Below, piece by piece: positions 1 through 64,000 of a stretch of DNA of 64,000 bases. The notes under the pieces were generated by a model. That model was not told where the DNA came from. It did not search any database and saw nothing but the letters and a program-made list of their open reading frames with translations. The first letter of the stretch is position 1. Every line of letters starts with the position of its first letter. The translations under genes and the position numbers were made by a program. The stretch comes from Streptomyces sp. Z26 (lineage in GTDB: Bacteria; Actinomycetota; Actinomycetes; Streptomycetales; Streptomycetaceae), in the NCBI RefSeq assembly GCF_003665095.1, contig NZ_RCHV01000002.1, positions 496,001 to 560,000 on the forward strand. Reading direction: 5' to 3'.

Positions 1-478
1 GGTAGTTCTCGTGGGTGCCGTACGAGGCGCCCTTGTTGTCCGTGTTGTTCTTGTAGAGCAGTATCGGCTGCGCGCCGGGCACCTCCGTCGCGCGCTGCGC
101 CGCCTCCGCCATCACGCGCTCCCCCGCCTTGTCCCACAGGACGGCGTCGAGCGGGTTGGTGACCTCCGGCGAGCTGTACTCGGGGTGGGCGTGGTCGACG
201 TACAGCCGCGCGCCGTTGGTGAGGATCACGTTGGCCAGGCCGATGTCCTCGTCCGTGAGCTGGCTGGCGTCCGCCGTCTCCCGCGCGAGGTCGAAGCCCC
301 GGGCGTCCCGCAGCGGGTTCTCCTCCTCGAAGTCCCAGCGGGCACGGCGTGCCCGGTGCATCGCCGCCGCGTAGGCGTTGACGACCTGGGACGAGGTGAG
401 CATGGCATTGGCGTTGGGGTGTCCGGGCACGGAGATGCCGTACTCCGTCTCGATGCCCATCACGCGCCGTACGGTCAT
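1..478 (-). CDS. dop: Depupylase/deamidase Dop, N-terminal part
   Basis: Dop is an ATP-binding carboxylate-amine-ligase-like enzyme. It deamidates the C-terminal Gln of Pup and removes Pup from tagged proteins. About 159 N-terminal residues are present; the rest runs off the left edge. The start reads [16 protein letters not shown], and the GIETEYG segment is the hallmark of the Dop/PafA family. The stretches [17 protein letters not shown] and [13 protein letters not shown] match the ATP/metal-binding part of Dop. The ATG at 478 has an AAGGAGG Shine-Dalgarno about 6 bases upstream. It lies 231 bases downstream of the proteasomal ATPase on the same strand, as usual in actinomycetes. Pup and the proteasome subunits would be expected further left. 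PafA is the only serious alternative, and the ATPase-dop adjacency favours Dop. Confidence 0.93.
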
Positions 479-661
479 GCGACCCTCCTTGCCCCGCGAC
501 GGCCCGGGACCGGGTCGCCGCTCACATCCCGCCGCGCGTCCGGCCCGGACGGGGCCCCCGCGACCGCACCGCGCGAGGCGGCGGTACCGCAGAGCCTAGA
601 ACGCGCGGTCCCGGGTGGGGAGATCACTGTGTGCTTCCTTCCGGGCCGGCTGGGAAACGGT

Positions 662-699
662 CCGGCTGCGGGCCCCCGCGCAGGGGCACCCGCAGCCGG
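662..699 (-). terminator. Hairpin terminator after arc
   Basis: Perfect 11-bp arms CCGGCTGCGGG and CCCGCAGCCGG with a 16-base GC-rich loop, starting 11 bases past the stop of the proteasomal ATPase. There is no clear U tract, which is common in Streptomyces. Dop is probably transcribed by readthrough or from its own promoter in 479-661. Confidence 0.6.
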
Positions 700-709
700 T
701 CCGTCTTCG

Positions 710-2476
710 TTACAGGTACTGACCGGTGTTGGCCACCGTGTCGATGGAACGCCCGGTGTCCGCGCCCTGCTTGCCGGTGACGAGCGTGCGGATGAAGACG
801 ATCCGCTCGCCCTTCTTGCCGGAGATACGGGCCCAGTCGTCGGGGTTGGTGGTGTTCGGCAGGTCCTCGTTCTCCTTGAACTCGTCCACGCACGCGGCGA
901 GCAGGTGGGAGACCCTCAGACCCTTCTGGTTCTGGTCGAGGAGGGCCTTGATGGCCATCTTCTTCGCCCGGTCGACGATGTTCTGGATCATCGCGCCGGA
1001 GTTGAAGTCCTTGAAGTAGAGGACTTCCTTGTCGCCGTTGGCGTAGGTGACCTCCAGGAAGCGGTTCTCGTCCGACTCCGCGTACATCTGCTCCACGACG
1101 GACTGGATCATGCCGGCGACCGTGGTCTCGGGGTCGTCGTTGTGCTCCAGCAGGTCGTCCTGGTGCAGCGGCAGGGTCGGCGTGAGGTACTTCGAGAAGA
1201 TGTCCCGCGCCGCCTCCGCGTCCGGGCGCTCGATCTTGATCTTCACGTCGAGGCGGCCGGGCCGGAGGATGGCCGGGTCGATCATGTCCTCGCGGTTGGA
1301 GGCGCCGATGACGATGACGTTCTCCAGGCCCTCCACACCGTCGATCTCGGAGAGCAGCTGCGGGACGATGGTGTTCTCCACGTCCGAGCTGACACCGGAA
1401 CCACGGGTACGGAAGAGGGAGTCCATCTCGTCGAAGAAGACGATGACGGGCGTGCCCTCGCTCGCCTTCTCCCGGGCCCGCTGGAAGACCAGCCGGATGT
1501 GCCGCTCGGTCTCGCCGACGTACTTGTTGAGCAGCTCCGGGCCCTTGATATTCAGGAAGTAGCTCTTGCCCTGGGGCTTCCCGGTCACCTCGGCGACCTT
1601 CTTGGCGAGGGAGTTGGCGACGGCCTTGGCGATGAGCGTCTTGCCGCAGCCGGGCGGGCCGTAGAGCAGCACGCCCTTCGGGGGCCGGAGTTCGTGCTCC
1701 TTGAAGACGTCCGGGTGGAGATACGGCAGTTCGACCGCGTCCCGGATCAGCTCGATCTGGCCGCCGAGGCCGCCGATCTTGGCGTAGTCGATGTCCGGGA
1801 CCTCTTCGAGGACCAGCTCCTCGACCTCGCTCTTGGGCACGACCTCGTAGACGTAGCCGGAACGGGGCTCCAGCAGCAGCGCGTCACCGGGCCGCAGCGT
1901 GATGTCCAGCAGGGGCTCCGCGAGGCGGACGACGCGCTCCTCGTCGGTGTGGCCGACGACCAGCGCGCGCTCGCCGTCCTCCAGCACCTCCTTGAGGGTC
2001 ACGATGTCGCCCGCGCGCTCGTACTCCATGGCCTCGACCACGTTGAGCGCCTCGTTGAGCATGACCTCCTGGCCGCGCCGGAGGCCGTCCAGCTCCACGC
2101 TGGGGCTGACGTTCACCCGCAGCTTGCGGCCGCCGGTGAAGATGTCGGCCGTGCCGTCCTCGTTCGCCTGCAGGAACGCGCCGAAGCCGGCCGGGGGCTG
2201 GGCCAGCCGGTCGACCTCCTCCTTGAGGGCCACGATCTGGTCGCGGGCCTCGCGGAGCGTGTTCGCCAAGCGCTCGTTCTGCGCGGAAACGCCCGCCAGG
2301 TTCGTCTGCAGCTCGACGATCCGCTCCTCGAGAATCCGAGTGTGGCGCGGAGAGTCGGCGAGCTTGCGGCGCAGGACGGCGATTTCCTGCTCTAGATGGG
2401 CGACCTGGCCGGCCGGGTCTTCGGAACCCCGACCCGGTCGGATGCCGCGGTTCATGTCGTCGTCGTGGGCTGCCAC
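710..2476 (-). CDS. arc: Proteasome-associated AAA+ ATPase (ARC/Mpa)
   Basis: Hexameric ATPase that recognises pupylated proteins, unfolds them and feeds them to the 20S proteasome. The 588 residues show an N-terminal coiled coil (about 25-92), which binds Pup, an OB-type interdomain (about 95-215) and an AAA module. Walker A GPPGCGKT is at 273-280 and Walker B VIVFFDE ends at D349-E350. The protein ends in GQYL, and this penultimate-Tyr tail docks into the proteasome. The GTG at 2476 ([11 protein letters not shown]) is chosen because GGAGGTGAGG sits just before it; an upstream in-frame ATG at 2494 would add six residues. Dop follows downstream on the same strand. Length and motifs match Streptomyces ARC throughout, with nothing unusual. 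Confidence 0.97.
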
Positions 2477-2720
2477 GGTCCTCACCTCCTCCAAGGGGAG
2501 CTGGACGCTTCCTGACCCTACCTGGGCAGGTCCGGGTTGAAACCCCTAGATCACATGACGGTCGGGGTGTGTCCGATCTTCACCCTTGCGCGCTCCCTCA
2601 CCACTGGGGAATACCCACCGATCGACTTCGGAAAGCTGTCCGGCTGTATCGTCGATCAGGTCAACACCCTTCAGGGGTGGCACTATTTCGTCACGAACGC
2701 ACGGAACGGCGGACACCAGG
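2477..2720. promoter_or_regulatory. Divergent promoter region arc / ferredoxin
   Basis: This 244-base gap lies between the divergent arc and ferredoxin genes and must carry both promoters. It is less GC-rich than its surroundings. A weak imperfect hairpin (CACCCTTCAGGGGTG, about 2666-2680) is the only symmetric element seen. No confident -35/-10 pair was assigned. Confidence 0.45.
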
Positions 2721-3008
2721 ATGAGCACCGGAAACGAAGCTCTCGAGGTCTGGATCGACCAGGACCTGTGCACGGGCGACGGGATCTGCGCGCAGTACGC
2801 GCCCGAGGTGTTCGAGCTGGACATCGACGGGCTGGCGTACGTGAAGAGCGGCGACGACGAGCTGCTCCAGGACAAGGGCGCGACGACTCCCGTGCCGCTG
2901 CCGTTGATACGCGACGTGGCGGACTCCGCGAAGGAGTGCCCCGGCGACTGCATCCACGTGCGGCGGCAGTCGGACGGCGTCGAGGTGTACGGCCCCGACG
3001 CGGACTGA
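2721..3008 (+). CDS. Small single-cluster ferredoxin
   Basis: Ferredoxin of 95 residues starting MSTGNEALEVWIDQDLC. The cluster ligands appear as CTGDGIC near the N-terminus and CPGDC near the C-terminus. Only three regularly placed cysteines plus a Gly/Asp-rich loop are present, as in the 3Fe-4S or single 4Fe-4S ferredoxins that donate electrons to actinomycete P450s and oxygenases. The ATG at 2721 gives the family's normal length; the longer open frame beginning at 2586 has no cluster motif in its extra part. No P450 or reductase lies nearby, so the partner is unknown. From memory, this gene often sits beside the proteasome ATPase in Streptomyces. Confidence 0.88.
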   Translation: MSTGNEALEVWIDQDLCTGDGICAQYAPEVFELDIDGLAYVKSGDDELLQDKGATTPVPLPLIRDVADSAKECPGDCIHVRRQSDGVEVYGPDAD

Positions 3009-3038
3009 TCCCGTACGCGCACGCCGGAGACCGGGCGG

Positions 3039-3060
3039 CCCGCGTACGGACGGACGCGGG
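3039..3060. terminator. Bidirectional hairpin between convergent genes
   Basis: CCCGCGT and ACGCGGG arms with an 8-base loop, nested inside longer CCCGTACGC / GCGTACGGG repeats. It lies between the convergent ferredoxin and secreted-protein genes. Confidence 0.5.
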
Positions 3061-3084
3061 CGTACGGGACGCCGTCGCGAGCGC

Positions 3085-3714
3085 TCAGACGCTGCCCGCC
3101 ACGGGGGCGGGGATCAGCACGAACTTCCCTTCCTTCCAGCGCCACTTGACCTTGCGCTCGCGGTCGGGGCAGCAGCGCGGCACGTCGGGCGAGGAGTAGC
3201 CGCGGAGGGTGGCCGACACCGTCGCCGCGCCGCCCGGGGTCACGGCGAAGTCGTCGGCGGTCATGCCCTCGCCCGGCGGCAGCAGCGTCGCGGCGATCCG
3301 CGGCCGCTCCCTCGCCCCGTCGGCGTGCGCGAGGACGAACATCCCGTTCGGTGGCGTACCCGTGGCGGCGGCGCAGCGTACGAGCGCGACGGTCTCGCGC
3401 TGCCCGTCCCCGTCGAAGTCGGCGGCGCCGTGCTCGAGGACGTCCACCGTGCCCCTGCCGTCGCCGGGGCAGCCGAGGGGATAGCGGGCGCTCGCCGGGT
3501 CGGGGGCCTTCCCGGTCGGTGCGGTACGGGCCGTCGCTCCGGACGGCTGGACCGCCGCGGACAGTCCCAGTACGGCGGCGAGCGCCACGGCGGTGGCGGC
3601 CCAGTGCACGGCACGGGAGCGGGTGTGCGGAAGGGGACCGGGACCTGCCGAGGGCTGCACGCGCTGCGTCTCCTGTGGGTGCTGGGGCGGCGGAGGTGCC
3701 CCGCATCGTGCCAC
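3085..3714 (-). CDS. Putative secreted protein with EF-like repeat
   Basis: Protein of 209 residues from a GTG at 3714. After a basic, Pro-rich head comes a hydrophobic segment (about residues 38-56, AATAVALAAVLGLSAAV), consistent with a signal peptide or anchor. The mature part has DFDGDGQRETVALV, the calcium-binding D-x-D-G-D-G loop seen in FG-GAP/integrin-type repeats. A C-terminal stretch carries two adjacent cysteines (PRCCPDRE). The start is uncertain: an internal GTG just before HWAATAV would give a cleaner signal peptide. No enzymatic motif was recognised and no function is proposed. It is convergent with the ferredoxin. Confidence 0.65.
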   Translation of the reverse strand: MARCGAPPPPQHPQETQRVQPSAGPGPLPHTRSRAVHWAATAVALAAVLGLSAAVQPSGATARTAPTGKAPDPASARYPLGCPGDGRGTVDVLEHGAADFDGDGQRETVALVRCAAATGTPPNGMFVLAHADGARERPRIAATLLPPGEGMTADDFAVTPGGAATVSATLRGYSSPDVPRCCPDRERKVKWRWKEGKFVLIPAPVAGSV

Positions 3715-3784
3715 ACGTCACACCGCGGCGGAACGCCGGGGGCGGACGGAGAGCGACCCGCGGTCAACTCTCCGCCGCCGACGG

Positions 3785-4678
3785 CTACTTGCTGCCGCTG
3801 CCCGGCCCCGTGTAGTCCTCGCCGTACGAGCCCTTCGAGGGCCGACGGCGGCGCAGCGGCGGCTCCACGCCGTCCGCGAGACGGCGGGCGGTGAGAAGGA
3901 AGCCGGTGTGCCCGATCATGCGGTGGTCGGGGCGTACGGCGAGGCCCTCCACGTGCCAGTTGCGCACCATGCTCTCCCACGCCTGCGGCTCGTTGAACGT
4001 GCCGTGCTCGCGGATGGACTCCACGGTGCGGGCGAGCTGGGTGGTGGTGGCGACGTACGCGCACAGGATGCCGCCCGGCACGAGCGCCTTGGAGACGGCC
4101 TCCAGGCACTCCCAGGGCGCGAGCATGTCGAGGATGACGCGGTCGACGTCGGGCTCCGAGAGGTTGTCCTGGAGGTCTCCGACGGTGAGGGTCCAGGCGG
4201 GGTGCGGCTCGCCGAAGTAGCGCTCGACGTTCTGCCGCGCGATGTCCGCGAAGTCGGCCCGCCGCTCGTACGAGTGCAGCATCCCCTGGTCGCCGATGGC
4301 CCGCAGCAGGAAGGAGGAGAGCGAGCCGGAGCCGACGCCCGCCTCGACGACCCGCGCGCCCGGGAAGATGTCGGCCATGGCCAGCACCTGCCCCGCGTCC
4401 TTCGGGTAGACGACGGCGGCGCCGCGTGGCATGGACAGGACGTAGTCGGGGAGCAGAGGGCGCAGCGCGAGATACGCGACGTTGCCCGTGGTACGGACGA
4501 CACTGCCCTCGGGAGCGCCGATCAGCTCGTCGTGCGGGAAGGCACCCTTGTGGGTGTGGAAGCTCTTCCCGGCTTCGAGCGTGAACGTGTAGTGGCGTCC
4601 CTTGGGATCGGTGAGCTGGACCTGGTCCCCGACCTTGAAGGGCCCGCGACGGCGGGCTGCACCGGTCGGTTCGGACAT
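3785..4678 (-). CDS. trmI: tRNA (adenine-58-N1)-methyltransferase TrmI
   Basis: SAM-dependent enzyme that makes m1A58 in the T-loop of tRNAs; the bacterial enzyme is a homotetramer. The 297-residue product opens with a small beta domain (FKVGDQVQLTDPKGRHY). The Rossmann-fold methyltransferase follows, with the SAM loop VVEAGVGSGSLSSFLL and the catalytic region VILDMLAPWECLE. Both are standard for TrmI. The ATG at 4678 (MSEPTGAARRRGPF) gives the usual length. It appears monocistronic, 77 bases downstream of the site-2 protease on the same strand. The basic C-terminal tail (PPLRRRRPSKGS) is common in actinomycete members. Confidence 0.93.
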   Translation of the reverse strand: MSEPTGAARRRGPFKVGDQVQLTDPKGRHYTFTLEAGKSFHTHKGAFPHDELIGAPEGSVVRTTGNVAYLALRPLLPDYVLSMPRGAAVVYPKDAGQVLAMADIFPGARVVEAGVGSGSLSSFLLRAIGDQGMLHSYERRADFADIARQNVERYFGEPHPAWTLTVGDLQDNLSEPDVDRVILDMLAPWECLEAVSKALVPGGILCAYVATTTQLARTVESIREHGTFNEPQAWESMVRNWHVEGLAVRPDHRMIGHTGFLLTARRLADGVEPPLRRRRPSKGSYGEDYTGPGSGSK

Positions 4679-4755
4679 GGCCCCCAGCCTAACGGTCCCG
4701 CGGGGGCGCCCGTGACACGGGGCGTGGGCGTACGCCGTGACCGCGCCGGTCGCGC

Positions 4756-6006
4756 CTACGACGCGGGCTTCGCCATGGCCTCGACGAACGCCTTCTCCAC
4801 GTCGCCCGTGGACAGCACGCCGTAGATCTCGCCGGTCTCCTCCACCACCAGGTACTCGGTGGCGGGCGCCGCCCGCAGGTGGTCGAGCAGCTCCTCCCCC
4901 GCCAGTTCGGCCGGGACGCGCATGCCCTCCTTGAGGTCCTGGGAGAGGGCGCTGACGGCGACCCACGGGCGGCGGTGCTCCGGTACGCCCGCGATGGCGG
5001 CCTCCCGTACGACCGCGACCGGGTCGCCCTGCCCGTCGACGACGACGAGGGCGCGGGCCCCCGCCTCGTTCGCGCGGCGCAGCGCCTCGGACAGCGGCGT
5101 CTCCGACTCGACGGGGACGGCGCGGCGGGTGAGCGTACGGGCGCGCAGGCCGGGGAGGCGTTCGCGCAGCCGCGCCATCCGGAGGCTGTTGCCCGCGCCG
5201 GTCCAGATGATCGCCGCGAGGATGGCGGCGAGCAGCGCGTCGGTGAGGCTGTCCATGCCGCCGACGCCCTCGTCGGTGTAGCCGCCCGCGTGGGTGGCCA
5301 GGGGGAAGCCGATCAGTACGGCGATGGCGAGCGCGCGGCCGGACCAGGCGGCGGCGACCGTACCGGTCATGGGCTTGCCGCTGATCTTCCACACGACGGC
5401 GCGCAGCATGCGGCCGCCGTCGAGCGGGAGTCCGGGCAGGAGGTTGAAGACGGCGACGATGAGGTTGGAGATCATCAGCCCGGCGAGCAGCACGCCGGGG
5501 ACCGTGTCCGACTCGACGGCCTGCATGCCCCCGTAGAACAGCCCGGCCAGTACGAGCGACAGGAGCGGCCCGACGAAGGCGAGGACGAACTCGCGGCCGG
5601 GTGTCTCCGACTCCTTCTCGATCTCCGACACCCCGCCGAAGAACTGGAGTTGGATACGGCGTACGGGCAGCTTGAAGCGGAGCGCCGCCACCGTGTGGGC
5701 CAGCTCGTGCACCAGCACGGAGGCGTAGAAGGCGACCGCGAAGAAGAGCGCGATGAGGTACCGGACGGCGCCCAGCTCGGGGAGCACGCGGTCCAACTGC
5801 CCGCCGAACACCCAGGTGATGAGGGCCGCCACGAGGAACCAGCTGGGTGCCACGTAGACCGGCACGCCGAAGGGGCGGCCCATCAGGATGCCGCCGCTGG
5901 TGTACCTGCCGCGACCCGGGCCGTCGCCGTCACCCCCGCCGCCGGATGTGCCGGGCCTGTCGGGCCCCTCGCCGTGGGGTCCGTCGCCGTTGTCCGTGTC
6001 CGCCAC
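4756..6006 (-). CDS. Site-2 protease family membrane protein with CBS domains
   Basis: Intramembrane zinc metalloprotease-like protein of 416 residues. An acidic, Gly-rich cytoplasmic head (1-40) is followed by several transmembrane segments. The HELAH zinc motif (H100, E101, H104) lies in the third hydrophobic segment, and the second metal motif LPLDGG is at 193-198. The C-terminal 120 residues form a CBS pair (AGARALVVVDGQGDPVAVV and EYLVVEETGEIYGVLSTGD). This matches the SpoIVFB/Rv1422-type CBS subfamily, whose substrates in Streptomyces are not established. The GTG at 6006 has AGAGGAA upstream; an internal ATG at 5882 (MGRPFGVP) would drop the head. A RecB-like nuclease is transcribed divergently. 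Confidence 0.9.
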   Translation of the reverse strand: MADTDNGDGPHGEGPDRPGTSGGGGDGDGPGRGRYTSGGILMGRPFGVPVYVAPSWFLVAALITWVFGGQLDRVLPELGAVRYLIALFFAVAFYASVLVHELAHTVAALRFKLPVRRIQLQFFGGVSEIEKESETPGREFVLAFVGPLLSLVLAGLFYGGMQAVESDTVPGVLLAGLMISNLIVAVFNLLPGLPLDGGRMLRAVVWKISGKPMTGTVAAAWSGRALAIAVLIGFPLATHAGGYTDEGVGGMDSLTDALLAAILAAIIWTGAGNSLRMARLRERLPGLRARTLTRRAVPVESETPLSEALRRANEAGARALVVVDGQGDPVAVVREAAIAGVPEHRRPWVAVSALSQDLKEGMRVPAELAGEELLDHLRAAPATEYLVVEETGEIYGVLSTGDVEKAFVEAMAKPAS

Positions 6007-6129
6007 GGGTTCCTCTCTGCCGCTGTCCCCGGCACCCACCGCTGCGAGCACCGGGATCCCGCAGTGCGGGGACGTCTGCCGTCGATGGTATGCGCCTGTT
6101 GTCGGTGGTGGGCCGTAGGGTCGTGGCCC

Positions 6130-7089
6130 ATGACGAGCTTTCCCCCCGCCGCGGGGAGCGAACGGCCCACGGACACGCCGAGTTCGGGAGGTGGCCGCAG
6201 GCCCGCGGCACCGACCTCGCTGTCCCCGTCCAGAGCCGGGGACTTCATGCAGTGCCCCCTGCTCTACCGCTTCCGGGTGATCGACAAGCTGCCGGAGAAA
6301 CCTTCCGCGGCGGCCGTACGGGGCACGGTGGTGCACGCCGTGCTGGAGCGCCTGTTCGACGCGCCCGCGGCGGAGCGGAGCGCGCCCCGCGCGCGGGCCA
6401 TGGTGCCGCGGGAGTGGCGGCGGCTGCTGGCGAAACGCCCGGAGCTGGCCGAGCTGTTCGCGACGGACACGGCCGGCGAGACGGACGGGGAGGCGGCGCT
6501 CGCGGAGTGGCTGGCGGAGGCGGAGGCGCTCGTCGAGCGCTGGTTCACGCTGGAGGACCCCACCCGACTGGAGCCCGCGGAAAGGGAGTTGTTCGTCGAG
6601 ACGCGGCTGGATTCGGGGCTCCGGGTGCGCGGCATCATCGACCGGGTGGACGTCGCCCCGACCGGCGAGGTCCGCGTCGTCGACTACAAGACGGGGAAGG
6701 CGCCGCGGCCGGAGTTCGCGGGCGGCGCGCTGTTCCAGATGAAGTTCTACGCGCTGGTGCTGTGGCGGCTGCGGGGCTCCGTGCCGCGCCGTCTCCAGCT
6801 GGTCTACCTGGGCAGCGGGGACATCGTCACGTACGACCCGGAGGAGGCGGACCTGGAGGGCGTGGAGCGGAAGCTGCTCGCGCTGTGGGACGCCATCGAA
6901 CGGGCCACGGAGACGGGTGACTGGCGGCCGAAGCGCAGCAAGCTGTGCGGCTGGTGCGACCACCAGCGGCACTGCCCGGAGTTCGGCGGCACTCCCCCGC
7001 CGTACCCGCTGACCGTGCAGCCGCGGCTGCCGGAGCCGCGCGACGGGTCGGAGGGCGACGGGTCGGACGCGTCGCCGGACACCGCCTAG
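6130..7089 (+). CDS. RecB/Cas4-like Fe-S exonuclease (PD-(D/E)XK)
   Basis: Stand-alone nuclease of 319 residues. The catalytic core shows H69 (RGTVVHAVLERLF), D171 (GIIDRVD) and D185-Y-K187 (VVDYKTGK), the RecB-type PD-(D/E)XK arrangement. Four cysteines frame it as in AddB, Cas4 and RecB-nuclease Fe-S proteins: C42 (MQCPLLYRF) and C273/C276/C282 (CGWCDHQRHC). A [4Fe-4S] cluster is therefore expected. No CRISPR array or helicase partner is present, so a role in DNA processing or repair is inferred. The ATG at 6130 is preceded by a poor ribosome site. The Ser/Pro-rich first 30 residues and acidic tail look disordered. Confidence 0.9.
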   Translation: MTSFPPAAGSERPTDTPSSGGGRRPAAPTSLSPSRAGDFMQCPLLYRFRVIDKLPEKPSAAAVRGTVVHAVLERLFDAPAAERSAPRARAMVPREWRRLLAKRPELAELFATDTAGETDGEAALAEWLAEAEALVERWFTLEDPTRLEPAERELFVETRLDSGLRVRGIIDRVDVAPTGEVRVVDYKTGKAPRPEFAGGALFQMKFYALVLWRLRGSVPRRLQLVYLGSGDIVTYDPEEADLEGVERKLLALWDAIERATETGDWRPKRSKLCGWCDHQRHCPEFGGTPPPYPLTVQPRLPEPRDGSEGDGSDASPDTA

Positions 7090-7136
7090 GTGAGAATGGG
7101 GGCGCGTCCCGCCTGCCCTGCCGTGAAGGAGATCCC

Positions 7137-7808
7137 GTGGCAATCCGCGTCCTGTTGGTCGACGACCAGCCGCTGCTGCGCACCGGCTTCCGGATGATCC
7201 TGGAGGCGGAGGGCGACGTCGCCGTCGTCGGCGAGGCCGGGGACGGCCTCCAGGCGCTCGACCAGGTGCGGGCGCTCCAGCCCGACGTGGTGCTGATGGA
7301 CATCCGGATGCCGCGGATGGACGGGGTGGAGGCGACCCGGCAGATCACCGGTCCGGCGAAGGACGGTCCGGCGAAGGTGCTGGTGCTGACCACGTTCGAC
7401 CTCGACGAGTACGTGGTGGAGGCGCTGCGGGCGGGCGCCAGCGGCTTCCTCCTCAAGGACGCGCCGGCGGGCGAGCTGGTGCAGGCGATCCGGGTGGTGG
7501 CGGCGGGCGAGGCGATGCTGGCGCCGTCGATCACGCGGCGGCTGCTCGACAAGTACGCGGGGAAGCTGCCGTCCGGCGACGAGCCGGTGCCGGACACCCT
7601 GCACACGCTCACCGAGCGTGAGGTGGAGGTGCTGAAGCTGGTGGCGCGCGGGCTGTCGAACGCGGAGATCGCCGCGGACCTCTTCGTCAGCGAGACGACG
7701 GTGAAGACGCACGTGGGGCACGTGCTGACCAAGCTGGGCCTGCGGGACCGGGTGCAGGCGGCGGTGTACGCGTACGAGAGCGGGCTGGTGCGGCCGGGCG
7801 CGCAGTGA
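7137..7808 (+). CDS. NarL/FixJ-type response regulator
   Basis: Two-domain regulator of 223 residues. The receiver has the acidic pair DD (9-10), phosphoacceptor D55 (VVLMDIRMPRMDG), the switch Thr in VLVLTTFD and Lys in FLLKDAP. The C-terminal LuxR helix-turn-helix is LTEREVEVLKLVARGLSNAE with the recognition helix SETTVKTHVGHV. The GTG at 7137 is chosen because AAGGAG lies 6 bases upstream. No histidine kinase is adjacent, so it is an orphan here. In many streptomycetes such genes pair with a distant or missing sensor; its targets cannot be read from this window. Confidence 0.93.
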   Translation: MAIRVLLVDDQPLLRTGFRMILEAEGDVAVVGEAGDGLQALDQVRALQPDVVLMDIRMPRMDGVEATRQITGPAKDGPAKVLVLTTFDLDEYVVEALRAGASGFLLKDAPAGELVQAIRVVAAGEAMLAPSITRRLLDKYAGKLPSGDEPVPDTLHTLTEREVEVLKLVARGLSNAEIAADLFVSETTVKTHVGHVLTKLGLRDRVQAAVYAYESGLVRPGAQ

Positions 7809-7826
7809 GCGGGCGCGGCACGACGT

Positions 7827-7863
7827 GAGGGAGGACCCCGCCGTGGTGGCGGGGCCCTCCCTC
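7827..7863. terminator. Strong bidirectional hairpin
   Basis: 16-bp arms beginning GAGGGAGG and ending CCTCCCTC, one mismatch, loop GTGGT. It lies between the convergent response regulator and peptide-binding protein genes. Confidence 0.75.
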
Positions 7864-7912
7864 GTACGCGGTCCCAGGTCCCGGCCTCAGGCCCCGGTGT
7901 CAGGTCCCGGTG

Positions 7913-9511
7913 TCAGCCGGAGACGCCCCGTTCCAGCTCCCACAGCTGGAGCGACGAGGAGCTGTTGAGCGCCCACTCGACACCGGTGATGTCGTCGCCC
8001 GCCGCGATGTACTGCTTGCCCTGCCACAGCGGGAGCAGCGGCACCTCGTCCGAGATGATGTCCTGCATCCGGCCGAGGTCCTCGGCGGTGCTGGCGCGGT
8101 TGGTCTCCTTGCGGGTCTTGGGGAGGAGGTTGTTCCGGATCTCCTTGTTGACGTAGGGCATGTTGAGGAAGTTGCCCTTGTCGAAGAACGGCCCGATGAA
8201 GCTGTCCGGGTCGGGGAAGTCCGGGAACCAGCCGTAGCCGTAGACCTCGTACGCGCCCTCCTTGGCGTCCGTGCGGTACTTCTCCCACGGCACGCCCTTG
8301 ACGTCCACGTCGAAGAGGCGGGTGGCGTTGAGCTGCTTCTGGAGCAGCTTGAACTCCTCGGCGGTGACGGCGCCGTAGTGGTCGGTGGTGTAGTGGAGGG
8401 TGAGCTTCACCGGGGTGTCGATGCCCGCCTGCTGGAGGGTGCGGCGGGCGGTGTCGGTCTTCGGGTCGCCGTACTCGTTGAAGAAGGAGTTCCGGTGGCC
8501 GGGGAGCCCGGTGGGGACCATGGAGTAGAGCGGCTCGGTGGTGCGCCGGTAGACGTCGCGGGCCAGGCTCTTGCGGTCGATGACCTCGGCCATGGCACGG
8601 CGGACGGCCTGCTTGCCAACCTCGTCGGAGTCGGTGTTGAAGACCAGGTAGCGGATCTCCTGGCCGGGCGTCTCGACCAGTTCGACGTCGTCGCTCTGGT
8701 CCTGCTTGAGGCGGTCGACCTGCTCCGGGGAGATGGTCCGGTTCATCACGTCGATCTTGCCGCTGGTGAGCGCCTTCTCCATGGCCTCGGAGGACTTGTA
8801 GAAGCGCAGCTCGATCTTCTCGTTCTTGATGTCGAGCGTGCCGCCGTAGTTCGGGTTCCGGGCGAGGACCGCCTCGGAGGCGCCGGACTCGAAGGACTCG
8901 ATCTCGTAGGGGCCGGAGCCCACCACGTCGAAGCCCTTCTTGTAGCCCTTCTCCGGGTAGCTCTCGCTGTCCACGATCGCCCCGGCCGGGGTGGCCAGCT
9001 TGTACGGGAAGGTGGCGTCCGGGACCTTGAGGTGGAAGACGATCTCGGTGTCACTGGGCGTCTCGACCCGGTCGAGGTTGCTCAGCAGGTTGGCGGGGCC
9101 CAGCTCGCCACCGATGGCGAGCATGCGCCGTACGGAGAAGGCGACGTCCTCGGTGGTCAGCTCGTTCCCGTTGGAGAACTTGAGGCCCTCGCGGAGCGTG
9201 CAGCGGTACTGCTCCCCCACCTGGTCGGTGAACTCGCACTTGCGGGCGGCGTCCAGCTCCGGTTCGGTGCCGGACCGGGGTGGGCGCACCAGCGTCTGGA
9301 ACGTGTTGCGCATGATGCTCCAGGTGCTGACGTCGTACGTCGCCGTGGGGTCGAACGGCGCCGGGGCGTCCTCGCTCACCGCGAACTGGTCCGTCGTGCC
9401 CACCGAGATGGTGTCCTTGTCGGAGTCACCACCGTCGGAGTCCCCGCAGGCGGAGGCCAGGAGGGCGAGCACACCCGCCAGGGCGGGCAGCACCAGGGTC
9501 TTTCGCTTCAT
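7913..9511 (-). CDS. Peptide ABC transporter substrate-binding lipoprotein (SBP family 5)
   Basis: Extracytoplasmic solute receptor of 532 residues. The N-terminus MKRKTLVLPALAGVL leads to a lipobox LASAC, with the lipidated Cys at position 22, followed by an acidic Gly/Asp spacer. The body carries the family 5 signature region (QTLVRP... EPELDAARKCEFTDQV...) and the long two-lobe architecture of DppA/OppA-type receptors. The ATG at 9511 has a GGGAG site upstream. No permease or ATPase genes flank it, so it either serves a transporter encoded elsewhere or acts in signalling. Ligand specificity (di- or oligopeptide, nickel, other) cannot be told from sequence alone. Confidence 0.9.
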   Translation of the reverse strand: MKRKTLVLPALAGVLALLASACGDSDGGDSDKDTISVGTTDQFAVSEDAPAPFDPTATYDVSTWSIMRNTFQTLVRPPRSGTEPELDAARKCEFTDQVGEQYRCTLREGLKFSNGNELTTEDVAFSVRRMLAIGGELGPANLLSNLDRVETPSDTEIVFHLKVPDATFPYKLATPAGAIVDSESYPEKGYKKGFDVVGSGPYEIESFESGASEAVLARNPNYGGTLDIKNEKIELRFYKSSEAMEKALTSGKIDVMNRTISPEQVDRLKQDQSDDVELVETPGQEIRYLVFNTDSDEVGKQAVRRAMAEVIDRKSLARDVYRRTTEPLYSMVPTGLPGHRNSFFNEYGDPKTDTARRTLQQAGIDTPVKLTLHYTTDHYGAVTAEEFKLLQKQLNATRLFDVDVKGVPWEKYRTDAKEGAYEVYGYGWFPDFPDPDSFIGPFFDKGNFLNMPYVNKEIRNNLLPKTRKETNRASTAEDLGRMQDIISDEVPLLPLWQGKQYIAAGDDITGVEWALNSSSSLQLWELERGVSG

Positions 9512-9919
9512 CGTCGACGGTCTCCCTCGTCCGGCCCGGATTGCCGCTGTTCTATCGGCCGAGAAGGAGAGATTAGTGGTTGGGTGCCGGGATACCCGAC
9601 GAGGCCCCCGTAACGGTCTGGACGCCCTCCGATAACCCTCGACACGGCTCCGTTATACGGACAGCGGATGATTCCACGCATTCACCGATGAAAGCAGACA
9701 TCACAGACTACCCGCGATCGCCATCAATGCCCCACAGCACAGCAGACCGACCCTGTCGACAGAGCGGGAAGTGACAAAAGTCACTCTCGCCAACTGCGGT
9801 GCGGGGCAAGGGAATTCAATCGTCCGGATGGTGACGGAAAATGAGTGCGCCGGTGCCGTGTGTTTTCCCGCATTACCGTCGAACACCTCTCGCGTCACAG
9901 GCGCACCATTCGTCTACGT
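9512..9919. other. 408-base intergenic region, comparatively AT-rich
   Basis: No gene was seen. The segment 9640-9900 is clearly less GC-rich than the surroundings. One symmetric element is visible: AGTGAC (9770-9775) and GTCACT (9780-9785) around AAAA. The promoter of the peptide-binding lipoprotein must lie at its left end. The right end is downstream of the HAD phosphatase stop. No convincing hairpin terminator was found. Confidence 0.5.
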
Positions 9920-10621
9920 TCAGTGCGCGACCATCACCAGAGAGCGCAGGAATTCGAGATCGACTTCCTCCAGGGAGCGGACGACCGTACGCCCCGGGCC
10001 GGGCTCGATCGGCGCCACGGACGGCACCGCCACCACCCGGCAGCCCGCCGCCTCCCCCGACGCGACCCCCGTGGCGGTGTCCTCGAGCACCGCGCAGCGC
10101 GTCGGGTCCGCGCCGAGGCGCGCGGCGGCGGTGAGGTACGGGTCGGGGTGGGGCTTCGTGCGCGCCAGCTCGTCCCCCGCGACGGTGTAGGCGAAGTGCT
10201 CCGGGCCGAGCGAGCGCAGCATCCGGTCGATGACCGTGCGGTGCGAGGCGGAGACCAGCGCCGTGGGCACGCCGTGCGCGGCGAGTTCGGTGAGCAGACG
10301 GCGGGCGCCGGGCATCAGCTCGACGCCGCGCTCGATCCGCGCCACGAACGCGGCGTTGAGCAGCACGGTCAGCTCGTCGAGGGTGATCTCGGCGGACGTG
10401 GCGCCGATCAGGAAGCCCGCGCTGCGCGACATGGGCCCGCCGACCACGACGTGCCGCCACTCGTCCTCCAGCCGGTGCCCGAGCTCGGCGAACACCTCCA
10501 CCTCGGCGTCCCACCAGAAGCCCTCGGTGTCGACCAGCGTGCCGTCCATGTCCAGCAGTACGGCCTGGAGTCCGGACCCGTCTTCGGGCCGGGTGACCGG
10601 GGCGGGGATCGTACTCGTCAT
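9920..10621 (-). CDS. HAD-superfamily phosphatase (beta-phosphoglucomutase-like)
   Basis: Hydrolase of 233 residues with all four HAD motifs: the nucleophile loop LLDMDGTLVD, motif II Ser/Thr in ALVSASHR, the Lys of motif III (ARTKPHPDPYL) and the acidic pair of motif IV (CAVLEDTATG). An alpha-helical cap is inserted after motif I, placing it in the class with phosphoglycolate phosphatase and beta-PGM-like enzymes. The substrate is unknown. Two ATGs compete: the one at 10621 (MTSTIPAP) has GGGAGGA at proper spacing, whereas the one at 10627 overlaps that site. The gene follows metH on the same strand, separated by a hairpin. Confidence 0.88.
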   Translation of the reverse strand: MTSTIPAPVTRPEDGSGLQAVLLDMDGTLVDTEGFWWDAEVEVFAELGHRLEDEWRHVVVGGPMSRSAGFLIGATSAEITLDELTVLLNAAFVARIERGVELMPGARRLLTELAAHGVPTALVSASHRTVIDRMLRSLGPEHFAYTVAGDELARTKPHPDPYLTAAARLGADPTRCAVLEDTATGVASGEAAGCRVVAVPSVAPIEPGPGRTVVRSLEEVDLEFLRSLVMVAH

Positions 10622-10645
10622 CCGCATTCCTCCCGAGGGACGCGA

Positions 10646-10689
10646 AGGCCGGTCACCCGCCGCGTGTGACGCGGACGGGCGACCGGCCT
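10646..10689 (-). terminator. Hairpin between metH and HAD gene
   Basis: AGGCCGGTC / GACCGGCCT arms extended by CCCG/CGGG after a one-base mismatch, loop about 16 bases. It sits 160 bases past the metH stop and just ahead of the HAD phosphatase start, so it could terminate metH or lie in the leader of the next gene. Confidence 0.5.
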
Positions 10690-10849
10690 CTACCGGACCG
10701 ACCAGTGTACGACTCCCCGGCACGGTCTTCCGGCAATTGCCTCCGAACGGGCCGGAACGGGCGCGAGCCCCCTCCCCGTACGCCGCCGGTACGGGCTCCG
10801 ACCGGCGGTGACCACCGTGCGTGACGGCGGCCACCGTACGTCGTGGCGG

Positions 10850-13800
10850 TTACCGTGCGTTGAAGTACTTCGCCTCCGGGTGGTGCAGCACGATGGCGTC
10901 GGTGGACTGCTCCGGGTGCAGCTGGAACTCCTCGGACAGCTCCACACCGATCCGCTCGGGCCGCAGCAGGTCCGCGATCTTCGCGCGGTCCTCCAGGTTC
11001 GGGCACGCGCCGTAGCCCAGCGAGAAGCGGGCGCCGCGGTACTTCAGGTCGAACATGTCCGTGATCTCGGCCGGGTCCTGGCCGGAGAAGCCCAGCTCGT
11101 CGCGGACCCGCGCGTGCCAGAACTCGGCGAGCGCCTCCGCCAACTGGACGGACAGGCCGTGCAGTTCGAGGTAGTCGCGGTAGGCGTCCCCGGCGAACAG
11201 CTCGGCGGTCGCCGCCCCGATCCGGCTGCCGACGGTGACGACCTGGAGGCCGACCACGTCCGTCTCGCCGCTGTCCTCCGGGCGGAAGAAGTCCGCCAGG
11301 CAGAGCCTGCGGCCACGGCGCTGGCGGGGGAACGTGAAGCGGGTGCGCTCCGAGCCGTCCTCGTTCAGCAGGATCAGGTCGTCGCCCTTGGAGTGGCACG
11401 GGAAGTAGCCGTGCACGACGGCGGCCTCCAGCAGGTTCTCCCGCTGGAGCCGGTCCAGCCAGCCGCGCAGCCGAGGCCGGCCCTCGCTCTCCACCAGCTC
11501 CTCGTAGCTCGGGCCGCCCTTGCGGGCCTCCTTCAGGCCCCACTGGCCCTTGAACAGCGCGCCCTCGTCCAGCCACGACGCGTAGTCCGCCAACTGGAGG
11601 CCCTTGACCACGCGCGTGCCCCAGAACGGGGGCGCGGGTACGGGGTTGTCGGTGGCCACGTCGGAGCGTACGGAGCCGTCGTTGACCTCCGGCTCGTCGA
11701 CCACCGGGGTGTCGCGCCGGGCCACCCGGCGCTGCTTGAGCTCCGGCAGCTTCGCGCCGGGCACGCCGCGCTTGACGCCGATGAGCGCGTCCATCAGACG
11801 CAGGCCCTCGAAGGCGTCGCGGGCGTAGCGCACCTCGCCCTCGTAGATCTCGTGCAGGTCCTGCTCCACGTACGCCCTGGTGAGCGCGGCGCCGCCGAGG
11901 ATGACCGGGAAGTCGGAAGCCATCTTGCGGGCGTTCAGCTCCTCCAGGTTCTCCTTCATGATCACCGTGGACTTCACCAGCAGGCCGGACATGCCGATGA
12001 CATCCGCCTTGTGCTCCTCGGCCGCCTCCAGGATCGCGGTGACGGGCTGCTTGATGCCGAGGTTGACGACGTTGTAGCCGTTGTTGGAGAGGATGATGTC
12101 GACGAGGTTCTTGCCGATGTCGTGGACGTCGCCGCGGACGGTGGCGAGCACGATGGTGCCCTTGCCGTCGTCGTCGGTCTTCTCCATGTGCGGCTCCAGA
12201 TAGGCCACCGCGTTCTTCATGACCTCGGCGGACTGGAGCACGAACGGCAGCTGCATCTGCCCGGAGCCGAACAGCTCGCCGACGACCTTCATCCCGGCCA
12301 GCAGCGTGTCGTTGACGATCTCCAGCGCGGGCCGCCCGGCCAGCGCTTCGTCGAGGTCGGCCTCCAGGCCGTTCCGCTCGCCGTCGATGATGCGCCGCTG
12401 GAGGCGTTCCTCCAGCGGGAGGGCGGCCAGCTCCTCGGCGCGGGAGGCGTTCATGGACTTCGCGTCCACGCCCTCGAACAGTTCCAGCAGCCGCTGGAGC
12501 GGGTCGTACCCCTCGGCCCGCCGGTCGTGGACCAGGTCGAGGGCGACCTGGACCTGCTCCTCCTCCAGCCGGGCGATCGGCACGATCTTCGAGGCGTGCA
12601 CGATCGCGGAGTCCAGCCCGGCCTTGACGCACTCGTCGAGAAAGACGGAGTTGAGGACGACGCGGGCGGCCGGGTTCAGGCCGAACGAGATGTTGGACAG
12701 GCCGAGCGTGGTCTGCACGTCGGGGTGGCGGCGCTTCAGCTCGCGGATCGCGTCGATGGTGGCGACGCCGTCCTTGCGGGACTCCTCCTGGCCGGTGCAG
12801 ATGGTGAAGGTCAGACAGTCGATGAGGATGTCCGACTCGCGGATGCCCCAGTTCGTCGTGAGGTCGTCGATGAGGCGCTCCGCGATGGCGACCTTGTGCT
12901 CGGCCGTACGCGCCTGCCCCTCCTCGTCGATCGTCAGCGCCATCAGCGCGGCGCCGTGCTCGGCGGCCAGCGCGGTGACCTTCGCGAAGCGGGACTCGGG
13001 GCCGTCGCCGTCCTCGTAGTTGACGGAGTTGATCACGGCCCGGCCGCCGAGGCGCTCCAACCCGGCCTGGAGGACGGGCAGTTCGGTGGAGTCCAGCACC
13101 AGCGGCAGCGTGGACGCGGTCGCGAAGCGCCCGGCCAGCTCGGCCATGTCGGCGGCGCCGTCGCGGCCGACGTAGTCCACGCAGAGGTCCAGCAGGTGCG
13201 CGCCCTCGCGGATCTGGTCGCGCGCCATCTCCACGCAGTCGTCCCAGCGGCCCTCCAGCATGGCGGTGCGGAACTTCTTCGAGCCGTTGGCGTTGGTGCG
13301 CTCACCGATCGCCAGGTACGAGGCGTCCTGCCGGAAGGGCACCGCCTGGTACAGCGACGCGGCGCCGGCCTCGGGCCGCGGCGAACGCTCCCCGGGCGTA
13401 CGGCCGTTCATCCGCTCGACGAGCTGCCGCAGGTGCTCCGGGGTGGTGCCGCAGCAGCCGCCGACCAGGGACAGGCCGTAGTCGTCGACGAAGCCGTCGT
13501 GGGCGTCGGCCAGCTCCTCGGCCGTCAGGGGGTAGTGGGCGCCGTTCTTGCCGAGGACCGGCAGGCCCGCGTTCGGCATGCAGGAGATCGGGACGGTGGC
13601 GTGCTGCGCCAGGTGGCGCAGGTGCTCGCTCATCTCGGCGGGGCCGGTGGCGCAGTTGAGGCCGATCATGTCGATGCCCAGCGGCTCCAGCGCGGTGAGC
13701 GCGGCGCCGATCTCCGAGCCCAGCAGCATCGTGCCGGTGGTCTCCACGGTCACGGAGCAGAGCACGGGCAGGTTCGAGCCCAGGGCGGTCAGGGCGCGGC

Positions 13801-14362
13801 GGGCGCCGAGGACGGCGGCCTTCGTCTGGAGCAGGTCCTGCGTGGTCTCGACGAGCAACGCGTCGGCGCCGCCGACGATCATGCCCTCGGCGTTCTGCTG
13901 GTACGCGTCGCGCAGCGTGGTGTACGGGGCGTGGCCCAGCGTGGGCAGCTTCGTGCCGGGGCCCATGGAGCCCAGCACCCAGCGCGTACGGCCGTCGCCC
14001 GCGGTGAACTCGTCGGCGACCTCGCGGGCGATGCGTACGCCGGACTCCGACAGCTCGTGGATGCGCTCGGGGATGTCGTACTCGGCCAGTGCCGCGAAGT
14101 TGGCGCCGAAGGTGTTGGTCTCGACGCAGTCGACGCCGACCTCGAAGTAGGCGCGGTGGACGGAGGCGACGATGTCGGGGCGGGTGACGTTGAGGATCTC
14201 GTTGCAGCCCTCCAGCTGCTGGAAGTCCTCCAGCGAGGGGTCCTGCTCCTGAAGCATGGTGCCCATCGCTCCGTCCGCCACGACGACGCGGGAGGCGAGC
14301 GCCTCACGCAGTTCGTCCGCACGCGGATTCCGGGCGGAGGACGGGGTGCTGCTCGAGGCCAT
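10850..14362 (-). CDS. metH: Cobalamin-dependent methionine synthase
   Basis: Transfers a methyl group from 5-methyltetrahydrofolate to homocysteine via cobalamin. The 1170 residues carry the modules in order. The homocysteine S-methyltransferase domain has its zinc cysteines in GLNCATGP and VGGCCGTTPEHL. The pterin-binding domain includes IGERTNANGSKKF. The B12 cap and binding domain has DVHDIGKNL near residue 745, whose His is the lower cobalt ligand. The C-terminal AdoMet reactivation domain ends in YFNAR. The ATG at 14362 (MASSSTPSSARNPRADEL) follows AGGGAG. It is divergent from gylR; no cobalamin riboswitch was recognised in the 215-base gap. Full length, no damage seen. Confidence 0.97.
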   Translation of the reverse strand: MASSSTPSSARNPRADELREALASRVVVADGAMGTMLQEQDPSLEDFQQLEGCNEILNVTRPDIVASVHRAYFEVGVDCVETNTFGANFAALAEYDIPERIHELSESGVRIAREVADEFTAGDGRTRWVLGSMGPGTKLPTLGHAPYTTLRDAYQQNAEGMIVGGADALLVETTQDLLQTKAAVLGARRALTALGSNLPVLCSVTVETTGTMLLGSEIGAALTALEPLGIDMIGLNCATGPAEMSEHLRHLAQHATVPISCMPNAGLPVLGKNGAHYPLTAEELADAHDGFVDDYGLSLVGGCCGTTPEHLRQLVERMNGRTPGERSPRPEAGAASLYQAVPFRQDASYLAIGERTNANGSKKFRTAMLEGRWDDCVEMARDQIREGAHLLDLCVDYVGRDGAADMAELAGRFATASTLPLVLDSTELPVLQAGLERLGGRAVINSVNYEDGDGPESRFAKVTALAAEHGAALMALTIDEEGQARTAEHKVAIAERLIDDLTTNWGIRESDILIDCLTFTICTGQEESRKDGVATIDAIRELKRRHPDVQTTLGLSNISFGLNPAARVVLNSVFLDECVKAGLDSAIVHASKIVPIARLEEEQVQVALDLVHDRRAEGYDPLQRLLELFEGVDAKSMNASRAEELAALPLEERLQRRIIDGERNGLEADLDEALAGRPALEIVNDTLLAGMKVVGELFGSGQMQLPFVLQSAEVMKNAVAYLEPHMEKTDDDGKGTIVLATVRGDVHDIGKNLVDIILSNNGYNVVNLGIKQPVTAILEAAEEHKADVIGMSGLLVKSTVIMKENLEELNARKMASDFPVILGGAALTRAYVEQDLHEIYEGEVRYARDAFEGLRLMDALIGVKRGVPGAKLPELKQRRVARRDTPVVDEPEVNDGSVRSDVATDNPVPAPPFWGTRVVKGLQLADYASWLDEGALFKGQWGLKEARKGGPSYEELVESEGRPRLRGWLDRLQRENLLEAAVVHGYFPCHSKGDDLILLNEDGSERTRFTFPRQRRGRRLCLADFFRPEDSGETDVVGLQVVTVGSRIGAATAELFAGDAYRDYLELHGLSVQLAEALAEFWHARVRDELGFSGQDPAEITDMFDLKYRGARFSLGYGACPNLEDRAKIADLLRPERIGVELSEEFQLHPEQSTDAIVLHHPEAKYFNAR

Positions 14363-14528
14363 GGAAAAGCTCCCTGGGGTGCGACGGCTGTCGGCTGTGC
14401 GCGTGCCCGGTGGGGGCGGCGCATCCGTCCAGCGTATCGGCACGGGGCGCGCGGGGGCCCGTACGTTCCGCGTGCCGGACGGATGGGGCGTGATCCCGAC
14501 TACCGGGCGGTCGACATGAGGCGCTACC

Positions 14529-14552
14529 GTTCGGCATTGTCGAATGCCGAAC
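14529..14552. promoter_or_regulatory. Palindromic operator upstream of gylR
   Basis: Arms GTTCGGCATT and AATGCCGAAC flank GTCG, making a 24-base palindrome whose end is 25 bases before the gylR start. It shares the ATTGTCGAA core with the palindrome before glpF, which supports autoregulation by GylR. It also faces the metH promoter side. Confidence 0.75.
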
Positions 14553-14577
14553 CCCGAGCACGTCGCGGAGGTCTCTG

Positions 14578-15345
14578 ATGGCCCGGACCATCCAGTCCCT
14601 GGAGCGTGCGGCAGCCGTGCTGCGGCTCTTGGCGGGTGGCGAGAGACGGCTGGGGCTCTCCGAGGTGGCGTCGGCGCTCGGCCTGGCGAAGGGCACCACG
14701 CACGGCCTGATCCGCACCCTCCAGCAGGAGGGCTTCGTCGAACAGGACGCGGACACGGGCAAGTACACGCTGGGCGCGGAGCTGCTGCGGCTCGGCAACA
14801 GCTACCTGGACGTGCACGAGCTGCGCGCCCGCGCCCTCGTCTGGGCCGACGACCTGGCCCGTTCCAGCGGCGAGAGCGTCTACCTCGGGGTGCTGCACCA
14901 GCAGGGCGTGCTGATCGTGCACCACGTGTTCCGGCCGGACGACAGCCGCCAGGTGCTGGAGGTCGGGGCGATGCAGCCGCTGCACAGCACGGCGCTGGGC
15001 AAGGTGCTGGCGGCGTACGACCCGGTGGCGCACAGCGAGGCGGCGGACGCGGAGCGGGAGGCGTTCACGGAGCACACGACGACCGGGCTGCCGGAGTTCG
15101 AGGCACTGCTGGACCTCACGCGGGCGCGCGGCTGGGCGTCGGACATCGAGGAGACGTGGGAGGGGGTGGCCTCGGTGGCGGCTCCGGTGCACGACCGGCG
15201 GCGGATGCCGGTGGGGGCGGTCTGCGTCACCGGTGCGGTGGAACGGGTCTGCGACGGCGCGGAGGGCGTCAAGGCGCAGACGGTGGCGGCCGTACGGGAC
15301 TGCGCGAGGGCCGTGTCCCGGGATCTCGGATCTGGACGTTTCTAG
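14578..15345 (+). CDS. gylR: IclR-family regulator of the glycerol operon (GylR)
   Basis: Transcriptional regulator of 255 residues. An N-terminal winged helix (residues 1-65) has the recognition helix region LSEVASALGLAKGTTHGLIR. The IclR effector-binding domain follows, with signature segments PLHSTALGKVLAA and HTTTGLPEFEALL. In Streptomyces, GylR represses the glycerol genes and itself and responds to glycerol or glycerol-3-phosphate. Position directly ahead of glpF-glpK, plus two matching palindromes (upstream of itself and upstream of glpF), supports that assignment. The ATG at 14578 (MARTIQSLERAAAVL) gives the canonical family start; GGAGG lies 7 bases upstream. Intact. Confidence 0.94.
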   Translation: MARTIQSLERAAAVLRLLAGGERRLGLSEVASALGLAKGTTHGLIRTLQQEGFVEQDADTGKYTLGAELLRLGNSYLDVHELRARALVWADDLARSSGESVYLGVLHQQGVLIVHHVFRPDDSRQVLEVGAMQPLHSTALGKVLAAYDPVAHSEAADAEREAFTEHTTTGLPEFEALLDLTRARGWASDIEETWEGVASVAAPVHDRRRMPVGAVCVTGAVERVCDGAEGVKAQTVAAVRDCARAVSRDLGSGRF

Positions 15346-15394
15346 TCAGATCGGTCACTATGCACACGACCCTGAAGTGCGGCCCCGCACCCTC

Positions 15395-15423
15395 TTGACG
15401 GGGCGGACCCCACAGAGAAAACT
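15395..15423 (+). promoter_or_regulatory. glpF promoter (-35/-10)
   Basis: TTGACG at 15395-15400 and AAAACT at 15418-15423 with 17-base spacing, a good vegetative-sigma arrangement. The GylR-type palindrome begins two bases downstream, so a bound repressor would cover the transcription start. Confidence 0.65.
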
Positions 15424-15424
15424 G

Positions 15425-15459
15425 CCGTCCGGCGGTCGACAATGTCGAACACCGGACGG
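15425..15459. promoter_or_regulatory. GylR-type operator upstream of glpF
   Basis: A 35-base palindrome with outer arms CCGTCCGG / CCGGACGG and inner core TCGACAATGTCGA, only two non-pairing positions. It directly abuts the predicted -10 box and lies 46 bases before the glpF start. The core resembles the gylR-proximal palindrome. Confidence 0.75.
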
Positions 15460-15504
15460 GAACCGATCCGCCTTCCCTCTGGACGAAGGACAAAGGAGTC
15501 ACGG

Positions 15505-16296
15505 GTGTCCAGCTCCGACATCTTCATCGGCGAGTTCATCGGCACGGCAGTGCTGATCCTCCTCGGCGGCGGCGTGTGCGCCGGCGTCACGTTCAAGCGC
15601 TCCAAGGCGTACTCCGCGGGCTGGGTCGCCATCGCGCTCGGCTGGGGCATGGCCGTCCTCACCGGCGCGTACATATCGGCCGGTGTCTCCGGCGCGCACC
15701 TCAACCCCGCCGTCACCCTGGGCATCGCCATCGAGGGCGGCACCGAGTGGGGTGACGTCCCGCTCTACATCGTGGCCCAGATGGCCGGTGCCATGTTCGG
15801 CGCGGCGCTCGTGTGGGGCGCGTACTACGGGCAGTTCCACGCCCACCTCACCGACCCCGAGGTCATCGGCGACCCCGCCTCGAAGGCGACCGGCCCCGAG
15901 GGCGGCCGGGCCGCGGTCGGCCCCGGCCCGGTGCTCGGCATCTTCTCCACGGCCCCCGAGATCCGGAACACCGTGCAGAACCTCCTCACCGAGGTCATCG
16001 CGACCACCGTCCTGGTCCTCGCGATCCTCACCCAGGGCCTCAACCAGGAGGGCAAGGGCCTCGGCCCGCTCGGCGTCCTCGTCACCGCCTTCGTCGTGGT
16101 CGGCATCGGCCTCTCGCTCGGCGGCCCCACCGGGTACGCCATCAACCCGGCCCGCGACCTCGGCCCGCGCACCGTGCACGCGCTGCTGCCGCTGCCGAAC
16201 AAGGGCAGCTCCGACTGGACGTACGCCTGGATCCCCGTGGCCGGACCGCTGCTCGGCGGCGCGCTCGCCGGAGCCGTCTACAACGTCGCGTTCTGA
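15505..16296 (+). CDS. glpF: Glycerol uptake facilitator
   Basis: MIP-family aquaglyceroporin of 263 residues in the cytoplasmic membrane, letting glycerol diffuse in to be trapped by the kinase. Six hydrophobic segments are evident. The two pore NPA boxes are SGAHLNPAV (67-69) and [11 protein letters not shown] (213-215). Asp217 after the second box is the residue typical of glycerol rather than water channels. The GTG at 15505 is preceded by AAAGGAG. A Gly/Pro/Ala-rich loop at about 120-145 is longer than in E. coli GlpF, as in other actinomycetes. First gene of the gyl operon. Confidence 0.95.
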
Positions 16297-16486
16297 CCCG
16301 GCGGCGCGTGCCGACCCGTCCCCGTACGACGGCACCGCCGTCCGGTCGGGCGGGCACGCCCGCCGCCCGGACCGCCGCCCCGCAGACCGCGCCCCGTGGA
16401 CCGCGTAACGCCCTCGCGACAGCCACGGCCACCGCGACCGCCACCGCCGCACGCACGCCGACCCAACGACGCATCGGAGCACCCAC
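16297..16486. other. glpF-glpK spacer with CCACCG-type repeats
   Basis: A 190-base spacer, long for two genes expected to be co-transcribed. It includes a run of imperfect GCCACCG/GCGACCG units at about 16421-16452. No hairpin terminator or promoter was recognised. Confidence 0.4.
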
Positions 16487-18010
16487 ATGAGCGACACCCA
16501 CTCCACCGGCCCGTTCATCGCCGCCATCGACCAGGGCACCACGTCCAGCCGCTGCATCGTCTTCGACCGGGACGGGCGCATCGTCTCCGTCGACCAGAAG
16601 GAGCACGAGCAGATCTTCCCGAAGCCGGGCTGGGTCGAGCACGACGCCGCGGAGATCTGGACCAACGTCCAGCAGGTCGTCTCCGGCGCGCTCGACAAGG
16701 CGGGCATCACCCGCGACGACGTCAAGGCGCTCGGCATCACCAACCAGCGCGAGACCACCATGCTGTGGGACCGCGCCACGGGCGAGCCGGTGCACAACGC
16801 CATCGTCTGGCAGGACACCCGTACCGACGCCCTCTGCCGGGAACTCGGCCGCAACGTCGGCCAGGACCGCTTCCGCCGCGAGACGGGCCTGCCCCTCGCC
16901 TCGTACTTCGCCGGGCCCAAGATCCGCTGGCTCCTCGACAACGTCGACGGCCTCCGCGAGCGCGCCGAACGCGGCGAGCTGCTGTTCGGCACCATGGACT
17001 CCTGGGTCATCTGGAACCTGACCGGAGGCACCGACGGCGGCGTCCACGTCACCGACGTGACCAACGCGTCCCGCACCATGCTGATGAACCTGCACACCAT
17101 GGCGTGGGACGAGAAGATCTGCCAGTCCATGGGCGTACCGATGTCCGTGCTGCCGGAGATCCGGTCGTCCGCCGAGGTGTACGGGGAGGCCAAGGGCGCG
17201 CTCGCGGGCGTGCCGGTGGCGTCCGCCCTGGGCGACCAGCAGGCGGCGCTGTTCGGCCAGACCTGCTTCGCGCCGGGCGAGGCCAAGTCGACGTACGGCA
17301 CGGGCACGTTCCTGCTGCTGAACACCGGCGAGGAGGCCGTCAACTCCTACAACGGGCTGCTGACGACGGTCGGTTACCGGATCGGCGACCAGAAGCCGGT
17401 CTACGCGCTGGAGGGCTCCATCGCCGTCACCGGTTCGCTGGTGCAGTGGATGCGCGACCAGATGGGCCTGATCAACAGCGCGGCCGAGATCGAGACCCTC
17501 GCCAGCTCCGTCGAGGACAACGGCGGCGCCTACTTCGTACCCGCCTTCTCCGGCCTGTTCGCCCCGTACTGGCGCTCCGACGCGCGCGGCGTCATCGCCG
17601 GTCTGACGCGCTACGTCACCAAGGCGCACCTCGCGCGCGCCGTGCTGGAGGCGACGGCCTGGCAGACGCGGGAGATCGTCGACGCCATGGCGAAGGACTC
17701 CGGCGTGGAGCTGACCTCCCTGAAGGTCGACGGCGGCATGACGTCCAACAACCTGCTGATGCAGACGATGTCGGACTTCCTGAACGCGCCCGTCGTCCGC
17801 CCGCTGGTGGCCGAGACCACCTGTCTGGGCGCCGCGTACGCGGCCGGGCTCGCCGTCGGCTTCTGGCCGGACACCGACGCCCTGCGCGTGAACTGGAAGC
17901 GGGCCGCCGAATGGACCCCCCGGATGGACGCGGACAGGCGCGACCGCGAGTACAAGAGCTGGCTCAAGGCCGTCGAGCGGACCATGGGCTGGCTCGAGGA
18001 GGAGAACTGA
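16487..18010 (+). CDS. glpK: Glycerol kinase
   Basis: ATP:glycerol 3-phosphotransferase of 507 residues, FGGY fold, cytoplasmic. The N-terminal phosphate loop [18 protein letters not shown], the substrate region [13 protein letters not shown] and the C-terminal FGGY signature ([15 protein letters not shown]) are complete. The substrate residues in GWVEHDA and the adenine-binding part GLAVGFW are also in place. The ATG at 16487 ([10 protein letters not shown]) gives the normal length. The broken glpD begins 5 bases after its stop. The kinase itself shows no damage, so glycerol can be phosphorylated even if the dehydrogenase in this operon is lost. Confidence 0.97.
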
Positions 18011-18015
18011 TCATC

Positions 18016-18786
18016 ATGAACACCCCGCAACGCGTCCCGGCCCTCGGGACGCACCCGACTTCGGGAGCCCGTCCGGACCGCGCCGAGACCAGGGAACGGC
18101 TCGCGCGTGCGACGTTCGACCTGCTGGTCGTCGGCGGCGGCATCCTGGGCACCTCCGTCGCGTGGCACGCGGCGCAGTCGGGTCTGCGGGTCGCGATGGT
18201 GGACGCCGGCGACTTCGCCGGCGCCACCTCGTCCGCGTCCTCCAAGGGCGCGCCGCACGGCGCGGTCAAGCTGGGCGCGGGCGTCACGCGTACTCGGCGC
18301 TGTCCGGTTTCGGTGACGGCGTCGGGCGGGTCGTCTCCCGGTCGCGGGCGGCGGCGGAGAACCCGGGGCCGCGTACGGAGAACCTCCGGTGCATGGCCGT
18401 CTTCGGCGACCACCAGATGAACGACTCGCGGATGGCCGTGATGACGGTGCGCGCCGCCGTCGACTCGGGCGCGGTCGCACCGGCTGCTGGCGGACCGCGA
18501 GCCCGGCGTACGGATGGACCCGGCGACGGCCCGTCAACTGGCCACGCACTACGGCTCGTTGGCCTTCGACATCGCCCGGCTGGCCAACGAGGACCCGGCG
18601 CTCGGTGAGCGCGTCCACCCCGACGGCCCGGAGATCTGGGCGCAGGTCGCCTACGCCCGCGACCACGAGTGGGCGGCGACCGCCGACGACGTGCTGCGCC
18701 GTCGTACGACGCTGACCGTGCGCGGGCTGGACACCGGGGAGGTACGCGCCCGGGTGGAGCGGATGCTCGCGGAGCGGGACGGCTGA
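18016..18786 (+). pseudogene. glpD: glpD remnant (glycerol-3-phosphate dehydrogenase), frameshifted with internal deletions
   Basis: The intact FAD enzyme of about 520-540 residues oxidises glycerol-3-phosphate to DHAP. Only about 770 bases remain. Frame 1 from ATG 18016 gives a good N-terminus with the FAD loop VVGGGILGTSVAW and ATSSASSK. It then jumps directly to a segment that normally lies some 45 residues later (GAPHGAVKLGAGV). At about 18285-18292 the frame shifts, and YSALSGFGDGVGR through QMNDSRMAVMTVRAAVDSG is read in frame 3. At about 18475-18480 roughly 250 residues are missing and the frame changes again. The C-terminal part (HRLLADREPGVR to RRRTTLTVRGLDTGEVR) then runs to the stop at 18786. 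No single product can be made. The remaining pieces still read cleanly, so decay looks recent, or the assembly may be wrong. Confidence 0.9.
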
Positions 18787-18803
18787 CGCCCGTACGGGAC
18801 CAC

Positions 18804-18839
18804 GGGAGCGCCTCCGGACAACGGTCCGGGGGCGCTCCC
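18804..18839 (+). terminator. Terminator of the glycerol operon
   Basis: GGGAGCGCC...CCGGAC and GTCCGG...GGCGCTCCC arms pair almost perfectly around a short loop, 17 bases after the glpD remnant. Confidence 0.7.
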
Positions 18840-19035
18840 GGCGCGTTCCGGCGCACCGTGCGGCGGGCGTACGGAACCGGGCGTTCCGCACGGCGGGGCG
18901 CACCCGGACCTGCGGGCCGGACCGCGCGCGGGCTGCTGCGGCGGCCCCCGCACCGCTTAGGCTTGGGCCCGCACGCAAATTGATCGGACGCCGGACGGAG
19001 CGAGGGGCTCCGCACCGGTCGGAAGGAGGCGCTGG

Positions 19036-20268
19036 GTGATCGAGCTGGAGGGGGTTCCCGAGCTGGTCGACCCGGTCATGGTGGCCGCGTTCGAAGGCTG
19101 GAACGACGCCGGCGACGCCGCCTCCACCGCGGTCGGGCACCTGGAACGGGAGTGGAAGGGCGAGGTGTTCGCGGCGCTGGACGCCGAGGACTACTACGAC
19201 TTCCAGGTCAACCGTCCGCAGATGTGGCTGGACGACGGCGTGCGGAAGGTCACCTGGCCGACGACACGGCTCTCGGTGGTCCGGATCGACGACTCCGACG
19301 GCAAGGGCAGACCGCGCGACCTGGTGCTCGTCCGTGGCATCGAGCCGAGCATGCGGTGGCGTTCGTTCTGCAACGAGGTGCTGGGCTTCGCGCACGAGCT
19401 GGGCGTCGAACTCGTCGTCGTGATGGGCGCGTTGCTCGGTGACACCCCGCACACGCGTCCGGTGCCCGTCACCGGCATGACGTCCGACCCGGACCTGGCG
19501 CGCACGATGAACCTGGAGGAGTCCCGTTACGAGGGGCCCACCGGCATCGTCGGCATCCTCCAGGAGGCGTGCACGCACGCGGGCGTACCGGCGGTGAGCC
19601 TGTGGGCGTCCGTACCGCACTACGTCTCGCAGCCGCCCAACCCGAAGGCGACGCTGGCCCTGCTGAACCGGCTGGAGGACCTGCTGGACCTGCGCATCCC
19701 CCTCGGTGAGCTGCCGGAGGACGCGCGCGCCTGGCAGATCGGCGTGGACCAGCTGGCGGCCGAGGACACCGAGGTCGCGGAGTACGTGCAGTCGCTGGAG
19801 GAGGCGCGGGACACGGCGGAGCTGCCGGAGGCGTCGGGCGAGGCGATCGCGAAGGAGTTCGAGCGCTACCTGCGGCGCCGCGACGACGGTCCGGGCACCG
19901 GGCACGCCACGGAGAGCGGCGAGAGCGGCCCGCCGTACGTACGGGAGCCCGGCGGCGCCGGTACGGCGGGCGGGCCCGGCGGCGGCCGGTCGCGCCCGGC
20001 GCGGCCGCGGGCGGGCGACGACGCGGGCGCGGCCGGGCGGGCCCGGCGCGGCGAGGGCGACGCCGGGGACGCGGGCGCCGAAGCGGCCGACGGGAACGCG
20101 GACGGGGACGCGCGGCAGGACGCGGCGGACGGCCCGGAAGGCGCAAGCGGGGAGAGCGGTACGGACGGCACGGCCGGGGAGGACGCGGCGGGCCGTACGG
20201 ACGGACCGTCCGGGTCCGAGCCCGAGTCCGAGGGGCGCGAGGACGGTGGTGACGGCGGCAAGGGCTGA
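19036..20268 (+). CDS. PAC2 family protein with long disordered tail
   Basis: Residues 1 to about 285 form a PAC2 domain, related to the proteasome-assembly-chaplin-independent chaperone fold. Recognisable segments include AAFEGWNDAGDAAS, RGIEPSMRWRSF, GALLGDTPHTRPVPVTG and SVPHYVSQPPNPKATLALL. Actinobacterial members are widespread; their role is not established. The GTG at 19036 follows GGAAGGAGG. The last 120 or so residues (290-410) are low-complexity Gly/Ala/Asp/Glu (for example GGAGTAGGPGGGRSR, then repeated DA/EG motifs), longer than I expect for the family and probably disordered. It lies between the glycerol operon and the convergent mshC. Confidence 0.9.
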   Translation: MIELEGVPELVDPVMVAAFEGWNDAGDAASTAVGHLEREWKGEVFAALDAEDYYDFQVNRPQMWLDDGVRKVTWPTTRLSVVRIDDSDGKGRPRDLVLVRGIEPSMRWRSFCNEVLGFAHELGVELVVVMGALLGDTPHTRPVPVTGMTSDPDLARTMNLEESRYEGPTGIVGILQEACTHAGVPAVSLWASVPHYVSQPPNPKATLALLNRLEDLLDLRIPLGELPEDARAWQIGVDQLAAEDTEVAEYVQSLEEARDTAELPEASGEAIAKEFERYLRRRDDGPGTGHATESGESGPPYVREPGGAGTAGGPGGGRSRPARPRAGDDAGAAGRARRGEGDAGDAGAEAADGNADGDARQDAADGPEGASGESGTDGTAGEDAAGRTDGPSGSEPESEGREDGGDGGKG

Positions 20269-20300
20269 GCCCGCGCCGTACGGGCGCGACGGGCGCGAAC

Positions 20301-20345
20301 GGGCGGGGCCGGTGCCGGACTTGGTGTCCGGTACCGGCCCCGCCC
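20301..20345. terminator. Bidirectional terminator PAC2 / mshC
   Basis: 20-bp arms GGGCGGGGCCGG... and ...CCGGCCCCGCCC with one G-T pair and loop TTGGT, midway between convergent genes. Confidence 0.8.
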
Positions 20346-20385
20346 GTCACGTCGGGTCGCGCGCCCGCTCAGCGCGGCACGCGCG

Positions 20386-21615
20386 TCAGAGCGCCACTCC
20401 CAGCAGCGCGTCCACCGCGCGCGAGACCAGCCCGGGGGCGCCCTCGTCCGTACCGCCGTCCGCCTGCTGCGCGGCGGCCCAGCGGTCGACGGCGGCGAGC
20501 GCGGCGGGGGCGTCCAGGTCGTCGGCGAGCGCGGCGCGGATCTCGGCCAGCAGCGCCTCGGCCGGTGGCCCGTCGGGCCGCGACACCGCGGCACGCCAGC
20601 GGGCGAGCCGGGCCTCGGCCTCGTCCAGTACGGCGTCGGTGTACTCCCAGTCGGCGCGGTAGTGGTGCGCCAGCAGCGTCAGCCGGATCGCGGCCGGGTC
20701 GGTCCCGGCCTCGCGGAGCTTCGAGACGAAGACCAGGTTGCCCTTGGACTTCGACATCTTCTCGCCGTCCAGGGCGACCATCCCGGCGTGCACGTACGTC
20801 CGCGCGAACGGGAACTCGCCGGTCAGCGCCTGCGCGTGCGAGGCACCCATCTCGTGGTGCGGGAACGCCAGGTCGGAGCCGCCGCCCTGCACGTCGAAGC
20901 CCATCCCCAGGTGCTCCAGGGCGATGGCGACGCACTCGATGTGCCAGCCGGGGCGCCCCCGGCCGAGCGTGCCGCCGTCCCAACTGGGCTCGCCCTCGCG
21001 GGCGGCGGACCACAACAGCGGGTCGAGCGGGCTCTTCTTGCCGGGGCGTTCGGGGTCGCCGCCGCGTTCCGCGGACAGCAGCCGCATCGTTTCCGCGTCC
21101 AGTCGGGAGACCGAGCCGAAGCGGGGGTCGGAGTCGACGGAGAAGTACGTGTCGCCGTCCAGGTCGTACGCGGCGCCCGCCTCCCGGAGCCGTTCGACGA
21201 GCGGCACGATCCGGGGTATGGACTCCACCGCGCCGACGTAGCGCGCCGGGGGCAGCATCCGCAGTGCCGTCATGTCCTCGCGGAACAGGGCGGTTTCGCG
21301 CTCGGCGAGAGCCGTCCAGTCCTCACCGGTCTCGACGGCCCGCTCCAGCAGTGGGTCGTCGACATCGGTGACGTTCTGTACGTAGAGGACCTGCCGCTTG
21401 GTGTCGAGCCACACGCGCTGCACGAGGTCGAACGCGTTGTACGTCGCCGCGTGCCCCAGGTGGGTGGCGTCGTACGGCGTGATGCCGCAGACGTAGATAC
21501 GGGCGACGGGACCCGGGGCGAGGGTCACCCGCCCTCCGGTCGCGGTGTCGTGAATCCGTAGGTCGCCGCCCTCGCCGGGCAGCGCGGGGACCTCGGAAGC
21601 GGGCCAGGCATGCAT
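20386..21615 (-). CDS. mshC: Mycothiol ligase MshC (cysteine:GlcN-Ins ligase)
   Basis: Joins cysteine to 1-D-myo-inosityl-2-amino-2-deoxy-alpha-D-glucopyranoside by a cysteinyl-adenylate, the penultimate step of mycothiol synthesis. The 409-residue product is a cysteinyl-tRNA-synthetase relative: HIGH-like THLGHA at 51-56, KMSKS at 286-290, and zinc ligands C43, C228 and H253. It lacks the anticodon-binding extension of CysRS and has the MshC N-terminus ([14 protein letters not shown]). The ATG at 21615 gives the standard length; an extension upstream to 21729 would be non-homologous. It forms a same-strand group with the SCO1664-type, DUF3090 and phosphatase genes, though 150 bases separate it from the first of them. 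Confidence 0.96.
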
Positions 21616-21765
21616 GCCCTGAGCGTAACCGGCGTGCGGTCGTCCGTACGAGCCGGGAGGCGTCCGGCCTGCGGGGATTGGCCGATTGCCCGGCCTTGAC
21701 GGACGGGCGCGGACGTGCGGACGCCTCACCGCGCCGTACGGAGCGCGGACCCGTCCGTCGTACGG

Positions 21766-22674
21766 CTACAGCGGCGGCCAGGGGATCGGCGGCCACTCCC
21801 CGCCCGGCGCGGGGTGGCGGCCGGAGGCGAGCAGGGCGGCGGTGCGTGCGCGTACGGCGTCCAGTTCGGCGGCCGTGACCAGTTCGGCCAGCCGGGTGCC
21901 GAGCGGGGCACCCTCGGCCAGGGCGGCGGAGAGGCCGCGCAGCACGTCCAGCGCCTCGTCCGGCAGCGGTTCGCCCGCCCAGCCCCACAGCAGGGTGCGG
22001 AGCCGGTCCTCGGCGTGGAAGGTGACGCCGTGGTCGATGGCGTACAGGCGGGCGCCGGAGAGCAGCAGGTGGCCGCCCTTGCGGTCGCCGTTGTTGAGCA
22101 CCGCGTCGAGGACGGCGAGGCGGCGCAGGCGCGCGTCGTCGGCGTGCACGAGCAGCGCCGTACGGCCGCCGCCGACGTCCGCGAAGCCGATCGCCTTCCA
22201 GCCGGGGCCGGGCTCGTCGCCCTCGACGAGGGCGAGGAGCTGCTCGTCCTCCTCCCCCTCGGTGCCGTCGTGGGTCGCGTCGTCGGCCGCGTCCCCGGAG
22301 TCCCCCGGATCGTCGTCCGGGTCCTCCGCGTCGTCCTCCGGCACCGGCCCGATCCACAACTGGCACATGCCCTCGCCGTACGGCCCGTCCCGCAGCACGG
22401 TGGCCGGAACCAGCCCCCAGCCCGTGGCCTCCGACACCTCGTACGCGGCGACCTCGCGCTGGGCCAGCGTGCCGTCCGGGAAGTCCCACAGGGGCCGCTC
22501 ACCGGCCACCGGCTTGTAGACGCACGGCAGGGACGCGCCGGACGGGTCCTCCACCACGCAGTGCAGCACCGCGTTGGAGGCGCCGCCGATCCGGCCGCGT
22601 ACGGTCAGCGCGCCTCCGGCGAGCAGGGCCCGCGTGGCGTCCCGGTCCACGGCGTCACTCGTCACGCCGGTCAT
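21766..22674 (-). CDS. SCO1664-family protein (PI3/4-kinase-like fold)
   Basis: Conserved actinobacterial protein of 302 residues, function unknown. The pattern resembles an atypical kinase. A Lys follows a beta-strand (LPCVYKPVAG, K54), an acidic helix AQREVAAYEV may salt-bridge it, a catalytic-loop-like segment reads DAVLNNGDRKGGHLL (190-204) and a DFG-like AIDHGVTF is at 213-219. Residues 113-145 are an almost uninterrupted Asp/Glu insertion between the lobes. Its ATG (22674) overlaps the DUF3090 stop by four bases (ATGA), so the two are translationally coupled. A histidine phosphatase lies just upstream. Kinase activity is inference; the family is assigned from memory of similar sequences. 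Confidence 0.85.
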   Translation of the reverse strand: MTGVTSDAVDRDATRALLAGGALTVRGRIGGASNAVLHCVVEDPSGASLPCVYKPVAGERPLWDFPDGTLAQREVAAYEVSEATGWGLVPATVLRDGPYGEGMCQLWIGPVPEDDAEDPDDDPGDSGDAADDATHDGTEGEEDEQLLALVEGDEPGPGWKAIGFADVGGGRTALLVHADDARLRRLAVLDAVLNNGDRKGGHLLLSGARLYAIDHGVTFHAEDRLRTLLWGWAGEPLPDEALDVLRGLSAALAEGAPLGTRLAELVTAAELDAVRARTAALLASGRHPAPGGEWPPIPWPPL

Positions 22675-23261
22675 TCGCTGCGCCGGTACCCGTTCTGGCG
22701 CGGGCACACGTGCCCCTCCGGGTCCAGCGGCAGGCTGCACAGCGGGCACGGCGGGCGCCCGGCGTTCACGACCTCCATGGCGCGCTTGGCGAACGAGCGG
22801 GCCATGGCGCCGCTGATCCGCACGCGCAGCATCGGGGGGCCGTTCTCGTCGTCCTGGAGGAGGCGCTCCTCGGCGTCCGCGAGGTCCTCCTCGGAGTCGA
22901 TCTCCAGCTCGACGAGCGCCTGCGCCTCGACGACCATGCGCTCGCCCTCGCCGTCCCAGGCCAGCGCCATGGTGCCGACCCGGAACTCCTCCTCCACGGG
23001 CGCCTCCAGCGGGCCCGTGTCCTCGACCTCCGCGGGTGCCACGGCGGGCACCGGGGCGTTCCCGCCGGAGCGGCGTACGACCTCGTCCAGCAGCTCGTCG
23101 ATCCGCTCCGCCAGCGCTTCCACCTGGGCCTTCTCCAGGGCGACACTCGTCGTCCGGCCGGTCCGGGAAGCCTGGAGGAAGAAGGTGCGCCGCCCGGGCA
23201 GCCCGACCGTACCGGCCACGAATCGGTCCGGTGGGTCGTAGAGGAACACCTGACGTGACAC
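22671..23261 (-). CDS. DUF3090 family protein with C-terminal zinc-ribbon-like motif
   Basis: Conserved actinobacterial protein of 196 residues. The family-typical N-terminus is VSRQVFLYDPPDRFVAGTVG, with RTFFLQASRTGRTTSVALEK after it. The middle part (GTMALAWDGEGERMVVEAQA, RVRISGAMARSFAKRAMEV) is well conserved in the family. The end, RPPCPLCSLPLDPEGHVCP, has a CxxC plus a third Cys/His set, suggestive of a zinc knuckle. The GTG at 23261 is chosen because it begins the conserved block. It overlaps the next gene by four bases. No biochemical function is known; context links it to the kinase-like protein and the histidine phosphatase. Confidence 0.88.
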   Translation of the reverse strand: MSRQVFLYDPPDRFVAGTVGLPGRRTFFLQASRTGRTTSVALEKAQVEALAERIDELLDEVVRRSGGNAPVPAVAPAEVEDTGPLEAPVEEEFRVGTMALAWDGEGERMVVEAQALVELEIDSEEDLADAEERLLQDDENGPPMLRVRISGAMARSFAKRAMEVVNAGRPPCPLCSLPLDPEGHVCPRQNGYRRSE

Positions 23262-23326
23262 GTCCTTCTCCGTTGCGTCGACTGATTGGCCCACCCGCAC
23301 CCTACTGCGCGTGCTGATCAACGCCG

Positions 23327-24070
23327 CTACGAGCCGCCGCCGACCGCCGCGACACCGTCCGCCGTACCCCCGGCGGCGCCGTCCCCGCTCCCGGCACCCC
23401 CGTCCGTACCCTCCGCGTCCGCCGCGGTGGGGGCGGGCGGCGGGGCGAGGGAGGCGAGTTCGCCGGTGTCCCCGAGGCGCAGCAGGAACGGGCGGTGCGG
23501 CGTGTAGCGGATCACGGTGACCGAGCAGGGGCCGACCGCGATCCGCTGGAAGAGGTCCAGGTGCATGCCGAGGGCGTCGGCGACGATCGCCTTGATGATG
23601 TCGCCGTGGGAGCACATCAGCACGGCCGCGTCCGGCCCGTGCTCCGCCGCGACGCGCGCGTCCCAGTCCCGTACGGCCTCGACGGCGCGCGTCTGCATGT
23701 TCCGCATCGACTCGCCGCCGGGGAACGCGGCTGCCGAGGGGTGCTGCTGGACGGTCGTCATCAGCGGCTCCCCGTTCAGCTCGGAGAGCTTGCGGCCGCT
23801 CCAGTCGCCGTAGTCGCACTCACCGATCCGCTCGTCCGTGTGCGCGGGCACGTCGGGGCGGGCGGCGGCGAACGGCGCCAGGGTCTCGCCGCAGCGTTGC
23901 AGCGGGCTGCGCACGGTGGCCGCGACGGGCACCCCGGCCAGTCGGCCGGGCAGCGCGGCGGCCTGCTCGCGGCCCAGCTCGTCCAGGGCCACCCCGGGCG
24001 TCCACCCGGCCAGCAGGCCCGCGGTGTTCGCGGTGGAACGGCCGTGGCGTACGAGGATCAGCGTCGGCAT
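23327..24070 (-). CDS. Histidine phosphatase family protein (MSMEG_4193 type)
   Basis: Phosphoglycerate-mutase-like protein of 247 residues. The catalytic RHG is in LILVRHGRSTANT (H9), with the second catalytic His in LMCSHGDIIKAI and the acid in GECDYGDWSG. This fits the MSMEG_4193 subfamily that, from memory, co-occurs with DUF3090 and SCO1664-type genes across actinobacteria. The substrate is unknown. The last 40 residues are Gly/Ala-rich and probably disordered. The ATG at 24070 begins directly at the first strand. Transcribed toward DUF3090 with a 65-base gap; divergent from corA. Confidence 0.9.
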   Translation of the reverse strand: MPTLILVRHGRSTANTAGLLAGWTPGVALDELGREQAAALPGRLAGVPVAATVRSPLQRCGETLAPFAAARPDVPAHTDERIGECDYGDWSGRKLSELNGEPLMTTVQQHPSAAAFPGGESMRNMQTRAVEAVRDWDARVAAEHGPDAAVLMCSHGDIIKAIVADALGMHLDLFQRIAVGPCSVTVIRYTPHRPFLLRLGDTGELASLAPPPAPTAADAEGTDGGAGSGDGAAGGTADGVAAVGGGS

Positions 24071-24178
24071 ACGGCCACCCTACGGCGTCGTACGGGCGCG
24101 CCGCGGGCCGCTTGGGCGGGCCGCCGCCGGGCACCGGACGGCGGCCCGGGGGTTGTGCCTCCGGCGGACGGGGGCAGA

Positions 24179-25177
24179 ATGCCAACCGTGATCGTCGACT
24201 GCGCCCTGTACCGGGACGGCCGCCGCAGCGAGCGGCGCCAGCCGGAGGACTTCTCCGACGCGCTGGACGAGGCCCGCGCTTCGGGTGACGCGTTCCTGTG
24301 GATCGGGCTGCACGAGCCGACGGAGGCCGAGTTCGCGCTCGTCACCAGCGAGTTCGGGCTGCACCCGCTGGCCGTCGAGGACGCGCTGTGCGCGCACCAG
24401 CGGCCGAAGCTGGAACGGTACGACGACTCGCTGTTCCTCGTCCTGAAGCCCGCCGCGTACGACGACGGGACGAGCACCGTGTCGACGGGCGAGCTGATGC
24501 TGTTCGTGGGCGACTCGTTCGTGGTCACCGTGCGGCACGGCGACACCAACCCGCTGAGCGCCGTACGCCAGCGGCTGGAGGACGAGCCCGATGTGCTGCG
24601 GCACGGGCCGACCGCCGTGATGTACGCGGTCAGTGACGCCGTCGTCGACCACTACATGGACGTCGAGGCCGAACTGCACGTGGATCTCGACGAGTTGGAG
24701 GAGGAGGTGTTCACGCCGGACGGCGGGGAGGGCCGGGGCGTCGCGGAGCGGATCTACGCGTTCAAGCGCCAGGTGCTGGAGTTCCGGCGGGCGGCGGGGC
24801 CGCTGGCGGAGCCGATGACGCGGCTGGCCGGGGGCGGTATGCGCTTCGTACCTGGCCCGTCGTTGCCGTTCTTCCGCGACGTGAACGACCACCTGACGCG
24901 CGTCAACGAGCAGATCGAGGGCCTCGACCGGCTGCTGTCGGACATCCTGTCCGCCCATCTGGCGCAGCTCAGCGTCCGGCAGAACGACGACATGCGCCGG
25001 ATCTCCGCGTGGGCCGCGATGTGCGCCGTGCCGACGATGATCGCGGGCGTCTACGGCATGAACTTCACGCACATGCCGGAGCTGCACTGGGCGTGGGCGT
25101 ACCCGGCCGTGGTGGCGCTGATGGCGGGCACGTGCGTGGTGCTGCACCGGTTCTTCCGCAGGCGCGGCTGGCTCTGA
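24179..25177 (+). CDS. corA: CorA-family Mg2+/Co2+ transporter
   Basis: Pentameric divalent-cation channel of 332 residues. A long cytoplasmic funnel (1-265) includes the conserved region HPLAVEDALCAHQRPKLERYDD. Two C-terminal transmembrane helices follow, the first ending in the selectivity motif YGMNFTHMPE (GMN at 293-295). The protein ends in a basic tail (RRRGW). The start is either ATG 24179 (MPTVIVDC) or GTG 24188; neither has a strong ribosome site. Divergent from the histidine phosphatase, convergent with the ferritin-like gene. No Mg2+ riboswitch was seen. Confidence 0.93.
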   Translation: MPTVIVDCALYRDGRRSERRQPEDFSDALDEARASGDAFLWIGLHEPTEAEFALVTSEFGLHPLAVEDALCAHQRPKLERYDDSLFLVLKPAAYDDGTSTVSTGELMLFVGDSFVVTVRHGDTNPLSAVRQRLEDEPDVLRHGPTAVMYAVSDAVVDHYMDVEAELHVDLDELEEEVFTPDGGEGRGVAERIYAFKRQVLEFRRAAGPLAEPMTRLAGGGMRFVPGPSLPFFRDVNDHLTRVNEQIEGLDRLLSDILSAHLAQLSVRQNDDMRRISAWAAMCAVPTMIAGVYGMNFTHMPELHWAWAYPAVVALMAGTCVVLHRFFRRRGWL

Positions 25178-25201
25178 ACGGCCCGGGTGGCCGTACCAGC
25201 G

Positions 25202-25235
25202 GGGGCGCCGGCGGGCCCGTACCCGCCGGCGCCCC
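25202..25235. terminator. Bidirectional terminator corA / ferritin-like gene
   Basis: Perfect 14-bp arms GGGGCGCCGGCGGG and CCCGCCGGCGCCCC with a 6-base loop, between the two convergent genes. Confidence 0.8.
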
Positions 25236-25238
25236 GGC

Positions 25239-26027
25239 TCAGGCGAAGCCCGGCGCGGGCGCGGCGGGGCCGCCCAGCGCGTTCCGCCGCACCGGCATCT
25301 CCAGGGTGGTCATCCGCCGCCAGCCGCCCGCCCGTTCGTACGCGTACACCGCGCGGACGCCGCCCGCCAGCACCGCGGACTTCGCCCGCGGCCACCCCAG
25401 GAGGCGTCCCATGCGGCCCATCACGGCGAGGCTGACGTCCCGGTAGACGGCGGTCTCCGCGAGGGCGCACTCGCGGAGCGCGTGCTGGATGCGGCGGCCG
25501 TGCCCGGCGGCGGCCAGCCGCAGCAGCTCCTCGTGGCAGTACGCGAGGTGGTTGTCCTCGTCGGCCGCGATCATCCGTACGGCGCGGCCGATGTCGGGGT
25601 GGTCGCCGAAGTGGCGGGTGAGCAGGTTCATCTGGGCCGCCGCCCGTTCCTCGGTGACGCGGCTGTGCGCGAGGTACGTGACGACGTCGTCCTCCGTCAG
25701 CGGCTCGTCGCGGCGCAGCTTGTGGTGGGAGAGGCCGATGCCGCGCCGTTCCAGCAGCGCGGTGTAGTCGGTGTCCTCGGGCACCTCGCACGGCGTGAGG
25801 CCGCGCCCGCGCAGGAGGCCGAGGAAGATGCGGCCGTGCTTGTCCTCGTCCGCGCCGTGCCGCGTGATCTTCGGGGCGAGGTAGCGCCTGCTGTCGGGTA
25901 CGAGGGCGGCGATCCGGGCGTTCTCCCAGCCGCCCTGGGCCTCGCCGCTGGCGGCGACGGAGCAGAAGAGCCGGAACGACTCGTCGTCGTCGATGATGTC
26001 CTGGAACAGGCTTCGGGCCGAGAGCAT
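25239..26027 (-). CDS. Ferritin-like di-iron protein
   Basis: All-helical protein of 262 residues with two ExxH pairs, E61-D-K-H64 and E157-D-N-H160, plus Glu residues near 35 and 126-127. This is the ligand set of a ferritin-like di-iron centre. The start MLSARSLFQDIIDDDESFRLF is regular for this actinobacterial family, and GGAGGA precedes the ATG at 26027. The C-terminal 60 residues (VRAVYAYERAGGWRRMTTLEM) form an extension not needed for the metal site. Possible roles are oxidase, hydroxylase or iron handling; none can be chosen from sequence. Convergent with corA. Confidence 0.82.
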   Translation of the reverse strand: MLSARSLFQDIIDDDESFRLFCSVAASGEAQGGWENARIAALVPDSRRYLAPKITRHGADEDKHGRIFLGLLRGRGLTPCEVPEDTDYTALLERRGIGLSHHKLRRDEPLTEDDVVTYLAHSRVTEERAAAQMNLLTRHFGDHPDIGRAVRMIAADEDNHLAYCHEELLRLAAAGHGRRIQHALRECALAETAVYRDVSLAVMGRMGRLLGWPRAKSAVLAGGVRAVYAYERAGGWRRMTTLEMPVRRNALGGPAAPAPGFA

Positions 26028-26201
26028 GGCGGTCTCCTCCGTGCGCGCGATTCGCCACGGTCGAGTCAACTGCCGCCCCGTCCGCCCGGCAACAGCTCCG
26101 CCTCCGGCCTCCGCCGAACGAAGGAGCACACGCGTGTGCGAGGGGGCGGGACCGGGCGCGCGTCGTAACCCCGCGGGGCGGGCCGCCGTTGTGCAGCGCG
26201 A

Positions 26202-26241
26202 CGGCCGTGGCGGGGAGACCCCCGAGCCCCCACCACGGCCG
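26202..26241 (-). terminator. Second hairpin downstream of LLM gene
   Basis: CGGCCGTGG / CCACGGCCG perfect arms plus inner GGGG/CCCC, about 110 bases past the LLM oxidoreductase stop. Tandem with the stronger hairpin at 26252-26296. Confidence 0.5.
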
Positions 26242-26251
26242 CTGTGCGTCA

Positions 26252-26296
26252 CACCCGAGCGCGCCGCCCGTTCCGTACGGGCGGCGCGCTCGGGTG
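26252..26296 (-). terminator. Strong terminator of LLM oxidoreductase
   Basis: Perfect 20-bp arms (first arm starts CACCCGAGCGCG, second ends CGCGCTCGGGTG) with loop TCCGT, 53 bases past the stop. Confidence 0.8.
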
Positions 26297-26348
26297 CGTG
26301 GGGCCGCGGGTCGCGGGCGGGGCGTCCGTACGGGCGTCCCGCGCGCGG

Positions 26349-27398
26349 TCAGGCCAGTCCGGCGCGCTCCAGGGCCTCCACACCGGCGCGCAGCGAGGTC
26401 AGCCGCTCCTCCAGCGCGAAGCCCGCCGGGGCGAGGGACAGGGTGGTCACACCGGCGTCGGCGTACGCCTGCATGCGGTCCGCGATCCGGTCGACGGACC
26501 CGATGAGGGTGGTGGAGTCGATCAGCTCACGCGGTACGGCCGCCGCCGCGGCGTCCTTCTCGCCCGCCAGGTACTTGTCCTGGATCTCGGCGGCCTCGCG
26601 CTCGTAACCCATGCGCTGCGCCAGGCTGTTGTAGAAGTTCTGCTTGCGGCTGCCCATGCCGCCGACGTACAGCGCGGTGTACGGCCGGAAGACGTCCGCG
26701 AGCGCGTCCACGTCGTCGCCGACGGCCAGCGGCACCGTCGGGCAGACGTCGAAGCCGTCCATCTTCAGGCCCGCCCGCTCCCGTCCGGCGCGCAGGTGGC
26801 CGAGGGTGGTCTCCTCCGCGTGCTCGGGGGAGAAGAAGATCAGCAGCGCGCCCTCCGCGATCTCGCCGGTCTGCTCCAGGTTCTTGGGACCGATCGCGGC
26901 GATGTAGAGCGGGATGTGCTCGCGCACGGGGTGCACGGTGAGCTTGATGGGCTTGCCGGGGCCGTCCGGCAGGGGCAGCGTCCAGTGCTGTCCCTCGTAC
27001 GAGAGCCGCTCGCGCGTCATGGCCTTGCGCACGATCTCGACGTACTCGCGGGTGCGGGCGAGCGGCTTGTCGAACTTCACGCCGTACCAGCCCTCGGAGA
27101 CCTGCGGCCCCGAGACGCCGAGGCCGAGGCGGAAGCGGCCGCCGGAGAGGCTGTCGAGGGTCGCGGCCGTCATGGCGGTCATCGCCGGGGCGCGGGCCGG
27201 GATCTGGAAGATCGCCGAGCCGACGTCGATCCGCTCCGTCTGGGCCGCGACCCAGGAGAGCACGGTGGGGCCGTCCGAGCCGTACGCCTCCGCGGCCCAG
27301 CAGACCGCGTAGCCGAGCCGGTCGGCCTCGCGGGCGACCGCGAGGTTGTCCGCGTCCATCCCGGCGCCCCAGTAGCCGAGGTTGATCCCGAGCCGCAT
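26349..27398 (-). CDS. LLM-class F420-dependent oxidoreductase
   Basis: TIM-barrel luciferase-like flavoenzyme of 349 residues. The start MRLGINLGYWGAGMDADNL and the segments CWAAEAYGSDGPTVLSWVAA, IFQIPARAPAMTAMTAATLD and FRLGLGVSGPQVSEGWYG are typical of the F420-dependent subfamily. IGPKNLEQTGEIAEG follows later. These enzymes use reduced F420 for hydride transfer; the substrate is unknown. The ATG at 27398 is the only sensible start. A perfect 14-base palindrome lies 9 bases upstream, so a TetR-type repressor probably controls it and perhaps the divergent aldo-keto reductase. Confidence 0.92.
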   Translation of the reverse strand: MRLGINLGYWGAGMDADNLAVAREADRLGYAVCWAAEAYGSDGPTVLSWVAAQTERIDVGSAIFQIPARAPAMTAMTAATLDSLSGGRFRLGLGVSGPQVSEGWYGVKFDKPLARTREYVEIVRKAMTRERLSYEGQHWTLPLPDGPGKPIKLTVHPVREHIPLYIAAIGPKNLEQTGEIAEGALLIFFSPEHAEETTLGHLRAGRERAGLKMDGFDVCPTVPLAVGDDVDALADVFRPYTALYVGGMGSRKQNFYNSLAQRMGYEREAAEIQDKYLAGEKDAAAAAVPRELIDSTTLIGSVDRIADRMQAYADAGVTTLSLAPAGFALEERLTSLRAGVEALERAGLA

Positions 27399-27407
27399 GC
27401 GGTCCCC

Positions 27408-27421
27408 TTACTGATCAGTAA
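27408..27421. promoter_or_regulatory. TTACTGATCAGTAA palindrome
   Basis: Perfect 14-base palindrome in the 74-base gap between the divergent LLM oxidoreductase and aldo-keto reductase. Its AT-rich symmetric ends and length are typical of TetR-family operators. No TetR gene is adjacent. Confidence 0.6.
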
Positions 27422-27472
27422 CGTGGTTGTCCCCGGGACTCTAGCGCGCACCCGCAAGTACGCTCAACGCCC

Positions 27473-28456
27473 ATGGAACAGAGGCACCTGGGCCGTACAG
27501 GTCTGCGGGTTTCCCGGTTGGGGCTCGGCACGCTCGGCTGGGCCCGGGACACCCGCGAGAGGGACGCCGCCGACCAACTGAAGGCGTTCTGGGAGGCGGG
27601 CGGCACTCTGGTCGACACGGCCGACGTGTACGCGGACGGGGGCGCCGAGTACCAACTCGGCCGCCTGCTCGGCGGACTGGTGCCCCGCCGGGACCTGGTG
27701 ATCGCCACGAAGGCGGGCAGCGTACCCGACCCCGACCGCCGCTTCGACGCCTCCCGCGGCCACCTGCTGTCCGCCCTCGACGCCTCGCTGGAACGTCTCG
27801 GCACCGACCACGTCGACCTCTGGCACGTCCACGCCTTCGACCCGACGACACCCCTGGACGAGACGCTCCAAGCGCTCGACATCGCGGTCAGCACGGGCCG
27901 TACGCGCTACGTCGGCGTCTCCGACTTCTGCGGCTGGCAGCTCGCCAAGGCCGCCACCTGGCAGCTCGCGGCGCCCGGCACCCGCACCCGGCTGGCCAGC
28001 ACGCAGCTGGAGTACTCCCTCCTCCAGCGCGGCGTCGAACGGGAGGTGCTGCCCGCCGCCCTGGACCTCGGCATCGGGCTGCTGCCGTCGTCCCCGCTGG
28101 GGCGCGGCGTGCTCACCGGCAAGTACCGGCACGGCACTCCCCCGGACTCGCGCGGCGCCTCACCCCACCTCGCCCCGTTCGTCGCCCCGTACCTCGACGA
28201 CACGGCGCGCAGCATCGTGGACGCCGTGACCACCGCCGCCGACGGGCTGGCCGTCACCCCGGTCCAGGTCGCCCTCGCGTGGCTGCGCGACCGGCCGGGC
28301 GTGGTCGCGCCCATCGTCGGCGCGCGCACGGCGCAGCAGCTCGACGCCGCTCTGTCAGTGGAGGGCCTTAGTCTTCCCCAGGAGATCTGCCAGGCGCTCG
28401 ACGACGTGTCAGCCCCGGTGCACCGCTATCCCGACCAGGACTGGAGCGAGCTGTGA
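27473..28456 (+). CDS. Aldo/keto reductase
   Basis: NADPH-dependent TIM-barrel reductase of 327 residues. The catalytic tetrad is visible: D48 and Y53 (VDTADVYADG), K80 (VIATKAGS) and His in DLWHVHAFD (118/120). The cofactor region near the C-terminus reads PIVGARTAQQLDAAL. Closest in type to the AKR11/YajO-like group; the physiological substrate is unknown. The ATG at 27473 is unambiguous. Its stop overlaps the next gene's GTG by four bases (GTGA), indicating co-transcription with the RecD2-like protein. Confidence 0.93.
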   Translation: MEQRHLGRTGLRVSRLGLGTLGWARDTRERDAADQLKAFWEAGGTLVDTADVYADGGAEYQLGRLLGGLVPRRDLVIATKAGSVPDPDRRFDASRGHLLSALDASLERLGTDHVDLWHVHAFDPTTPLDETLQALDIAVSTGRTRYVGVSDFCGWQLAKAATWQLAAPGTRTRLASTQLEYSLLQRGVEREVLPAALDLGIGLLPSSPLGRGVLTGKYRHGTPPDSRGASPHLAPFVAPYLDDTARSIVDAVTTAADGLAVTPVQVALAWLRDRPGVVAPIVGARTAQQLDAALSVEGLSLPQEICQALDDVSAPVHRYPDQDWSEL

Positions 28457-30597
28457 CCAGCCAGGACAAGGCAGCCGAACTCCTCGCGGCCGTACGGGCC
28501 GTGGAGAGCGGCGAGCGCGCCGCAGCCTCGTTCTTCGCGGAGCCCGCGCGACCGGCGGCCCCGGCGAGACCGCGGGCGGCGGACCGTACGGGCGGGGAGG
28601 GGCGTACGGGCCCGGCGGCCGCGGGGGGCGGCGCGGCGGCAGGGGGGAGAGCGGAGCCCGCGGGGCCGCTCGCCGTGCCGGAGGACGTGCGCGCGCTGCT
28701 CGCCGGGAGCGGCGCGCCGGAGGAGCTGGGCGGCGCCGTGGTGGCGGCGCTGGGGCCGCGGGCGGACGCGGTGCTGCGGGACGACCCGTGGCAGCTGCTG
28801 GCCGTGCCGGGCGTGCTGCCGGAGCAGGCTGACGGGTTCGCGCGCGCCGTGCTGGGCGCGGAGTGCGGGCCGGACGACGAGCGGCGGACGTGCGCGCTGA
28901 CGGTGTGGCTGCTGGAGCGCGCGGCGCTGCGGGGGCACACCGCGCGGGAGCCCGAGGAGCTGCGCGCGGACCTCGCGCGGCACGGCGTACCGGACCCGGA
29001 GGAGGCGTTGCGGGGGGCCGTGGACGCGGGCGCGGTCCTCGTCTTCGAGGACGCGCTGGACGCCCTGGAGGCGCCGGGTGTGCCCCGGCGGGAGAGCGGC
29101 GGCGCGGGCGGTCCGGGCGGCGCGGAGGAGGACACGGACGGCGCGGAGCGGCCGGTGCGGCTGCTCGCCGGGCTGGACCGGTGCGCGTTGGCGGAGGAGA
29201 GCCTGGCGGACGGACTGGCCCGGCTGATCGGCACGTTCGGCACCTCCGGGGCGGCGGGCGGCGCGGACGTGGACGGCGCGGACGGCACGGACGGCTGGGC
29301 GGCGCTCGCGGCGGCGGCCCCGTCGCCCTCGGCGGCGGAGCTAGTACGGGCCGCGGCCGGGCACGGTCTCGTGGCGCACACCGGCGGGGAGGCCGCGCGC
29401 GCCGAACCGGCCGCGCTGGTCGCCGCCGCCGCGTCGCTGGGACTGCGGGCGTACGCGGTGACGCACGGCGAGGACGGACGGCGGCGGGCGGCGGAGCTGG
29501 TCGCGGCGGCCACGACGGCGTGCCCGGCCCGTACGGCGGACACGGACGGGCCGGACGGCCCCGAGGAGGCGAACGACCCCGCGCACGGAGGGAGTTCGGG
29601 CCCCGGCCCGGTCCTCACGGTGGCCGGGCTGCTCGACGGCGGCGCCGGTCCGGGACGGGACGAGGAGGGGATGTACGCGCTCGACCTGCTCGTCGTCCTC
29701 GACGCGCCGCAGCTCGACGCGGAGACGGCGGCGGCGCTCGTCGAGTCGGTGCCGGACGGCGCCCGGCTGGTGCTCAGCGGCGACCCGCTGCTGCTGGGCT
29801 CGGCGGGGCCGGGCCAGGTGTTCCGGGACGTGCTGGCGGCACGCGCCTGCCCGCGCGTGGTGTCCCGGACCCCGGACCCGGGCCCGGTGGGCGAGCTGGT
29901 CTCGGGCGTCGGGGTGGGCGAGTTGCTCCAGGTGGAGGCCCCCGGCAAGGAGGTCGTGATCGTGCCGGTGCGGGACGCGGGCGACGCGGTGCACCGTACG
30001 GTCCAGCTGGTCGCGGACTCGGTGCCCCGCGCGCTGGGCGTACCCACGGAGGACACCCAGGTGGTCACCCCGGCGCACGGCGGCAGCGCGGGCACCCGCG
30101 CGCTCAACGCGGCGCTGAAGGAACGGCTGAACCCGGGCCCCGGCCGGTTCGGCGGCTTCGACCCGGGCGACCGGGTCGCGCACTCCGCCGCCCCGGGCCG
30201 TACGGCCGTCGGCACCGTCGTCTCCGCCGACCAGGACGGGCTGCGGCTGGACCTCGCGGGGGACGCGGTCGTCGTCCCGCCGGACCGGGTGCCGTCGACC
30301 GTGCGGCACGGCTGGGCGGTCACCGCGCACCAGGCGGCGGGGCTGCGCTGGCCCGCGGTCGTGGCGGTCCTCCCGGGGGACGCGGCGGACACGCTCACCC
30401 GGGAGTGGGTCTACACCGCCTTCAGCCGCGCCGACCGGCACCTGTCGGTGGTGCACGGCGTGGGCGACGCCCTGCCCCGCGCGGTGGCCGGGGCGACCGC
30501 GCCGGAGCGTACGACCCGGCTGCGTACTCTCCTGGTGCAGGCGGCACAGGCCGCGACGGCCCCGGCGCCCTCGGCGGCGGGGGACCCGGCGGTCTGA
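28453..30597 (+). CDS. RecD2-like helicase-fold protein lacking a P-loop
   Basis: Protein of 714 residues related to the HHH-containing RecD2 helicases. The N-terminal half carries helix-hairpin-helix-like repeats (DDPWQLLAVPGVLPEQADGFA about 110-130). The second half follows RecD order but is degenerate. Where a GxxGxGKT P-loop is expected, the sequence reads GLVAHTGGEAARAEPAAL (305-322), with no Lys-Thr. Walker B is LLVVLDAPQL (D417 but no Glu). Motif III (RLVLSGDPLLL) and the UvrD-like C-terminal motif (WVYTAFSRADRHLSVV) are kept. ATPase activity is therefore doubtful, and a DNA-binding or structural role is inferred. The GTG at 28453 overlaps the aldo-keto reductase stop. Gly/Ala/Asp-rich linkers at 30-75 and 215-245. 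Confidence 0.75.
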   Translation: MTSQDKAAELLAAVRAVESGERAAASFFAEPARPAAPARPRAADRTGGEGRTGPAAAGGGAAAGGRAEPAGPLAVPEDVRALLAGSGAPEELGGAVVAALGPRADAVLRDDPWQLLAVPGVLPEQADGFARAVLGAECGPDDERRTCALTVWLLERAALRGHTAREPEELRADLARHGVPDPEEALRGAVDAGAVLVFEDALDALEAPGVPRRESGGAGGPGGAEEDTDGAERPVRLLAGLDRCALAEESLADGLARLIGTFGTSGAAGGADVDGADGTDGWAALAAAAPSPSAAELVRAAAGHGLVAHTGGEAARAEPAALVAAAASLGLRAYAVTHGEDGRRRAAELVAAATTACPARTADTDGPDGPEEANDPAHGGSSGPGPVLTVAGLLDGGAGPGRDEEGMYALDLLVVLDAPQLDAETAAALVESVPDGARLVLSGDPLLLGSAGPGQVFRDVLAARACPRVVSRTPDPGPVGELVSGVGVGELLQVEAPGKEVVIVPVRDAGDAVHRTVQLVADSVPRALGVPTEDTQVVTPAHGGSAGTRALNAALKERLNPGPGRFGGFDPGDRVAHSAAPGRTAVGTVVSADQDGLRLDLAGDAVVVPPDRVPSTVRHGWAVTAHQAAGLRWPAVVAVLPGDAADTLTREWVYTAFSRADRHLSVVHGVGDALPRAVAGATAPERTTRLRTLLVQAAQAATAPAPSAAGDPAV

Positions 30598-30606
30598 TCC
30601 CCGTAC

Positions 30607-30655
30607 GGCCCCGTCCCGGCCCGCCCCGTGCGCGGCACCCGTACGGGACGGGGCC
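30607..30655. terminator. Bidirectional hairpin after RecD2-like gene
   Basis: GGCCCCGTCCC / GGGACGGGGCC perfect arms with a 27-base loop, between convergent genes. Confidence 0.5.
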
Positions 30656-30686
30656 GGTGCGCGACGCGGGTCGGCCGGGGCGCCGG

Positions 30687-31397
30687 TCAGTACGAGGTGC
30701 CCGCGCCGGGGCCGCCCTCCGGGCCCCGCTCCAGGTCGAGTTCGAGGTCCTCGTCGTCGAAGACGGTGCTGACGTCGAAGCGGCAGATCACCCGCTCCGG
30801 GTCCGCCTGGTCGAAGGGCGCTGCCAGCCACTCCCCCGGCTCACCGGGCGCGTCGGCGGCCGACACCCAGAGCGTCGCGTCGCCCTCCTCCAGGCCGAAC
30901 TCCTTGTGCCGCGTGGCGATCTCGTCCGGCTCGAACTCGCCGAACAGCACGCCGAGTGCCGCGTGCACGCTGTGCCCCGCCGACGCCGCGTCGAAGCCGT
31001 CCCGCTCGACGGCCGACTCGGGGTCGAGGTCGGTGACGCGCTGCGCCTGCGCGAGCAGCCGCTGCGGCTCGTCGACGACGTAGTCGCGACGGGCGAAGAC
31101 GCTCAGCGCGCGCGGCTCGTCGGGCCCCGTGTAGTCGGGCATGGTGTCGCCGCCGGGGATCTCGAACGGCGTGACCTCGTCGTACGCCTCGTAGAGCAGC
31201 TCGTCGTACGCCTCCCCCGCCGCCGCCAGCGCGTCGAACGCGGCGAACACGGCGGTCTCGTGGTCGGCGCCGGTGCCGCCCCCGGCCTCCGCCGCGGCCC
31301 GCCGTTCCACGGCGTCGAGGTGCCGGTCCAGGGCGGCCTTCACCGCGTCGGCGGCGGCGCGTACGTCGGCAGCGGTCGGCTGCTCAGCATCAGACAT
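30687..31397 (-). CDS. Conserved hypothetical protein
   Basis: Acidic cytoplasmic protein of 236 residues from ATG 31397 (MSDAEQPTAADVRAAADAV). The N-terminal half is helical and Ala-rich. The central part (LSVFARRDYVVDEPQRLLAQ, VHAALGVLFGEFEPDEI) and the C-terminal strand pattern (GDATLWVSAADAPGEPGEWL, VICRFDVSTVFDDED) look like a compact domain. No signal peptide, membrane segment or known motif. Family and function not recognised. Divergent from a DUF5703 gene with only 47 bases between starts. Confidence 0.72.
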   Translation of the reverse strand: MSDAEQPTAADVRAAADAVKAALDRHLDAVERRAAAEAGGGTGADHETAVFAAFDALAAAGEAYDELLYEAYDEVTPFEIPGGDTMPDYTGPDEPRALSVFARRDYVVDEPQRLLAQAQRVTDLDPESAVERDGFDAASAGHSVHAALGVLFGEFEPDEIATRHKEFGLEEGDATLWVSAADAPGEPGEWLAAPFDQADPERVICRFDVSTVFDDEDLELDLERGPEGGPGAGTSY

Positions 31398-31444
31398 AGT
31401 GCAGACGCTATCCGCAGTGGGGCCCTGCACGCACAATAGATGTG

Positions 31445-31633
31445 ATGCCGGAATACGAATTTCGCGATGTGTACGTCCCGCGCACTGTGTCGCGCAAGGC
31501 CGCCACACAGCTGCTGACCGACCATGCCGAGTACGGGCGCTGGGAGTTGGACCGTACGCGGCTCTACCCGGACGGCAGCCGCAGGGTGCGGCTGCGCCGC
31601 CGGATCATCCGACAGCTGCGCGCCACCTGGTGA
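31445..31633 (+). CDS. DUF5703 small protein
   Basis: Basic protein of 62 residues, MPEYEFRDVYVPRTVSRKAAT to the C-terminal RRIIRQLRATW. The sequence matches my memory of the conserved Streptomyces DUF5703 family over its entire length. The Arg-rich end (RRVRLRRRIIRQLR) suggests nucleic-acid or acidic-surface binding, which is inference only. A GTG directly before the ATG could add one residue. No strong ribosome site. Confidence 0.85.
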   Translation: MPEYEFRDVYVPRTVSRKAATQLLTDHAEYGRWELDRTRLYPDGSRRVRLRRRIIRQLRATW

Positions 31634-31653
31634 TCCACGGCGCCCCGACGCGG

Positions 31654-31682
31654 CCGGGCGCCCGCACCGCGGGGGCGCCCGG
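31654..31682 (+). terminator. Terminator of DUF5703 gene
   Basis: CCGGGCGCCC / GGGCGCCCGG perfect 10-bp arms, 9-base loop, 21 bases after the stop. Confidence 0.65.
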
Positions 31683-31691
31683 CACATCACA

Positions 31692-31717
31692 GAGCGGGCC
31701 CCGATCGGGACCCGCTC
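31692..31717 (-). terminator. Hairpin downstream of the long chaplin
   Basis: GAGCGGG / CCCGCTC outer arms enclosing CCCGATCGGG, about 98 bases past the chaplin's original stop codon; adjacent to the hairpin of the convergent DUF5703 gene. Confidence 0.45.
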
Positions 31718-31814
31718 CGGTGGTGTGCTGTGTCTGCGGCGCTGCCGCAGCCGCTCTGGGGGCCGGGCTGCTCAGCTCCGGTGATCCGGCGCCGTCCCTC
31801 CGGCGCCGCGGAGA

Positions 31815-32344
31815 TCAGTGCTGCCGCGCGGCCCGGTTACGGCGGTAGAGGACGCCACCGGTGAGGAGCAGACCGCCGCCGAGCGACAGTCCGAGCGCGA
31901 GGTCGTAGCCGTTGCCGGTCTCCGCGAGCTGCGTCTGCGGCTCGGCGGCGAGCTGCGTCTCGGTCTGCGGCAGCGTCTCGGCCTCTTCCTCGGGTGCCTG
32001 CTCGGGCGCCTCCGGCTGGGGGCCTCCGGTTCCTCCGAGGGCGTCTCGGCCTTCGGGGGCTCCGGCGTGTGGGGGGTCTCGGGCTTCGGCTCGCTGCCCG
32101 AGTCGTCGTTGACGCAGGTGTTGCCGAACGCCGGGTTGAGCAGGCCGACGACGTCGATGGTGTTGCCGCAGAGGTTCACCGGCACGTGCACGGGAAGCTG
32201 GATGGTGTTTCCCGACAGCACGCCCGGGGAGTCGGACGCGGCGCCCTGGGCACCCGAGTCGGCGAACGCCGTACCGCCCGACAGCGCGAGCACGCCGCCC
32301 GCGGCGGCCACGGTGATCAGGCCCTTCTTGGTGACCTGTCTCAT
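31815..32344 (-). pseudogene. Long chaplin with LAETG sorting signal, apparently frameshifted
   Basis: Chaplins are secreted amyloid-forming surfactant proteins coating aerial hyphae; long ones are anchored to the wall by sortase. The frame from ATG 32344 gives a signal peptide (MRQVTKKGLITVAAAGG to GGTAFA) and one chaplin domain (GVLSGNTIQLPVHVPVNLCG ... NPAFGNTCVND). A Pro/Glu linker follows, and then the frame turns into Arg/Ser/Pro nonsense to a stop at 31772. One base off, the linker continues as EAPEQAPEEEAETLPQTE to QLAETGNGYDLALG, a membrane segment and RRNRAARQH with stop at 31815. The shift is at a G5 run (32018-32022). A one-base loss, real or a sequencing error, explains it. Only one chaplin domain is present, where long chaplins usually have two. 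Position matches chpC. Confidence 0.85.
32018..32022. repeat. G5 homopolymer at the chaplin frameshift
   Basis: Run of five G on the plus strand (five C in the coding strand). Adding one base restores the reading frame through the LAETG sorting signal. Confidence 0.7.
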
Positions 32345-32424
32345 GGTTCTTCCTGCCTTCGTTCCTTGTGAGTTACGAGCGGCCCGGCGGTCGACACCCC
32401 CGGCACCGCCCGCCCAGTGGACCG

Positions 32425-32461
32425 GTGGCCCCGGAGCGCATGGCGCGCGCTCCGGGGCCAC
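32425..32461 (-). terminator. Terminator between chpH and long chaplin
   Basis: Perfect 15-bp arms GTGGCCCCGGAGCGC / GCGCTCCGGGGCCAC with a 7-base loop, 35 bases past the chpH stop. The two chaplin genes are thus probably transcribed separately. Confidence 0.75.
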
Positions 32462-32495
32462 TCGGCGTCAACCCCTCACGGGGCGAGACACAACG

Positions 32496-32729
32496 TCACT
32501 TGTTGACGCAGGCGTTGCCGAACGCGGGGTTCAGCAGGCCGATGACGTTCACGGTGTTGCCGCAGACGTTCACGGGAACGTGCACGGGCACCTGAACGAC
32601 ATTGCCGGACAGCACGCCGGGGGAACCGACCGCGGCACCCTGGGCACCGGAGTCCGCGACGGCCAGGCCCGCACCCGCGAGCACCAGACCACCGGCGGCA
32701 GCCGCAGCAGCGACGACCTTCTTGATCAT
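32496..32729 (-). CDS. chpH: Short chaplin ChpH
   Basis: Secreted chaplin of 77 residues. The signal peptide is residues 1-25 (MIKKVVAAAAAAGGL ... GLAVA). The mature chain begins DSGAQGAAVGSPGVLSGN, carries two Cys (NVCGNTVNV and GNACVNK) for the intramolecular disulfide, and ends at VNK. Length and sequence match ChpH, one of the conserved chaplins needed for aerial growth. The ATG at 32729 has GAGGAGG upstream; an upstream in-frame ATG would spoil the signal peptide. Expression is normally linked to aerial development, which this window cannot show. Confidence 0.95.
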   Translation of the reverse strand: MIKKVVAAAAAAGGLVLAGAGLAVADSGAQGAAVGSPGVLSGNVVQVPVHVPVNVCGNTVNVIGLLNPAFGNACVNK

Positions 32730-32911
32730 TAATCCTCCTCGTTGGCAATGCGGTCCCATACCGCGGACCGCATCTGATGTAACGAGGAGGAGGTAATCGG
32801 GCTACGAGCGTACGCACGCATTCACTCGTCCTGACTACGAGCGGACAGGCGCCCGATTTCCGCGCGCGCCCGTCAGCCGGTGTCCGCGACGGCCCCGCAG
32901 GGCCGCGGTGT

Positions 32912-34243
32912 TCAGCACTGGTCGAGGAACCGGTCCAGCACCCGTACGCCGAACTTCAGCCCGTCCACCGGCACCCGCTCGTCCACGCCGTGGAACATCC
33001 CCGCGAAGTCCAGCTCCGGCGGCAGCTGGAGCGGCGCGAAGCCGAAGCAGCGGATGCCCAGGTCGTCGAAGGACTTGGCGTCCGTGCCGCCGGACAGCAT
33101 GTACGGCACGGCGTGCGCGATCGGGTCCTCGGCCTTGAGCGAGCTGCGCATCGCCGCCACGAGCGCGCCGTCGAACCCCGTCTCCAGGGCCTTGTCCGCG
33201 TGGACGTCCTCCCGCTTCACGCGCGGGCCCAGGACACGGTCGAGGTCGGCGAGGAACTCCTCCTCGTGACCGGGCAGGAACCGGCCGTCGACGTGGGCGG
33301 TGGCCTGGCCCGGGATGACGTTGACCTTGTAGCCCGCGCCGAGCTGGGTGGGCGCGGCGGTGTTCTGGAGCGTGGCGCCGATGATCTTCGCGATCCCGCC
33401 GAGCTTCGCGAGCGTCTCCTCCATGTCCTCCGGGTCGAGTTCGGTGCCCAGTGCGTCGGACAGCTCGTCGAGGAAGGACCGCACGGTCTTCGTCACCCGT
33501 ACGGGGAACTTGTGCCGTCCCAGCCGGCCGACGGCCTCGCACAGCTCGGTGATCGCGTTGTCGTTGTTGGTCATCGAGCCGTGCCCGGCGGTGCCGTCCA
33601 CGGTCAGGCGCATCCAGTGCATGCCCTTCTGCGCGGTCTCCACGAGATACAGCCGCAGGTTCTCGTTGACCGTGAAGGAGAAGCCGCCGACCTCTCCGAT
33701 GGCCTCCGTCACGCCCTCGAAGAGGTCGGCGTGGTGGTCGACGAGGTGCCGCGCGCCGTAGACGCCGCCCGCCTCCTCGTCCGCGAGGAACGCGAGCACG
33801 ACGTCGCGCGGGGGCTTGCGGCCGGTGCGCAGCCGCTCCCGTACGACGGCGAGGGTCATCGCGTCCATGTCCTTCATGTCGACGGCGCCGCGCCCCCAGA
33901 CGCAACCGTCGCGGACCTCGCCGGAGAAGGGATGGACGGTCCAGTCGTCGGCGTTGGCGGGGACGACGTCCGTGTGGCCGTGGATCAGCAGTCCCGGCCG
34001 GGAACGGTCCTCGCCCTCGATCCGCGCGACGAGCGAGGCGCGGCCACGGTCCGACTCGAAGATCCGCGGCTCCAGCCCCACCTCCGCGAGCTTCTCGGCG
34101 ATGTACTCGGCGGCGGCGCGCTCGCCGGTCGCCTCGTTGCCGCCGTAGTTGCTGGTGTCGATCCTGATCAGGTCCCGGCAGAGGTCGACGACCTCGTCCT
34201 GGCCGGTGGGGTCGGTGGCCGCGGGCGTGCTGGACTGGCTCAC
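32912..34243 (-). CDS. M20/M25/M40 family zinc peptidase
   Basis: Cytoplasmic di-zinc amidohydrolase/peptidase of 443 residues. Metal and catalytic residues are visible in LLIHGHTDVVPA (His, Asp), GRGAVDMKDMDAM (Asp), FLADEEAGG (catalytic Glu pair) and the C-terminal SGGTDAKSFDDLGI. The dimerisation lid lies around 190-300 (AGHGSMTNNDNAITEL). It resembles succinyl-diaminopimelate desuccinylase or dipeptidase-like members, with no dap gene near. The GTG at 34243 (MSQSSTPAATDPTGQ) follows GGAGGAAGC. Located upstream of chpH on the same strand, about 180 bases away. Confidence 0.92.
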   Translation of the reverse strand: MSQSSTPAATDPTGQDEVVDLCRDLIRIDTSNYGGNEATGERAAAEYIAEKLAEVGLEPRIFESDRGRASLVARIEGEDRSRPGLLIHGHTDVVPANADDWTVHPFSGEVRDGCVWGRGAVDMKDMDAMTLAVVRERLRTGRKPPRDVVLAFLADEEAGGVYGARHLVDHHADLFEGVTEAIGEVGGFSFTVNENLRLYLVETAQKGMHWMRLTVDGTAGHGSMTNNDNAITELCEAVGRLGRHKFPVRVTKTVRSFLDELSDALGTELDPEDMEETLAKLGGIAKIIGATLQNTAAPTQLGAGYKVNVIPGQATAHVDGRFLPGHEEEFLADLDRVLGPRVKREDVHADKALETGFDGALVAAMRSSLKAEDPIAHAVPYMLSGGTDAKSFDDLGIRCFGFAPLQLPPELDFAGMFHGVDERVPVDGLKFGVRVLDRFLDQC

Positions 34244-34354
34244 GCTTCCTCCTCGTGTGGCGGGTGTCCATCCTCCCGCGTCACCCGGGTCGGGCCCAAG
34301 CAGCGGTGATCGACCACGCCCGTGGCGGTGCTAAAGTTGGACACGTCACGGCGG

Positions 34355-34371
34355 GCGGGTGAAGCACCCGC
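34355..34371. promoter_or_regulatory. Hairpin upstream of tRNA-Leu
   Basis: GCGGGTG AAG CACCCGC, with outer CACGG/CCGTG pairing, 21 bases before the tRNA. Might mark the tRNA leader; role unknown. Confidence 0.35.
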
Positions 34372-34391
34372 GGACCGTGGCGAACACCTTT

Positions 34392-34475
34392 GTCGGGGTG
34401 GCGGAATGGCAGACGCGCTAGCTTGAGGTGCTAGTGCCCTTTACAGGGCGTGGGGGTTCAAGTCCCCCCTCGACA
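34392..34475 (+). tRNA. tRNA-Leu (GAG)
   Basis: 84-base class II tRNA. The acceptor stem GTCGGGG pairs with CCTCGAC (one G-T pair). The anticodon stem CTAGC/GCTAG encloses TTGAGGT, giving anticodon GAG at 34425-34427. It has a long variable arm (TGCCCTTTACAGGGCG) and T-loop GTTCAAGTC. CCA is not encoded (CCG follows the discriminator A). Reads CUC/CUU leucine codons. Confidence 0.96.
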
Positions 34476-34481
34476 CCGGAT

Positions 34482-34506
34482 GAACCCCCTGCCCAGCAGG
34501 GGGTTC
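34482..34506 (+). terminator. Intrinsic terminator of tRNA-Leu
   Basis: Perfect 11-bp arms GAACCCCCTGC / GCAGGGGGTTC, loop CCA, followed by TTCGTTGT; a textbook rho-independent terminator 6 bases after the tRNA. Confidence 0.88.
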
Positions 34507-34585
34507 TTCGTTGTGCCCGCGCCTCGTACGCTGTCCCCGCGCGCGGGCGTACGGGTCCCGCGCACAGGCTGCGGGAGGTCCGCGT

Positions 34586-36019
34586 ATGACGGTCGTCGCC
34601 ACCGCGTACGGCGAGGTGCGGGGTGTCCGGGAGGAGCACGCGACGGTGTTCCGCGGGGTGCCGTACGCGGCGCCGCCGGTCGGCGCGCGCCGCTTCCGGG
34701 CGCCGGAGCCGCCGGAGCCCTGGGAGGGCGTACGGGACGCCGCCGCGTACGGGCCGACCGCGCCGAAGCACCCGTACGCGCCCGCGCTGGCGGAGCTGCT
34801 GCCCGACCCGGTGATCCCCGGCGACGACTTCCTGCACGTCAACGTCTGGACCCCGGCGGCCGGGCCGGACGCGGGACCGTTCCCGGTGATGGTGTGGGTG
34901 CACGGCGGCTCCCTCTGCCACGGCTCGAACGCCGTGGGCCTGTACGACGGCACCTCGTTCGCCCGCGACGGTGTGGTCCTGGTGTCGGTCAACTACCGGC
35001 TGGGCACGGAGGGTTTCGCGTTCCTGCCGGACGCGCCCGCGAACCTGGGGCTGCGCGACCAGATCGCCGCGCTGGAGTGGGTGCGGGACAACGTGGCCGC
35101 GTTCGGGGGCGACCCCGGGAACGTCACCGTGTTCGGTGAGTCCGCCGGGGCGATCAGCATCGCGGCGCTGCTGGCGGCGCCGCGCGCGGCGGGCCTGTTC
35201 CGGCGGGCGGTGCTCCAGAGCGGACCGCCGACGGCGGTGCCACCGGCCACGATGCGCCGTACGACGCGGGCGATCGCGAAGCGGCTCGGGGTGCCCGCGA
35301 CGGCCGAGGCGTTCCGTACGGTGTCCACCGCGCGTGTGGTCGAGGCGCAGCGGGAGGTGCTCGCGGGCGGCAACCCGCTCACCGGTGGCCCGTCGTTCCA
35401 GCCCGTCGTGGACGGCGACCTGCTGCCCGAGCACCCGGCGGCGGCGCTGGCGCGCGGCGCCTCGGGGGACGTGCCGCTGCTGGTGGGCACGACCACCGAG
35501 GAGTACCGGCTGTGGTTCGTGCCCGGCGGGCTGATGGAACGCGTCAGCCCGCTCGGCCTGCGGCTGGCGATGCTGCGCAAGCGCGTCCCGCGCGCCGCCG
35601 CCCGCGTCTACGGCGCGAACCGGCCGGGCGCGCGCCCCGGCGAGATCCTCGGTGCCCTCGCGACGGACCTGCTGCTGCGGCTCCCGTACAACCGGCTGGC
35701 GGACGCGCGTACGGGCGGCAGCACGTACGTGTACGAGTTCGCGTGGCCGAGTCCGGTGCTGGGGCTCGGCGCGTGCCACGCGCTGGAGATCGGCTTCGTC
35801 TTCGACCGCTTGGACTCGCCGGACGCGCACGCCCTGGCCGGTGCGGACGCCCCGCAGCCGCTGGCGGACGCGATGCACGGGGCGTGGACGGCCTTCGCCC
35901 GCACCGGTGATCCCGGCTGGCGGGCGTGGGACGAAACCCGGCCGGTCATGGTGTTCGGGCCGGACACGGCCGAGGTGGCGCACGCTCCTCGGGAGGACGA
36001 GCGGGCGCTGTGGGGCTGA
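34586..36019 (+). CDS. Type B carboxylesterase
   Basis: Alpha/beta-hydrolase ester hydrolase of 477 residues. The nucleophile elbow is FGESAG (S186), the oxyanion-hole HGG is at 106-108 (VMVWVHGGSL), and the family signature segments FRGVPYAAPPVGARRF and EDFLHVNVWTP-like (DDFLHVNVWTP) are present. The catalytic His is expected near FARTGDP/AHA at the C-terminal end, which is less clear. No signal peptide, so probably cytoplasmic. The ATG at 34586 has GGGAGGT upstream. Starts about 110 bases after the tRNA; convergent with sulfatase 1. Confidence 0.93.
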   Translation: MTVVATAYGEVRGVREEHATVFRGVPYAAPPVGARRFRAPEPPEPWEGVRDAAAYGPTAPKHPYAPALAELLPDPVIPGDDFLHVNVWTPAAGPDAGPFPVMVWVHGGSLCHGSNAVGLYDGTSFARDGVVLVSVNYRLGTEGFAFLPDAPANLGLRDQIAALEWVRDNVAAFGGDPGNVTVFGESAGAISIAALLAAPRAAGLFRRAVLQSGPPTAVPPATMRRTTRAIAKRLGVPATAEAFRTVSTARVVEAQREVLAGGNPLTGGPSFQPVVDGDLLPEHPAAALARGASGDVPLLVGTTTEEYRLWFVPGGLMERVSPLGLRLAMLRKRVPRAAARVYGANRPGARPGEILGALATDLLLRLPYNRLADARTGGSTYVYEFAWPSPVLGLGACHALEIGFVFDRLDSPDAHALAGADAPQPLADAMHGAWTAFARTGDPGWRAWDETRPVMVFGPDTAEVAHAPREDERALWG

Positions 36020-36061
36020 ACCGGGCACCCGGCCGGGACCGGCGGGGCTGAAGCCGGTGGC

Positions 36062-36093
36062 GGCCCGGCGCGGAGCGGGGCTCCGGCCGGGCC
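36062..36093. terminator. Bidirectional hairpin esterase / sulfatase
   Basis: GGCCCGGC / GCCGGGCC arms continued by GGAGC/GCTCC, between convergent genes. Confidence 0.55.
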
Positions 36094-36139
36094 GCGGGGG
36101 CAGTCGTTCCGGCACGCGCCGTCACGTCGGCACGTGCCG

Positions 36140-37747
36140 TCACTCGTCGCGGCGGGACGCCTCCGTGCACTCCTTCGCGCCCTCGCACTCCGTCAGGGCC
36201 GTCAACGTCCCGTGCAGGGAGGCCCGTTCGTCGGCGGAGAGTTCGTCGGCCCGGTTGCGGAGCTGGTCCGGGTCGGAGTCGGTGCGGTAGAACTCCCGTT
36301 GCCCGTCGGCGTACTCGACGTACAGCTCCTTGTCCGTACGGATCGCCGCGTAGTCCGGCGGGTTCCCGGCGTTCTCGGGGGCCGCGTCGGGGTCGCCCCT
36401 CTTGGACCCGCCGCGGTGGTGTTCGACGAGGGCGGTCTCTCGCCAGTCGTCGGGCTGTTCGCCGTGCAGCAGGGGGGCGAGGCTGCGCCCGTCGGTGTCC
36501 GACGGCGGCTCCAGCCCGGCGAGTTCCTGGAAGGTCGGGCTGAGGTCGGTGTTCTCCGCGATCTGCGGGACCTTCTCGCCCGCGGACACCCCGGGACCGG
36601 TGACCATCAGCGGCACGTTGATGTCGGTGTCGTACGCGGTCTGCTTTCCGGGGCGCAGCCGGTGCTCGCCCATGTGGAACCCGTTGTCCGAGGAGAAGAC
36701 GAAATACGTCTCGTCCGCGATGCCCTTCTCCGCCAGCTGCTTCTGGACGCGCCCGACGAGATCGTCCACGGCCTGCACGGAACGCACCCGCTTCGCGAAC
36801 TTCCGGTCGATCTCCTTCTTCTCCTGGGCCGAGAGCGGCTTCAGCCCCTTCTGCCATTCGGGCGCGGGCGTCGGCGCCTTGTCGTACGCCGCCGTGCGCG
36901 GTGCCTCGACCGTCGGGTACGTGTCCTCGTCGCGGGGCGCGGGAGTCGCGGGGCCGTGCGGCGAGAAGGTGGAGACCTCCAGCATGAACGGCTTCTCCGC
37001 CTTCACCGAGTCGTCGACGAAGGACGTGGCCCTGTCGGAGAGGACGTCGGTGAGGTAGTCCTCCGGGTCGCTGCCGTAGTGGGTGACCTTCCCGTTCTCG
37101 TTGAGGTCGTAGTCGTACTGCTTGTAGCCGTCCCCGGCGACGTCCCACTCGTCCCAGCCGGGCGGCACCTCGGTGCCCGCGTCGGTGGCGTCCTCAGCGC
37201 TGGCGGCGGCGGGGTCGGCCTGCTGGGCGCCTTCTCCCCCGCGCCCGCGCCCGCCACCCCGCTCGGGCCGCCGCTGCTCGCCGTCGGGCGTGTAGCCGTT
37301 CATGTACTTGCCCATGAAGCCCGTCCGGTAGCCCGCTTTCCGGAGGGAGTTGGCGAAGCACTTCTCCTCGCCGCCGTTCTTGGTGAAGGCGCCGTATCCG
37401 CCGTCGTCGCCGTTGTTCGTGAACACCCCGGTGTTGTGCGGGTAGTCGCCGGTGAAGATGGTCGAACGGGACGGGCAGCAGAGGGAGTCGGTGACGTAGT
37501 AGTTCGGGAAACTCACGCCTTTCTCCGCCATCTCGCGTACGTGCGGCATGTACGGGACCAGGTTCTCCGAGAGGTCGTCGGTGAGCACGAAAACGATGTT
37601 CGGCCGGGATTTCCCGGCCGCGTCCGGTGATTCCGACGCGTCCGTGTCCTTTCCGTCCGAATCCCCGGTGCACGAGCCGAGCAGGGCCGCCGCCAGTACG
37701 GCGCACATTCCGGTCGCGAGCCTCCGGCGGTGACGTGAGACGAGCAT
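36140..37747 (-). CDS. Sulfatase, lipoprotein (N-acetylglucosamine-6-sulfatase-like)
   Basis: Type I sulfatase of 535 residues. The N-terminus has a lipobox LLGSC (lipidated C26), then an acidic spacer. The metal site appears in NIVFVLTDDLSENL, and the formylglycine motif CCPSRS places the modified residue at C90. The later metal pair is FSSDNGFHMGEH. A Gly/Arg then Ala/Asp-rich insertion (about 155-190) separates two core segments. Cell-surface desulfation of glycans or sulfate scavenging is inferred. No formylglycine-generating enzyme is in the window. The ATG at 37747 is the natural start. Confidence 0.92.
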   Translation of the reverse strand: MLVSRHRRRLATGMCAVLAAALLGSCTGDSDGKDTDASESPDAAGKSRPNIVFVLTDDLSENLVPYMPHVREMAEKGVSFPNYYVTDSLCCPSRSTIFTGDYPHNTGVFTNNGDDGGYGAFTKNGGEEKCFANSLRKAGYRTGFMGKYMNGYTPDGEQRRPERGGGRGRGGEGAQQADPAAASAEDATDAGTEVPPGWDEWDVAGDGYKQYDYDLNENGKVTHYGSDPEDYLTDVLSDRATSFVDDSVKAEKPFMLEVSTFSPHGPATPAPRDEDTYPTVEAPRTAAYDKAPTPAPEWQKGLKPLSAQEKKEIDRKFAKRVRSVQAVDDLVGRVQKQLAEKGIADETYFVFSSDNGFHMGEHRLRPGKQTAYDTDINVPLMVTGPGVSAGEKVPQIAENTDLSPTFQELAGLEPPSDTDGRSLAPLLHGEQPDDWRETALVEHHRGGSKRGDPDAAPENAGNPPDYAAIRTDKELYVEYADGQREFYRTDSDPDQLRNRADELSADERASLHGTLTALTECEGAKECTEASRRDE

Positions 37748-37824
37748 GAACGTGCCTCCACGGTGCGCTGGTTGTGCGATTCCGGCCATGCTAGGAGCGG
37801 AATCCGCGCGGACCGCGAAACGGC

Positions 37825-37866
37825 GGAATTGTTCCGGAGGTTCCGCGCGACCTCCGGAACAATTCC
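37825..37866. terminator. Perfect 17-bp inverted repeat upstream of sulfatase 1
   Basis: Arms GGAATTGTTCCGGAGGT and its exact complement around an 8-base loop, in the 185-base gap after the lipoprotein gene and before the sulfatase. Its position past the lipoprotein stop suits a terminator; the AT-rich outer arms would also suit an operator. Confidence 0.55.
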
Positions 37867-37932
37867 ACGGACGGGCCGTCGGCGGGGTGGCGCCGTCACT
37901 CGTCAGCCCTCGACCGTCGGCCGTCGCCCGGT

Positions 37933-38610
37933 TCAGCCGATGGAGAACCCGAGGTCGGACACGTACCAACTGCCGCCGACCCGCGTCGCCGTCAGGTCGA
38001 CGGCGACCTGCCCCTTCTTCAGACCGGTGGAGTTGCCCAGGATGACGTCGGTGAGGGACTGCCCGTCGACGTCGATGTGGTCGCCACCGACCTTCAGCGC
38101 GCCACCGGACGGGCCGGGGCCGTGCACCGACACCCGGGGCGGGTCGCCGGGGTTCTTCGGGGTGAACGCCGTGTGCATGTCGCTCAGTTGCTCCTTCCCC
38201 TTCGCGGCCGCCGCCGGGGTGGTCCCGCACGTGCCGACGGCGTCGGGCGAGGGCTTCTCCGGCGCCGGGGCGTCGCCGGGGGACATGGCGATCATCACCG
38301 CGCACGCGTCGTCCGGCCGGTCCTGGACCACGGCGGTCACCCAGCGGGTGATCGCCTGTTTCGCGGTGGACGCGGGGCCGGCCCCGCCCTTCGGGGCGTC
38401 CGGTGTGTCCGGGGAACCGGCGTCCGGCGCCGGTTCGGACGCGGTCGGGCTCTGGGACGAACGTGTCCCCTTGGCGCCGTCCTTCGCCGTGTCGCCGTCC
38501 CCGCCGTCGTCCGAGCACCCGGCGAGGAAGGGGGCGACGGCCACCAGGCACGCGCCGGCGAGCAGCCCGGCCGTCCGGCCCCGCGCCCGTACGCGTCCCC
38601 GTGCCGCCAT
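37933..38610 (-). CDS. Putative lipoprotein
   Basis: Secreted lipoprotein of 225 residues with a basic head (MAARGRVRARGRTAG) and lipobox FLAGC, followed by a disordered Asp/Lys/Ser/Pro spacer. The mature domain (TAKQAITRWVTAVVQDRPDDACAVM ... LTATRVGGSWYVSDLGF) resembles the small NTF2-like/DUF4878-type fold seen in Streptomyces lipoproteins. Two Cys (DACAV, GTCGTT) may form a disulfide. Function unknown. The ATG at 38610 has GGAGAGG upstream. It lies between two divergently oriented sulfatases. Confidence 0.78.
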   Translation of the reverse strand: MAARGRVRARGRTAGLLAGACLVAVAPFLAGCSDDGGDGDTAKDGAKGTRSSQSPTASEPAPDAGSPDTPDAPKGGAGPASTAKQAITRWVTAVVQDRPDDACAVMIAMSPGDAPAPEKPSPDAVGTCGTTPAAAAKGKEQLSDMHTAFTPKNPGDPPRVSVHGPGPSGGALKVGGDHIDVDGQSLTDVILGNSTGLKKGQVAVDLTATRVGGSWYVSDLGFSIG

Positions 38611-38877
38611 CCGTACCTCTCCGTCCTCCGGCCGTCCGCCCCCGGGGGCCGCCCTCCCCACCGCTCCGTCCGCCGCGCGCGCGGATTGCCGCAACTCGCC
38701 TGTGTTCACGTGTCGTTACCTCACTTCGTGGGTCGGTTCTGCAACACCAGCCCCATGCACCACACGGACTCGTCCGGGCGCCCGGTGGTTCCCCGTACGC
38801 GCGGCCGGTACGTGTGCGGGGCGCCCGGCGGCGGCAGACTCGGACCCGTCACCCGCCCCCGACGGCAGAGGACCCCG

Positions 38878-40269
38878 ATGCCCGCACCGACGCCCCGTAC
38901 GGCACCCACGGACCCCGCCGCCCCCGCCCGGCGGCCGAACGTCCTCGTCTTCTTCACCGACCAGCAGCGCTGGGACACCACCGGCCTGCACGGCAACCCG
39001 CTCGGCCTCACCCCGCACCTGGACCGGCTGGCGGCGGACGGGGTGTGCGTGGACCGCTCGTTCACCTGCCAGCCCGTCTGCGCGCCGTCCCGCGCGAGCC
39101 TCCAGACCGGGCGCTACCCGACGGCCACCGGTGTCCACCGCAACGGCCTGAGCCTGCCGCGCTCCGCCCCCACGCTGGCCCGCGCCTTCCGCGACGCGGG
39201 CTGGGCGACCGGCTACATCGGCAAGTGGCACCTCGCCGGTGACCACACGCACGGGCCGGTCCCGGAGGAGGACCGGGCCGGGTACGAGCACTGGCTCGCG
39301 GCGAACCTGCTGGAGTTCACCTCCGACGCGTACGAGACGACCCTCTACGACGGCGACGGGGCACCGCACACCTTCGGCGGCTACCGTGCCGACGCCCTCG
39401 GTGACGCCGCCCTCGACTTCCTCACCGGGGACGGGCGGCGGGCCGGGGACGGACGAGGGGCCGCGGACCGGCCGTTCTTCCTCTTCCTCTCCTTCCTGGA
39501 GCCGCACCACCAGAACTCCCGCGACGACTACCCGGCGCCCGAGGGCTACGGCGCGCGGTACGCGGACCCGTGGGTGCCGTCCGACCTGGCCGCGCTCGGC
39601 GGCGGCAACTGGGCCGAGCACCTGCCCGGCTACTACGGCATGGTGCGCCGCCTCGACGAGGTCCTCGGCCGGATCACGGCCGCCCTGGCGGAGCGCGGCG
39701 AACTCGACGACACCGTCGTCCTCTTCACCTCCGACCACGGCTGCCACTTCAAGACCCGCAACGACGAGTACAAGCGGAGCGTCCACGACGCCTCCCTCCG
39801 CGTGCCCACCGTCCTGCGCGGTCCGGGGCTGCGCGGCGGTACGCGGCTGCCGGAGCTGGTCAGCCACGTCGACCTGCCGCCGACGCTGCTGGACGCGGCG
39901 GGCGTGCCGGTGCCCGACACCATGCAGGGCCGGTCGCTGCTGCCGCTGCTGCGCGGCGCGGACCCCGCGTGGCCGTCCGAAGTGCTCGTGCAGGTCAGCG
40001 AGTCGGAGGTGGGGCGGGCGCTGCGCACCGACCGGTGGAAGTACGGCGTCACCGCGCCGGAGGGGGACGCGTGGCACGACGTACGGGCCGAGGCGTACCG
40101 GGAGACGTACCTCTACGACCTGGCCGCCGACCCCGACGAGCTGGTCAACCTGGTCGGCGATCCCGCCCTCGCGACCGTACGGGACGGGCTGCGCGCACGA
40201 CTCCTGGCGCGGATCGTCGCCTCCGGCGAGCCGCTGCCCGTCATCACGGCGGCGGCCCCGGCGGGGTGA
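38878..40269 (+). CDS. Sulfatase, cytoplasmic type
   Basis: Second type I sulfatase, 463 residues, of the arylsulfatase/choline-sulfatase-like kind. The metal region is NVLVFFTDQQRWDTTGLHGN. The formylglycine motif is CAPSR with the modified Cys at 68. The second metal motif is LFTSDHGCHFKTRNDEYK. No signal peptide is evident, so it likely acts in the cytoplasm after substrate import. The ATG at 38878 (MPAPTPRTAPTDPAAP) is chosen because it gives the normal N-terminus; further upstream in-frame codons would add unrelated residues. Convergent with the histidine kinase, 47 bases apart. Confidence 0.92.
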   Translation: MPAPTPRTAPTDPAAPARRPNVLVFFTDQQRWDTTGLHGNPLGLTPHLDRLAADGVCVDRSFTCQPVCAPSRASLQTGRYPTATGVHRNGLSLPRSAPTLARAFRDAGWATGYIGKWHLAGDHTHGPVPEEDRAGYEHWLAANLLEFTSDAYETTLYDGDGAPHTFGGYRADALGDAALDFLTGDGRRAGDGRGAADRPFFLFLSFLEPHHQNSRDDYPAPEGYGARYADPWVPSDLAALGGGNWAEHLPGYYGMVRRLDEVLGRITAALAERGELDDTVVLFTSDHGCHFKTRNDEYKRSVHDASLRVPTVLRGPGLRGGTRLPELVSHVDLPPTLLDAAGVPVPDTMQGRSLLPLLRGADPAWPSEVLVQVSESEVGRALRTDRWKYGVTAPEGDAWHDVRAEAYRETYLYDLAADPDELVNLVGDPALATVRDGLRARLLARIVASGEPLPVITAAAPAG

Positions 40270-40316
40270 CGCGCGCGGGCGCGGCGTGGGGGTCGCGTGC
40301 GCCGTGTGGGGCCGCG

Positions 40317-41876
40317 TCAGCGTTCCGGCGGGTCCCGGTCGGCGTCCGGCGTCCGGGGGTCGGGGTGCGCGGGCGTGGTGGCGTCGGTCAGCCAGTCGCG
40401 GCGCAGGAGCGGCAGCGTGTGTTCCACGGCGGTGTGCGCCGCCGCCGCGTCGCCGGTCGTGGCGCCGGTCGCGGGCAGCCGTACCGCGAAGTGCGCGCCG
40501 GGCCGCCCGTCGGGCCGGTCCGCCACGGTGACGGTGCCCCGGTGCAGCGCGACCTGCTGGGCGACGAGGGTGAGGCCGAGCCCGGAGCCGGGGCTGTCCG
40601 GGCCCCGGTGGAAGCGGGCGAAGACCCGGGCGCGGTGCTCGGCGGGGACGCCCGGCCCGTGGTCGGCCACGGTGAGCAGCGCCTCCGTACGCTCCCCCGC
40701 GCGGTGGGCGCGCAGCGCGACCTCGACGCGTACGGGGGCGGGGGCGGGGGCGGGGGACGTACGGCCGTGGGTCCAGGCGTTGGCCAGCAGGTTGTCGACC
40801 GCCGAGCGGAGGCCCAGTTCCCAGCCGTGCACGAGGAGTTGCTCCCCGGCGCGTACGGACACCTCGGCCTCCGCGTGCGCGCGGCGCAGACCGGCGGCGG
40901 CCTCCGCGACCAGTTCGGCGAGGTCGACGGGCCCGAACGCGTCCGCCTCCACCAGGTCGCCCCGGCCCAGCGCCCGCAGCATGGTCAGCAGGCCGAGCAG
41001 CCGGGCGTGCTCGCGGTCCAGGTCGGCCAGGACCTCGGCGCGGTCGCGGGGGTCTAGGCCGGGGTGGGCGGTGAGGACGTCCAGGTTGGTGCGCATGCTC
41101 ATCAGCGGGGTGCGCAGCTCGTGGGAGGCGGCTGTGGTGAAGGAACGCGCGGTGGCGAGCGCCTCGCCGGTACGGGCGGCCTGCTCGTCGTAGCGCGCGA
41201 GGACGGTGCGTACGGTGCGGGCCAGTTCGTCGACCTCGGTGACGCCGGTCGGGGTGTGCGCCAGGCGCGTACCGCCGTCCCGTGGGTCGAGGCCGCTCGT
41301 ACGCCGCTGGAACCGGCGCAGCGGCCGTACCGCTCCGGCGGCGACCGCCCAGGTCACGGCCCCGGCCACGGGTGCGGCGAGCAGCGTGACGGTGACGACG
41401 CGCTCCCGTACGACGGACAGGTCCTCCTCGTAGGCGCTGTCCGGGGAGTAGATCCACAGGTTCGGGGCGCCGTCGCGGCCCGCCATGTGCACGCGGCGGG
41501 ACAGCACGTGCCAGGACTCGCCGCCGCCGTGCGCGGCGACGGGGTCGGGGGCGCGGTCGGGCAACCGTACGTCCGCGTCGGGCTGCGGCCCGGCCGTGAA
41601 CGCGACGTCCGCACCGGTCAGTCGGACGCCCATGTCGCGCGCGGAGGTCTCCAGGCGGCGCCGGGACTTGTCCGCGACGACGGTCTGGCCGTCCTCGACG
41701 GCGTGCAGGTAGCGGTTGGCGTTCTGCGTGACGGCCGTGGCGCGGGCGCGCAGCTGGGCCCGCTGCCCGGCGCGCAGGTCGTCGGCGACGAGGTGCAGCA
41801 GCAGCCAGCCGGTGGCGAGGACCAGCAGGGGGACGGTCACGCCCACCGCGAGGGCGAGGCGCGTGGACAGCCTCAC
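40317..41876 (-). CDS. Sensor histidine kinase
   Basis: Membrane kinase of 519 residues. TM1 (about 9-30) and TM2 (about 158-183) bracket an extracytoplasmic sensor. A HAMP-like linker is followed by the H-box [10 protein letters not shown] (phospho-His H252). The ATP-binding domain has the N-box [13 protein letters not shown], the G1 box ADHGPGVP and the G2 motif [12 protein letters not shown] 41876 overlaps the response regulator stop by four bases (GTGA), so the pair is coupled. In the ATP-binding part, a (GGGGGC)n run at 40734-40756 encodes an Ala-Pro repeat (SPAPAPAPV) and could slip. The signal is unknown. Confidence 0.93.
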
Positions 41877-42685
41877 GCGCCGCCCCCGCCGGGCCGGTCG
41901 GGACGGTCCGGCCGGAGGACGAAGCCGACGCCGCGCACCGTGTGCAGTACGCGCGGGTGCCCGTCGGCCTCCAGCTTGCGCCGCAGGTAGCTGACGAACG
42001 TGTCGACGACGTCCGTACGGACGGGGAAGTCGTAGCCCCACACGCGGTCGGTCAACTGCTCGCGGGTGAGGACGAGTCCGGCGTTGCGGGCGAGCACCTC
42101 CAGCAGCGCGAACTCGCGCCGCGTCAGCTCCAGCGGCCGCCCGGCCACGCTCGCCGCGCGGGCGGCGGGGTCCAGCGCGAGGCCGCCGACCCGTACCCGG
42201 TCGGTGGGCGCGGGCGGGCGGCGGCGCAGCAGGGCGCGCAGCCGCAACTCCAGTTCCTGGAGGGCGAACGGCTTCACCAGGTAGTCGTCGCCGCCCGCCT
42301 GGAGTCCGGCGACGCGGTCCTCGACCTCGTCGAGGGCGGACAGCATCAGCACCGGAACGTCGTCCCCGCGCGCGCGGAGGGTGCGGCAGACGTCGATGCC
42401 GCTCAGGCCGGGCATGCAGATGTCGAGGACGACGATGTCGGGGCGGTCGGGGCCGCCCGCGTCGTGCCCGTACGCGTGTCCGTGCCGGTCGCCGTCGGCG
42501 TCGTCGTCCGTGTCGGTGTCCAGGCCCTCGTCCCGGCCTTCGTCCGCGCCGAGGGCGGCCAGCGCCGCGCGGCCGTCCCCGGCGAGCGTCACCCGGAAGC
42601 CGCCGAGCCGCAGGCCCCGTTCCAGGGAGCGCCGCGTGGACTCGTCGTCGTCCGCGACGAGGACCCGTCCGGCGTCACCCGTCAT
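41873..42685 (-). CDS. OmpR-family response regulator with D/H-rich receiver insertion
   Basis: Regulator of 270 residues. The receiver has DDD at 12-14, phosphoacceptor D88 ([12 protein letters not shown]), and the conserved Lys in DDYLVKPF. The C-terminal winged helix is [17 protein letters not shown] ... [13 protein letters not shown]. Odd: residues about 47-80 insert a run rich in Asp, His and Gly ([20 protein letters not shown]) between alpha-2 and the phosphorylation strand, where receivers normally have a short loop. This could bind metal or be disordered. The ATG at 42685 lies inside the end of the ROK gene (11-base overlap). Confidence 0.93.
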
Positions 42686-43940
42686 ACGCACCTCCGGTCG
42701 GCGGTCGGGCGCCGCCGGGGCGGCGGCGCAGCAGCAGCGCGACGGCGCCGAGCGCGGCACCGACGTCCCCCAGCTTGGCGGATCGCAGCACCGGGGGCGT
42801 ACGGGGGCCCGCGGGCGTACGGGCTCCCCGGTCCGGCATGTTCGCGTCCAGCTCGTCCCGCAGCGGTCCGGTCAGGGCCGGGCCGAGACCGGCCAGCTCG
42901 CCGCCGACGACGACCGTGTCCGGGCCGAAGGCGTGGCACAGGTCGGCCAGCGCCCGGCCCGCGTGCCGCCCCGCGCGGGCCAGCGCGACGCGGGCCGCCG
43001 GGTCGCCCGCGGCCAGCGCCGCCGCCAGCTGCGGTACGTCGGCGGCCGAGCCGTGCGCCGCCAGCACCGCGTCGACGGACGCCAGCGTCTCCAGGCAGCC
43101 GGACCGGCCGCACGCGCAGGGCGGCCCGTACGGGTCGACGCTCAGGTGCCCGAACCGGCCGGAGCCGCCGTGGGCGCCCCGGTGCGGTTCGCCGCCGACG
43201 ACGAGGGCGCCGCCGACGCGGTGCGACAGGTGCAGGTAGAGCACGTCGCGTTCCCCGGCGGCCGCGCCCCAGGTCCGTTCCGCGAGGGCGGCCAGGCGGG
43301 TGGCGCTCTCGACGTGCGCCCGCGCGCCGAACCGCTCCCGGAGCAGGGCCCGTACGGCGTCGTCGGGGCCCTCGTCCGGGCCCGCCCGGGTGCCGTCGCC
43401 GACGCCGAGGGCGACCCGGACACCGGGACCGACGGCCGCACCGTCCGGCGGCGCCGCGCGCGACGCGCCGCCCGTGAGCGAGCGGGCCAGCCGCCCGGCG
43501 AGGGCGACCCGGGCCTCCCACGGGAGGTCCGGGCGGTGCGGTACGGACGCGGTACGGAGCGCGCCGTGCGCGGTGGCGGTCGCGGCGGCCCGTACGGCGG
43601 TCGGGGCGAAGTCGACACCGAGCAGGTCGGTGGCGGCCGGGTCCAGCGACACCCGTTCGGCGGGTCGGCCCCGCCCGCGCCCCGCCGCCTCGGGCACCTC
43701 CACCCGTACGGCTCGGGCGTCCACGAGGGCGCCGACCACCTCGGACAGGGTGCTGCGGGACAGGCCGCTCAGACCGGCCAACTCACCGCGCGTGAGCGGG
43801 CCGTGGCCGCGCAGCAGCCCCAGCACCGTGCTCTCGTGCCGGGCGCGGGCCGGGGAGGCGCGGCCGGGTCCGCGCGGCGGCGGGTGCCGGAGCGCGATCG
43901 GCGGCACGAGGGGCGGCGCGGTCGGGGTGGTCGTCGCCAT
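42675..43940 (-). CDS. ROK-family transcriptional regulator
   Basis: NagC/XylR-like regulator of 421 residues. The N-terminal MarR-like winged helix ([22 protein letters not shown] ... [10 protein letters not shown]) is followed by a ROK sugar-kinase-fold domain. The ROK zinc motif is [10 protein letters not shown], and a Gly-rich phosphate region lies around [17 protein letters not shown] regulators respond to sugars, and the ligand here is unknown. It is the first gene of an apparent operon, ROK - response regulator - kinase, with overlapping coding ends. The ATG at 43940 ([12 protein letters not shown]) is the best start. Confidence 0.88.
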
Positions 43941-44063
43941 GGGGTCGGCCTTCCTGGCGTGCGGACGCTCCGGTACGTACCGCCGCACGGCACGCGGCGC
44001 CCGTACGGCGTGCACCGGCGCGCGACCGCGGCACCGCCGCCGGGCGACCGGCACGGTGCGAAG

Positions 44064-44429
44064 TTAGGGGCCGTTCTTGTGAGTTCTCTGTGAGTCCCCC
44101 GGCGGCGGGGCGGGCACCCCGGTCCCGCCTGCCGCGCGGCGGGTGCCGGTGACCCTGGAGCGGGGCAGGCGGCCCGCGCGGGACGTACCCGCCAGGGTGG
44201 TGCCGGAGACGGTCACGTCGAAGTCGAGGTTCAGCCGCAGCGGCTTGGTGACGGACTGGCTCCAGGTCAGCCGGTCGCCGTCGAGGACGACGTCGCGCAA
44301 CGGCACCTCCTCCCCCGCGCCGCGCGCGCTGCCGGTCAACCGCCCTGCCACGTCGTGGAGTTCGATCTCCGCGTGGAGTCCGCCGAGCGGTGTGGCGAGG
44401 GTGAGGTCCCAGATTCCCGTGACGGACAT
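44064..44429 (-). CDS. Conserved hypothetical protein, small beta-rich
   Basis: Protein of 121 residues. The sequence MSVTGIWDLTLATPLGGLHAEIEL ... DVVLDGDRLTWSQSVTKPLRLNL ... DFDVTVSGTTLAGTSRAG reads as alternating beta strands, similar to small lipocalin-like proteins of unknown function. The last 35 residues are basic and Pro-rich. No signal peptide. 64 bases downstream of the DJ-1 family gene, same strand; may be co-transcribed. Confidence 0.75.
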   Translation of the reverse strand: MSVTGIWDLTLATPLGGLHAEIELHDVAGRLTGSARGAGEEVPLRDVVLDGDRLTWSQSVTKPLRLNLDFDVTVSGTTLAGTSRAGRLPRSRVTGTRRAAGGTGVPAPPPGDSQRTHKNGP

Positions 44430-44493
44430 GGTCGTTCGGTTCTCCTCGGGTCGGGTGCAGCCAGGGGGTTGGGGCGCGGGTGCGTGGCGCTGG

Positions 44494-45195
44494 TCAGAAC
44501 GGGACGGGCTCCGGGCCGGTGGGGCGCCAGACGACGCCCCGGCGCTCGTACGCGAACAGCGTCTCCACGGCGTGCGCGACGCGTGGGCCCGCCTCCCGTT
44601 CCAGCAGGTACAGGCCGAGGTCCAGCCCGGAGGTCACCCCGGCGCCGCTGACGAGGTCGCCGTCGTCCACGACGCGGGCGCGTACGGCGCGGGCGCCGGT
44701 GGCGTCCAGCAGGTCATGGCCCAGGTGGTGCGTGGTGGCGTGGCGGCCCTCCAGCAGTCCGGCCATGGCCAGGACGAGCGAACCGCCGCACACCGTGCAG
44801 ACGGTGACGGCGGGGTCGGCCATCGCCGCGCCCAGCAGGGCGGGCAGCCCGGTCGTCAGGGTGCGCCCCAGGAGCACGGGGATGGTGTCGCCGCCGGGGC
44901 CTTCGCCGTTCCCGGGACCGTCGGGGTCGGCTCGGTCGGCCTCGTCGGCCTGGTCACCGACGCGTCCCGCCGCCCCGGGTACGACGACGAGCCCGGGGCG
45001 GTGGGGGTCGAGCACGGCGGTGGCCGCGAGCGCCAGGCCGCCCGTACCGCTGACGACCTCGCGGGGACCCTCCGCCGACACGAGGGCCACGTCGACGGCG
45101 CCGCCCGAGGCCGTACCGCCCGCGTGCAGGACCTCGTAGGGGGCGATGACGTCGAGCGGGTCGAAGCCGTCGAACAGGACGATCTGCGCGTACAT
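44494..45195 (-). CDS. DJ-1/PfpI family protein
   Basis: Class I glutamine-amidotransferase-fold protein of 233 residues. The nucleophile elbow reads VCTVCGGSLVLA (C136), with the acid in FDPLDVIAPYEVL. This is the isonitrile-hydratase/AraC-N-terminal subgroup, without a helix-turn-helix. Residues about 79-103 form an Asp/Gly-rich insertion in the loop before the nucleophile strand that I do not expect in the family. The substrate is unknown. The ATG at 45195 (MYAQIVLFDGF) is unambiguous. Confidence 0.88.
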   Translation of the reverse strand: MYAQIVLFDGFDPLDVIAPYEVLHAGGTASGGAVDVALVSAEGPREVVSGTGGLALAATAVLDPHRPGLVVVPGAAGRVGDQADEADRADPDGPGNGEGPGGDTIPVLLGRTLTTGLPALLGAAMADPAVTVCTVCGGSLVLAMAGLLEGRHATTHHLGHDLLDATGARAVRARVVDDGDLVSGAGVTSGLDLGLYLLEREAGPRVAHAVETLFAYERRGVVWRPTGPEPVPF

Positions 45196-45340
45196 GGCCG
45201 GGCCTTCCGGGTGGGGTGGCGCGGCACTCGCGCCGCGGCGTTCCCCGAAGCTAGTCCGGCGGCGGCCCGGTCCCCAGTGGCCGGAACGACACCCTTCAAC
45301 GGGTTGTCGCCACGGCCGTCCCGGCCCACGGGGCGCCGCT

Positions 45341-45369
45341 CCCGGCCCCGGCCCCGGCCCCGGCCCCGG
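45341..45369. repeat. GGCCCC hexamer tandem repeat
   Basis: About four and a half tandem CCGGCC units directly after the stop of the oxidoreductase gene. No coding role on either strand; may be prone to slippage. Confidence 0.75.
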
Positions 45370-46263
45370 TCAGACGAGCAGGACGCGGCGCCCGCGCGTG
45401 TGGCCCGTACGGCTGTCGGCGTGCGCCGTCGCCGCGTCCGCCAGGGCGTACGACGTCGTGACCGGGATGTGGAGCCGTCCGCGCGCGATGAGGTCGACGG
45501 CGGTGGCGAGCGCGTCCGGCATGCTGCCCGCGACGCCGGAGAACCGCACGCCGTGCTCCGGCGCGGAGAGGTCCGCGATGGACACCACCTTCCGCGCGTC
45601 GCCGGTGAGTTCGACCAGTTCGGCCAGTACGCCCGAACCGGCCAGGTCGAGGGCGGCGTCGACGTGTCCGAGCCGCCGGACGCGTGCGACCCAGCCGTCG
45701 CCGTACGTGGTGGCGAGGGCGCCGAGTTCACGCAGGTAGTCCTGGTTGGCGGCACCGGCCGTGCCGATCACCGTGACGCCCCGCTCGCGCGCTATCTGGA
45801 GCACCGCCGAGCCGACGCCCCCGGACGCGCCGCTGACGAGCAGCGTCTGCCCGGCCCGTACGCCGACCTCGCGCAGGACGCGCAGCGCGGTCTCGACGAC
45901 GGACGGGTAGCCGGCCGCCTCCTCGAACGTGAGTCCCTCGGGCATCCGGGCCCAGTGGGACAGCACGGCGAACTCGGCGTAGGTGTCGGCGCCTTCGCCG
46001 AAGACGTGGTCACCGACGGCGACTCCCGTCACGCCCTCGCCGACCTCGTCCACCACTCCGGCGGCGTCCAGGCCCAGCCCGGAGGGCAGTTCGATCGGAT
46101 GGGCGCCCAGCTTCTGGCCCTCGCGGATTCTCCAGTCGACGGGGTTCACGCCCACCGCCCGTACGGCGACGCGTACGTGGCCGGGGCCCGCGTGGGGCTC
46201 GTCGGCGTCGGTCAGGCGCAGGACTTCGGGGCCGCCGAACTCGGCGAAGCTCACTCTCTTCAT
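45370..46263 (-). CDS. NADP-dependent quinone-oxidoreductase-like enzyme
   Basis: Medium-chain reductase of 297 residues without structural zinc ligands. The catalytic domain starts MKRVSFAEFGGPEVLRL, with GVNPVDWRIREG and GLDAAGVVDEVG following. The Rossmann domain has the nucleotide loop GASGGVG (145-151). It belongs to the quinone oxidoreductase/enoyl reductase branch. Divergent from a TetR gene; the shared 70-base gap has repeated CTAACGGTT operators close to the ATG at 46263, so repression by the neighbouring TetR is very likely. Confidence 0.92.
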   Translation of the reverse strand: MKRVSFAEFGGPEVLRLTDADEPHAGPGHVRVAVRAVGVNPVDWRIREGQKLGAHPIELPSGLGLDAAGVVDEVGEGVTGVAVGDHVFGEGADTYAEFAVLSHWARMPEGLTFEEAAGYPSVVETALRVLREVGVRAGQTLLVSGASGGVGSAVLQIARERGVTVIGTAGAANQDYLRELGALATTYGDGWVARVRRLGHVDAALDLAGSGVLAELVELTGDARKVVSIADLSAPEHGVRFSGVAGSMPDALATAVDLIARGRLHIPVTTSYALADAATAHADSRTGHTRGRRVLLV

Positions 46264-46279
46264 GTGGCCGAACGTAACA

Positions 46280-46305
46280 CTAACGGTTAGCTTTTCCTAA
46301 CGGTT
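46280..46305. promoter_or_regulatory. Repeated CTAACGGTT operator
   Basis: CTAACGGTTAG (46280-46290, a near-perfect palindrome) and CTAACGGTT (46297-46305), 17 bases apart, within the divergent gap between the oxidoreductase and tetR starts. Confidence 0.65.
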
Positions 46306-46333
46306 CCAATGTCGGTTTTGGTAGCGTGCCGCC

Positions 46334-46927
46334 ATGACCGCGCCTCCCGCCCCCGGACGCCGCGCACGCAAGAAGGCCGCGACCCGCCAGAAGATCGCGG
46401 ACACCGCGCTGCGCCTGTTCCTGGCGCGCGGGTACGAGGCGGTCGGCATCCGCGACGTCGCCGCCGAGGCGGACGTGGCCGTCACCACCGTCTTCGCGCA
46501 CTTCGCGGCGAAGGAGGCGCTGGTCTTCGACCAGGACGCGGACTTCACGCGACGGCTGGACGAGGCGGTCGCGGGGCGGGCGCCGCACGAGCCGCTGGTG
46601 CCCGCGCTGCACCGGGAGATGAAGGCGCTCGTGCTGCACTGCACGCGCAACGGCGCCGAGCCCGTACGCCGCATGATCGACGAGACCCCGGCGCTGCGGC
46701 GGTACGAGGAGTCGATGCGGCTGCGTCACACGGAGGCGCTGGCCGCCGCCATCACGGGCGCCGTCGACCCGCCGCGGACCGCGACGGCCTGCCGGGCGCT
46801 GGCGCGGTTCACCATCGACGCGCACGCGTTGGCGCGCGAGGCGGACGACCCGGAGGGCGCGGTGGACGAGATCTTCCGGATGATCGAGGCGGCCTGGGCA
46901 GCCGGGGACGGGCAGCGGGCGGACTGA
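46334..46927 (+). CDS. TetR-family transcriptional regulator
   Basis: Repressor of 197 residues. The N-terminal HTH reads RQKIADTALRLFLARGYEAVG ... IRDVAAEADVAVTTVFAHF, the AcrR-type DNA-binding domain. The ligand domain (residues 60-190) is helical and not assigned to a subfamily. The ATG at 46334 is 29 bases past the second operator copy. Divergence from the quinone-reductase-like gene and the symmetric sites between them suggest local autoregulated repression, perhaps relieved by an electrophile. Confidence 0.92.
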   Translation: MTAPPAPGRRARKKAATRQKIADTALRLFLARGYEAVGIRDVAAEADVAVTTVFAHFAAKEALVFDQDADFTRRLDEAVAGRAPHEPLVPALHREMKALVLHCTRNGAEPVRRMIDETPALRRYEESMRLRHTEALAAAITGAVDPPRTATACRALARFTIDAHALAREADDPEGAVDEIFRMIEAAWAAGDGQRAD

Positions 46928-47383
46928 CCCGCCGGGCGCGGGCGTACGGGGCACGCGGGTCCAACCGGCGGCGTACGGGCCCCCGTTGGCGTCATCCGGC
47001 GCGTACGCGCGCCGCCCGTGGGGCCGACCGACGCGCGCCCACGCCCACCTGACCCGCCCGCCGCACCGTCCCGCCGTACGCGAGCGGGGACGCGCGATGC
47101 TTGTTTACAACGTTGCAGTGGTGCGGTATACCACCTGAGAACACCCCATACGACGCCGTGGCCGACATCCGCCGGACCGCGCCTCCTCCACCGTTTCGTA
47201 CCACCCCGCCGCACTCGCGAAGGGCGGGCCGAAACCCCGACACCCGCGCCACGCGCCCGAGTTCGCCCTGTGCCGGGCCGCTACGGACGCGCGCCCTCGC
47301 GGTCCCGTACGTGCCGCGCCCACGCACCGCACATGCCGCACCGCGCACTTCGCCCACGCAGCAGCGAACCGACGGGAGCCCCC
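46928..47383. promoter_or_regulatory. 456-base region upstream of GH43 with LacI-like site
   Basis: No gene was seen. At 47107-47119 there is ACAACGTTGCAGT around AACGTT, the centre typical of LacI-family operators, followed by GGTATACC (47125-47132). These are probably the GH43 promoter-operator. The remainder of the leader is GC-rich without other symmetry. Confidence 0.45.
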
Positions 47384-48874
47384 ATGGCCGTGAACCGAGA
47401 CAGACGCGCACGCCGTTCAGCGAGACCGGTGCCGCTCCTGGTCGCCGTCCTGATCGTCCTCGGCGGGCTGTTGTCCGCCGGACCGGCCGGGGCCGCGCCC
47501 GAGCCGGGTCCTCCGGCGGAGCGTCCGGCGCCCGCGGCGGCGACCGGCACGATGCGCAACCCCGTGAACTCCGGCCCCGACCCGTTCGTCACCCACTTCC
47601 AGGGCCGCTACTACCTGGCCACCACGCAGGGCGACGCGGTCCGGATGTGGAGCGCCGAGAGCGCCGCCGACCTGCTGCGCGCGGAGCCGAGAACGGTGTG
47701 GAAGCCGACGGACCCGTCCGGCGACCGGATGGTGTGGGCGCCGGAGTTCTACCGCTTCGACGGACGCTGGTACCTCTACTACACGGCCAGCGACGGCGTG
47801 GACGAGCACCACCGGCTGTTCGTGGCGGAGTCCGAGGGCGACGACCCCATGGGTCCGTACCACCACAAGGCGAAGCTCGAACCGCCCAACCACGTGGGCG
47901 AGTTCGCCATCGACGCCGCCGTCGTCCGGCACGGCGGGAAGCTGTACCTCGCCTACAGCGGCCTCAACGCGTACCAGCACAACGGCCTCAACATCGCCCC
48001 GATGTCCGACCCTTGGACCGTCTCCGGCGACGCCACCGCGCTGAACGCCGCCGGAGGCTGCCCGGAGGTGCGCGAGGGGCCCGCGTTCCTGGAGCGCAAC
48101 GGCCGTACGTGGATGACGTATTCGGCCTGCGACACCGGCAAGCCCGACTACCAGGTGTGGATGATGTCGCTGGACGCCGCGGCCGACCCCCTGGACGCGG
48201 GCGCGTGGCGGCAGCACCAGGGGGCGCTGTTCGCGCGGAACGACGAGGCGGGCGTCTTCGGGCCCGGACACCACTCGTTCTTCCGGTCACCGGACGGGGC
48301 CGAGGACTGGATCGTCTACCACGCCAAGACGACCAGCCAGAACACGTACACCGACCGCACCACCCGTATCCAGCGCATCGGCTGGAACGGCGACGGCAGC
48401 CCGGCCCTCGGCCGCCCGCTGGCCGTCGGCGCGACCCTGGACCTGCCGTCCGGCGACCCGGGCCCCGGCACGTACTGGATCAACGACGACGGCCGGTCGA
48501 ACGGGCCCGGCGGCGTCGCGTACACGGGCACCTGGAACTCCGGTACGGGCTGCGCCGCCCAGTGCTTCTTCGGTGACGACCACTGGTCGGAGGCGAAGGG
48601 CAACACCGCGACCTGGACGTTCGAGGGCACGCGCATCGCGCTGCTGTCCGTACGCGACACCGGCAACGGTTACGCCGACATCAGCGTGGACGGGGGCGCG
48701 CCGACCCGCGTCGACCTCCACGACAGCATCAGGAAGGGCGAGGTCGTGCAGTACGTCAGCCCCCAACTGCCCTCCGGCCGGCACACGTTGCGGGTGACGG
48801 TCACCGGGGAGCGGAACGCGTCGGCGGGTGCGGCGTTCGTCAGCGTCGACCGCGCGGAGGTGTGGACGGACTGA
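47384..48874 (+). CDS. Secreted GH43 glycoside hydrolase with C-terminal beta-sandwich
   Basis: Secreted enzyme of 496 residues. The signal peptide is about 1-37 (PVPLLVAVLIVLGGLLSA). The five-bladed propeller shows the catalytic base in NSGPDPFVTHFQG (D66), the second acid in EFAIDAAVVRHGGKLYLAYSG and the proton donor in PEVREGPAFLERNGRTW. The fold and motifs fit arabinan/xylan-active GH43 members; the exact specificity is not readable. After about residue 360 a beta-sandwich module follows (GGVAYTGTWNSGTGCAAQC ... NTATWTFEGTRIALL), common in Streptomyces hydrolases and probably carbohydrate-binding. The ATG at 47384 has GGGAG upstream. Confidence 0.9.
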   Translation: MAVNRDRRARRSARPVPLLVAVLIVLGGLLSAGPAGAAPEPGPPAERPAPAAATGTMRNPVNSGPDPFVTHFQGRYYLATTQGDAVRMWSAESAADLLRAEPRTVWKPTDPSGDRMVWAPEFYRFDGRWYLYYTASDGVDEHHRLFVAESEGDDPMGPYHHKAKLEPPNHVGEFAIDAAVVRHGGKLYLAYSGLNAYQHNGLNIAPMSDPWTVSGDATALNAAGGCPEVREGPAFLERNGRTWMTYSACDTGKPDYQVWMMSLDAAADPLDAGAWRQHQGALFARNDEAGVFGPGHHSFFRSPDGAEDWIVYHAKTTSQNTYTDRTTRIQRIGWNGDGSPALGRPLAVGATLDLPSGDPGPGTYWINDDGRSNGPGGVAYTGTWNSGTGCAAQCFFGDDHWSEAKGNTATWTFEGTRIALLSVRDTGNGYADISVDGGAPTRVDLHDSIRKGEVVQYVSPQLPSGRHTLRVTVTGERNASAGAAFVSVDRAEVWTD

Positions 48875-48918
48875 CGGCGGGCGGCGTACCGCCCCCGGCG
48901 TACGGGCGGGCGGCCCGG

Positions 48919-50178
48919 CTACGCGCGCACCGCCGCGTAGTCGGGCAGCTCCAGGTCGTGGTGGGCGGCGCGCTGCTCCGCCGCGCCCTCGGAGCCCAAC
49001 TCGCCGGACGCCGCGCGCGGTTCGCGGACGAACGCGTTCCGCGCGTCCAGCTGGGCGCGGGTCGTCGGGGTCACCACGGTGCCCCCGGCGGTGGCGAGCG
49101 CCTGGTTCCGCTCGGCGAACGGCCGCATCCTGCGCTCGTACGCGGCGAAGGCGTCGGCGTGGTTTGCGTGCGTCGCCAACTCGCCGGCCAGGACGTACGC
49201 GCCGGCGAGCGCCACGCTCGTGCCCTGGCCGGAGAGGAAGGACGTGGCGTGCGCGGCGTCGCCCGCGAGCACGACGCGCCCGTGCGACCACGTGTCGACG
49301 TGGATCTGGCTGACCACGTCGAAGAAGAGGTCGTCGGCCTCCCGCATCCCCCGCACCATCCGCGGCAGGTGCCAGACCCGCTCGGGGAAGCGGGCGGCGA
49401 CGAGCGCGCGTTGCGCCTCGGGGTCGCGGAACGCGTCGAGGGGCGGGTCCTCGCGGGTGAACGTGAGGAAGCCGTGCACGCGCTCGCCCGGCTCCAGGGC
49501 GTAGAGGACGGCGCCACGGCCGGGCTCGTTCCAGATGGCGGCCTCGTGCGCGAGCCCGAACTCGGGAGGCAGCGTGAAGCCCGCGAAGACGTGGCCGAGG
49601 TAGCGGTGGAAGGGCTCCTCGGGGCCGAGGACGAGACGGCGGGTGTTCGAGTGCAGTCCGTCGGCGCCGACGACGAGGTCGAAGGTGCGGCGGGCGCCGC
49701 TGTCGAGGACCACGCGCACGGTCTCGCCGTCGTCGTCGAGCGTGGCGATCGAGTCCCCGAAGAGGAACTCGACCCGGCCGCGCAGCGGCGCGTACAACGC
49801 CTCGGCCAGGTCACCGCGCCGTACCTCCAGGTCCGCTCCGGCCTCGCCGCCCGTGAACTGCTCGGGCCGCAGCGAGCCGATCGTGGCGCCCGACGCGTCG
49901 AAGAACGTCATCCGTCGGCTGTCGACGTGCGCCTCCCGCAGTCGGGGCAGCAGGCCCATGCGCTCCACTACGGTACGGGCGATGCCGCGTACGTCGACGG
50001 GGTAGCCGCCGCCGCGGAGGGCGGCGGCCTTCTCCACGACCGTGACCTCGAAGCCGAAGCGGTCGAGCCAGTACGCGACGGCGGGGCCCGCGATGCTCGC
50101 GCCGGAGACGAGGACGCGGCGGCGGCCACCGCCGGTGGGCGTGGGCGGGACGGCGTCGGTGGGACGGGTGGCGTTCAT
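48919..50178 (-). CDS. FAD-dependent aromatic-type monooxygenase
   Basis: Class A flavoprotein hydroxylase of 419 residues. The FAD Rossmann motif is VLVSGASIAGPAVAYWL, the DG motif is VVGADGLHSNTRR and the GD motif is VLAGDAAHATSFLSGQG. This resembles TetX/rifampicin-monooxygenase and related polyketide or aromatic hydroxylases; the substrate is unknown. The ATG at 50178 follows AAGGGGAGTG; an upstream GTG-type extension lacks homology. Divergent from marR, with paired AGGTA palindromes between them. Confidence 0.92.
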   Translation of the reverse strand: MNATRPTDAVPPTPTGGGRRRVLVSGASIAGPAVAYWLDRFGFEVTVVEKAAALRGGGYPVDVRGIARTVVERMGLLPRLREAHVDSRRMTFFDASGATIGSLRPEQFTGGEAGADLEVRRGDLAEALYAPLRGRVEFLFGDSIATLDDDGETVRVVLDSGARRTFDLVVGADGLHSNTRRLVLGPEEPFHRYLGHVFAGFTLPPEFGLAHEAAIWNEPGRGAVLYALEPGERVHGFLTFTREDPPLDAFRDPEAQRALVAARFPERVWHLPRMVRGMREADDLFFDVVSQIHVDTWSHGRVVLAGDAAHATSFLSGQGTSVALAGAYVLAGELATHANHADAFAAYERRMRPFAERNQALATAGGTVVTPTTRAQLDARNAFVREPRAASGELGSEGAAEQRAAHHDLELPDYAAVRA

Positions 50179-50245
50179 GGCACTCCCCTTTCGGTTGCGC
50201 CGGGCACGGCCCGGCACGCTGGCGGCACGGCTCGCGGCTCGCGAA

Positions 50246-50264
50246 GATACGTACCTTAGGTATC
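50246..50264. promoter_or_regulatory. MarR-type operator 1
   Basis: GATACGTACCTTAGGTATC, with core TACCTTAGGTA (50252-50262), in the monooxygenase-marR divergent gap. Confidence 0.65.
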
Positions 50265-50318
50265 CTTATCCGGCCCCTACGTCGGCGCCGTTCGCGCGCC
50301 GACACCCCGACCATATAG

Positions 50319-50335
50319 ATACCTAACTCAGGTAT
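50319..50335. promoter_or_regulatory. MarR-type operator 2
   Basis: ATACCT (50319-50324) and AGGTAT (50330-50335) around AACTC, 16 bases before the marR start; same half-site as operator 1. Confidence 0.65.
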
Positions 50336-50350
50336 GCAAATGGAGTCGCC

Positions 50351-50881
50351 ATGTCCCCCGCCGAGCCCAACTCCCCGGAACCGCCCGATCCGGCCGCACC
50401 GGAGGACACGCACCCCGAACTGCTCGCGATCATCCCGCGCATCACCCAGCTCGCCGCCGCCGTGAACAAGGGCCGCCTGGCCGAACGGGCCACCGCGGCA
50501 GCCGGTCTCACCCTCGAACGCCCGGCCATGGGCGTCCTGTTGTCGCTCCGCACCAGCGAACGACCGTTGCGCATCGGCGAGATCGCCGACCACATGCAGG
50601 TCGTCGGCCCGCACGCGACCCGTCAGGTGCAGGCACTGGAGAAGCGTGGCCTCGTACGGCGCGTGGCCGACCCGCACGACCGGCGCGCGAGCCTGATCGA
50701 GGCGACCGACGCGGGAACGACCGCCGCGAACCGCTACATCACGTCCCTGCTGGGCTGGTTCGCGGAGACGCTGGTCGACTGGCCCCAGCGGGACCGCGAC
50801 GATCTCGCCCGCCTGCTCGGCCGGTTCGCCGACGACGTGACGAGCCGCCTGGCCCGTTTCCCGGAGGACGGCGACGCCTGA
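50351..50881 (+). CDS. MarR-family transcriptional regulator
   Basis: Winged-helix dimer of 176 residues. The DNA-binding part reads LRIGEIADHMQVVGPHATRQVQALEKRGLVRRVADPHDRRA, with the DxR wing motif. The dimerisation helices come from both ends. It probably represses both itself and the divergent FAD monooxygenase through the two AGGTA operators, and responds to a phenolic or antibiotic-like ligand (inference). The ATG at 50351 sits close to operator 2. Confidence 0.93.
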   Translation: MSPAEPNSPEPPDPAAPEDTHPELLAIIPRITQLAAAVNKGRLAERATAAAGLTLERPAMGVLLSLRTSERPLRIGEIADHMQVVGPHATRQVQALEKRGLVRRVADPHDRRASLIEATDAGTTAANRYITSLLGWFAETLVDWPQRDRDDLARLLGRFADDVTSRLARFPEDGDA

Positions 50882-50928
50882 CACGTCCGCCGGGGGCGCC
50901 GTTCTCCCGTAGGACCTCAACACCCCTA

Positions 50929-50988
50929 CAAGTTCATGTACTTGAACTCTGATCCGGCCAACAGGCTTGTCCGTGCCGTGCATTGACA
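50929..50988 (+). promoter_or_regulatory. Putative promoter region of the large GH
   Basis: CAAGTTCATGTACTTGAAC (50929-50947) is an imperfect palindrome, followed by TTGACA at 50983-50988. The expected -10 (around 51006) is weak. Both lie upstream of the GH gene at 51103. Confidence 0.4.
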
Positions 50989-51102
50989 GGCCGTCAGACC
51001 GGTCGCAAGCTCAAAAGTGCACCACTGTTGCGTGATCGCGTGATTTCCGGCCCTCTTCAGGCCCCCATGCAGGATTCAACCAACAGTCCGGGATGTGCAT
51101 AC

Positions 51103-53700
51103 ATGAACGAGTACGAGAAGCCGCTCCCCCGCCGACCCCGGCGGTTCCCCCGCCGCGCCGTGCTCGCGGGAGCGTTCGCGAGCGCCCTCCCGCTCGGGCT
51201 GCCGCTCGCCGCGGGCCCGGCCCGCGCGGCGGGCTCCGGGCGGGCCGTGTCGTCCGGCGCCACCGTCACGGTGGACGCCGACGGCGGGTACGCCGTGGAG
51301 ACCACCGCGCCCCGCTACCGGTTCGCCGGGTCGGTGGGCTCCCCCGTGCGCGACGTGCGGCGTACGGAGGGCCAAGACGGTGTCGGGCCGTACGCCGAGG
51401 TGGAGTTCGGCCACACGGCGGAGGGCGTGGACCGTACGAGCGCGATCCGGACGTACGACGACAGCCCGGTGGTGCTGTTCCGCACCGAGTACCACCAGGA
51501 GGCGGCCAACTCGGCCCCGTTCCCGGCCTTTTCGGAGGCCCCCGCGCTCGCGCACCACGAGACGTACGACAGCTGCTTCGCGAAGCACCGGTTCGACCTG
51601 GAAGTGGACGGGGTGTTCGGCCCGTACCTGGCGTTCGACGGCTCCGGCGGCGGCTACCTGTTCTCGCCCGCCTCGCACTTCCCCACCGCCGTGACCTGGG
51701 CCGCGGGCACGTCGCTGACCGGCGGCACCTCGCGGGACATCGCCCGGCTGCCCGCCGGGTTCACGCAGCGTACGGTGCTCGCCTTCGGGTCGGACGTGAA
51801 CGAGGTGTACGACGTGTGGGGCCACGCCCTCACCGGCCTGTCCGGCAAGCGGCGGCCCGCGCAGGACGCCTCCCACACCCTCGCCACGCTGGGCTACTGG
51901 ACCGACAACGGCGCCACGTACTACTACGACTTCGACCCGGACCTCGGCTACGCGGGCACGCTGCGCGCCGTGCGGGAACGCTGGCGGGAGCAGGGTCTGC
52001 CGATGGGCAACCTCCAGCTCGACAGCTGGTTCTACCCGAAGGGCCCGGACGCGTCGTGGTCGGACATCGAGCACGGCGAGTGGCGCTACGAGGCGGACGC
52101 GTCGCTGTTCCCGGACGGGCTCCGGGCGTTCCAGGAGAGCGTCGGCGTCCCGCTGGTCACGCACGCGCGGTGGATCGACGCGTCGAGCCCGTACCGCGAC
52201 GAGTACGCGATGTCCGGGAACGTGGTGGTGGACCGGGCCTTCTGGGACGACCGGATGCGCTACCTCCGGGAGTCGGGCGTCGACACGTTCGAGCAGGACT
52301 GGCTGTGCGACGACGCGCAGCCGGACTTCAACCTGACGGACCGGGAGGCGTTCCTCGGCAACATGGCGGCGGCCACCGCCGCCAACGGCATGGACGTGCA
52401 ATATTGCATGCCGCTCGTCCAGGACTTCCTGCACAGCACGCTGTTCGACAACGTGACCAACACCCGGGTCTCCGACGACCGGTTCGAGCGCACCAAGTGG
52501 GACCGTTTCCTCTACACGTCGCGGCTGGCCTCGGCGGTGGGCACCTGGCCGTTCGCGGACGTGGTGATGAGCGACGAGACCCGCAACCTGCTGCTCCAGA
52601 ACCTGTCCGCCGGGCTCGTCGGCGTCGGTGACCGGATCGGCCGGGAGAGCGCCGCCAACCTGCGCCGCGTGGCGCTGCCGGACGGCACCGTCGTCAAGCC
52701 GGACACCCCGCTCGTGCCCGACACCGCCACGTACGTCCGCGACGCCTCCGGCGGGAACGGCCCGATGGTCGCCACCACGCGCAGCCGACACGGGGAGACG
52801 ACCGCCGCCTACGTGTACGCGTACGCCCGCGCCGTGCCCGACACCGCGCCGGACGCCGTGTACCAGGCGGAGGACGCGACGTTGTCGGGGCCCGTCGTGG
52901 CGGCCGAGCACGCGGGGCACACCGGCAGCGGGTACGCGGACTTCCAGCACGCCGACGGCGACCACGTCGAGTGGGACGTCGAGGTGCCCGCCGACGGCAC
53001 GTACACGCTGCTGTTCCGCTACGCCAACCACAGCGGCGAGGGGCGCCCCAGCGGCGACGACCGGCCGCTGGCCGTCACCGTGGACGGCGGTGAGCCGACG
53101 GCGGCGCCGTTCATGCCGACCGGCGGCTGGGACCGCTGGGAGGAGCAGCCGGTGGTGGTCGAACTGGCGGCGGGCGCCCACACCGTACGGGCCACCGCGA
53201 CCGGCCGGAACGGCCCCAACCTCGACCGGCTCGGCGTCACGGCGGGCAGGGCGGGCACCGTGGACGCGGCGTTCCGGCCCGCGGACGCGGGGGTGGCGGG
53301 CGAGGTGTACGTGTACGACTGGTTCGCGGGCAAGGGCCGTACGGCGGACGGGGGTTCCACGTACACGGTGCCGGTGACGCGCGACGGGGCGTACCTCCAG
53401 GTGGTGCCGGTGGGGCGGTCGGGGATCGCGTTCCTGGGCGACGCGGGGAAGTTCGTGTCGCGGGGCGGGCAGCGGATCGCGGAGCTGGCGGACGACGGCG
53501 CGGTGCGGGCGGTCGTGGCGTTCGCGGAGGGGGAGGACGCGGTGACGCTGCGCGGGTACGCGACGGGCGAGGTGGCGGCTTCGGCCACGGGCGGCGAGGC
53601 GGGTGAGGTGGCGCACGACCCGGACACGGGCCTGTTCACGGTGGAGGTGACACCGGCCGGGGACGCGGCCTCGGTGACGGTGACCCTGACGGCGGGGTGA
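51103..53700 (+). CDS. Large secreted glycoside hydrolase with CBM6/35-type domain
   Basis: Tat-exported protein of 865 residues. The signal has RRPRRFPRRAVLAGAFASALP. A beta-rich N-terminal domain (about 50-270) leads to a TIM-barrel-like part with candidate catalytic acids D307 (LQLDSWFYPKG) and D399 (VDTFEQDWLCDD). This pattern recalls retaining alpha-glycosidases of the GH31/36/27 clans, but the family is not recognised with certainty. A CBM6/35 module begins near 586 (VYQAEDATLSGP) and ends near 716. A C-terminal beta domain follows. The ribosome site before ATG 51103 is poor; an ATG at 51067 would add 12 residues. No other carbohydrate gene is adjacent. Confidence 0.8.
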   Translation: MNEYEKPLPRRPRRFPRRAVLAGAFASALPLGLPLAAGPARAAGSGRAVSSGATVTVDADGGYAVETTAPRYRFAGSVGSPVRDVRRTEGQDGVGPYAEVEFGHTAEGVDRTSAIRTYDDSPVVLFRTEYHQEAANSAPFPAFSEAPALAHHETYDSCFAKHRFDLEVDGVFGPYLAFDGSGGGYLFSPASHFPTAVTWAAGTSLTGGTSRDIARLPAGFTQRTVLAFGSDVNEVYDVWGHALTGLSGKRRPAQDASHTLATLGYWTDNGATYYYDFDPDLGYAGTLRAVRERWREQGLPMGNLQLDSWFYPKGPDASWSDIEHGEWRYEADASLFPDGLRAFQESVGVPLVTHARWIDASSPYRDEYAMSGNVVVDRAFWDDRMRYLRESGVDTFEQDWLCDDAQPDFNLTDREAFLGNMAAATAANGMDVQYCMPLVQDFLHSTLFDNVTNTRVSDDRFERTKWDRFLYTSRLASAVGTWPFADVVMSDETRNLLLQNLSAGLVGVGDRIGRESAANLRRVALPDGTVVKPDTPLVPDTATYVRDASGGNGPMVATTRSRHGETTAAYVYAYARAVPDTAPDAVYQAEDATLSGPVVAAEHAGHTGSGYADFQHADGDHVEWDVEVPADGTYTLLFRYANHSGEGRPSGDDRPLAVTVDGGEPTAAPFMPTGGWDRWEEQPVVVELAAGAHTVRATATGRNGPNLDRLGVTAGRAGTVDAAFRPADAGVAGEVYVYDWFAGKGRTADGGSTYTVPVTRDGAYLQVVPVGRSGIAFLGDAGKFVSRGGQRIAELADDGAVRAVVAFAEGEDAVTLRGYATGEVAASATGGEAGEVAHDPDTGLFTVEVTPAGDAASVTVTLTAG

Positions 53701-53760
53701 GGGGGCGCGGTCCGGCGGCGCGTACGGGTCGGGCGCGGGTGTACGGGCGCGGGTGCCGGT

Positions 53761-54972
53761 TCAGTCCTCCGGTGGGCGGTCCACCGGCAGGGCGCGGGCC
53801 GCGTACCCCACGCCCGCCAGACCGGCGGCCGTGGCGACGAGCACACCGCCCGCGCCCACGTCAGCGGCGAGCGCACCGGCCGCGCTGGGGATGACGACCT
53901 GACCGGCGCGGTTGCCGACGAGCCGGAGCGACATGGCGCGGCCACGGGCGCCGGAGGGGGCGGAGTCCGCGAGCCACGACATGGTCAACGGCTGCCCCAC
54001 GCCGAGCCCGAAGCCCGCCAGCGCCACGGACACCGCCAGCGCCGGGGTGCCCAGCGGCAGCGCGGCGGCCGCCATGAACACGGCCGACAGCATCGTGCAC
54101 CCGACCAGCAGCCGACGGCGGCCGAGGCGCGCGACGAGCCGACCCAGGAACAGCCGCGACACCATCGACGCGACGCCCCGGACGGTGAGGAGCGCGCCGA
54201 CCGTACCGGCGGCGATGCCGCGTTCGGTGCCCAGCGCGGGCAGGTACACGAGCGTGATGTCCACGGCGGCCAGGACGACGCAGCTGGTCAACAGGGCGCG
54301 GGGCAGGCCGGGTAGGCGCAGCAGCCGTACGGTCCCGCCGGGCGCGGCACCCCCAGTCCGCCCGGTGTCGGGCCGGGGCGTGGGGGTGATCAGCACGGAC
54401 ACCGCGACCAGGACCAGGGCGCCGCCGCAGGCGGTGGTGAACAGGAGTCGGGTGTCGGGGATGGCGTTCCCACCGCCGTAGAGGATCATCAGCAGCGGCC
54501 CGGCGGCCTGGCCGAGGGACGCGGCGAAGGTGTAGCGGCCGAAGGCGGTGTCGGAGTCCGCGCCGTGCGCCCGGTTGGCGACCCAGGTCTGCTGGCCGAT
54601 GACACCGCACAGATGGCCGGTGCCGAGGAGGACGCTGCCGCCGACGAGCGCGGCCAGCGAGTGGCCCGCGACGGCGAGGGTGAGCGCCGAGGCGAGCACG
54701 AGGACGGAGCCGAGGAAGGCCATCGCCCGTTCCCCGACGCGGTCGGTGACGGCGCCGCTGGGTACCGCCAGGAGGAGCGGGGCGACGGCGAAGCAGGCCG
54801 AGAGGACGCCCAACAGGGCTCCGGGAAGGCCGAGTTCGATGGCGCGGTAGGTGGTGGTGGGGCGCAGGACGAAGGTGAGGACCTGCACCAGCAGCGCGTG
54901 CGCGAGCAGCGCCGCCCACGGGCCGCGCGCACCGCGACGCCCGGACGGCGCGGGCCGTTCCGCCGGGGTCAC
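53761..54972 (-). CDS. MFS transporter
   Basis: Twelve-helix transporter of 403 residues. The conserved loop between TM2 and TM3 reads GAVTDRVGERAMAFLG, and the equivalent second-half loop is GRLVARLGRRRLLVG. It looks like a drug or metabolite exporter of the DHA1 kind. GTG 54972 overlaps the upstream GntR gene's stop by four bases (GTGA), so the repressor and transporter form one unit. Substrate unknown. Convergent with the large GH. Confidence 0.92.
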   Translation of the reverse strand: MTPAERPAPSGRRGARGPWAALLAHALLVQVLTFVLRPTTTYRAIELGLPGALLGVLSACFAVAPLLLAVPSGAVTDRVGERAMAFLGSVLVLASALTLAVAGHSLAALVGGSVLLGTGHLCGVIGQQTWVANRAHGADSDTAFGRYTFAASLGQAAGPLLMILYGGGNAIPDTRLLFTTACGGALVLVAVSVLITPTPRPDTGRTGGAAPGGTVRLLRLPGLPRALLTSCVVLAAVDITLVYLPALGTERGIAAGTVGALLTVRGVASMVSRLFLGRLVARLGRRRLLVGCTMLSAVFMAAAALPLGTPALAVSVALAGFGLGVGQPLTMSWLADSAPSGARGRAMSLRLVGNRAGQVVIPSAAGALAADVGAGGVLVATAAGLAGVGYAARALPVDRPPED

Positions 54973-55772
54973 GACGGAGGGTCCGCGTACGGCGCGGGCT
55001 CGGCGGCCCGTACGGACGGGTCCGGTCGTACGGACGGGGTGAGACGTACGGGCGTGGCGGGCGGCTCGGGCGCGGCGGGGTCGGCTTCCGGCGGGGCGCC
55101 CAGCCGCCGTACGGCCGTCGCGCCGAGGCTGGTGTCCACGTGCCGCCGCATGAGGTCAGCCGCGCGGGCGGCGTCCCCCGCCGCGACGCACTCCACCAAC
55201 TCCGCGTGCTCCGCGGCCTTCTCCTCCCGCGCGGCACCTCCCCGGTCGGTGCTCAGCACCAGCCGCCGGTACCGGTCGGCCCTGTCCCACAGTCCGTCCA
55301 GCGTCTCGATCAGCAGCTCGTTGTGGGACGCGCCGTAGAGCGCGGCGTGGAACCGCCGGTGCGCCGCCAGCTCCTCGACACCGGGCCGGGTCGGCAGCGG
55401 CACGAGGCCGTCGGCGGCGGCGCGCAGGGCGGCGAGGTCCGTACGCGTACGCCGTTCCGCCGCCAGCCCGGCCGCCAGCGGGTCGAGGGACCGGCGGACC
55501 TCCAGCAGGTCGCGGGCCTCCTCGGCGCGCAACGGGGAGACGCGGGCGTCGCGGTGGGCGTCGAGCGTGACGAGACCCTCGCTCGCGAGACGGCGCAGCG
55601 CCTCGCGCAGCGGGGTCGTGCTGACGCCGACTTGGAGCGCCAACTCCCGTTGCCGGATGACCGATCCGGGCTCCAGCTCGCCGGACAGGATGCGCTCGCG
55701 GACCTGCCGGTAGGCGATGTCGCCCTTCGTCCCGTACGCCTTCGTCTGGTGCGGCTGCGGCTCCTGCGGCAC
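54969..55772 (-). CDS. GntR-family (FadR/FCD) transcriptional regulator
   Basis: Regulator of 267 residues. The N-terminal GntR winged helix reads YRQVRERILSGELEPGSVIRQRELALQVGVSTTPLREALRRL. A helical FCD effector domain (about 95-235) follows. The GTG at 55772 is preferred: GGGGAGGG lies just upstream and a perfect CGTTATAACG palindrome sits before it. An in-frame ATG at 55838 would place that palindrome inside the coding region. Coupled to the MFS gene. The Pro-rich last 45 residues look disordered. Confidence 0.9.
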   Translation of the reverse strand: MPQEPQPHQTKAYGTKGDIAYRQVRERILSGELEPGSVIRQRELALQVGVSTTPLREALRRLASEGLVTLDAHRDARVSPLRAEEARDLLEVRRSLDPLAAGLAAERRTRTDLAALRAAADGLVPLPTRPGVEELAAHRRFHAALYGASHNELLIETLDGLWDRADRYRRLVLSTDRGGAAREEKAAEHAELVECVAAGDAARAADLMRRHVDTSLGATAVRRLGAPPEADPAAPEPPATPVRLTPSVRPDPSVRAAEPAPYADPPS

Positions 55773-55801
55773 GGCGTCCCTCCCCTGCGGCGTCCCTCCG
55801 T

Positions 55802-55811
55802 CGTTATAACG
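55802..55811. promoter_or_regulatory. CGTTATAACG palindrome upstream of gntR
   Basis: Perfect 10-base palindrome, 30 bases before the preferred GTG start of the GntR gene; likely autoregulatory operator for the GntR-MFS unit. Confidence 0.55.
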
Positions 55812-55920
55812 TACCTCCGGCGCCGTATCCGCCGTCAAGCAGCGGGTTTCCGCAGACGTCCGGACGCCGGGTCGTACGAGTCGCCAGCTCCGTTATCACC
55901 TGCGCACGACCGCGCCGGGC

Positions 55921-56925
55921 TCAACTCCGCCCGCCCGTACGGCGGTTCGCCGCCGCCCGCGCGATGTCCCGGCACCAGTCCACGTCCGCCCCCGCGACAC
56001 CCGCGTCGGACGCGACGGCGTCGGCCCAGCGCGGCCAGAAGCCCGCGTCGCTCCAGGCGGTGAAGCGGCGGTGGGCGGTGGCGGGCGCGGGCCCGAAGTG
56101 GTCGGGGAGCTGCTGCCATCCGCAGCCGGAGGTCAACACGTGGACGACGGCGGTGAGTTCGGCCCGACGTCCGGCCCCGCGCGGCCCGCCGGTACGGGCG
56201 GTGGGCGCCATGTCCGCGAGCAGCGGTTCGGCCGCCCCCCAGAGGGCGTCGGGGAGCAGGCGCCGCGCCAGCGCGGTGCCGAGCACCGCCCCGGGCCGCC
56301 GCGGCCCGTCGACCGCCGCACCGCCGGGTTCGTGGCCACCCCGGTCGTCGCCGCCCACCCCGTACGCACCGCCCTCGCCGTACGCCCGGCTCTCGGGGGC
56401 GACCGCCGCGCCCTCCCCCGCCAGCGACCGCCGCTGGTACGCGTGCCAGCGCGCGAGCAGGTCGCGGTGCCCGCCCTGGACCCAGCGCATGTAGTCGCGC
56501 ATGTTGCGCAGCCGCCGCCGGGGCGCCTCCTCGTCCGGGCCGAGGAGCGCCAACGCGCGTTCGGCGAGGCGTTGTTGCTGGTCGAGGTAGCGGCGTTCGC
56601 CCGCGAGGAACCCGCCCCAGACGTCGTCGTCCACCCGGAAGTAGCGGCTGCGCTCGCCCGGCACCGCGTGCCGCTTCAGGAAGCCCGCCTCGGCCAGGCG
56701 CCGGGTGGCCAGCGAGATGGAGCCCGCGCTGACCCGCAGGGCGGCGGCGAGCTGCGCGGAGGACACGTACGGCACATCGGTGACCAGCAGGTACGCGATG
56801 ATCCGGCCGTCCATGCGCCCGCTGCCCGCCGCCTCCCACAGCAGGCCCATCTCCTCGACGAACGCCGCCCGGTCGAAGCCGTCGTCCGTGTCGCGGGACG
56901 GTTCCCGCCACAGGTCGCCGCTCAT
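55921..56925 (-). CDS. MarR/GbsR-type regulator fused to IS5-like transposase N-terminal domain
   Basis: One open frame of 334 residues encodes two unrelated domains. Residues 1-165 form a GbsR/MarR winged helix (GRIIAYLLVTDVPYVSSAQL ... VSAGSISLATRRLAEAGFLKR) with an AEMGLLW-like start (VEEMGLLWEAAG). A Gly/Glu-rich linker runs from 166 to 220. Residues 223-306 match the DUF4096/IS5-family transposase N-terminal domain: LLPDALWGAAEPLLADM, CGWQQLPDHFGPAPATAHRRF and W-x-x-G-F-W. The DDE catalytic domain is absent. The ATG at 56925 has GGAGGAA upstream. Divergent from the M14 gene, which it may regulate. Confidence 0.85.
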   Translation of the reverse strand: MSGDLWREPSRDTDDGFDRAAFVEEMGLLWEAAGSGRMDGRIIAYLLVTDVPYVSSAQLAAALRVSAGSISLATRRLAEAGFLKRHAVPGERSRYFRVDDDVWGGFLAGERRYLDQQQRLAERALALLGPDEEAPRRRLRNMRDYMRWVQGGHRDLLARWHAYQRRSLAGEGAAVAPESRAYGEGGAYGVGGDDRGGHEPGGAAVDGPRRPGAVLGTALARRLLPDALWGAAEPLLADMAPTARTGGPRGAGRRAELTAVVHVLTSGCGWQQLPDHFGPAPATAHRRFTAWSDAGFWPRWADAVASDAGVAGADVDWCRDIARAAANRRTGGRS

Positions 56926-57049
56926 CCGTTTCCTCCGTTAGATTTCATCTCTGTTCAAAACTTCGAGGACTTCGCGTGGAGACCACCGGCCGAGCGGTCC
57001 GCCGCCCTCCGGCGCTCCCGCACCCGTACCCCTGGAGGACGCGCCCCTC

Positions 57050-58552
57050 ATGCCCGCAGCCGACCCGAAGCCTTCCACTCCCGCCGCCGCGGACGGCACG
57101 CAGCCCGGCGCACCGGACGTCGCGGGGCGGGCTTGGGTCGAGCACGTCGCGACGGTGCCCCCGGCCGACGCGTACCCGGGTGTCGACGAACTCCTCGCCG
57201 CCTTCCGGGCGTTGGCCGCGCGTCACCCCGAGCGGGTGACGGAGCGGCGCATCGGCACCTCCGGGCTGGGTGAGCCGCTGCTGTGCTTCTCCGTACGGGC
57301 CGACACCACGGCCACCCCCCGCACGATCGACTCGCCGCGGTCCCCGGACCCCGACGACACCGCGCCCCACTACGTCGTCGTCGGCGGCGTCCACCCCAAC
57401 GAGCCCGTCGGCGCCGTCACCGCCCTCCACCTGGCCACCGCCCTCTGCGAGGACCCGTCGCTGCGCGGGCACTTCGGCGGCGAGTGGCACGTCGTGCCGT
57501 GCGTCGACCCGGACGGCGCCCGGCTGAACGAGGGCTGGTTCCGCTCCCCCACCGACAAGCGGCTCTACGGGCGCCACTTCTACCGCCCGGCGGGCGACAA
57601 GCAGGTCGAGTGGACGTTCCCGTTCGCGTACCGGGACGCGTACTTCGACCGCGTGCTCCCGGAGACGTTCGCGCTGATGCGGCTCATCGACGCGACCCGG
57701 CCGCGCTTCCTCACCACGCTCCACAACTGCGAGGCGGGCGGCGTCTACTACTACCTGAGCAGCCCCGCCCCCGAGCTGTACCCGGTGCTGGAGGCCATCC
57801 CCGCCGCGGCGGGCCTCCCGCTGGCCACCGGCGAGCCGGAGGCCGCGCACACCCCGCGCCACGCCCCGGCCGTCTACGGCTGCATCGACATGCGGGACGC
57901 GTACGACCACCTGGACGGCCTGGGCGCCGACGCGGCAGCCGAGATCGCGGGCTCCTCCAGCGCCGCGTACGCCGCCCGGTACGGCACCTTCTACTTCGTC
58001 ACCGAGGTCCCGCACTGGTCCCACCCCGAGGCGGACGACGGCACGCCGCTGCCGCGGCGGCACGCGGACGTGATCCGCGAGCGGGCCGCGAGCCTGCGCG
58101 CGACCGGGCTGCTGCTGGGCGGGCTGCTCGACAGGGCGCTGCCGCACCTGACGCTGCGGACGCCGTTCCTGGCCGCCGTACGGGCCTTCGTCCCCTCCCT
58201 GGTGACCGCCGCCGACCTGGAGACGAACCGCGCCGCGGAGCTGCCCGACCGGCCCGCGACGGTCGCCGACCGCTACGCCTGCCTGCACTCCGCGCACAGC
58301 TGCCGCATCCGCTTCGGCGGGATGCTGCTGCGCGCGCTGGCCGCCGAGATCACGGCGGGTACGGCGGGCCCGGTCGTCCGCGCGTGCCACGCGGAGCTGC
58401 TGGCCGTGTACGAGGGGTGGGAGGCGGAGGCCGACCCGGTGACCGGGGAGCCGATCCCCGTGGCGACGTTGGCCGGGGTGCAGTACGCCGCGCTGCTGGC
58501 CGCCGCCGACCACGCCCGCGCGGCGGGTGCGGCGGAGGGCGACCGTACGTAG
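57050..58552 (+). CDS. M14-family zinc carboxypeptidase
   Basis: Metallocarboxypeptidase-like protein of 500 residues. The zinc ligands are H115 and E118 (GGVHPNEPVG) and H225 (LTTLHNCEAGG). The catalytic Glu is expected in FYFVTEVPHW. No signal peptide, so cytoplasmic processing of peptides or peptidyl metabolites is likely (the succinylglutamate-desuccinylase/AstE-like branch is an alternative). The helical C-terminal 120 residues are unassigned. First gene of a probable operon with the PaiB-like and amidohydrolase genes (gaps 48 and 13 bases). Confidence 0.9.
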   Translation: MPAADPKPSTPAAADGTQPGAPDVAGRAWVEHVATVPPADAYPGVDELLAAFRALAARHPERVTERRIGTSGLGEPLLCFSVRADTTATPRTIDSPRSPDPDDTAPHYVVVGGVHPNEPVGAVTALHLATALCEDPSLRGHFGGEWHVVPCVDPDGARLNEGWFRSPTDKRLYGRHFYRPAGDKQVEWTFPFAYRDAYFDRVLPETFALMRLIDATRPRFLTTLHNCEAGGVYYYLSSPAPELYPVLEAIPAAAGLPLATGEPEAAHTPRHAPAVYGCIDMRDAYDHLDGLGADAAAEIAGSSSAAYAARYGTFYFVTEVPHWSHPEADDGTPLPRRHADVIRERAASLRATGLLLGGLLDRALPHLTLRTPFLAAVRAFVPSLVTAADLETNRAAELPDRPATVADRYACLHSAHSCRIRFGGMLLRALAAEITAGTAGPVVRACHAELLAVYEGWEAEADPVTGEPIPVATLAGVQYAALLAAADHARAAGAAEGDRT

Positions 58553-58600
58553 GCGCGCGGGCCCGCCCGTCTCCCGTACGCACAGGGACCAGGAGAGAGA

Positions 58601-59251
58601 GTGCTGGAGCAGAAGATCTTCGACGTGACCGACCCCCGGCTGATCCGTGACCTGGTCCGCCGCCACTCCTGGGCCACGCTGGTCAGCCACACCCCCGCGC
58701 GGGGGCTCGTCGTCTCGCACCTCCCGGTGCTCGTGGCGGACGACGACCTGGCGGTGGCGGCCGGGACGGAGGGTGCGCCGCCGCTCACCCTCGCCGGGCA
58801 CCTCGCCGCCGACGACGCCGAGGCGCACGAACTCGGCGCGCACGACGTGGTGGTCGTGGTGGAGGGGCCGCAGGGCTACATCTCACCGACCTGGTACGGC
58901 TCCGGACCGCACGTGCCCACCTGGAACTTCGTCGTGGTCCATGTGCACGGCCGCCCGGAACTCCTCGCGCCGGAGCGCACGTACGACGTACTGTCCGACA
59001 CCGTGGACCATTTCGAACGGCACTTCGCCGAACCCTGGACCCTGGACCGGGCCGACGCCTACGCGCGCCGCATCGCCCCGGGCGTCAGCGGTTTCCGGCT
59101 GCCCGCCGCGCGCGTCACCGCGAAGGCGAAGCTCAGCCAGGACGAGAGCCCGCGGGAGGTCGACCGGCTGGCCGACGCGCTCGGCTCCGAACAGCCGTGG
59201 GCACGCCCGGAGTTGGCCCGCGCGATGCGCGCCGCGGGGCGGCGGCGATGA
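58601..59251 (+). CDS. PaiB-like FMN-binding protein
   Basis: Protein of 216 residues of the FMN-binding negative regulator PaiB family (split-barrel flavin fold). Family segments are VRRHSWATLVSH, PLTLAGHLAADD, YISPTWYGSGPHVPTWNFVVVHVHG and, at the C-terminus, VTAKAKLSQDESPREV. These proteins bind flavin or haem; a true DNA-binding role is not settled. The GTG at 58601 follows AGGAGAGAGA. Followed directly by the amidohydrolase gene. Confidence 0.92.
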   Translation: MLEQKIFDVTDPRLIRDLVRRHSWATLVSHTPARGLVVSHLPVLVADDDLAVAAGTEGAPPLTLAGHLAADDAEAHELGAHDVVVVVEGPQGYISPTWYGSGPHVPTWNFVVVHVHGRPELLAPERTYDVLSDTVDHFERHFAEPWTLDRADAYARRIAPGVSGFRLPAARVTAKAKLSQDESPREVDRLADALGSEQPWARPELARAMRAAGRRR

Positions 59252-59264
59252 CGGGCGGGCGACC

Positions 59265-60806
59265 GTGACGGGCGACCGTACGACGGAGCCGGGGCGCCCC
59301 GACGGCCGTACGGAGCCGCCGCGTTCGCTGCGCCGGGTGCGGCTCGGCGCCGGGGGCCCGCTCTGCGACGTACGCCTCGAAGGCGGGCGCGTGCACGGCA
59401 TCCGCTCGCACGGCGGGCCGCTGCGCGGCTGGGAGCCGTCCGTCGACCTCGACGGCCGTACGCTGCTGCCCGGCCTGTGGGACGCGCACGTGCACGCCGT
59501 GCAGTGGGCCGCCGCCCGGCGCCGCCTGGACCTGGCCGGGCTGCCGTCCGCGCGCGCGGCGGCGGACGCCGTACGCGGCCACGCGGCGGGGCTGGAGCCG
59601 GGCGCGCTGCTCGTCGGCTACGGCTTCCGGGACGGCCTGTGGCCGGACGCGCCGCACCGGGACCTGCTGGACGCGGCGGCGGGGGCCCGCCCGGTGCTGC
59701 TGGTCAGCGCCGACCTGCACGCGGTGTGGCTCAACTCGGCCGCGCTCGCGCTCCTCGGACGCACGGACCACGCGACCGGGCTGCTGCGCGAGACGGAGGC
59801 GCTGGCGGCGACGGAACGGCTGGCCACGGCGGACACCGCCACCAGCGACGAGTGGGTGGCGCAGGCGTGCGCGGCGGCGGCCCGGCGCGGGGTCACGGGC
59901 ATCATCGACTTCGAGTACGCGGACAACGTCACCGACTGGACGCGCCGGATGGCCGCCGCGTACGTGCCGTTGCGCGTCGCCGCGGCCGTCTACCCGGAGT
60001 ACCTGGACGCCGCCGTCGCGCGCGGGCTCGCCACGGGCAGCCCGGTGCCGGTCGCGGCGCGCGGGGACGGGCCCGGCGGGCTGCTGGAGGCGGGGCCGCT
60101 GAAGCTGTTCACGGACGGCTCGCTGAACACCCGTACCGCGCTGTGCCACGAGCCGTACCCGGGTCTGCCCGGGGACGACCCGGAGGCGCACGGCATCGCG
60201 CTGCTCACGCCGGAGGAGCTGCGGGCGCTGATGCGGCGCGCGGCGGAGCACGGCGTGGAGCCCGCCGTGCACGCGATCGGTGACCGGGCGAACGGCATCG
60301 CGCTGGACGCGTTCGCCGCCGTCGGCTGCCGGGGGCGGGTGGAGCACGGGCAGTTGCTGCGGCCGGAGGACGTGCCGAGGTTCGCGGCGCTCGGTGTCAC
60401 CGTCGGCGTGCAGCCGTCGCACGCGGTGGACGACCGGGACGTGGCGGACCGGCACTGGCGGGGCCGTACGCACCGGGCGTTCGCCTACGCGGACCTGCTC
60501 GCGGCGGGCGCGCGGCTGGAGTTCGGGTCGGACGCGCCGGTCGCGGCGCTGGACCCGTGGGTGACGCTCGCCAACGCGGTGGCCCGTACGGACGACGACC
60601 GCCCGCCCTGGCATCCGGAGCAACGGCTGTCGGTGGCCGACGCGTTGACGGCCTCGGCCCGTGGCCGGGCCACGGTGGCGACGGGCGACCGCGCGGACCT
60701 CGTCGTCGTCGACGTCGACCCGCTGACCGCCGACGACGCGACGCTGCGGGCGATGCCGGTGCACGGCACGATGGTCGCGGGCGAGTGGACGCACCTGGCG
60801 GACTGA
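59265..60806 (+). CDS. YtcJ-like amidohydrolase
   Basis: Amidohydrolase-superfamily enzyme of 513 residues. The first metal pair is in LWDAHVHAVQW, GPLKLFTDGSLNTRTALC holds the bridging region, and HAIGDRANGIALDAF and GSDAPVAALDPW hold the later metal ligands. YtcJ-type members act on hydrophobic amides or esters; the specific substrate is unknown. GTG 59265 is the only plausible start in frame after the PaiB gene, though its ribosome site is weak. An ATG at 59248 is out of frame and stops at once. Confidence 0.88.
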   Translation: MTGDRTTEPGRPDGRTEPPRSLRRVRLGAGGPLCDVRLEGGRVHGIRSHGGPLRGWEPSVDLDGRTLLPGLWDAHVHAVQWAAARRRLDLAGLPSARAAADAVRGHAAGLEPGALLVGYGFRDGLWPDAPHRDLLDAAAGARPVLLVSADLHAVWLNSAALALLGRTDHATGLLRETEALAATERLATADTATSDEWVAQACAAAARRGVTGIIDFEYADNVTDWTRRMAAAYVPLRVAAAVYPEYLDAAVARGLATGSPVPVAARGDGPGGLLEAGPLKLFTDGSLNTRTALCHEPYPGLPGDDPEAHGIALLTPEELRALMRRAAEHGVEPAVHAIGDRANGIALDAFAAVGCRGRVEHGQLLRPEDVPRFAALGVTVGVQPSHAVDDRDVADRHWRGRTHRAFAYADLLAAGARLEFGSDAPVAALDPWVTLANAVARTDDDRPPWHPEQRLSVADALTASARGRATVATGDRADLVVVDVDPLTADDATLRAMPVHGTMVAGEWTHLAD

Positions 60807-60894
60807 CCCGCACCCGGACCGTACGGGGGCCACCGCGCGCGGGTGCCCCCGTACGGTCCGGCGGGGGCGTACGGGCGTCCGGTACGTTTCCGGC

Positions 60895-61728
60895 ATGGCC
60901 GGAGCCCGCCCCCGTACGACCCCCCGTACGAAGATCAGCGCCTGGACACCGCCGGTCCCGGGCATCACCGAGGTCTTCCACGCCCACTTCACCGACCACG
61001 CGTACCCGGCGCACGTCCACGAGACCTGGGACCTGATGATCCTCGACGCGGGCGGCGTCGACTTCGCGCTGGACCGTCGCGAGCACGCGATCTCCGGCGC
61101 CGACAGCGTGATGCTGCTGCCGCCGGGCGTCCCGCACGACGGCCGTACGGCGACGGAGTCCGGCTTCCGCAAACGGGTCCTCTACCTCGACACCGGCGTC
61201 CTCCCGGAAGGGCTCACCGGCGGCGCGGTGGCCCGACCGGTGCTGCGCGACGCGCTGTTGCGGCGGCGCATCCACCAGCTGCACACGGCGCTGGGGCAGC
61301 CGGGCGACGCGTTCGAGGCCGAGTCGCGGCTGTCGTTCGTGGCGGAACGGCTCCGGCGACACCTCGGGACGTGGCGCCCGCGCGAGCCCGGCCGCGAGGC
61401 GAACCGGCTCGCCGCCGCGCTGCGCGACCTCCTCGACTCCCGTACCGCCGAGGGCGTCCCGCTGCACGAGGCCGCCGCCCTGCTGCACGCGCACCCGGCG
61501 CACCTGATCCGCTGCTTCGGGCAGGCGTACGGGCTGCCGCCGCACGCGTACCTCACCGGCAGGCGCGTCGACCGCGCCCGGCGCCTGCTGCTCGCCGGGC
61601 GCCGCCCCGCCGACGTGGCCACGGACGTGGGCTTCCACGACCAGGCGCACCTGCACCGGCACTTCACCCGGCACGTGGGCACGACCCCGGGGCGCTACGC
61701 CGCCGGGCGGCCCCGCGACTCCCGCTGA
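60895..61728 (+). CDS. AraC-family transcriptional regulator
   Basis: Regulator of 277 residues with an N-terminal cupin sensor (YPAHVHETWDLMILDAGGVDFALD, metal-like His pair) and a C-terminal double HTH (LHEAAALLHAHPAHLIRCFGQAYGLPPHAYL and DVATDVGFHDQAHLHRHFTRHVGTTPGRY). Located 88 bases after the amidohydrolase, same strand; it may control the M14-PaiB-amidohydrolase unit. The inducer is unknown. Confidence 0.92.
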   Translation: MAGARPRTTPRTKISAWTPPVPGITEVFHAHFTDHAYPAHVHETWDLMILDAGGVDFALDRREHAISGADSVMLLPPGVPHDGRTATESGFRKRVLYLDTGVLPEGLTGGAVARPVLRDALLRRRIHQLHTALGQPGDAFEAESRLSFVAERLRRHLGTWRPREPGREANRLAAALRDLLDSRTAEGVPLHEAAALLHAHPAHLIRCFGQAYGLPPHAYLTGRRVDRARRLLLAGRRPADVATDVGFHDQAHLHRHFTRHVGTTPGRYAAGRPRDSR

Positions 61729-61745
61729 GGCCGCGCCCGGCCGGG

Positions 61746-62720
61746 TCAGCGGCCGTCGGGTCCGGCGCCCTCGGGCCCGGCGCGGGCGGCGGTCCCGTCG
61801 GCCCGCCGCCGGGCGGCGCGCGTCTCCCGTACGGCGGCACGCAGCACGTCGTGCGCCTCCCGTACGGCGTCGCGGGCGGCCCGCCGCTCCGCCTCGGCCT
61901 CCTTCACCGCCCGCCGCGCCGCCGCCTCCCGCGCCTCGGCGGCGCGCTGCCGTTCCTCCGCGTGCTCCGCGGCGTCCCGGGCGGCGGCCTCGGCATCCGT
62001 ACGGGAGCGCAGCTCGCGTACGGCGTCCGCCGCCTCCCGACGCGCCTCGGCCGCCCGGCGCCGCTCCTCGCGGCGGCGGGTGCGGACGGCGTCGAGGTCG
62101 GCGACGGGGGCGTCCGGCGGGGTCCCGGTACGGGCGCGGGTGTCGTTACGGGAGCGGGTGCGGCGGGGTGGGGCGCCCGGGGCGGCGGCGGGGGTGTCCG
62201 TACCGGCCAGGCGGAGCCGGGAGGCGCCGCCCTCGGCCACGCCCGGGAAGCCGACGACGGCGGCCAGCGGCCGGGCCAGCCGCCCACGGGCCCACTCGGC
62301 GCCCGCGTCGGGGTCGGCGAGGGCGGCGTGCAGGGTCCGTTCGACCTCGCGGAGGCTGTCCTCACCGAGCGGGCGGCCCGCCCCGGCGGCCAGCTCGGCG
62401 GCCTGCCGGGCCAGGCCCGCCACCACCTGGCGCTGCTGCGCGGCCAGCGCCCGCAGCTGCGCGCCGTCGAGGTCGCGGTGCGCCTCGCGCAGCGCCTCAC
62501 CGAGGCGCAGCAGCGTGCCGGTCCCGTCGGGTGACTCCCGCGCGAGCAGGTTGCCCGCCCAGGCGGCGAGGGTGGGGCGGCGCAGGCGGCGGATCTCCTC
62601 CGCGAGCCCCCGGTCGCCCGCCTGGCGTGCCTGCCGGGCGCGGCGGTCGCGTGCGGCGGTGAAGGCGCTGGGCGGCAGTCCGTACAGCTCGTCGGCCACG
62701 GCGTCCAGGTCCAGGTCCAT
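61746..62720 (-). CDS. Hypothetical coiled-coil protein
   Basis: Protein of 324 residues from ATG 62720 (MDLDLDAVADELYGLPPSAF). The N-terminal half is helical with conserved-looking blocks (RPTLAAWAGNLLARESPDG, QLRALAAQQRQVVAGLARQ). Residues about 205-300 are a long charged coiled coil (RTRRREERRRAAEARREAADA ...), rich in Arg, Glu and Ala. No enzymatic motif or membrane segment. Possibly a structural or nucleoid-associated protein; function unknown. Convergent with the AraC gene, with only 17 bases between the stops. Confidence 0.8.
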   Translation of the reverse strand: MDLDLDAVADELYGLPPSAFTAARDRRARQARQAGDRGLAEEIRRLRRPTLAAWAGNLLARESPDGTGTLLRLGEALREAHRDLDGAQLRALAAQQRQVVAGLARQAAELAAGAGRPLGEDSLREVERTLHAALADPDAGAEWARGRLARPLAAVVGFPGVAEGGASRLRLAGTDTPAAAPGAPPRRTRSRNDTRARTGTPPDAPVADLDAVRTRRREERRRAAEARREAADAVRELRSRTDAEAAARDAAEHAEERQRAAEAREAAARRAVKEAEAERRAARDAVREAHDVLRAAVRETRAARRRADGTAARAGPEGAGPDGR

Positions 62721-63112
62721 TCCCCCGGCCCTCCGTTCGGCCCGTTCGGCGGCAGGCCCCCGGACCGATTCTGGCACCGTCCGCCGCGCCGGGCAGGCGG
62801 GAACGGGGCGCGGGGTCAGGCTACGGGGCCGGTCGCGGGGCCACCCGTACGGGAGGAGCCTCCGGCCAGGACGGGGGGGTGCCTGGCCGGAGGCGGCCTG
62901 GTCGGTGCTCGTGAGGGCGGTCGCCTCTCGGCGGAGCGCTCCACGGGGCTTCAGCCGAACGATCTTCCCCGCGGGCATTTTTCAGGGGCCCGGGGACACT
63001 CTCCCTCACCAGCACCGCACCCTGTCCAACGGGGGAAGGTGGCGGATTGTTCCCGTACGCGCCCTGCGTATCCCCGTGCGGGTTTTCACCCCCTACGCGC
63101 GGGGCGGGGCGG
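62721..63112. other. 392-base intergenic region with a hairpin and small-ORF candidate
   Basis: No confirmed gene. A strong hairpin lies at 62858-62894. A short minus-strand frame from ATG 62978 (MPAGKIVRLKPRGALRREA) passes through the hairpin and would fuse in frame to the coiled-coil protein; it has no clear ribosome site. Confidence 0.5.
62858..62894 (-). terminator. Hairpin upstream of coiled-coil gene
   Basis: Perfect 13-bp arms GCCTCCGGCCAGG / CCTGGCCGGAGGC with an 11-base loop containing G7. It may terminate the CGNR gene transcript, 219 bases away. Confidence 0.6.
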
Positions 63113-63700
63113 TCAGGTGGCGCCCGGTGGTCCGGCGGCGCGGGCGCGGCGGTGGGCGGCGACCCGTACGCGTGTGGCGCACCGGCGCGAGCAGTAGCGG
63201 CGGTCCGGGCCGCTGCCCTGCGCGAGGAAGACCCGGTCGCAGCCGGGCGCGGCGCACACGCCGCCCGGTGGGCGCTGGTGGTCCCAGACGAGGACGGTCA
63301 GCGCCATGCAGGACGAGGCGAGGAACCACTCGTCCCACGGGGCGTCGTCGTCGCGGTCGAGGTGCGGGTGCCAGGGCGTGCGGCCGCCGTGGGAGGAGAG
63401 GCGCACCCGCACGGTGTGGGCGGCCAGCAGCCCGTTCAGCACGGTCGCGGCGCCGTCGGCGTCCGCGGCGGCGAAGACCTCGCGGAGAAGGGCGGCGCCC
63501 GTGCGCATCCCGGCGACGTCGCGCGGGGTGAGGTCGAGGGGTTCGGTCTCGCCGTACTCGCGCAGCACGGCGGCGACGGCGGCCAGCCGCGCGTCGGGGT
63601 CGCCGTCCGGGGCCCCGGCGGCGAGGACGTTGACGAGGGCGGCGGTGCGGCGGGCCGTGGCCAGTACGGAGTGGCGGGCGGGCCGGGCGTCGGGGGGCAC
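63113..63700 (-). CDS. CGNR zinc-finger / ABATE-domain regulator
   Basis: Protein of 195 residues. The C-terminal CGNR-type zinc finger reads VCAAPGCDRVF ... RRYCSRRCATRVRVAAHRR, with Cys spaced as in the family (the CGNR tetrapeptide itself is here RCATR). The N-terminal ABATE-like helical domain covers residues 10-120. Such proteins are putative stress-linked DNA-binding regulators in actinomycetes. The GTG at 63700 gives the usual length. Divergent from an MFS gene. Confidence 0.88.
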   Translation of the reverse strand: MPPDARPARHSVLATARRTAALVNVLAAGAPDGDPDARLAAVAAVLREYGETEPLDLTPRDVAGMRTGAALLREVFAAADADGAATVLNGLLAAHTVRVRLSSHGGRTPWHPHLDRDDDAPWDEWFLASSCMALTVLVWDHQRPPGGVCAAPGCDRVFLAQGSGPDRRYCSRRCATRVRVAAHRRARAAGPPGAT

Positions 63701-63733
63701 GGGGTCAGCGTAACGCTTGTTGCACCACTTTGA

Positions 63734-63747
63734 GTTACCTCCGTAAC
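63734..63747. promoter_or_regulatory. GTTAC-CTCC-GTAAC inverted repeat
   Basis: Short palindrome 9 bases before the MFS start, in the 56-base gap to the divergent CGNR gene; a related GTAACGC lies at 63711-63717. Candidate operator of the CGNR regulator. Confidence 0.45.
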
Positions 63748-63756
63748 GTCCCTGGT

Positions 63757-64000
63757 ATGTGGAAGCGTTACTCCCTGAGCACGTACCTGGCCGGTGCCGC
63801 GAGCGCCCGTACCGGCGACGAGACGGCCGGTCCGGCGCTGCTGCTGGCCGGCTTCGCGCTCACCGGCACGGCCGCCGGGGCGTCCGCGCTGCTCGCGGCC
63901 GTCACCGTCGCCGCCGCCGTCGGCGGGCCGGTGCTCGGAGTGCTGCTGGACCGGGCGGTACAGCCGGGCCGCCTGCTCGCGGGCGCGCTCGCGCTCCACG
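63757..64000 (+). CDS. MFS transporter, N-terminal fragment
   Basis: About 81 residues from ATG 63757 (MWKRYSLSTYLAGAASARTGDE), running off the right edge. The start resembles MFS exporters: a short basic head, the T-G-D-E end of the first helix region, and a hydrophobic second helix (LLLAGFALTGTAAGASALLAAV) followed by the loop GVLLDRAVQPGRLL. No ribosome site of note. Family assignment is probable but rests on a fragment. Divergent from the CGNR gene. Confidence 0.75.
   Translation, partial: MWKRYSLSTYLAGAASARTGDETAGPALLLAGFALTGTAAGASALLAAVTVAAAVGGPVLGVLLDRAVQPGRLLAGALALH

Follow-up and report, generated by a model that had tools for sequence, protein, structure and literature searches.

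A multi-lesion glpD1 pseudogene in the otherwise maintained glycerol operon of a Streptomyces genome, most likely made dispensable by a second dehydrogenase

The window, a stretch of 64,000 nucleotides taken from positions 496001-560000 of the main contig in a Streptomyces genome of 6.5 Mb, whose neighbours in a glpK comparison are Streptomyces, carries at 14578-18786 a glycerol operon of gylR, glpF and glpK, with what is left of glpD after them, and a PAC2-like gene begins at 19036. All of these genes lie on the forward strand. gylR (14578..15345) encodes an intact IclR-family regulator of 255 aa, in an open frame with 73-85% amino acid identity to GylR of related operons; glpF (15442..16296), encoding the glycerol facilitator, is an intact ORF by its open frame and by tblastn to relatives; and glpK1 (16487..18010) encodes an intact glycerol kinase of 507 aa that scored 752 bits against TIGR01311, above the cut-off, and shares 91% amino acid identity with the kinase of S. 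albidus CAP215. The right-hand flank is formed by the gene at 19036..20268, which we take to be PAC2-like; related loci have it on the right-hand side of glpK, with glpD1 between them or not. The glpD remains sit between the end of glpK1 at 18010 and the start of this gene at 19036, which is the position of the gyl-operon glpD1 (gylB). Two forward-strand 18-mers resemble the GylR site (18 bp) that PMC9732521 gives for S. clavuligerus, one upstream of gylR (14529..14546, 3 mismatches) and the other at glpF (15434..15451, 2 mismatches), the latter being the best match in the 400 kb of this genome that were scanned. Because the 18-mer at 15434 overlaps the start of the longest glpF ORF, translation of glpF probably begins at some point inside this ORF. 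With these open frames and operator-like sites, the statement of the earlier note that glpF, glpK, gylR and the GylR-type operators are intact was borne out. In its gene order, its GylR, its intact glpF and glpK and the operator-like sites before gylR and glpF, the locus is like the gyl/glp operons of S. coelicolor and S. clavuligerus (gylR-gylCAB, equivalent to gylR-glpF1K1D1 in the same source), but in the window glpD1 is broken. A second glpF-glpK pair, 58% and 75% identical in amino acids to the operon copies, was found at L192 (G000:C1:6413001-6428000), with no DAO_C dehydrogenase gene adjoining it.

In a tblastn comparison of the intact GlpD1 of genome G060 (535 aa) with the window, residues 1-103, 132-202 and 431-534 matched 18016-18303, 18267-18479 and 18466-18777, respectively. 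The three blocks share 68-80% amino acid identity with GlpD1; the second dehydrogenase of this genome, GlpD2, matches the C-block only, at 38%. Pfam found DAO in the N-block (E 2.2e-11, profile positions 1-46 of 353) and DAO_C in the C-block (E 3.4e-18, positions 27-104 of 126), and the middle block alone matched no Pfam family. Base-level alignment resolved three losses, of 141 bp (47 codons, in frame), 1 bp and 698 bp (~233 codons), which add up to 840 bp, or ~280 of ~535 codons. The same three sizes were obtained against all six intact relatives aligned (L072, L073, L082, L087, L088 and L111), and this alignment to intact relatives, which had been proposed earlier for setting the deletion boundaries, placed them near 18242-18245, 18284-18286 and 18473-18477. 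Further small deletions appeared in the alignments with L072 (6 bp) and L082 (7, 3 and 1 bp), and small insertions in those with five of the six relatives. The pseudogene thus consists of an N-terminal FAD block (18016..18284) that contains the 141-bp deletion, a middle block (18285..18475) that is shifted into another frame by the 1-bp deletion, and a C-terminal DAO_C block (18476..18786) that follows the 698-bp deletion and lies in the frame of the N-block again, since the total of 840 bp is divisible by 3. The frame from the ATG at 18016 is closed after 134 codons by a stop at 18418-18420, and the C-block holds an ATG ORF of 90 codons; missing are the conserved stretch that follows SSASSK and the portion from residue ~203 to 430. 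The single open frame of ~535-560 codons with DAO and DAO_C that is expected of glpD1 is therefore absent from 18016-18786, and the gene carries several disabling lesions that its intact orthologues lack, as a pseudogene would. The multi-lesion glpD pseudogene that the earlier note had read here was confirmed, and its estimates of about 45 and 250 codons for the two deletions came close, but it had missed the 1-bp deletion and had placed the blocks in three frames where there are two. In the intact relative L087, the same short motif stands at both ends of the large deletion; taking L087 as a stand-in for the ancestral sequence, the 698-bp deletion may plausibly have arisen between short direct repeats.

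We estimated branch dN/dS from triplets with intact relatives. On the window branch, the glpD1 remnants gave 0.24-0.39, and the intact branches gave 0.13-0.19; in three of the four triplets the bootstrap intervals overlap. Furthermore, an exact degenerate 32-base pattern spanning the first deletion junction, which a variant with other bases would escape, was found in only one of 392 Streptomyces genomes, that of the window. A loss common to near relatives was rejected on this ground. The loss, which had been called recent, is therefore so in a relative sense only: the pattern at its first junction was seen in no other of the 392 genomes, but the dN/dS of the remnants is already raised, within the overlap of intervals just given. 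These data also bear on whether the remnant could be functional, either as a 134-codon N-terminal product, as a 90-codon C-terminal product or as a combined product made by programmed frameshifting. The common frame of the N- and C-blocks and the ATG ORF within the C-block would suit such products, but with ~280 codons missing, including the block after SSASSK and residues ~203 to 430, a stop that closes the N-block frame, a first junction that the exact pattern found in no other genome and somewhat raised dN/dS, we regard a functional remnant as scarcely credible.

The locus might instead be a misassembly or sequencing artefact in a strain that has an intact glpD1. The completeness of the genome, 94.8%, is below that of most of the genus sample, which is in keeping with this idea. 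However, the stretch 18016-18786 agrees with the genome sequence, and an artefact would have to produce two deletions of different size and one indel in a single gene inside a 6.49-Mb contig. An erosion comparison was made between 400 kb of the window genome and 400 kb of genome G088, which contains 5,000 N. Of 243 genes predicted in G088, 84 had an orthologue-like match in the 400 kb of the window genome, and two were flagged as multi-frame: glpD1 and an apparent conserved stretch upstream of an infC-like gene, which is presumably infC. The reverse control (246 genes predicted) gave 5 of 81 as raw flags. Neither erosion of the genome in general nor an assembly full of errors was supported for the 400 kb around the window, where glpD1 is the sole real multi-frame case among the 84 genes. 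That singularity, and remnants whose dN/dS is somewhat raised as in a decaying gene, also argue against a local artefact, which we consider very improbable.

The earlier note had reasoned that the cell needs another glycerol-3-phosphate dehydrogenase, and a genome search for a second glpD or gpsA gave both an intact GlpD2 and one gpsA-type gene. GlpD2, a FAD-dependent GlpD of 568 aa encoded around G000:C1:4155058, has both domains complete in one open frame (DAO 1-350/353, 180.9 bits; DAO_C 1-125/126, 132.7 bits), and DAO_C occurs in two places in this genome, the glpD1 pseudogene and GlpD2. Against the PRK12266 NCBIfam equivalog, GlpD2 scored 331 bits, under the cut-off of 360, as did the intact GlpD1 of L072 (278 bits). 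Its best solved relative is 3da1, a glycerol-3-phosphate dehydrogenase, and 2qcu was also matched. Streptomyces GlpD2 belongs to the same family as GlpD1, with DAO and DAO_C, but it has only ~35% amino acid identity to GlpD1 and a complete DAO_C, and in the window genome it is not beside glpFK. GlpD2 is 84-91% identical in amino acids to GlpD2 in eight other genomes, and a GlpD2-type DAO_C (E at most 5e-36, separated from GlpD1 by score) was present in 60 of 61 genomes sampled. The genome also holds two Dak1 genes. The one exception, genome G010 (L070, L218), which is 93% complete, presents the reciprocal case, in that GlpD1 is kept and no GlpD2-type DAO_C was found in it.

Because the window genome holds GlpD2 and a gpsA-type gene, glycerol-3-phosphate (G3P) has an exit. 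The earlier prediction that G3P would build up and stress the cell is therefore not upheld as it stood: a broken glpD1 alone does not strand G3P in a genus in which GlpD2-type dehydrogenases are present here and in nearly all sampled genomes, and glpF-glpK persists without GlpD1 in five other genomes. We propose that glycerol would enter through GlpF and be phosphorylated by GlpK1, and that GlpD2 would oxidize G3P to dihydroxyacetone phosphate; through this redundancy glpD1 would have become dispensable, just as in those Streptomyces genomes whose operon lacks it.

To place the loss in the genus, GlpD1 was scored across Streptomyces genomes, and 143 of 150 had a stop-free match covering 491 or more of the 535 residues. 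The remaining seven were the window genome, G001, G079, G032, G113, G135 and G145. Three of them were kept out of the glpD1-only losses, namely G001 (79% complete, with GlpD1 split over contigs), G079 (78% complete and without glpK1) and G032 (no GlpK above 74% identity). Among the 143, the GlpD1 matches of G043 (L066/L197) and G075 (L229) stop early, at residues 491 and 508, and in G043 the frame continues into low-complexity sequence; these early ends may reflect a frame break near the gene end or a draft error. At 80 named loci around glpK relatives, mostly from Streptomyces, GlpD1 was in one frame in 71. The rest comprised L079, L137 and L139, without GlpD1 beside glpK; S. tuirus PHM034 (L141) and S. 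diastatochromogenes ATCC 21481 (L080), each with a single frame break in GlpD1, that of L141 being accompanied by breaks in glpK and the PAC2-like gene; L128, cut by a contig end; and L149-L151, which have a more distant glpK without GlpD1. TP-A0874 (L079 and L224) was dropped from the loss count because its genome holds GlpD1 elsewhere, with no glpK found within 13 kb around it; the gap after its operon glpK is filled by two other genes, which we presume to belong to methionine or sulfur metabolism.

Altogether, five genomes keep glpF-glpK and GlpD2 with no GlpD1: G113, G135, G145, ST2-7A (L137) and SID8352 (L139). gylR, glpF and glpK are all kept in G145, ST2-7A and SID8352. In G113 and G135 (L200/L230 and L199/L231), no gylR was found beside glpF in ~2.8 kb upstream, so glpD1 is not the sole change in these operons. 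G145 has one additional DAO_C protein and SID8352 has two, all with 32-35% identity to GlpD1. The five operons are like that of the window in retaining glpF-glpK, with GlpD2 elsewhere and no intact GlpD1, but no recognizable GlpD1 remains were found in them, in contrast to the three blocks in the window. A glp operon beside gylR is reported for 441 of 458 complete Streptomyces genomes in PMC9732521, so that 17 genomes without one are already implicit there. We found no paper on natural glpD1 loss in Streptomyces in the open-licence PMC literature.

The distribution was also mapped onto a glpK tree of 103 rows, 90 with GlpD1, 7 without and 6 set to undetermined (L141, L080, L066, L197, L128 and L099); L149, L150, L151 and L201, whose glpK is below 78% identity, were left out. 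On the best tree, the GlpD1 label needs 4 changes without L079, and 3 if the window is also removed; with L079 it needs 5, and well-supported branches by themselves require 3 of these. Such counts cannot separate loss from gain, and we infer loss because GlpD1 is the common state. A glpD1 loss common to the window genome and G145 would be compatible with an open fork in the glpK tree, but the G145 gap after glpK holds other sequence, with GlpD1 matches at chance level only.

The remainder of the operon was compared in the same manner. The glpK window branch had a dN/dS of 0.10-0.17 versus 0.12-0.28 for relatives in four triplets, and gylR had 0.16 versus 0.18 and 0.29 in one triplet, so that neither gene showed relaxation; glpF, at 0.42-0.46, was inside the relatives' range of 0.24-0.59. 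The PAC2-like gene was complete in only three of the loci chosen for this comparison. At positions of glpK that are near-invariant in operons with glpD1, the window has 3 changes, equal to the intact operon L073. Judged from these substitution patterns, glpD1 was probably under selection for most of the history of the lineage and was lost some time ago, with the kinase still constrained. The same near-invariant positions were changed 19 times in L199 (G135), 20 times in L200 (G113) and 10 times in L137, all of them operons without glpD1. Eight listed intact rows had 0-7 changes, a range that includes the other glpD1-less rows, namely the window, L139 (5) and L196 (5), as well as L079 (1). In SID8352, the dN of gylR, glpF and glpK was several-fold above that of its sister L104 and the dN of the PAC2-like gene was not, and the dS of glpK was raised as well; this excess possibly reflects relaxation after the loss of glpD1, or recombination. 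No clear dN excess of this kind was seen in L137 or L079.

Regulation leaves some room for the idea of G3P stress. No GylR-like site within 5 mismatches was found near the glpD2 start in a 20-kb stretch, a scan that is weak beyond that limit, as 400 kb contain 88 sites with 5 mismatches. Both G3P and DHAP release GylR in S. clavuligerus (PMC9732521). With GylR sites at gylR and glpF and none near glpD2, the kinase step should therefore stay inducible by its own product and the dehydrogenase step would not be co-induced, so that G3P levels may be higher while the cell is fed glycerol. For S. lividans, PMC7244461 states that inactivating gylB is lethal on glycerol, a statement reportedly going back to Clerc-Bardin 2001, and that recombinants with part of the kinase and dehydrogenase genes deleted do not grow on this substrate. 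In the same paper, an S. coelicolor strain with a deletion over parts of both genes can still grow on glycerol, and the authors of the paper credit this to a second operon. Which enzyme was inactivated in S. lividans is uncertain because PMC7244461 names gylA/B/C differently from PMC9732521. In PMC9113135, the glp operon is called essential for growth of S. clavuligerus on glycerol. Given these reported defects, GlpD2 may not replace GlpD1 under glycerol, and together with the missing GylR-like site the reported lethality is what still speaks for the stress predicted earlier.

Accordingly, GlpD2 might fail to compensate, with G3P poorly drained and the strain glycerol-negative or glycerol-sensitive and surviving in a glycerol-poor habitat. 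The S. lividans lethality, the lack of a GylR-like operator within the scanned limit near glpD2 and the elevated dN of gylR, glpF and glpK (not of the PAC2-like gene) in SID8352, which has no operon glpD1, are consistent with this. However, glpK and gylR are unrelaxed in the window lineage, a surprising state for an operon whose kinase does harm; five other genomes have glpF-glpK but no GlpD1, and L137 and L079 do not clearly share the SID8352 excess. We consider a failure to compensate unlikely, though well short of negligible. The preferred reading is that glpD1 is very probably a real, lineage-specific, multi-lesion pseudogene in an otherwise maintained operon, most likely made dispensable by GlpD2. 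Because an intact second dehydrogenase is kept and several other Streptomyces genomes lack glpD1, this looks like an ordinary loss in a duplicated function, new as a case and ordinary in kind. Several operons have glpFK but no glpD1, and S. lividans reportedly dies on glycerol once gylB is inactivated (PMC7244461); together these raise a small testable question, namely in which lineages GlpD2 carries glycerol catabolism.

A broader proposal, which we hold to be quite improbable, is that Streptomyces repeatedly uncouples glycerol catabolism, so that the operon dehydrogenase is lost and the facilitator and kinase stay, in the window lineage under GylR control and selection. The operon would then act as a feed-forward supply of G3P that serves the synthesis of lipids or envelope polymers, with an unlinked GlpD2, not controlled by GylR, as its sole drain, and the window would be a half-way fossil of this process. 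Finally, SID8352 carries at L228 (G394:C30:4500-11500) two more GlpD-like genes, with 62% and 37% amino acid identity to GlpD2, together with a GlpK-like gene (41%).
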